NCBI GenBank assembly: GCA_002771015.1 | Contig: PCUO01000009.1 | Coordinates: forward strand, 31,206 to 49,348 | Source of the DNA: Candidatus Yonathbacteria bacterium CG17_big_fil_post_rev_8_21_14_2_50_43_9 | Lineage (GTDB): Bacteria > Patescibacteriota > Minisyncoccia > Phycocordibacterales > UBA1550 | Length of the DNA stretch: 18,143 nt | Direction of reading: 5' to 3' | Shown: positions 1 to 18,143 of the stretch, piece by piece | Numbering within the stretch: the first letter of the stretch is position 1 | How the letters are laid out: the number at the start of each line of letters is the position of its first letter | Translations under genes and position numbers: made by a program | Notes under the pieces: generated by a model | What the model saw: the letters and a program-made list of their open reading frames with translations, nothing else | Database searches by the model: none | Told to the model about the DNA's origin: nothing

Positions 1-772
1 GAAATAAAATAGATGAAATAAGAACGATAGATGTCCCAACACCAGGGATAAGGGCTGTCACCGTCGCCACACTACCCCAAAAGACAGGATTTGGAACTCC
101 AAAAACAGCAAGCCCTATCGCCGTCAAAACGCCTTGTACGAGCGCGACGGAAATACTCCCAAGCACCACAGAGTTGATAGCAAGTTCAAGTTTGCGAAAA
201 ATTGTTTCATCGTACACATCAGAAAGAGGACTAAGCGCAATCACAGACTTCCTAAGCTCGTGCCCATCCTTGAACAAATAATAAAGCGCAATGAAAAGAA
301 CGATAATACCGACCATTATTTTTGCAACATTTGAAAAAACAGTGCCGAGGTGTTTTATAAGAAAACTCAATCCTTGTTCCATGTATTGTCCAAAATCAAG
401 AGACTCGGCAGGGAGGAATGGTATCCACGTTTCTCGCACTATATCTTCTGTGGCTCTCAATAGTCCGCCTGCTCCACCATTATCTGTTAGAGACGAGTAT
501 AGCGATGTTGCCTCCTGAAAAATTTGCGTGCTTAAAAATATTACTGGCACGACAATCACAACAAGGACAAACGCAGTGGTTATGAGAGCGGAGATTCCTC
601 GGCTTTCACGAAGTGCTGATAAAACCCTCTTATGCACGGGAGAAAAGATCGTTGCAAAAATCACCCCTAAAATTAGAGCGTACAAAAACGGCTCAAAAAT
701 AAAAAATGTGATAATGGACATCCCCACAAGGAGTGTGACGAGGAAGTGTAGTTCTGATTTTTGATAACTCAT
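1..772 (-). CDS. AI-2E/PerM-family transporter, 3' end cut by window edge
   Basis: Reading leftward from ATG at 770-772 gives 257 open codons beginning MSYQKSELHFLVTLLV and running off the window, so the C-terminus is missing. The protein is strongly hydrophobic: two membrane segments near the N-terminus, a third near residues 65-85, then a soluble stretch, then the segment ending LFIALYYLFKDG. The part GSISVALVQG followed by GVPNPVFWG and ALIPGVGTS is the hallmark of the AI-2E transporter (formerly DUF20, PerM/YdiK/TqsA) family of polytopic inner-membrane permeases, usually 330-370 residues. Substrates of most members are unknown, so AI-2 export should not be assumed. The start lies 10 nt after the stop of the TerC-like gene, so the two are probably one minus-strand operon. 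There is no Shine-Dalgarno sequence before the ATG. Confidence 0.88.
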   Translation of the reverse strand, partial: MSYQKSELHFLVTLLVGMSIITFFIFEPFLYALILGVIFATIFSPVHKRVLSALRESRGISALITTAFVLVVIVVPVIFLSTQIFQEATSLYSSLTDNGGAGGLLRATEDIVRETWIPFLPAESLDFGQYMEQGLSFLIKHLGTVFSNVAKIMVGIIVLFIALYYLFKDGHELRKSVIALSPLSDVYDETIFRKLELAINSVVLGSISVALVQGVLTAIGLAVFGVPNPVFWGSVATVTALIPGVGTSIVLISSILF

Positions 773-782
773 AGTTTTTTAA

Positions 783-1736
783 TTATATCGTGTTTTTGCC
801 GTTTAATCTATTTTCCGCAACAGAGAGCCACAAGAAATAGCCGACAACAGTGATTGTAACTACTGGCGAAAACCATGCTGGAATGTGCGCCACAAATGTC
901 TCGAGAATCATCACAAACCCCAGGAAACCAATAGAGTACATTGCGCCATTTTTCAAGTAACTGTACGAGCGAATACGCTCAACCCCAAAAACAGTGAGCT
1001 GACGCACTACAATAGCGCCAATACCAGTACCAATAAGTATCATCGGCACTGACGTAGTGAACGCAAATGCGCCAACTACGCCGTCAATACTAAACACCGT
1101 GTCAAGAACCTCCAGAAAAAGCACCTTTGACCAGTCCGACATAGAACTGTGCTCGCCAAAAGCAATGATTCGCTCCTCAATAATTTGCGCATTGTCTTTA
1201 AACCCTTGTGTTATAAAAAAGATACTAAAACCTACAGCTGTTGCAAGAGCGAGATGCATTGGATTCTCTAAAATTGACTTGTTTATTTCATAAAGAACAC
1301 CCACGAGTAGAAGCGCTGCTATTGAATAAAACCAAACCGCACCATATTTCTGAATATATTGTTCGTGCGGAAGCCCAAAGTTTTTGTCTTCCATAAAAAG
1401 CCAATGCGCCCAAAGAAGAATAAGGAACATCCCGCCAGCTATCATAATTATCGGTGTTGCTTCAAGGACTGCGACGGTAACAGAAGGGTCATTCTGCCAA
1501 ATTACAGAAATAGCGCCAAAAAAACTTAGATTCGGAGTAGAGAGGTATACAATTATAGACGGCAAAACCCCGCGCACAACTAAGACGGCAAAAAGAATTC
1601 CCCATGTAAGGAAAAATCTCCTAGCTCGACGACTCTTCATTGTTGAAAGCACGTCAGCATTAACAACAGCGTTGTCAATACTCATCACTGTTTCAAAAAT
1701 TACGAGCCCGAAAATTATGAGGAAAAGTTCAAACAT
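783..1736 (-). CDS. TerC-superfamily integral membrane protein (DUF475)
   Basis: A 317-residue polytopic membrane protein. The N-terminal segment MFELFLIIFGLVIFETVMSI is followed by DNAVVNADVL, and a second copy-like acidic motif occurs in EVLDTVFSIDGVVGAFA. Paired acidic residues inside membrane helices are typical of the TerC/DUF475 superfamily, linked to tellurium resistance operons and, for other branches, manganese export. I see about eight to nine hydrophobic segments. An in-frame ATG four codons upstream (at 1748) overlaps the TATGAT box at 1744-1749. I therefore prefer the ATG at 1736, which would give a leaderless message. It is followed by the AI-2E permease 10 nt downstream. A divalent metal role is plausible from family knowledge but not shown here. 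Confidence 0.85.
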   Translation of the reverse strand: MFELFLIIFGLVIFETVMSIDNAVVNADVLSTMKSRRARRFFLTWGILFAVLVVRGVLPSIIVYLSTPNLSFFGAISVIWQNDPSVTVAVLEATPIIMIAGGMFLILLWAHWLFMEDKNFGLPHEQYIQKYGAVWFYSIAALLLVGVLYEINKSILENPMHLALATAVGFSIFFITQGFKDNAQIIEERIIAFGEHSSMSDWSKVLFLEVLDTVFSIDGVVGAFAFTTSVPMILIGTGIGAIVVRQLTVFGVERIRSYSYLKNGAMYSIGFLGFVMILETFVAHIPAWFSPVVTITVVGYFLWLSVAENRLNGKNTI

Positions 1737-1743
1737 TGTGTTT

Positions 1744-1749
1744 ATCATA
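1744..1749 (-). promoter_or_regulatory. -10 box 7 nt before the TerC-like start
   Basis: Minus strand TATGAT followed by 7 nt and then the ATG at 1734-1736. This spacing puts the transcription start at or next to the start codon. The -35 region is poor (TTTTCT at 17 bp). Confidence 0.45.
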
Positions 1750-1761
1750 ACGCATAATTGA

Positions 1762-1793
1762 GCAAAAGAAAAACCCGAGCTTGTGGCTCGGGT
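1762..1793 (-). terminator. Rho-independent terminator of the 112-residue orphan gene
   Basis: Minus strand hairpin ACCCGAGC-CACAA-GCTCGGGT, a perfect 8-bp stem, followed by TTTTTCTTTT. It lies just downstream of the stop at 1811 and upstream of the TerC-like gene, so it separates the two units. Confidence 0.85.
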
Positions 1794-1810
1794 AATTGTT
1801 GTTTACAGAA

Positions 1811-2149
1811 CTATTGAATTATATGTCCAGCGGGGCAGTAGTCATAGACGCTAGACAGGAACTGTTCAAGCATCGTTGTGTCTATCCCCTTATCTGCCAA
1901 TTCAATACAAGTTTCCTCCAAAAAAACAATTATGAATTCGAGGTACAAATAATCAAATTTCACGCATGCCTTTCTCTTTGATGAAGCGAGTTTTTGGAAA
2001 AAATCTCCATTTCTGAAATCAGGGACAGTTGTTCCTCTTTGCCATTCCTCTTCCCAGACCAGCTGTAAAAGGAAAGCTGAATCGGGTGCCTCAGTGGGCT
2101 CAAAAGAAATGACAAGCTCACACTTTTTTGGATAAAATTGTACGTCCAT
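1811..2149 (-). CDS. Hypothetical protein, 112 residues, with very strong ribosome binding site
   Basis: I do not recognise this protein. It starts MDVQFYPKKCELVISFEPTE, is soluble, is rich in aromatic and acidic residues, and has four cysteines without a CxxC pair. It has no signal peptide or clear membrane span, although LYLEFIIVFLEET is moderately hydrophobic. The coding call rests mainly on its signals. AAGGAGGTG, a near-complete complement of the 16S 3' end, sits 6 nt upstream of the ATG. A promoter with a perfect TATAAT lies at 2212-2217, and a strong terminator lies at 1762-1793. It therefore looks like an independent monocistronic gene. It is one of only three genes here with a clear Shine-Dalgarno sequence. 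Confidence 0.7.
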   Translation of the reverse strand: MDVQFYPKKCELVISFEPTEAPDSAFLLQLVWEEEWQRGTTVPDFRNGDFFQKLASSKRKACVKFDYLYLEFIIVFLEETCIELADKGIDTTMLEQFLSSVYDYCPAGHIIQ

Positions 2150-2211
2150 ATCACACCTCCTTCATCTTCGTAAAGTTAAGGAACAAAATGTGACCAGCGA
2201 CAACTGTATTT

Positions 2212-2240
2212 ATTATAGGATAATTAGGAAGCTGACGCAA
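2212..2240 (-). promoter_or_regulatory. Promoter of the 112-residue orphan gene
   Basis: Minus strand TTGCGT (2235-2240), 17-bp spacer, TATAAT (2212-2217). The predicted start near 2205 gives a leader of about 55 nt ending in the strong ribosome binding site. Confidence 0.6.
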
Positions 2241-2253
2241 TTACCAGAGGATA

Positions 2254-2284
2254 TCGGTCACGAATCACTAAGTATTTTGCTTCG
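2254..2284 (-). repeat. Isolated copy of the end module of the tRNA-linked repeat
   Basis: The minus strand of this 31-nt stretch (CGAAGCAAAATACTTAGTGA, then TTCGTGACCGA) matches 18041-18071 on the plus strand with a single mismatch by eye. That second site is the distal end of the element after tRNA-Cys. A more divergent version lies at 2354-2376. The copy here has no attached tRNA 3' sequence. Confidence 0.75.
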
Positions 2285-2353
2285 AGTTGCTCCAAATTCA
2301 AATATTGACGAACAGAGCTCTAGACTAGCGTGTGGTCACAAAAAGGACAAAAG

Positions 2354-2490
2354 GCTCTCGGTCACGGGTTACTAGGTGTGCTCGTGTGAGTTACACACTG
2401 TGCGCGCTAAGTACCCGCTACCCCGTCTCACTGTCGCTTCGCGACATGTTCCGGCTTTCGATTCTCCACACAAAGCAAGCAGTTGCTTTG
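2354..2490 (-). repeat. tRNA-linked repeat element, copy next to tRNA-Ala
   Basis: Read on the minus strand away from tRNA-Ala, the order is as follows. First, hairpin CAAAGCAA-CTGC-TTGCTTTG (2471-2490). Then an inverted copy of the tRNA T-arm, GGAGAATCGAA (2457-2467). Then hairpin GTCGC-GAA-GCGAC (2433-2445), then AGTGAGACGGGGTAGCG, and finally the end module CTAGTAACCCGTGACCGAGAGC (2354-2375). The same order with closely similar sequence occurs after tRNA-Cys at 17941-18074. No open reading frame fits. Within the wider gap 2150-2543, apart from this element, the promoter at 2212 and the copy at 2254, I see nothing else. Confidence 0.75.
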
Positions 2491-2554
2491 CCTCGGGTCC
2501 ACAAATTAAAAACACCAGCTTTGAAGCTGGTGTTTTTAATTTGTGGACCCGAGG
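2491..2554. repeat. Perfect 31-bp inverted repeat containing the tRNA-Ala terminator
   Basis: Arms 2491-2521 and 2524-2554 are exact reverse complements with a 2-nt centre. The right arm includes the last 11 nt of tRNA-Ala, so the left arm is an inverted copy of the tRNA 3' end plus its flank. The core 2508-2537 (AAAAACACCAGCTT, 2-nt loop, AAGCTGGTGTTTTT) is a good bidirectional Rho-independent terminator for tRNA-Ala. The extra arm length is not needed for termination and comes from the inverted duplication. Confidence 0.9.
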
Positions 2555-2617
2555 AGAATCGAACTCCTTACCTCCGGAGTGCAAAACCGGCGCTCTAGCC
2601 AGGTGAGCTACGGGCCC
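2544..2617 (-). tRNA. tRNA-Ala(TGC)
   Basis: Minus strand cloverleaf with acceptor GGGCCCG/CGGGTCC. It contains the G3-U70 wobble pair that identifies tRNA-Ala. The D arm is GCTC/GAGC, the anticodon loop TTTGCAC (anticodon TGC), the T arm AGGAG-TTCGATT-CTCCT, and A73. The anticodon stem has a U-U mismatch at 31-39. CCA is not encoded, since CAA follows. Length is 74 nt. A second copy of its first 21 nt lies 114 bp upstream. Confidence 0.95.
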
Positions 2618-2711
2618 AGATATCAAAACATTACTTTAGCAAACTTACCTGGATTTTCACAGCGCCGGTTTTGAAACCGACGACTATTATTCCTCTCAGC
2701 AGAGCCTCATG

Positions 2712-2732
2712 GCCAGGTGAGCTACGGGCCCA
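2712..2732 (-). pseudogene. tRNA-Ala 5'-half fragment
   Basis: These 21 nt are identical to 2598-2618, the 5' acceptor strand and D arm of tRNA-Ala, in the same orientation. The following sequence does not form an anticodon arm or a matching 3' acceptor strand. On the opposite strand, 2664-2675 repeats GCGCCGGTTTTG from the tRNA-Ala anticodon arm. I read this as a rearranged remnant of a second tRNA-Ala copy, not a working tRNA. The rest of 2619-2838 is AT-rich with no gene. Confidence 0.7.
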
Positions 2733-2838
2733 TTCACTACATTTAACAATTAACTTGTGACATGTGACAAATTCAAACCCATTTGTGCGGTTCAATTGTC
2801 AATTATTTTTAGTCAAATGTTGCCCCGTCTATAATACC

Positions 2839-3804
2839 TTATTTTTTCCTTAATGCAAGGGTGAGCACGTAATCAACGAATTCGGGTAGGGTAAGTCCAT
2901 TAAGCGCAAGAGACTTCATAAGGAGCGATGTGTCAGTAAGTCCTGGAAGTGTATTTACCTCTAAAAGACACGGACCTTCTTCTGTCAAGATAAAATCGTA
3001 TCTTGCATAATGTCGAGCGCCAAGGTGGGCGTGGGCGCGGAGAGCAGACTCTTCAAGAGCTCTGCGCTCTACATCACTCATACGCGCAGGACCGACTGGA
3101 TGCGTCAGATTCCTATATTTTTGATCATACTCAAAAAGTTTACCAATTGGTAGTAGTATTTCGAGTGGTGGCGTCGCATACGAACCAACTCCACTTGAAG
3201 AATCAACGACGCCTATAGTAACCTCACGCCCACTCACGTACTCCTCAATCATTGCTTTCTCCGAGTACGCGAGAGCGCGCTCTATCGCGTACACTAGTTC
3301 GCGATCTGTGTGAGCAAGCGAAATCCCAACAGATGAACCTCCTGAAAGTGGCTTCACCACATACGGAGCCTTTATCTCTGACCCGACGCGAGCCACAACC
3401 TCACTCACCTCCTCGCCTCGCGAAACAACGAGCCCACGTGGGACCTTGATGCCGACAGAAGAAAAGTATTTTTTCGCGAGATCCTTGTTCATCCCAATAG
3501 CAGATGGCATCGCTGTAGAACCAGTGTACGGAATATTAAAAAGCTCAAGAACTTTTTGCACCTTGCCGTCCTCGCCAAACTCGCCATGAAGAGCATTAAA
3601 AACAATATCGACATGTTGAGCAAGTTTCGCCGGGCTCGTTGGTCTGCCGTCTATGTGCCACTCGCCAGCGTTTGTGATAAGGATGTCATGTGGTTCGTAT
3701 TTATCTGAAGGAAGCGCCGAAAGCACGTTTCCGCCAGTACGAAGCGACACATGGTACTCGCTACCAAGCCCGCCGCGCATAACACCGACCCGAAGTTTTT
3801 GCAT
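2839..3804 (-). CDS. ddl: D-alanine--D-alanine ligase
   Basis: Cytoplasmic ATP-grasp enzyme that joins two D-alanines for the peptidoglycan stem peptide. From the ATG at 3804 it has 321 residues, the usual family size. Diagnostic parts in order: HGEFGEDGKVQ followed by LELFNIPYTGS (N-terminal substrate domain); PYVVKPLSGGSSVGI (ATP-grasp Lys and Gly/Ser loop); EEYVSGREVTIGV; and near the C-terminus EVNTLPGLTDTSL, with the metal-binding Glu-Asn and the D-Ala site. An in-frame ATG five codons upstream lies across the -10 box, so MQKLRVGVMRGG is the better start and would be leaderless. No clear terminator follows, so transcription may continue toward tRNA-Ala. Together with alr at 6375 it forms the D-Ala-D-Ala branch. 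Confidence 0.95.
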   Translation of the reverse strand: MQKLRVGVMRGGLGSEYHVSLRTGGNVLSALPSDKYEPHDILITNAGEWHIDGRPTSPAKLAQHVDIVFNALHGEFGEDGKVQKVLELFNIPYTGSTAMPSAIGMNKDLAKKYFSSVGIKVPRGLVVSRGEEVSEVVARVGSEIKAPYVVKPLSGGSSVGISLAHTDRELVYAIERALAYSEKAMIEEYVSGREVTIGVVDSSSGVGSYATPPLEILLPIGKLFEYDQKYRNLTHPVGPARMSDVERRALEESALRAHAHLGARHYARYDFILTEEGPCLLEVNTLPGLTDTSLLMKSLALNGLTLPEFVDYVLTLALRKK

Positions 3805-3810
3805 AAGTGT

Positions 3811-3816
3811 ATTATA
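3811..3816 (-). promoter_or_regulatory. -10 box 6 nt before the ddl start
   Basis: Perfect TATAAT on the minus strand, followed by ACACTT and the ATG at 3802-3804. The A of the ATG falls where transcription should begin, implying a leaderless ddl message. The -35 region (TTCGTA) is weak. Confidence 0.6.
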
Positions 3817-3847
3817 CAATAGACAACCACAGTTACGAAAGCCTGTA

Positions 3848-3875
3848 TTGATTTTCGGGTCATTTCTGATAGTAT
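3848..3875 (+). promoter_or_regulatory. Promoter of tRNA-Leu(CAA)
   Basis: TTGATT (3848-3853), 16-bp spacer, TAGTAT (3870-3875). The predicted start near 3882 lies about 15 nt before the mature tRNA 5' end. Confidence 0.6.
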
Positions 3876-3896
3876 GAGCAAGTATTTATATTGATT

Positions 3897-3977
3897 GCCG
3901 GAATGGTGGAATGGTATACACGTGCGACTCAAAATCGCATGCCGCAAGGCTTGTGGGTTCAAGTCCCACTTCCGGCA
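3897..3977 (+). tRNA. tRNA-Leu(CAA)
   Basis: Class II tRNA with acceptor GCCGGAA/TTCCGGC, anticodon loop CTCAAAA (anticodon CAA), long variable arm TGCCGCAAGGCTT, T arm GTGGG-TTCAAGT-CCCAC and A73. It is followed by CCT, so CCA is not fully encoded. 81 nt. Confidence 0.95.
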
Positions 3978-3979
3978 CC

Positions 3980-4104
3980 TTAAACGGCTCAAATGGGAAG
4001 AAATGAGCCCGTTCTGCGTTCTCTTGCACTTTCCATTCTTGGAAAGCTCTGTGCTTCGCACAGCGGCGTACGTAGCACGCGCGAGGGAACGCTAGCCATT
4101 ACCG
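3980..4104 (+). other. Hairpin-rich gap after tRNA-Leu; possible diverged tRNA-linked repeat
   Basis: No gene is visible. In order there is a hairpin AACGGCTCA...TGAGCCCGTT (one bulge), a hairpin CTTTCCA-TTCT-TGGAAAG, then CTGTGC-TTC-GCACAG, then CGGCGTACGTAGCACGCG, ending GCCATTACCGATT. The order (terminator-like hairpin, small hairpin, short GC hairpin, GC-rich run, ACCGA end) resembles the elements after tRNA-Ala and tRNA-Cys. Sequence identity is low and there is no inverted T-arm copy, so kinship is only a suggestion. Confidence 0.35.
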
Positions 4105-4107
4105 ATT

Positions 4108-4190
4108 TTGAAAATAGGTTATAACTTGGTATAGTAAAGACACAAATGAAAAAAAGGGTTCGACTGAAGGTCGAGCTTTTTTGTATATAG
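4108..4190 (+). promoter_or_regulatory. Promoter driving a very short transcript with a 14-codon ORF
   Basis: TTGAAA (4108-4113), 16-bp spacer, TATAGT (4130-4135), predicted start about 4142. The ATG at 4146 opens a 14-codon frame, MKKRVRLKVELFCI, which stops at 4188-4190. The frame contains the terminator hairpin at 4158-4176, so most transcripts should end near 4182. This could be a roughly 40-nt RNA, a leader-peptide relic or a decayed gene start. Confidence 0.35.
4149..4182. terminator. Bidirectional terminator between tRNA-Leu region and peroxiredoxin
   Basis: Hairpin GTTCGAC-TGAAG-GTCGAGC (7 bp, one G-U) with A7 on the left and T6 on the right, so it can work on both strands. On the minus strand it ends the peroxiredoxin gene, which stops at 4207. 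Confidence 0.85.
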
Positions 4191-4206
4191 TCAATTGTTC
4201 CCCCAT

Positions 4207-4827
4207 CTAGATCTTCCCCACCAAATCCAATCCTGGCTTCAATGTGTCATCGCCTGGCTCCCAGCTTGCTGGGCACACATTGCCACCGTGCTCACGAACA
4301 AACTTTGCCGCCTGCAGTTTGCGCACAAGCTCCTTTGCGTTGCGACCAACGCTGTTATCATTTACTTCCACGATACGCAAAATTCCGTCTGGATCAACTA
4401 CGAATGTTCCACGGAGTGAGAGACCTTCCTCGGGAATGTACGTGCCAAAAATGTGACATAGCTCACGACGAGTATCAGAAAGCATTGGGAACTTTATTTT
4501 CTTGATAGCTTCAGAGGTGTCATGCCACGCCTTGTGAACAAACACCGTGTCAGTAGAAACTGAAAGCACTTCTCCTCCGAGCTTTTGAATTTCTGCGTAG
4601 TTATCCGCCATCTCCTCAAGCTCTGTTGGGCAAACAAACGTAAAGTCCGCTGGATAGAAAAAGAGAATGAGCCATTTCCCGCGGTAATCTGAAAGTTTAA
4701 TTTTTTTAATTTCTTCGTCATGGAACGCATCAACTTCTGTGTCTGGGATTTCGTGTCCTATTTCCGCAAACATTGGCATGTCCACCGAACACCCTCCGCA
4801 ACATTCATTAATATCTTTGTGTTTCAT
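4207..4827 (-). CDS. 2-Cys peroxiredoxin (AhpC/Prx1 type)
   Basis: Thiol peroxidase that reduces H2O2 and organic peroxides. From the ATG at 4827 it has 206 residues. The peroxidatic site is FFYPADFTFVCPTE with Cys66; the resolving Cys is in GGNVCPASW near residue 185. The frame stays open for 43 more codons upstream across AT-rich DNA, but that extension has no family similarity and would run past the start of miaA. MKHKDINECCGGCSVDMP is therefore the better N-terminus. This N-terminus is odd: it adds Cys9, Cys10 and Cys13 ahead of the usual peroxiredoxin fold. A TATATT box 12 nt before the ATG suggests a leader of about 6 nt. It is divergent from miaA and probably works with the SOD at 12922. 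Confidence 0.93.
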   Translation of the reverse strand: MKHKDINECCGGCSVDMPMFAEIGHEIPDTEVDAFHDEEIKKIKLSDYRGKWLILFFYPADFTFVCPTELEEMADNYAEIQKLGGEVLSVSTDTVFVHKAWHDTSEAIKKIKFPMLSDTRRELCHIFGTYIPEEGLSLRGTFVVDPDGILRIVEVNDNSVGRNAKELVRKLQAAKFVREHGGNVCPASWEPGDDTLKPGLDLVGKI

Positions 4828-4915
4828 ATAACTTGGTACAATATATTCTGCGTTCACTCGGAAATACAAATTCCATATTTGTATTTCACTCACGCCATTG
4901 AATATATGTAATAAT

Positions 4916-4943
4916 TTGTTAATTTGTAATATATAAGTAATAT
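4916..4943 (+). promoter_or_regulatory. Promoter of miaA
   Basis: TTGTTA (4916-4921), 16-bp spacer, TAATAT (4938-4943), then ACCAAA and the ATG at 4950. The 6-nt gap again predicts a leaderless message. The -10 match is only moderate and the region is AT-rich. Confidence 0.4.
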
Positions 4944-4949
4944 ACCAAA

Positions 4950-5849
4950 ATGGCACACAAACAGAAAGAAAGGGTCATCGCTGTCGTGGGCCCAACAGCG
5001 TCTGGGAAAAGCGCCTTGGCTGTAAAGATTGCTCGCCTTGTTAACGGGGAGATTATTTCTGCTGATTCACGACAGGTTTACACTGGGCTTGATATTGGTA
5101 CCGGAAAAGTGACCAAGCGAGAGATGAAGGGCGTCCCCCACCATCTATTTGATATTTCCAACCCCAAGAGCACGGTGTCCGTCGTACATTATGAGCGCCT
5201 CGCTACACGAGCGGTTCAAGATATTTTGAAACGAGGCAAGGTTCCTATCCTCTGCGGAGGCACGGGACAATACATTGATGCTGTTTTAACCTCCGTATCA
5301 TTTCCAGAGGTTCCACCAAATGCAAAACTGCGAAAAGAACTTGAAAAACTTTCCGCGGAAAAACTTTTTAAAAAATTGCAAAAAATGGATCCTGCGCGGG
5401 CAAAAACAATTGATGCAAAAAATCCACGACGGCTCATTCGCGCGATAGAAATAACGGCCTCACTCGGAAGCGTTCCAGCGCGCACGCCTGCGACCGAACG
5501 CTATAACACTCTTTACATAGGACTCACGCTTCCAAAAGAAGAACTTTACGCGCGGATTACCGCGCGCCTTCGCTCTCGAATAAAACGTGGAATGGTTGCT
5601 GAGGCGCGCAAACTCCATGAACAAGGGCTTTCGTGGAAACGAATGGAGTCGCTTGGGCTTGAGTATCGTTTTCTTGCGCAGTTTTTACAAAAGAAAACTA
5701 CAAAGAATGAAATGCTTGATTTACTCGAAATCGCAATTCGTCAATATTCAAAACGGCAGATGGTTTGGTTTAAGAGGAATAAAAGGATTAGGTGGGTTGA
5801 ACCAAAAGATAGGAAGATTTTTACGATAGTGAAAACTTTTTTAGGATAA
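4950..5849 (+). CDS. miaA: tRNA dimethylallyltransferase
   Basis: Transfers a dimethylallyl group to N6 of A37 in tRNAs that read UNN codons. 299 residues, complete. The P-loop GPTASGKS is at 14-21; SADSRQVYTGLDIGTGK at 38-53 carries the catalytic Asp and the DSRQVY motif; GGTGQY is at 103-108; RLIRAIEI and the C-terminal AIRQYSKRQMVWFKR are family signatures. The substrate tRNAs include the Leu, Cys, Trp and Tyr species encoded nearby, all of which have A37 in the sequence. The gene stands alone on the plus strand between divergent peroxiredoxin and a convergent small gene. The lysine-rich stretch 110-150 is the usual insertion domain. Confidence 0.96.
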   Translation: MAHKQKERVIAVVGPTASGKSALAVKIARLVNGEIISADSRQVYTGLDIGTGKVTKREMKGVPHHLFDISNPKSTVSVVHYERLATRAVQDILKRGKVPILCGGTGQYIDAVLTSVSFPEVPPNAKLRKELEKLSAEKLFKKLQKMDPARAKTIDAKNPRRLIRAIEITASLGSVPARTPATERYNTLYIGLTLPKEELYARITARLRSRIKRGMVAEARKLHEQGLSWKRMESLGLEYRFLAQFLQKKTTKNEMLDLLEIAIRQYSKRQMVWFKRNKRIRWVEPKDRKIFTIVKTFLG

Positions 5850-5875
5850 AAACACACACCCATAGTTTTTGGGTG
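5848..5875 (-). terminator. Terminator of the frameshifted 94-codon gene
   Basis: Minus strand CACCCA-AAAACTA-TGGGTG, then TGTGTTTTT. Stem of 6 bp just after the stop at 5889; it overlaps the miaA stop codon. Confidence 0.6.
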
Positions 5876-5888
5876 GTTGTAAGACGAA

Positions 5889-6174
5889 TTAGCGAGGTCG
5901 GTTGTGGTCCATAATTTCTTGAAGCGTGTACCATCCAGCAAAGCTCAAACACATCTGGATTGCCGTTAGGTGACTTCCTGCTTTGCGCTGTTTTTGTGGG
6001 TCCATCGCGAACTCTTTTATGTCGTCATACAAATAATGCGCATGAGTCATGCATTTCCGTTTTCTCGAGAGACGCGAATGTTCTTTTTGGTGACATACGA
6101 GTTTTAGGAATATTTTCATCCTGCAGTCGTGCCTCGTATAATGCAACAACGGAGATAATCTTTTCTGGTTTCAT
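5889..6174 (-). pseudogene. Conserved small protein (HAHYL...NRP type) broken by one extra base
   Basis: The ATG at 6172-6174 has a good ribosome binding site (AAAGGAG, 7 nt away) and reads MKPEKIISVVALYEARLQDE down to SLEKTEM. It then hits a stop at codon 50. The next frame continues naturally with THAHYLYDDIKEFAMDPQKQ and ends QEIMDHNRPR at 5889. Removing one base within 6048-6053 joins the two parts into 94 residues. I recall small proteins of unknown function with a central HAHYL-type motif and a C-terminal NHNRP-type end, but cannot name a family. Whether this is a true mutation, a +1 frameshift or a sequencing error cannot be told here. It lies downstream of tRNA-Trp. Confidence 0.7.
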
Positions 6175-6259
6175 TTTCTACTCCTTTATTCTTGTTTGCA
6201 TTAAAAGATGTGTGTTTCTACAAAAAAACTATCTTAGATTTGATAAAGTGTCAAAGTAG

Positions 6260-6330
6260 CGGGCCCACGAGGACTCGAACCTCGGTCTGCGCGTTTGGAG
6301 TGCGATATTCTACCACTGAAATATAGGCCC
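6260..6330 (-). tRNA. tRNA-Trp(CCA)
   Basis: Minus strand, acceptor GGGCCTA/TGGGCCC, anticodon loop CTCCAAA (anticodon CCA), T arm CGAGG-TTCGAGT-CCTCG, and discriminator G73 as expected for bacterial tRNA-Trp. The anticodon stem is weak: only pairs 28-42, 29-41 and 30-40 are Watson-Crick, with A-C at 31-39 and U-C at 27-43. The variable loop is 4 nt. CCA is not encoded. 71 nt. Confidence 0.88.
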
Positions 6331-6345
6331 TTATTTACAAATCGG

Positions 6346-6351
6346 AGTATA
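6346..6351 (-). promoter_or_regulatory. Probable -10 box for tRNA-Trp
   Basis: TATACT on the minus strand, 15 nt before the tRNA 5' end and after the alr stop. The -35 match is poor (TTCCAT). Confidence 0.4.
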
Positions 6352-6374
6352 CCAAAATTTACCCCAAAATGGAA

Positions 6375-7508
6375 TTACCGATAAATGCGCTTCATGAGTG
6401 GGTTTAGGCGTGTGAGTATTTCGTACGCGCTCGTTCCAGCTAGTTTTGCGAGCTCATTTGCGGTAATTTCTTCCTTGCCAGAACGACCAATAAGTACCAC
6501 TTTGTCTCCTACTTTCAGATTTGGGATATTAGTGATATCTATTACAATCATATCCATCGAGATTCTTCCTAAAACTTTTGCGCGCGCGCCACGAACAAGT
6601 ACTTCTGCATTATTAGAAAGACTTCGCGGATATCCGTGCCAGTACCCCACTGGACACACTGCAATACGGGTCACATTTTTTGTCATGTGTGTGAGATCAT
6701 ATCCAACTCCCGACCATGCGGGGATTTCTTTTACCTCTGAAATAATCGTCTTCCATGTAAGTACTGGCTTCAAATGAAGAGCTCCTTTAAACACACACTT
6801 CACCTCGTCCTCTGTCCAAAAACCATAAAGCCCCGCGCCAACACGAACCGTATCAAAATGCGCATTTGGGAAACCAAGTGTCCCTCCTGTCGCTCCAGCG
6901 TGTACAAGCGGTGAAAAACCTATTGCGTAAAGAGCAGTTCGCCATGTCGCGAGCTCATCAATCTGACCATCCGTAAATGCGCGATTGCTCAAATCTTTCG
7001 CCGAAGCAAAATGGGTGTACAATCCTTCAACTTGAACCTTACTATTTAAGAGAACTTTTATTACTGTTTCAACTTCCGACAACATAAAACCCTGACGGTG
7101 CATCCCCGTGTCCACTTTTAGATGAATGGGAATTCGCGCAACAGTTGGAAATTTCAAAAACACACGCAATCCATCAATGCTGGAAATTGTAAGGTGAATA
7201 TTCTTTCGCACCGCCTTCGTACACATTTCAGGAAGGGTATAACCAAGAACTAGTATTGGGGTTTTGATACCACTCTTCCTTAGTGCAAGCCCCTCCACAA
7301 GCGAGTCGACTGCGAGCATGTCAATATCAAGTTTTTCAAGCTCCGCTGCAAACTGCACCATATTGTGCCCATATGCATTAGACTTCACAACTCCAATTAT
7401 TTGAACACCTTCAGGAACGAGTTTTCTAAAAGTTTTATAGTTTGCTCGTATAGCCTTTACGTTTATCTCAATCCAGGTTCTTAGCCCAATATGTTCTATT
7501 TTCCCCAT
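6375..7508 (-). CDS. alr: Alanine racemase
   Basis: PLP enzyme interconverting L- and D-alanine for peptidoglycan. 377 residues, complete. The PLP lysine lies in GVVKSNAYGHN (Lys42). HLKVDTGMHRQGF is the conserved barrel segment, and VRVGAGLYG precedes the C-terminal domain. The catalytic tyrosine is in GVGYD (Tyr270), and GRISMDMIVID is the dimer signature. GYWHGYPR takes the place of the common GYADGYPR. A TATATT box lies 7 nt before the ATG, so the message may be leaderless. An upstream terminator separates it from rpmG. Its product feeds Ddl at 2839. Confidence 0.96.
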   Translation of the reverse strand: MGKIEHIGLRTWIEINVKAIRANYKTFRKLVPEGVQIIGVVKSNAYGHNMVQFAAELEKLDIDMLAVDSLVEGLALRKSGIKTPILVLGYTLPEMCTKAVRKNIHLTISSIDGLRVFLKFPTVARIPIHLKVDTGMHRQGFMLSEVETVIKVLLNSKVQVEGLYTHFASAKDLSNRAFTDGQIDELATWRTALYAIGFSPLVHAGATGGTLGFPNAHFDTVRVGAGLYGFWTEDEVKCVFKGALHLKPVLTWKTIISEVKEIPAWSGVGYDLTHMTKNVTRIAVCPVGYWHGYPRSLSNNAEVLVRGARAKVLGRISMDMIVIDITNIPNLKVGDKVVLIGRSGKEEITANELAKLAGTSAYEILTRLNPLMKRIYR

Positions 7509-7515
7509 TCAAATA

Positions 7516-7521
7516 AATATA
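7516..7521 (-). promoter_or_regulatory. -10 box 7 nt before the alr start
   Basis: TATATT on the minus strand, 7 nt, then the ATG at 7506-7508. No good -35 hexamer is visible. Confidence 0.4.
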
Positions 7522-7522
7522 A

Positions 7523-7546
7523 CACAAAAGGCCCCAAGAGGCCTTT
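7523..7546 (-). terminator. Terminator of rpmG
   Basis: Minus strand AAAGGCC-TCTTGG-GGCCTTT followed by TGTG; 7-bp stem immediately after the rpmG stop. The U-tract is short (TTTTG). Confidence 0.7.
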
Positions 7547-7548
7547 AA

Positions 7549-7707
7549 CTACTTCCTTGCTTCCTTGTGAGATGTATGAGCGCGACAAGAATTACAGTAT
7601 TTATCTAGCTCAATTTTACGCTCAACAAGCTTCTTGTTCTTACGAGTCCAATAGTTTATGCGCTTGCACTTCTTGCAGGCGAGTTTGATAAGTTGATCTT
7701 GTGACAT
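7549..7707 (-). CDS. rpmG: Large-subunit ribosomal protein bL33
   Basis: 52 residues: MSQDQLIKLACKKCKRINYW, then TRKNKKLVERKIELDKYCNS, then CRAHTSHKEARK. The fold pattern is that of L33, with zinc-binding cysteine pairs at 11/14 and 38/41 (C+ form) and the typical Lys/Arg-rich middle and HKE(A/T) end. Start ATG at 7705-7707 with AGGA about 8 nt upstream and TATAGT at 7722-7727. It is a single-gene unit closed by its own terminator. Confidence 0.93.
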   Translation of the reverse strand: MSQDQLIKLACKKCKRINYWTRKNKKLVERKIELDKYCNSCRAHTSHKEARK

Positions 7708-7783
7708 AATTTTCCTATCCTACTATAAGCCAGCCAAAAAGGCAAGAAAAATAGTTTTTAATATAGGCCCCTACTGCATAGAC

Positions 7784-7811
7784 CGCAGGCGAATCAGAAG
7801 ATTCGCCTGCG
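7784..7811. repeat. Perfect 12-bp-stem hairpin in the gap upstream of rpmG
   Basis: CGCAGGCGAATC-AGAA-GATTCGCCTGCG. There is no adjacent U-tract on either strand, so it is not a simple terminator. Its GCAGGC/GCCTGC ends resemble the hairpin at 17941-17962 in the tRNA-Cys element. Confidence 0.8.
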
Positions 7812-7819
7812 TCGCTAAT

Positions 7820-7849
7820 AAAAAAACGAGTTAAATTTCTCCAACCCGT
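7820..7849 (-). terminator. Terminator of the HDOD-like gene
   Basis: Minus strand ACGGGTT-GGAGAAATTT-AACTCGT (7 bp, one G-U) followed by TTTTTTT, just after the stop at 7873. Confidence 0.7.
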
Positions 7850-7872
7850 CTTAAACTATTTATTTTCATTAC

Positions 7873-8520
7873 CTATTCCACATATTTATCAGAATACGTA
7901 GTGAGGGTCAAGCGAGCAGACCTCCTTGATTCGTACCAAACTGCGTAAAGGTATCTTGCTTCAAGATGTTTAGTTCCCTTTTCAAAACCTTTTATGAGCT
8001 CTTTCACTTGCTCAATAGTTGATACTTCATCCATCTGAATACCGTGTGTATATGAAGAGTTAAAGTAGTCCCTGAGCTCGTCGTTACATTCGCAAAGTAT
8101 CGATTCGTCCTGCTCTACGAGTGGCGCAATAAGGCCTGCTAAAAAATGTTCTGGCGCCTTTTTTTTCCCAAATCTTTCTTCAGCAAGAAATGAGTATACT
8201 GACGCGAGCACATAACACTCTATCGCCTGATTCAACACCTTGTACTCATCGTGTAGTGGCGCATATTCAACACGTTTAATTTCCTCTTCAACCTTGCTAA
8301 ACCCAAGTATGTTTATGATGCCCTGAACACTCGTAGGTCTTTTGAATGAACCGTGACATTCACACATGTGATTCGCTGTCCGCAAGAGCTTCGCAACAAG
8401 GTAAGGTTGAAAGACTAAAAGTCTTGCAAAATCTCCAAAAGAAGCATCCTCGTCTTCAAACAAGACTGAAAATTTCTTTATGAACCCTTGTGTCACATAC
8501 ACTTTTTCAGATTCTTCCAT
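7873..8520 (-). CDS. HDOD-like domain protein, 215 residues
   Basis: Soluble protein. Residues 27-80 (DFARLLVFQPYLVAKLLRTA, then NHM, RPTSVQGIINILGFSKVEEE) follow the HDOD pattern: a helical segment ending in LLRxAN, then a (T/S)V..IINILG helix. HDOD proteins lack the metal-binding HD pair and serve in signalling and stress regulation in other bacteria. The remainder is helical and acidic, with a CECND segment. The start is fixed by AGGAG 7 nt before the ATG. It lies downstream of tRNA-Tyr and has its own terminator. A short inverted repeat (TGTAC...GTACA) lies in the leader. The HDOD assignment is from pattern alone. Confidence 0.7.
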   Translation of the reverse strand: MEESEKVYVTQGFIKKFSVLFEDEDASFGDFARLLVFQPYLVAKLLRTANHMCECHGSFKRPTSVQGIINILGFSKVEEEIKRVEYAPLHDEYKVLNQAIECYVLASVYSFLAEERFGKKKAPEHFLAGLIAPLVEQDESILCECNDELRDYFNSSYTHGIQMDEVSTIEQVKELIKGFEKGTKHLEARYLYAVWYESRRSARLTLTTYSDKYVE

Positions 8521-8603
8521 TCTCCACTCCTGTATATTATTTAATTTCCAAATGTACTACCTTGTACAGTGTCACACAATATGAATATTTTGTCAATCTT
8601 TTG

Positions 8604-8686
8604 TGCGCCGGGAAGGATTCGAACCTTCGAAGACCGAAGTCAGGAGATTTACAGTCTCCCCTCGTTGACCACTTGAGTACCGACGC
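8604..8686 (-). tRNA. tRNA-Tyr(GTA)
   Basis: Minus strand class II tRNA. Acceptor GCGTCGG/CCGGCGC, anticodon stem GGAGA/TCTCC with loop CTGTAAA (anticodon GTA), long variable arm TGACTTCGGTCTTC, T arm GAAGG-TTCGAAT-CCTTC and A73. ACA follows, so CCA is not encoded. Only 3 nt separate it from the stop of the upstream frameshifted nuclease gene. Confidence 0.94.
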
Positions 8687-8689
8687 TTT

Positions 8690-9065
8690 TTAGAACCTGT
8701 ACATCTTATACTTTTTTGTATCAATTGACAACTCATTTCTAATCCCGAGTTTCTTCCAAGGAATTACATATATCTCTCCTTTTTCTGTATAAACAAACAA
8801 TGTGTCAAAGGAATCGTTCTTATACTTTTTTGAATATGAGTAAGATTGATTGCCTCCGGTTATACACAAACCTACCTTGCAAGTTTTGGTTCGTCCACAT
8901 AGCCCAGCATACTTCACTTGAACATTCTCAAGGTTCCCAGCTTTTTTCACAATAGGAAACATAATCTCTCTTGTCGCCAACCGGCAAAGATACTTCGTAA
9001 CCATTTTTCATGAAGAAATTTATAGCTTGTCCAATTGCCATGTCTCCACGTTCTTTTGTATTAAT
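8690..9065 (-). pseudogene. PD-(D/E)XK nuclease-like small protein broken by one extra base
   Basis: Two overlapping frames form one protein. The first reads NTKERGDMAIGQAINFFMKN, then GYEVSLPVGDKRDYV, and stops soon after. The second, offset by +1, carries AGNLENVQVKYAG, SYSYSKKYKNDSFDTLFVYT and EKGEIYVIPWKKLG to the stop at 8690. This order (GD..A, GY.V..P.GD..DY, xQVK, then a D-F-VY...Y-IP strand pair) fits the small PD-(D/E)XK endonuclease family found beside group I introns and as free genes. Removing one A from the A6 run (8942-8947) gives 124 residues with DY and QVK as candidate catalytic motifs. The likely start is ATT at 9065 (N-terminus MNTK); the first in-frame ATG is at 9041. A sequencing error in the homopolymer is possible. 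Confidence 0.65.
8705..8731 (-). promoter_or_regulatory. Possible internal promoter for tRNA-Tyr
   Basis: Minus strand TTGTCA (8726-8731), 15-bp spacer, TATAAG (8705-8710), inside the 3' end of the nuclease-like gene. Both hexamers match 5 of 6 but the spacer is short. Without it, tRNA-Tyr would depend on the promoter at 9072-9100. Confidence 0.4.
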
Positions 9066-9071
9066 ACATAC

Positions 9072-9110
9072 ATTATAGCAGAGTAGTATACTGTTGTAAC
9101 AGTATACTAC
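9072..9110 (-). promoter_or_regulatory. Promoter overlapped by a 28-bp palindrome (operator-like)
   Basis: Minus strand GTTACA (9095-9100), 17-bp spacer, perfect TATAAT (9072-9077), then 6 nt to the ATT start at 9065. Arms 9083-9095 (GTAGTATACTGTT) and 9098-9110 are exact reverse complements around a 2-nt centre and cover the -35 box and spacer. This is the classic layout of a repressor operator. No DNA-binding protein gene is adjacent. Confidence 0.6.
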
Positions 9111-9148
9111 AAAAACACCAAGCCCATTTAAATGGGCTTGGTGTTTTT
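9111..9148. terminator. clpB terminator, perfect 38-bp palindrome
   Basis: Arms 9111-9129 (AAAAACACCAAGCCCATTT) and 9130-9148 are exact reverse complements with no spacer. It follows the clpB stop at 9158, and the run TTTTTG ends the minus-strand stem. The outer AAAAACACCA/TGGTGTTTTT ends are the same as in the tRNA-Ala terminator at 2508-2537. Confidence 0.88.
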
Positions 9149-9157
9149 GTTTTTGCG

Positions 9158-11848
9158 CTAGGCTACCGCTTTGACGTGCGCGCGAGCCTTTGTCGTCACC
9201 TGCTTCTTTTCAACACGAATAGCAATCTCATCTTTCTCCACATAGACTAACACGCGGCCACCTTTTAGCACTCCAGATGAAATCATAAGCGAAGCTACTG
9301 GTGTCAAAATCTTTGTCTGGATCAAACGCTTGAGCGGGCGCGCTCCGTAGCGTGAGTCATATCCCTTTTCAGCAAGATACGTCAAAACTTCGGGCATAAC
9401 ATTGAGAGCAATTTCTTTTTCTGCGAGGCGCTTCTTTATGATATCAACTTGGAGCCCGACGATACTTCTGATAACCTCTGGCGACAAAATATCAAAAATT
9501 ATGATTTCATCCAAGCGGTTCAAAAATTCTGGACGGAAGAAATCCTTGAGCGCTCCAGTTACACGCTCCTTTGCGTCGGAGTAATCAGCATTGTCGCTCG
9601 CGTGCGCGCCAAAACCAATCGCCTGCATTTTATCAATGTATTCAGAACCAATGTTTGATGTCAAAATGATGACAGTGTTTTTGAAATTCACCACGCGACC
9701 CTTTGAGTCTGTAAGGTGTCCGTTATCAAGAACCTGAAGTAAAATATTGAACACCTCTGGATGCGCTTTTTCAATCTCATCAAAAAGAAGTACGGAGTAC
9801 GGACTGTGACGAACAGTCTCGGTAAGGTTTCCACTCTCTTCATGTCCAACATATCCAGGAGGTGAGCCAATTAATTTTGAAACTGAATGCTTCTCCATAT
9901 ACTCCGACATATCCACACGCACGAGAGCTTTGTCGTCGTTGAACATAAACTGCGCGAGAGCTTTTGAGAGCTCGGTCTTACCAACACCTGTTGGCCCAAG
10001 GAAAAGAAACGAACCAATTGGACGGTTTGGATCGGCAATGCCAGCGCGTGAACGTTTTATTGCGTCTGAAACTTTTTGAATAGCGTCTCTTTGTCCTACA
10101 ACACGCTTCTCGAGTTCTGCTTCTATGTGTGCAAGCTTCCCTGCTTCCTCTTCAAGCATTTTTGTAACTGGAATCCCTGTCCAGCGAGCAACGACCTCCG
10201 CTATGTCATGCTCCATTACCTCCTCTTTCAAAATACGACGTGATGACTGAAGCTTTTTCAAACGCGAAACTTTAGAAACCAAATCTTTTTCAAATGATGG
10301 AATGCGTCCATAACGAATCTCCGCAGCAAGAGCAAGATCAGCTTTCATTTCAGCAGTTTCTGCCTCTAGGCGCGCAGTTTCCAGACTCTTCTTGATTGCG
10401 CGAATATCTTGAACAAGCTCCTTTTCGTTTTTCCACTTGATTTCAATTTCCTTTGTCTTCTCGCGTAGGTCGCCGATTTCCTTATCAATCTTTTTTGTGC
10501 GCGCTTTCGCATTCTTCCCAGCGGCTCCTTCTGTAGCCGACTCCTTTTTGAGAGCTTCTTTTTCAATTTCAAGACGCATAATACGGCGGTGAGCATCCTC
10601 AAGCACAGGCGGTTTGTTTTCAAGCGAGATGCGAAGCGACGACGCAGCCTCGTCTATAAGGTCAACTGCCTTGTCTGGGAGAAAACGATCGGTAATGTAT
10701 CGACTAGAAAGATTCACTGCGGCCATAATGGCGTCATCAGTAATATGCACTCCGTGAAAGAGTTCGTATTTTTCTTTTAGTCCGCGGAGAATTGCCACAG
10801 CGTCTTCAATGCTTGGCTCATTCACATGCACAGGCTGAAAACGACGAGTGAGGGCAGGATCCTTTTCGATATGCTTCTGGTACTCACGAAGTGTGGTTGC
10901 TCCAATAGCGCGAAGCTCCCCGCGAGCGAGAGCAGGCTTCAACATATTTGACGCGTCCATGGAACCTTCCGCCGCGCCAGCGCCAACGATTGTGTGAATC
11001 TCGTCTATAAAAAGAATTATCTTTCCTTCCGAGCGCTCAATCTCCTTCATTATTTTTTTCAAGCGATCTTCAAATTCTCCGCGGTACTTTGTGCCTGCGA
11101 TAAGCTGACCAAGATCTAGAGAAACAAGATCTTTTCCTTTGAGCGACTCTGGCACATCGCCCTTTGCCATACGAATAGCGAGTCCTTCTACCACAGCAGT
11201 CTTGCCCACACCTGCCTCTCCAATAAGTATTGGGTTGTTTTTTGTGCGCCTAGAAAGAATCTGAATAATGCGCCCGACTTCATTGTCGCGACCTATGACA
11301 GGATCAAGCTTGTCCTGACCAGCAAGCGCTGTGAGGTTTCTCGTGTATTTGTAAACAGATTTTAGTTTTTTAGATGGCGTGCTGTCTGTGATATTTTGCG
11401 TGCGAAATTCCTCCAGCACGCGCATTACACCTTCTCGGTCAATATTGTGACGTGACAAAAATTCACGGGCCTGCCCTTCAACATCAAAAAGCGCGAGAAA
11501 AAGATGTTCACAGGAAATCTGCTCGTCTTTCATTGCTTCTGCAAGGCGTGGCGCAATCTCTCCAAGCACCTGTCCTAGCTCTGGAGTAAGGTAAAGCTGA
11601 TACGATGCCGAAGCGACATTGGTAGATGTTGTTGGCTCAATGAGATCAAGGATCGCTTCTGCAAACGCCATGGAGTCCACATCAAGGCGATCTAGAATAG
11701 ACACAACAATACTCTCGTCGTCTAGGACAAGGGAGGTCAACAGGTGCATTGGACTCACGTGGTTCTGCCCTCGCTCTACTGCAAGCTCGTGCGCGCGACG
11801 AATAATATCGCGAGCTTTTGTTGTGAAATTGTTGAATGGTGGCATCAT
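9158..11848 (-). CDS. clpB: ClpB disaggregase (Hsp100 AAA+ ATPase)
   Basis: Hexameric cytoplasmic ATPase that pulls proteins out of aggregates with DnaK. 896 residues, full length. In order: Clp N-domain (residues 1-150, two repeats); NBD1 with Walker A GEAGVGKT (210-217), Walker B ILFIDE (278-283) and pore loop KYRGEFE (254-260); coiled-coil M domain about 405-530, rich in Lys/Glu; NBD2 with Walker A GPTGVGKT (618-625), pore loop GYVGHE (665-670) and Walker B VLLFDE (686-691); sensor-2 GARPLKR near the C-terminus. The M domain makes it ClpB rather than ClpA/ClpC. Two adjacent ATGs open the frame and I cannot choose between them. The leader is built of heptamer repeats and has no Shine-Dalgarno sequence. 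No CIRCE element or heat-shock promoter is evident. Confidence 0.97.
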
Positions 11849-11895
11849 TTGAATTGAGTGTTGAATATCGAATATTAAATGCTAGATATTGATAG
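11849..11895 (-). repeat. Heptamer-periodic leader of clpB
   Basis: On the plus strand TTGAATT, a 5-nt interruption, then TTGAATA, TCGAATA, TTAAATG, CTAGATA, TTGATAG in exact 7-nt register (11861-11895), ending next to the clpB ATG. There is no Shine-Dalgarno sequence. Confidence 0.7.
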
Positions 11896-11951
11896 TAATG
11901 TACAATAGTGGTTCTATTCTGTCAAACTTCGCCGTAAAAACGCTGAACCAA

Positions 11952-12794
11952 CTATATAATCTTCTCAGGATCAGCAAGAGCGGTTTTTGTGGCTTCGTTA
12001 AGGAGTCTTCTTGCCTCTGTAACAGGCACTCCATACTGAGAACCGGCGCTTTCATCAATACTTAAAAAACCAATAATTTCGCCATTCAGGTTTATTATAG
12101 GCGCGCCGTTTGAGGTTCCGGCAAATCGCGTGGAAATTGCGATGTTGTCCAAAATTTTTGTCTCAGCATTTGTTTCCTTGTCAACAACGGTGCGCATATC
12201 AATGCTTGTAATAATTCCTATTGAAATCGTTTTTCCATCGCGACCGCCAATGACGAGCGAAGTTTGACCAAGTTTTAGCATGTCAGGATTCCCAAATGCG
12301 ACAGTGTTAAACTTTGGTGTTGATGTTGCGGACACTGGCACAAGGCGACCAAGACCTAATGAGTTTGTCTTATTGTTTGAGATAACTTCAAGAGTGTATT
12401 GGATCCCATTGATTGTTGTATATAGTACACCAAGCCCAAGATTCCAACGATCTGTTATAACAAGTCCATCAGGAGACACAATTGTCCCAACACCTGCAGA
12501 AAGAACGCCACCATCGCCAATCTCTGCCTTAAAAGGAATAACGTTATTTATGTTTTTATCGATAGCCGATACAAGCATGTCTTCATCTTTGACCACAACA
12601 GTTGCGCCTGGCTTATCTACAAAAGTAGGAGTAATCTTTTCAATCGTGCGCTCAACCACGTTGGTTATCGTTTGATTTACTGGGTCAGGCGCTTGATCCA
12701 TAAGTGTAACTACAACGATTCCTGTTGCCATTGATGCAACAAAGCTAACAAATAGTGTGAGTAGGACAATTTGCGCTTTTGTGAGGTGCTCCAT
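11952..12794 (-). CDS. Membrane-anchored HtrA/trypsin-like protein, probably catalytically dead
   Basis: 280 residues. One N-terminal membrane anchor (about residues 8-32) and a short linker come first. A trypsin-like beta-barrel follows: GVGTIVSPDGLVITD at 101-115, GRDGKTISIGIITSID at 184-199 and GAPIINLNGEIIGF at 230-243, all in HtrA/DegP (S1C) order. The catalytic His of the usual ITNxHVV is replaced: VITDRWNL puts Trp117 there. The usual DxAVL segment reads NSLGLGRL (144-151), without Asp. The serine region GTSNGAP (226-232) keeps Ser228 but not the GNSGG form. I infer a non-proteolytic binding or scaffold role outside the membrane. No PDZ domain is present. It sits upstream of clpB and downstream of sod, with heptamer repeats on its leader side. 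Confidence 0.82.
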   Translation of the reverse strand: MEHLTKAQIVLLTLFVSFVASMATGIVVVTLMDQAPDPVNQTITNVVERTIEKITPTFVDKPGATVVVKDEDMLVSAIDKNINNVIPFKAEIGDGGVLSAGVGTIVSPDGLVITDRWNLGLGVLYTTINGIQYTLEVISNNKTNSLGLGRLVPVSATSTPKFNTVAFGNPDMLKLGQTSLVIGGRDGKTISIGIITSIDMRTVVDKETNAETKILDNIAISTRFAGTSNGAPIINLNGEIIGFLSIDESAGSQYGVPVTEARRLLNEATKTALADPEKII

Positions 12795-12797
12795 GGG

Positions 12798-12912
12798 TTG
12801 AATATTGAATGTTGAATTTAGAATTTAGAATATAGAATATAGAATGGGAAATTAGTCTCTAGAATTGTCCCCGCATCTATCCAATATTCAAAATTCTATA
12901 TTCTATATTCTA
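12798..12912. repeat. Inverted pair of heptamer arrays between sod and the HtrA-like gene
   Basis: 12798-12846 is seven exact heptamers: TTGAATA, TTGAATG, TTGAATT, TAGAATT, TAGAATA, TAGAATA, TAGAATG. 12885-12912 holds four on the other strand (TAGAATA twice, TAGAATT, TTGAATA). The two arrays can pair into a long imperfect hairpin around a non-repeated 38-nt centre. The array abuts the ATG of the HtrA-like gene and begins 9 nt after the sod stop. Confidence 0.85.
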
Positions 12913-12921
12913 CCCAAAATA

Positions 12922-13557
12922 CTATTTTACTGCAAGAAATCGCGCGCTTACAACCTGCCAGTCAATCGCATTCCAAAATGCAGAGATGTAGTCCGCGCGC
13001 TTGATGCCATAGTCTAGAGCGAATGCGTGTTCAAATACATCCATCACTAAAATGATTTCGGTGCAAACTAGATGCCCCCCGTCGTGTTCATTTATCCAAA
13101 GATTAAAAAGTTTTCCTGTTTCTGTATCACAAGCCAGCACCACCCAGCCGATTCCACGCATCGCGCCTGTAGCGCGAAAATCTTTTTCCCAGTTTTCAAC
13201 TGAACCGAAATCCTCTTCAATTTTTTTCGCAAACAAGACCGAATCAGCAGATTCTGAACCAGCATGTTTCAAGCCTTTTGCGAAGACTCTTTGACGGGAA
13301 CTTAAAAGGTCACTTCCTCCCTTAATCATGTTCCCAAAATATAATTCATGTAGACGCATCCCATTCCACTCCCATCCGAAACGACGCTTTAGCTCGCTGT
13401 ACGGTGGTGTTCCAACATCTGCTGTCTTTAGAAACCCGTGAATTTTATTCGTATTGGAAACATATCCCTCGTAGAGTGTAAAATGGTTACGTAGAAGCAC
13501 ATCCGAGAATCCAACGGTTCCTAAAAGTCGTTCAAAATTTTTTGCCTCGTAGTTCAT
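12922..13557 (-). CDS. Superoxide dismutase, Fe/Mn family
   Basis: Converts superoxide to H2O2 and O2. 211 residues. All four metal ligands can be placed: His25 (RNHFTLYEGYV), His70 (MRLHELYFGNM), Asp173 and His177 (VMDVFEHAFALDY). GIGWVVLA (136-143) is the conserved core strand. Compared with common SodA/SodB the first motif is NHFTLY rather than HHxxY, and residues 45-65 (PPYSELKRRFGWEW) are unusual. Fe versus Mn cannot be decided by eye. The H2O2 produced would suit the peroxiredoxin at 4207. The leader contains GACTTT-type repeats and no clear Shine-Dalgarno sequence. Confidence 0.93.
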   Translation of the reverse strand: MNYEAKNFERLLGTVGFSDVLLRNHFTLYEGYVSNTNKIHGFLKTADVGTPPYSELKRRFGWEWNGMRLHELYFGNMIKGGSDLLSSRQRVFAKGLKHAGSESADSVLFAKKIEEDFGSVENWEKDFRATGAMRGIGWVVLACDTETGKLFNLWINEHDGGHLVCTEIILVMDVFEHAFALDYGIKRADYISAFWNAIDWQVVSARFLAVK

Positions 13558-13605
13558 AAGTCTGTAAAGTTTTTAAAGTCGAAAATCCTTAAAGTCAGAG
13601 ATGCC
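13558..13605 (-). repeat. GACTTT-periodic leader of sod
   Basis: Minus strand reads CTGACTTTAAGG, TTTTCGACTTTAAAAACTTT, ACAGACTT and then the ATG. TTT-GAC/AAC units recur every 7-9 nt, as in the infB and rbfA leaders. It fills the gap after the cysteine desulfurase stop region. Confidence 0.5.
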
Positions 13606-13606
13606 C

Positions 13607-14794
13607 TCAGACCGCATCACTCTGCACTTGCGATTCACGGAGAAACAGCGTAAGACGAGTGACTTCATTCGCGACATGCGTAATGTCCTTACTTTTTGTT
13701 CCTCTGCCTAGTGAAAATCGTATTGAGCCTGCTTGCCCTGATTCGCCTACTTTGCCTATCGCTAGTATAACATGAGACGGGCCACCCTCGTAACTCTTGC
13801 ATGAGCTCTTTCCAGACACCGCAACCCCTACAGCGTCAAGGTAAAGCACGAGCGCTTCACTCTCCACGCCTTCAAACGAAATGTTCAAAATGTTTGGCAG
13901 ACTATGTTCAAGAGAGCCGTTCACACTTGCGCTTGAAACTTTCTTAATAATTTTAATAGCTAGGGCGTCGCGAAGTTTCTGCACGCGCTTCCCTTCTTTC
14001 GCGCTCATTTTTTGCGCCTCATGTAGAGCCTCTGCGAAACCACAAACTAGCGCGACCGCCTCTGTACCAGGACGACGACCGCCTTCATGCTCACCACCGT
14101 ACATTTGTGAAAGCAAATTAACTCCGCGTTTTACAAAGAGCGCGCCAATACCGCGCGGGCCGTATGTCTTCGCAGAGGAAAGAGTCATCAAATCCACACC
14201 AATACGAAGCACGTTGATGTCCAGATAGTTCCCTGCTTGCGCGGCGTCTGTATGAAAATATGGATACGAGCTTCCGTTCATTTTCCTTGCATGACGAATT
14301 TCTTTTGCAATATCAGCAATCGGCTCAATCGTTCCGATTTCATTATTCGCATACATTATAGATACGAGCGCAGTTTCACGAGTGATAAGTTTGCGAAGTT
14401 CTTTTGTGTCAATGAGCCCGCGACTATCAACATGGAGATAATCCACTTGCATCCCAGCAGATTCAAATGTTCTCGCAATTTCAATAACCGATGCGTGCTC
14501 AATTGCAGATACAATGATACGCGGTTTCGCAATTCCACAAGCGCGTACCACACCGCTTATTGCCAAATTGTTCGCCTCGGTTGCTCCGCTCGTGAAAACA
14601 ATCTCATCGTGGCGCGCAGAAACGGACTCGGCAACACTGGCACGAGCCGCCTCGAGAACGGCTCGCGCCGACCTCCCCTCCTTATGAATCCCGCTTGGGT
14701 TCCCATGGAACTTTTTTGAAGTCTCCGTAACTGCCTTTTGCGCGAGAGCACTCACTGGCGTCGACGAAGCATTGTCTAAATAGATTCTTTTCAT
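13607..14794 (-). CDS. Cysteine desulfurase (NifS/IscS class V aminotransferase)
   Basis: PLP enzyme that takes sulfur from cysteine onto its own Cys as persulfide. 395 residues. YLDNASSTP at 5-13; TSGATEANNLA at 68-78; His100 (stacks on PLP); HTDAAQ (181-186) with the PLP Asp; PLP lysine Lys209 in SSAKTYGPRG; GGEHEGGRRPGTE (233-245); active-site Cys332 in SGKSSCKS. The residue before the PLP lysine is Ala instead of the usual His, which is a change at a conserved position. No iscU, sufU, mnmA or thiI is adjacent, so the sulfur acceptor is unknown. The start is fixed by a strong promoter 6 nt upstream. The 3' end is followed directly by the sod leader. Confidence 0.93.
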   Translation of the reverse strand: MKRIYLDNASSTPVSALAQKAVTETSKKFHGNPSGIHKEGRSARAVLEAARASVAESVSARHDEIVFTSGATEANNLAISGVVRACGIAKPRIIVSAIEHASVIEIARTFESAGMQVDYLHVDSRGLIDTKELRKLITRETALVSIMYANNEIGTIEPIADIAKEIRHARKMNGSSYPYFHTDAAQAGNYLDINVLRIGVDLMTLSSAKTYGPRGIGALFVKRGVNLLSQMYGGEHEGGRRPGTEAVALVCGFAEALHEAQKMSAKEGKRVQKLRDALAIKIIKKVSSASVNGSLEHSLPNILNISFEGVESEALVLYLDAVGVAVSGKSSCKSYEGGPSHVILAIGKVGESGQAGSIRFSLGRGTKSKDITHVANEVTRLTLFLRESQVQSDAV

Positions 14795-14800
14795 CCCGAC

Positions 14801-14829
14801 ATCATATCCCGCGAGTCAATTGTTTTCAA
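14801..14829 (-). promoter_or_regulatory. Strong promoter of the cysteine desulfurase, leaderless spacing
   Basis: Minus strand TTGAAA (14824-14829), 17-bp spacer, TATGAT (14801-14806), GTCGGG, ATG (14792-14794). This is the best-formed promoter in the window; transcription should begin at the A of the ATG. Confidence 0.75.
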
Positions 14830-14880
14830 TAGTTGAACCAAACATTGGTCTTTCTGACGATGCGGTTTTCTTTTTGTCCA

Positions 14881-15027
14881 CTTGGGAACGAAACACCCGA
14901 GTAACTCCAGAGCTCAACTAAGGCTGAATTCACTTCCTTGGCGAGGAATGTCTCTTGTGTGGGAACTTGCGAAAGCGACGGCTTGAGCACGAGGACGATT
15001 TAGCAAAATCGCACCTGGGGCTTTTTT
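14881..15027 (+). ncRNA. Candidate structured RNA ending in a U-tract (unassigned)
   Basis: The gap 14795-15184 holds no certain gene. On the plus strand several helices nest. Hairpin CTTGGG/CCCGAG is at 14881-14901. A long-range helix pairs 14903-14910 with 15015-15022 (one mismatch), and inside it GCTCAA/TTGAGC pairs 14912-14917 with 14983-14988. Within that are hairpins TTCCT-TGGCG-AGGAA (14934-14948) and TTGC-GAAA-GCGA (14967-14978, a GNRA loop). CGATTT-AGCA-AAATCG is at 14996-15011. The closing helix runs into T6 at 15022-15027. It matches no class I know (tmRNA, RNase P RNA, SRP RNA and 6S were considered). No good plus-strand promoter is visible. A 54-codon minus-strand frame (14826-14990) overlaps it, so the call is tentative. 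Confidence 0.4.
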
Positions 15028-15071
15028 AAATTAATATACGTACCCCGCACAAGACGACATACGAGCAGTTT

Positions 15072-15100
15072 TTGCAAAAATCCCTAAAATGTGGTAAAAG
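15072..15100 (+). promoter_or_regulatory. Possible promoter of the DUF4446-infB-rbfA group
   Basis: TTGCAA (15072-15077), 17-bp spacer, TAAAAG (15095-15100). Each hexamer matches 4 of 6. The leader would contain the inverted heptamer arrays at 15114-15177. Confidence 0.4.
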
Positions 15101-15113
15101 ATAGAGAAGTCAG

Positions 15114-15177
15114 TAGTCATTAGTTGATAGTCTATAGTTAATTCCGCTATAAACTGACGACTAAAAACTATCAACTG
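15114..15177. repeat. Inverted heptamer arrays in the DUF4446 leader
   Basis: Plus strand TAGTCAT, TAGTTGA, TAGTCTA, TAGTTAA (15114-15141) in exact register. Then on the minus strand CAGTTGA, TAGTTTT, TAGTCGT, CAGTTTA, TAGCGGA (15143-15177). AGTTGATAGT and ACTATCAACT are perfect complements, so the leader can form a long hairpin ending 7 nt before the ATG. Same design as 12798-12912 with a different heptamer. Confidence 0.8.
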
Positions 15178-15184
15178 TATTAAT

Positions 15185-15649
15185 ATGACACCAGAAGCTC
15201 TGCAAATAACCGTTATCGTACTAAGCGTTATCACGATAGCGCTCTCTGTATGGGTTTTTGTGTTAGAGCGTCGTATGAAAAAACTACTCGCGGGAAAAGA
15301 CGCATTGAGTCTTGAAGAAACGATTGTCGCCCTAGGCAAAGACATCCGAGCTCTGGAAAAGTTTCAGTCAGATACGGAGAACTACATTACTGATTCAAAC
15401 AGACGCATCAAGCGAAGCATTCAAGGTGTTGAGACAATTCGCTTCAACGCGTTCAAGGGCAACGGCGAAGGTGGAAACCAAAGTTTCGCAATCGCGCTCC
15501 TGTCTGAAAATGGCGATGGGACAGTTATTTCAAGTCTATTCGCTCGCGACAGAATGAACATCTTTGCAAAGCCTATCAAAAACTTCACCTCCGAACTTGA
15601 AATGACAGAAGAAGAAAAAGGCGCGGTCATGCGCGCTACACGCTCATAA
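15185..15649 (+). CDS. DUF4446 family membrane-anchored protein
   Basis: 154 residues. N-terminal membrane anchor at about 7-29 (ITVIVLSVITIALSVWVFVL), then a basic stop-transfer ERRMKK. A helical, likely coiled-coil stretch covers 40-80. A C-terminal domain follows with VETIRFNAFKGNGEGGNQSF, AIALLSENGDGTVISSLFAR, MNIFAKPIKNF and the acidic end LEMTEEEKGAV. This order is characteristic of DUF4446 proteins, found in Firmicutes and CPR genomes; the function is unknown. It is the first gene of a plus-strand group with infB 42 nt downstream, but a shared function is not implied. Confidence 0.85.
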   Translation: MTPEALQITVIVLSVITIALSVWVFVLERRMKKLLAGKDALSLEETIVALGKDIRALEKFQSDTENYITDSNRRIKRSIQGVETIRFNAFKGNGEGGNQSFAIALLSENGDGTVISSLFARDRMNIFAKPIKNFTSELEMTEEEKGAVMRATRS

Positions 15650-15651
15650 CG

Positions 15652-15691
15652 CTTCCAACTTTTGACTTTTGGACTTTCTGACTAAAATCAT
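15652..15691 (+). repeat. GACTTT-periodic leader of infB
   Basis: CCAACTTTTGACTTTTGG then ACTTTCTGACTAAAATCAT, ending at the infB ATG. TTT-GAC units recur every 7-8 nt. There is no Shine-Dalgarno sequence. Confidence 0.65.
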
Positions 15692-17227
15692 ATGACAAAA
15701 ACTTCCACAGCAAAAATAATCCCCCGTCCACCCATTGTTGTTATCATGGGACATATTGACCATGGGAAGTCATCTCTCCTTGACTACATCCGCAAGACGA
15801 ACATTGTTGAAGGCGAAGCTGGTGGCATTACTCAGCATCTTTCCGCGTACGAGGTGACACACCATCTTGACCAAACGCGGAAAGATGCGCTCGCAAGCAA
15901 CCGCATCACTTTTCTAGATACGCCAGGACACGAGGCTTTTTCAAAAATGCGCGCGCGTGGCGCAGGGGTAGCGGACATTGCTATTCTTGTAGTCTCAGCG
16001 GAAGACGGTGTAAAAGAACAAACAAAAGAGGCGCTTCGTTCTATTAAAGAGGCTGGTATACCATACATTATCGCCATCAACAAAATAGACAAGCCAAACG
16101 CAAATATTGAGCGCACAAAACAAAATCTCGCGGAAAATGAAATCTATCTAGAGGGATTTGGTGGTGACGTGCCATTCGTGCCAATCTCTGCAAAGCTCGG
16201 TACGGGCATACCAGACCTTTTGGATATGATGCTTCTTGTTGCGGAAATGGAAAACCTTACAGGCGACACGTTTCTCCCAGCAGAAGGCATTGTGGTTGAG
16301 TCCAACATTGATACAAAACGTGGCACATCCGCAACACTCATCATTACAAATGGCACACTCAAAAAAGGAATGTTCATTCTCGCGGAGGAAAGCATGTCAC
16401 CCGTACGCGCGATTGAAAACTTCCTTGGCAAACAAGTTTCCGAAGCAACATTCTCGTCCCCTGTTCAAATCACAGGATTTGATGCCTTGCCTTCCGTAGG
16501 AAGCACCTTCCGCGCGTATGCAAACAAAAAAGATGCTGAGAGAATGCAACTTGAGCTTCGTGAAGCAAGGAGTAAGGAAAAAGTGAAAGAGATTGTGCGT
16601 ACAATCCCGCTCGCTCCAGACGCGCTTGTTGTGCCTATTGTTTTGAAATCAGACGTCGCAGGTACCCTTGAAGCGATAGAAAAAGAACTTGCCAAGATTG
16701 AACGTGAACGTGTAGTATTAAAAATCATATCGAAGGGTGTTGGCACAATCGGTGAAAACGACGCGAAGCTCGCTTCTGGTTCAGACAGCGCTATAATCAT
16801 TGGCTTCCACACAAAGGTAGAGCGAGGCGCGGAGGATATCGCACTACGATTTGGCATCACTATAAAAACTTTTGACATAATATACAAACTATCAGAGTGG
16901 TTAAATGAGGAGTTAGATCGTCGCACGCCTAAAGTTATGGGCGAGGAAGTTGTTGGCACAGCAAAAATTCTCAAAACATTCAGTGCAACAAAGCACAAGC
17001 AGGTTATTGGTGGAAAAGTAACTTCGGGATTGCTTGAAGTTGGCGCGCAAGTAAGGATTATGCGTCGCGATGTTGAAATCGGTCGTGGGAAAATTGAAGG
17101 GCTTCAAGAGCAAAAACTTCTAGCAAAAAAAATTGAGGAAGGAAACGAGTGCGGAATGATGATTGACGCAAAGATAGAGATTGCTGGCGGTGATGTGCTT
17201 GAAGCTTTTGTGATGAACGAGAAATAA
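15692..17227 (+). CDS. infB: Translation initiation factor IF-2, short form
   Basis: GTPase that brings initiator tRNA to the 30S subunit and drives 50S joining. 511 residues against roughly 700-900 in most bacteria: the N-terminal regions before the G domain are absent, a common CPR form. G1 GHIDHGKS (20-27), G2 GITQH (45-49), G3 DTPGH (76-80), G4 NKID (130-133), G5 SAK (166-168). Domains II, III ([16 protein letters not shown], then [16 protein letters not shown]) and IV ([17 protein letters not shown]) follow in normal order. G2 lacks the usual second Ile-Gly (GITQHL rather than GITQHIG). The gene is followed by rbfA 49 nt downstream, a widespread pairing. The leader has GACTTT repeats instead of a Shine-Dalgarno sequence. 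Confidence 0.97.
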
Positions 17228-17229
17228 TT

Positions 17230-17276
17230 TCTGAACCCACTTTTGACTTTAAGACTTTTAACTTTTAACTAATTTT
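17230..17276 (+). repeat. GACTTT/AACTTT-periodic leader of rbfA
   Basis: CACTTTTGACTTTAAGAC then TTTTAACTTTTAACTAATTT, then the ATG at 17277. TTTTAAC is repeated exactly in 7-nt register. There is no Shine-Dalgarno sequence. Confidence 0.65.
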
Positions 17277-17603
17277 ATGACAACACCTCGCCAAGACAAA
17301 ATGCGCTCATTCCTCCGAGCAATCGCCGCAGATTTTTTCACTCGTGAAGCGGGAAAAAACTCGCTCATCACAGTGACAGATGCGACCATCTCTACCGACT
17401 TCAAACGTGGGACAATTTACTTTACTTGCTTCCCTACTAGCGAAGAAGAGAAAGCTCTTGATTTTGCAAAACGAAAGCGAACCGAACTCCGTGAGTACAT
17501 CAAGGACCATGCGCATTTAAAGAACCTCCCAGTGCTTGAAGTAAAGATAGATGAAGGCGAGCGAAACCGCCAGCGAATTGACGAGCTGGGCCAACAAGGC
17601 TAA
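17277..17603 (+). CDS. rbfA: Ribosome-binding factor A
   Basis: KH-like protein that binds pre-30S particles and helps mature the 16S 5' end. 108 residues, close to the family size. Family-like parts are the N-terminal helix RQDKMRSFLRAIAADFFTRE, ITVTDATISTDFKRGTIYFT (the beta strand after the vTdV motif), a central AKRKRTELREYIKDH helix and the C-terminal LPVLEVKIDEGERNRQRIDE. The position after infB supports the call. It is part of the plus-strand group 15185-17818. Confidence 0.92.
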   Translation: MTTPRQDKMRSFLRAIAADFFTREAGKNSLITVTDATISTDFKRGTIYFTCFPTSEEEKALDFAKRKRTELREYIKDHAHLKNLPVLEVKIDEGERNRQRIDELGQQG

Positions 17604-17644
17604 GATAGGCAGGTGCTTAGGTTTAAGACCCACAAATAGGGAAC

Positions 17645-17818
17645 ATGGCAATAAAACCAAAGTGTGATAAATGTAAAGAAGAACTCAAAGATTTTGGTGG
17701 CATTTTATTAAGTCCGCCTGACAAAAAAGATATGGTTAGGAAATTTCATTTGTGCCAAAAGTGTTACAAAGAAATCTCAAATGAGTTAAAAAAATTAAGG
17801 TTTACGTCCAAGACGTGA
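17645..17818 (+). CDS. Small zinc-ribbon-like protein, 57 residues
   Basis: MAIKPKCDKCKEELKDFGGI, then LLSPPDKKDMVRKFHLCQKC, then YKEISNELKKLRFTSKT. Two CxxC knuckles (7/10 and 37/40) predict one zinc ion, flanked by lysines. I recognise no named family; similar short zinc-ribbon proteins are common in CPR genomes. AGGGA lies about 4 nt before the ATG. Base composition is more AT-rich than infB/rbfA. The stop codon is part of a palindrome that runs to the 5' end of tRNA-Cys, and no terminator separates the two, so co-transcription is likely. Confidence 0.75.
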   Translation: MAIKPKCDKCKEELKDFGGILLSPPDKKDMVRKFHLCQKCYKEISNELKKLRFTSKT

Positions 17819-17831
17819 ATCATCTGATTCA
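17816..17831. repeat. Palindrome abutting the 5' end of tRNA-Cys
   Basis: TGAATCA-TC-TGATTCA, 7-bp arms, from the zinc-ribbon stop codon to the base before the mature tRNA. It could be a processing hairpin for RNase P/E, or chance. Confidence 0.55.
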
Positions 17832-17903
17832 GGCGTGGTAGCCAAGTGGTAAGGCAGTGGTTTGCAAAACCTCTACACGCGAGTTCGATTCTCGCCCACG
17901 CCT
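17832..17903 (+). tRNA. tRNA-Cys(GCA)
   Basis: Acceptor GGCGTGG/CCACGCC, D arm GCC/GGC, anticodon loop TTGCAAA (anticodon GCA), T arm GCGAG-TTCGATT-CTCGC, and U73 as expected for tRNA-Cys. There is a U-U mismatch in the anticodon stem. CCA is not encoded. 72 nt. Confidence 0.95.
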
Positions 17904-18088
17904 CAAAGAAAATTCTGTTAAGGATTTTCTTGGTGTGGGAGCAGGCAAACTGCTTTGCCTGCGTCGAGAATCGAAGGGCGGAGCATGTCGCTTGCGACAG
18001 CGAGCCGGGGTCGCGAACACTTTGTAGTTTTCAAGCGAAGCGAAGAAAAATACTTAGTGATTCGTGACCGAGAGCGCCCACGCCTCAA
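17893..18088 (+). repeat. tRNA-linked repeat element, copy next to tRNA-Cys, with direct-repeat ends
   Basis: Bounded by an exact 14-bp direct repeat, CGCCCACGCCTCAA (17893-17906 and 18075-18088), which is the 3' end of tRNA-Cys. Inside, in order: terminator-like stem AAGAAAAT...ATTTTCTT (17905-17932); GGTGTGGG, an imperfect inverted acceptor copy; hairpin GCAGGCAAA-CTGC-TTTGCCTGC (17941-17962); an exact inverted copy of the tRNA T-arm CGAGAATCGAA (17965-17975); hairpin GTCGC-TT-GCGAC; AGCGAGCCGGGGTCGCG; and the end module TTAGTGATTCGTGACCGAGAGC. It shares this layout and much sequence with 2354-2490. It has no coding capacity. Confidence 0.8.
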
Positions 18089-18103
18089 GAAACAACAAAA
18101 TAT

Positions 18104-18143
18104 GTCCGGGTGGTGGAATGGTATACACAGGAGACTTAAAATT
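18104..18143 (+). tRNA. tRNA-Leu(TAA), 3' part outside the window
   Basis: Starts GTCCGGG (acceptor) then TGGTGGAATGGTATACAC, nearly the same D arm as tRNA-Leu(CAA) at 3897. The anticodon loop CTTAAAA gives anticodon TAA. The window ends in the anticodon stem. Confidence 0.88.

Follow-up and report, generated by a model that had tools for sequence, protein, structure and literature searches.

The closest described system is RtT (RttR; Rfam RF00391), the tyrT repeats of Escherichia coli, whose RNA is released from the tRNA precursor. RtT copies lie 3′ of a tRNA gene, occur in tandem and carry a second tRNA 3′ end (here S2). The Rfam consensus has an inverted T-stem copy (here S′) paired with S2 around a core; in the E. 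coli tyrV repeats the partners in the Rfam RtT model are S′ GGGGAAGGAT and S2 ATCCTTCCCC. A second precedent is provided by short tandem inversion duplications of the order S-S′-S, which arise by template switching at quasi-palindromes. A third is the tDNA island: such islands are described as leaving a restored tRNA gene and a displaced 3′ fragment, with the crossover on the T-loop side, and the Islander filters given there ask for an integrase gene inside the island and a length over 2 kb (PMC4383910).

The window analyzed here is the whole 18,143-nt stretch of DNA from a Candidatus Yonathbacteria genome (the source genome). An Rfam search of the window returned tRNAs only. Behind its tRNA-Ala and tRNA-Cys genes lie elements of ∼180 bp, devoid of an integrase gene, with the plan S1 (the tRNA 3′ end), hairpin, S′ (inverted copy), structured core of ∼95 nt and S2 (direct copy). 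Their parts are the following.

2543..2617, minus strand: tRNA-Ala(tgc), host gene (ARAGORN; Rfam)
2544..2561, minus strand: S1 of the Ala element, C56 to A73 of the tRNA 3′ end (read from the sequence; junction defined by the family)
2507..2541, minus strand: Ala spacer, a terminator-like hairpin continuous with the S1/S′ palindrome (repeat analysis)
2491..2506, minus strand: Ala S′, acceptor half, inverted copy (repeat analysis)
2468..2490, minus strand: Ala small hairpin with CTGC loop, conserved helix 1 (sequence and family structure)
2457..2467, minus strand: Ala S′, T-arm half, GGAGAATCGAA (sequence)
2361..2456, minus strand: Ala core with two conserved helical regions (sequence, alignment with Cys, family structure, covariance model)
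2345..2360, minus strand: Ala S2, a decayed direct copy of the tRNA-Ala 3′ end (by eye; weak)
about 2242..2323, minus strand: second, partial tail behind the Ala element (covariance model, 15.9 bits)
17832..17904, plus strand: tRNA-Cys(gca), host gene (ARAGORN; Rfam)
17886..17903, plus strand: S1 of the Cys element (sequence, direct repeat)
17904..17931, plus strand: Cys spacer hairpin (sequence)
17932..17939, plus strand: Cys S′, acceptor half, GGTGTGGG, with one G.U (sequence)
17940..17964, plus strand: Cys small hairpin with CTGC loop (sequence and family structure)
17965..17975, plus strand: Cys S′, T-arm half, CGAGAATCGAA (sequence)
17976..18068, plus strand: Cys core (sequence, family structure, covariance model)
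18069..18088, plus strand: Cys S2, a direct copy of the tRNA-Cys 3′ end, with 14 nt exact at 18075-18088 (direct repeat)

A preliminary description of this DNA had reported that tRNA-Ala carries an inverted copy of its own 3′ end split by a small hairpin, and this holds: the 31-nt arms at 2491-2521 and 2524-2554 are 100% complementary with 2 nt between them, and beyond the 23-nt hairpin insert, which sits in or beside the outer T stem near the T-stem/acceptor junction, the inverted copy resumes as GGAGAATCGAA. The core that follows is ∼96 nt long. The Cys site was said to have the same plan, and the two sites do align along the tail. At its end the Cys tail repeats the tRNA 3′ end in direct orientation (CGCCCACGCCTCAA is found at 17893-17906 and again at 18075-18088), and the counterpart of this copy has decayed in Ala; this copy and the second, partial Ala tail were both absent from the preliminary description. 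A 23-nt stretch of the Cys tail is matched exactly in the partial Ala tail (2254-2276), a match seen in 0 of 200 shuffles. The Cys and Ala elements fold more stably than shuffled sequences (z-scores of -5.8 and -2.3, respectively). Upstream of tRNA-Ala, positions 2712-2732 reproduce exactly 21 nt from the 5′ part of the gene (a direct repeat of 2598-2618), and 2661-2673 is a 13-nt inverted piece of its anticodon arm.

The statement that no described family has this layout was too strong. RtT shares with the window's family the inverted T-stem copy and the second tRNA end; it differs in having a core sequence and helices of its own, and in a repeat that begins near A58/A59 rather than at C56. 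The RF00391 model gave no match in the window at gathering, nor did it appear among the listed matches (E≤5) of four element loci. Conversely, the covariance model of the window's family (R1, see below) reached at best 8.3 bits (E 0.024) on E. coli tyrT, which was rejected as a match. RtT works like the window's element but, by these tests, belongs to a different sequence family. In E. coli the RF00391 model reaches its cut-off at six Lys genes, and three Arg genes that stay below the Rfam threshold have an RtT-like core with arms near those of their own tRNA (1-2 mismatches of 9). At lysQ and lysV the direct repeat spans 49-54 nt, terminator included, and S′ is poor (3 mismatches of 9). In the lys and arg operons of strain MG1655 the arms of the RtT-type copies track the host tRNA, and none of these copies carries an annotation of its own in the regions read (L255, L256 and L258). 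With tDNA islands the window's elements share an intact tRNA gene and a displaced 3′ fragment in direct orientation, but their length of ∼180 bp, the absence of an integrase gene, the inverted target copy and the presence of one core family on many tRNA kinds set them apart, and they do not pass the Islander filters. The direct-inverted-direct order with hairpins at the turns is that of short tandem inversion duplications, from which the elements differ in two ways: the second turn is always occupied by a conserved core, and the break falls at fixed positions of the tRNA. Searches of the open-access literature brought up no account of such elements among the papers listed. We conclude that the finding in the window is real, that it is much larger than first described, and that it is an element of the RtT kind with a different core.

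When the Cys element was used as a blastn query, 95 of 99 genomes had matches at E≤1, a cut-off loose enough to let in matches by chance. The covariance model R1 was built from 18 aligned elements. Because both window sites are among them, and score 158 and 119.5 bits, independent support comes from the many other loci. The preliminary description had proposed a small element family on tRNA 3′ ends, with further copies to be sought by such a model, and they were found: R1 gave 10 matches in the source genome (E≤1), where 6 of the 35 tRNA genes have a match directly 3′, and 9-34 matches per genome in all 16 genomes of the genus (E≤0.1). Across the phylum, 28 of 239 sampled genomes were positive at E≤1e-6 with strict filters, the source genome included. 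With an exact 22-nt core pattern and one genome per species, 99 stretches were found, 80 of them listed; the informative names among these 80 were Patescibacteria, mainly Parcubacteria lineages (Yonath-, Kaiser-, Campbell-, Taylor-, Zambryski-, Lloyd-, Nomura- and Wolfebacteria), together with one Gracilibacteria and one 3.5-kb contig labelled Cytophagales. The latter (LNEN01000015.1) has an R1 match and is likely mis-binned. R1 was then run on 77 of the 80 listed loci (L099, L120 and L128 were left out) and on five viral contigs picked up by the short core pattern; it confirmed none of the viral loci, and a viral association was discarded. Separately, a second core family with the same arms was observed at tRNA-Gly(tcc) and tRNA-Gly(ccc) of the source genome (L217 and L219) and at two loci of genome G013 (L244 and L249), with GGRA.GGGGTCG... 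after S′ and GTGAGATAGCGAAGCGTCTC at its end before S2. A possible third core type (CCGNAGGCTC...) stands between S′ and the second tRNA end at tRNA-Asn (L243) and tRNA-Leu(gag) (L248) of G013.

The position of the matches was scored for 167 of them, namely all 122 from the pattern-locus search and 45 of 53 from another R1 search; the eight left out were three window rows, two of L085 (whose tRNA side is off the contig) and three weak ones (L078/L079). A tRNA or tmRNA gene lay within 400 nt on the 5′ side of 146 of the 167, always on the same strand and never on the opposite one, and the hosts comprised 18 tRNA amino-acid kinds plus tmRNA. The remaining 21 included seven within 400 nt of a stretch end and one after an Rfam-detected tmRNA; the other 13 are unexplained, with a tRNA out of reach and no contig end as an excuse, and these count against the tRNA-targeting reading. 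At 20 further loci from more distant Patescibacteria, a same-strand tRNA was found within ∼150 nt upstream in every case.

The arms follow the host gene. S′ scored 10.3 on average with its own tRNA end and 6.3 with other tRNAs (n = 130; permutation maximum 7.0), and was best or tied with its own in 54 of 130, which bears out the earlier claim that the inverted part tracks the host tRNA. For S2 the means were 10.5 and 5.5 (n = 114; permutation maximum 6.1), with 51 of 114 best or tied. A model-free scan for S′ was positive at 6 of 30 tRNAs in genome G000 and 13 of 35 in G013 (upstream control, 2 and 1), and at 3 of 42 in E. coli, all Lys (upstream, 0); tyrV was missed (0 of 1) because its repeat begins later. 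A direct-repeat scan gave 3 of 30, 3 of 35 and 11 of 43, respectively, against upstream controls of 0, 0 and 9, the E. coli control being weak because tRNA genes are repeated there.

Two target sites could be told apart, the T-loop (S2 from C56) and the acceptor (S2 from near the last acceptor pair). The core end was not found in 22 of 163 elements; by the rules used, the other 141 fell into 45 T-loop, 33 acceptor and 63 unclassified elements, and S′ was located in 36 and 16 of the first two classes. S′ extends at least one tracked nucleotide beyond the junction (15 of 16 at the acceptor site). Successive overrun nucleotides matched in 15, 10 and 1 of 16 acceptor elements, in which these nucleotides vary, and in 34, 36 and then 0 of 36 T-loop elements. 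A two-nucleotide shift of S′ beyond the T-loop junction was considered and rejected, since the nucleotides to the left are nearly always TT, so that an invariant AA belonging to the core could give the same picture; two variants occur there, of which L106 tracks and L135 does not. Of 45 direct repeats, 19 stop no more than 3 nt from the tRNA 3′ end, seven extend into the trailer (by up to 35 nt) and 19 are shorter.

Over 9 nt, 37 of 58 S′ and 28 of 58 S2 were perfect, and 3 of 39 S′ changes recurred in S2 (58 of 113 elements used). With so few shared changes the match looks set at insertion rather than maintained by pairing, and selection on S′/S2 pairing was ruled out by this independent decay. 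The inverted part had been thought to be either copied from the tRNA or co-evolving with it; copying is favored and co-evolution disfavored, since S′ and S2 each diverge from S1 on their own. The suggestion of a folding decoy for tRNA precursors fell away, as it gained no positive evidence and the pairing is not maintained.

Comparison of occupied with empty loci revealed precise insertion at two tRNA genes of two genomes of the genus. G013 carries an R1-type insert at tRNA-Ser(gga), where G000 is empty, and the flanks are homologous on both sides (93% over 821 nt and 87% over 778 nt). At tRNA-Val(gac), G000 is occupied and G013 empty, and homology extends over the downstream flank (80% over 832 nt); here synteny comes from one side only, as the G013 contig ends soon after the other side, and the element has a divergent core without an R1 match and a decayed S2. 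At both loci the native trailer or terminator follows S2 (at Ser(gga), the terminator continues past it). It follows that S2 is the displaced native end and S1 part of the insert. Five more tRNAs (Ala, Leu-caa, Trp, Gly-gcc and Arg-gcg) differ between the two genomes in occupancy or target site, by locus comparison, synteny aside. The insertion nature of the elements is well supported.

We then compared 93 arm-free cores, chosen by distance and start motif. Cores from the same genome on different tRNAs had a similarity of 0.328 versus 0.275 in permutations (119 pairs; 1 of 500 permutations as high), a modest genome signal that could partly reflect shared base composition or descent. Cores on the same tRNA kind in different genomes gave 0.278 versus 0.275 (345 pairs; 190 of 500). 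For example, the elements behind Cys, Gly(ccc) and Tyr of one genome are 82-84% identical and nearly the same in their 3′ half, yet each has arms that belong to its own tRNA. A second genome has a T-loop element and an acceptor-site element with this half in common. Since cores are alike by genome and not by tRNA kind, the arms look remade at insertion.

The core is a folded structure. RNAalifold on the 18 aligned elements predicted 35 pairs, 23 of them with double changes, or 29 of 42 with the T′-S2 helix included. With this helix, the share of cells that pair is 91.8%, compared with 78.8% for shuffles and 32-39% when the structure is slid, a slide control that is somewhat favorable because the structure was derived from the tested alignment; for the T′-S2 helix alone the share is 70.8%. 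In 16 of the 18 sequences one pair stays G.U, a sign that the folded strand is the tRNA-sense one.

The analyses establish a preference in target and strand, a core with conserved structure, S′ and S2 that match the host, precise insertion at two loci that have an empty counterpart, close similarity between cores on different tRNAs of one genome, and separate decay of S′ and S2. Judging from the sequences, we lean with modest confidence towards the elements being non-autonomous, tRNA-targeting insertion elements whose arms are copied from the target, the matching arms presumably being made anew at each insertion. A protein-free element would settle on the 3′ end of a tRNA or tmRNA gene, its point of entry being either the T55/C56 step of the T-loop or the acceptor end. 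Insertion would displace the native 3′ end downstream as S2, and the insert would supply a working replacement, S1, so that the tRNA survives. The S-S′-S order with hairpins at both turns may be the footprint of two template switches. The growing strand would fold back at the trailer hairpin, copy the end of the tRNA up to T54, be joined to the core and then continue from C56. We consider a host DNA polymerase the likelier copier, because most genomes of the genus lack a detectable reverse transcriptase.

Alternatively, the elements could be very small islands whose attachment site matches the tRNA and which a tyrosine recombinase mobilizes in trans (Xer of the host, or the enzyme of a visiting element), with S′ and S2 forming a folded attachment site somewhat as in integron attC. 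Integron attC sites have R boxes (GTTRRRY) with extrahelical bases and are used by the integron integrase; they are likened here for the folded inverted repeat only. A tyrosine recombinase is encoded in 31 of 32 genomes, and the T-loop crossover, the direct repeat reaching the tRNA 3′ end, the restored gene and the displaced fragment are marks of tDNA islands (PMC4383910). Yet exactly one such gene is present in 24 of the 32, among them G001 with its 34 R1 matches; attachment-site lineages would be expected to group by tRNA kind, which the cores do not, and an integrase leaves the inverted target copy unexplained. We therefore regard site-specific integration as unlikely.

Quite unlikely, too, is a functional RNA beside tRNA genes (in processing, as a decoy or as a regulator) whose S′ and S2 evolve to match by base pairing. 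The strong covariation within the core, the strand shared with the tRNA and the annotation of an E. coli RtT copy as the small RNA RttR agree with it; S′ and S2, however, do not co-change, occupancy varies between two genomes of one genus, and few tRNA genes of the source genome (the 6 of 35 above) have an R1 match.

Retro-insertion, in which the tRNA transcript would self-prime at the terminator hairpin, a reverse transcriptase copy the tRNA end back and the cDNA insert, appears improbable. It would account for the Ala S′ continuing unbroken from the terminator palindrome and for the tRNA-sense strand looking folded, but several elements have no terminator before S′, and reverse transcriptase (RVT_1) was detected in only 3 of 16 genus genomes, being absent from the copy-rich G001, G012 and G015. 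In genomes from outside the genus, RVT_1 occurs more often where the element is present, in 15 of 27 element-positive versus 8 of 31 element-negative ones (Fisher p = 0.03, uncorrected; 11 of the 31, G110-G120, were inferred negative from the strict-filter search), which leaves room for an RNA route. The Y1 transposase, present in 14 of 16 genus genomes (absent from G003 and G015), had no such association elsewhere (12 of 27 versus 11 of 31, p = 0.59), and a partnership of the IS200/IS605 or REP type was rejected. None of the three enzymes clearly indicates a dedicated one.

Finally, once inserted, S′ and S2 might be made uniform with S1 through gene conversion and repair templated by the hairpin. 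Such homogenization would suit the many perfect arms noted above but is very improbable, as alone it creates neither S′ at a new locus nor the switch between T-loop and acceptor sites within a genome.

The copying of arms from the target may extend further. Tentatively, and with more doubt than belief, we suggest that the Patescibacteria elements and E. coli RtT could represent a general bacterial class that is protein-free, moves among unrelated tRNA genes and re-arms itself at each insertion by inverted and direct target copying through DNA-templated template switching, without an enzyme of its own. With this family beside them, the tyrT repeats of E. coli turn from an isolated curiosity into one case of a wider element type, and the R1 model separates such tails from other small RNA genes beside tRNAs. 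The family offers many dated examples of how a sequence acquires target-matching arms and, if the arms are copied at insertion, it would represent a form of mobility that does without any dedicated enzyme belonging to the element.
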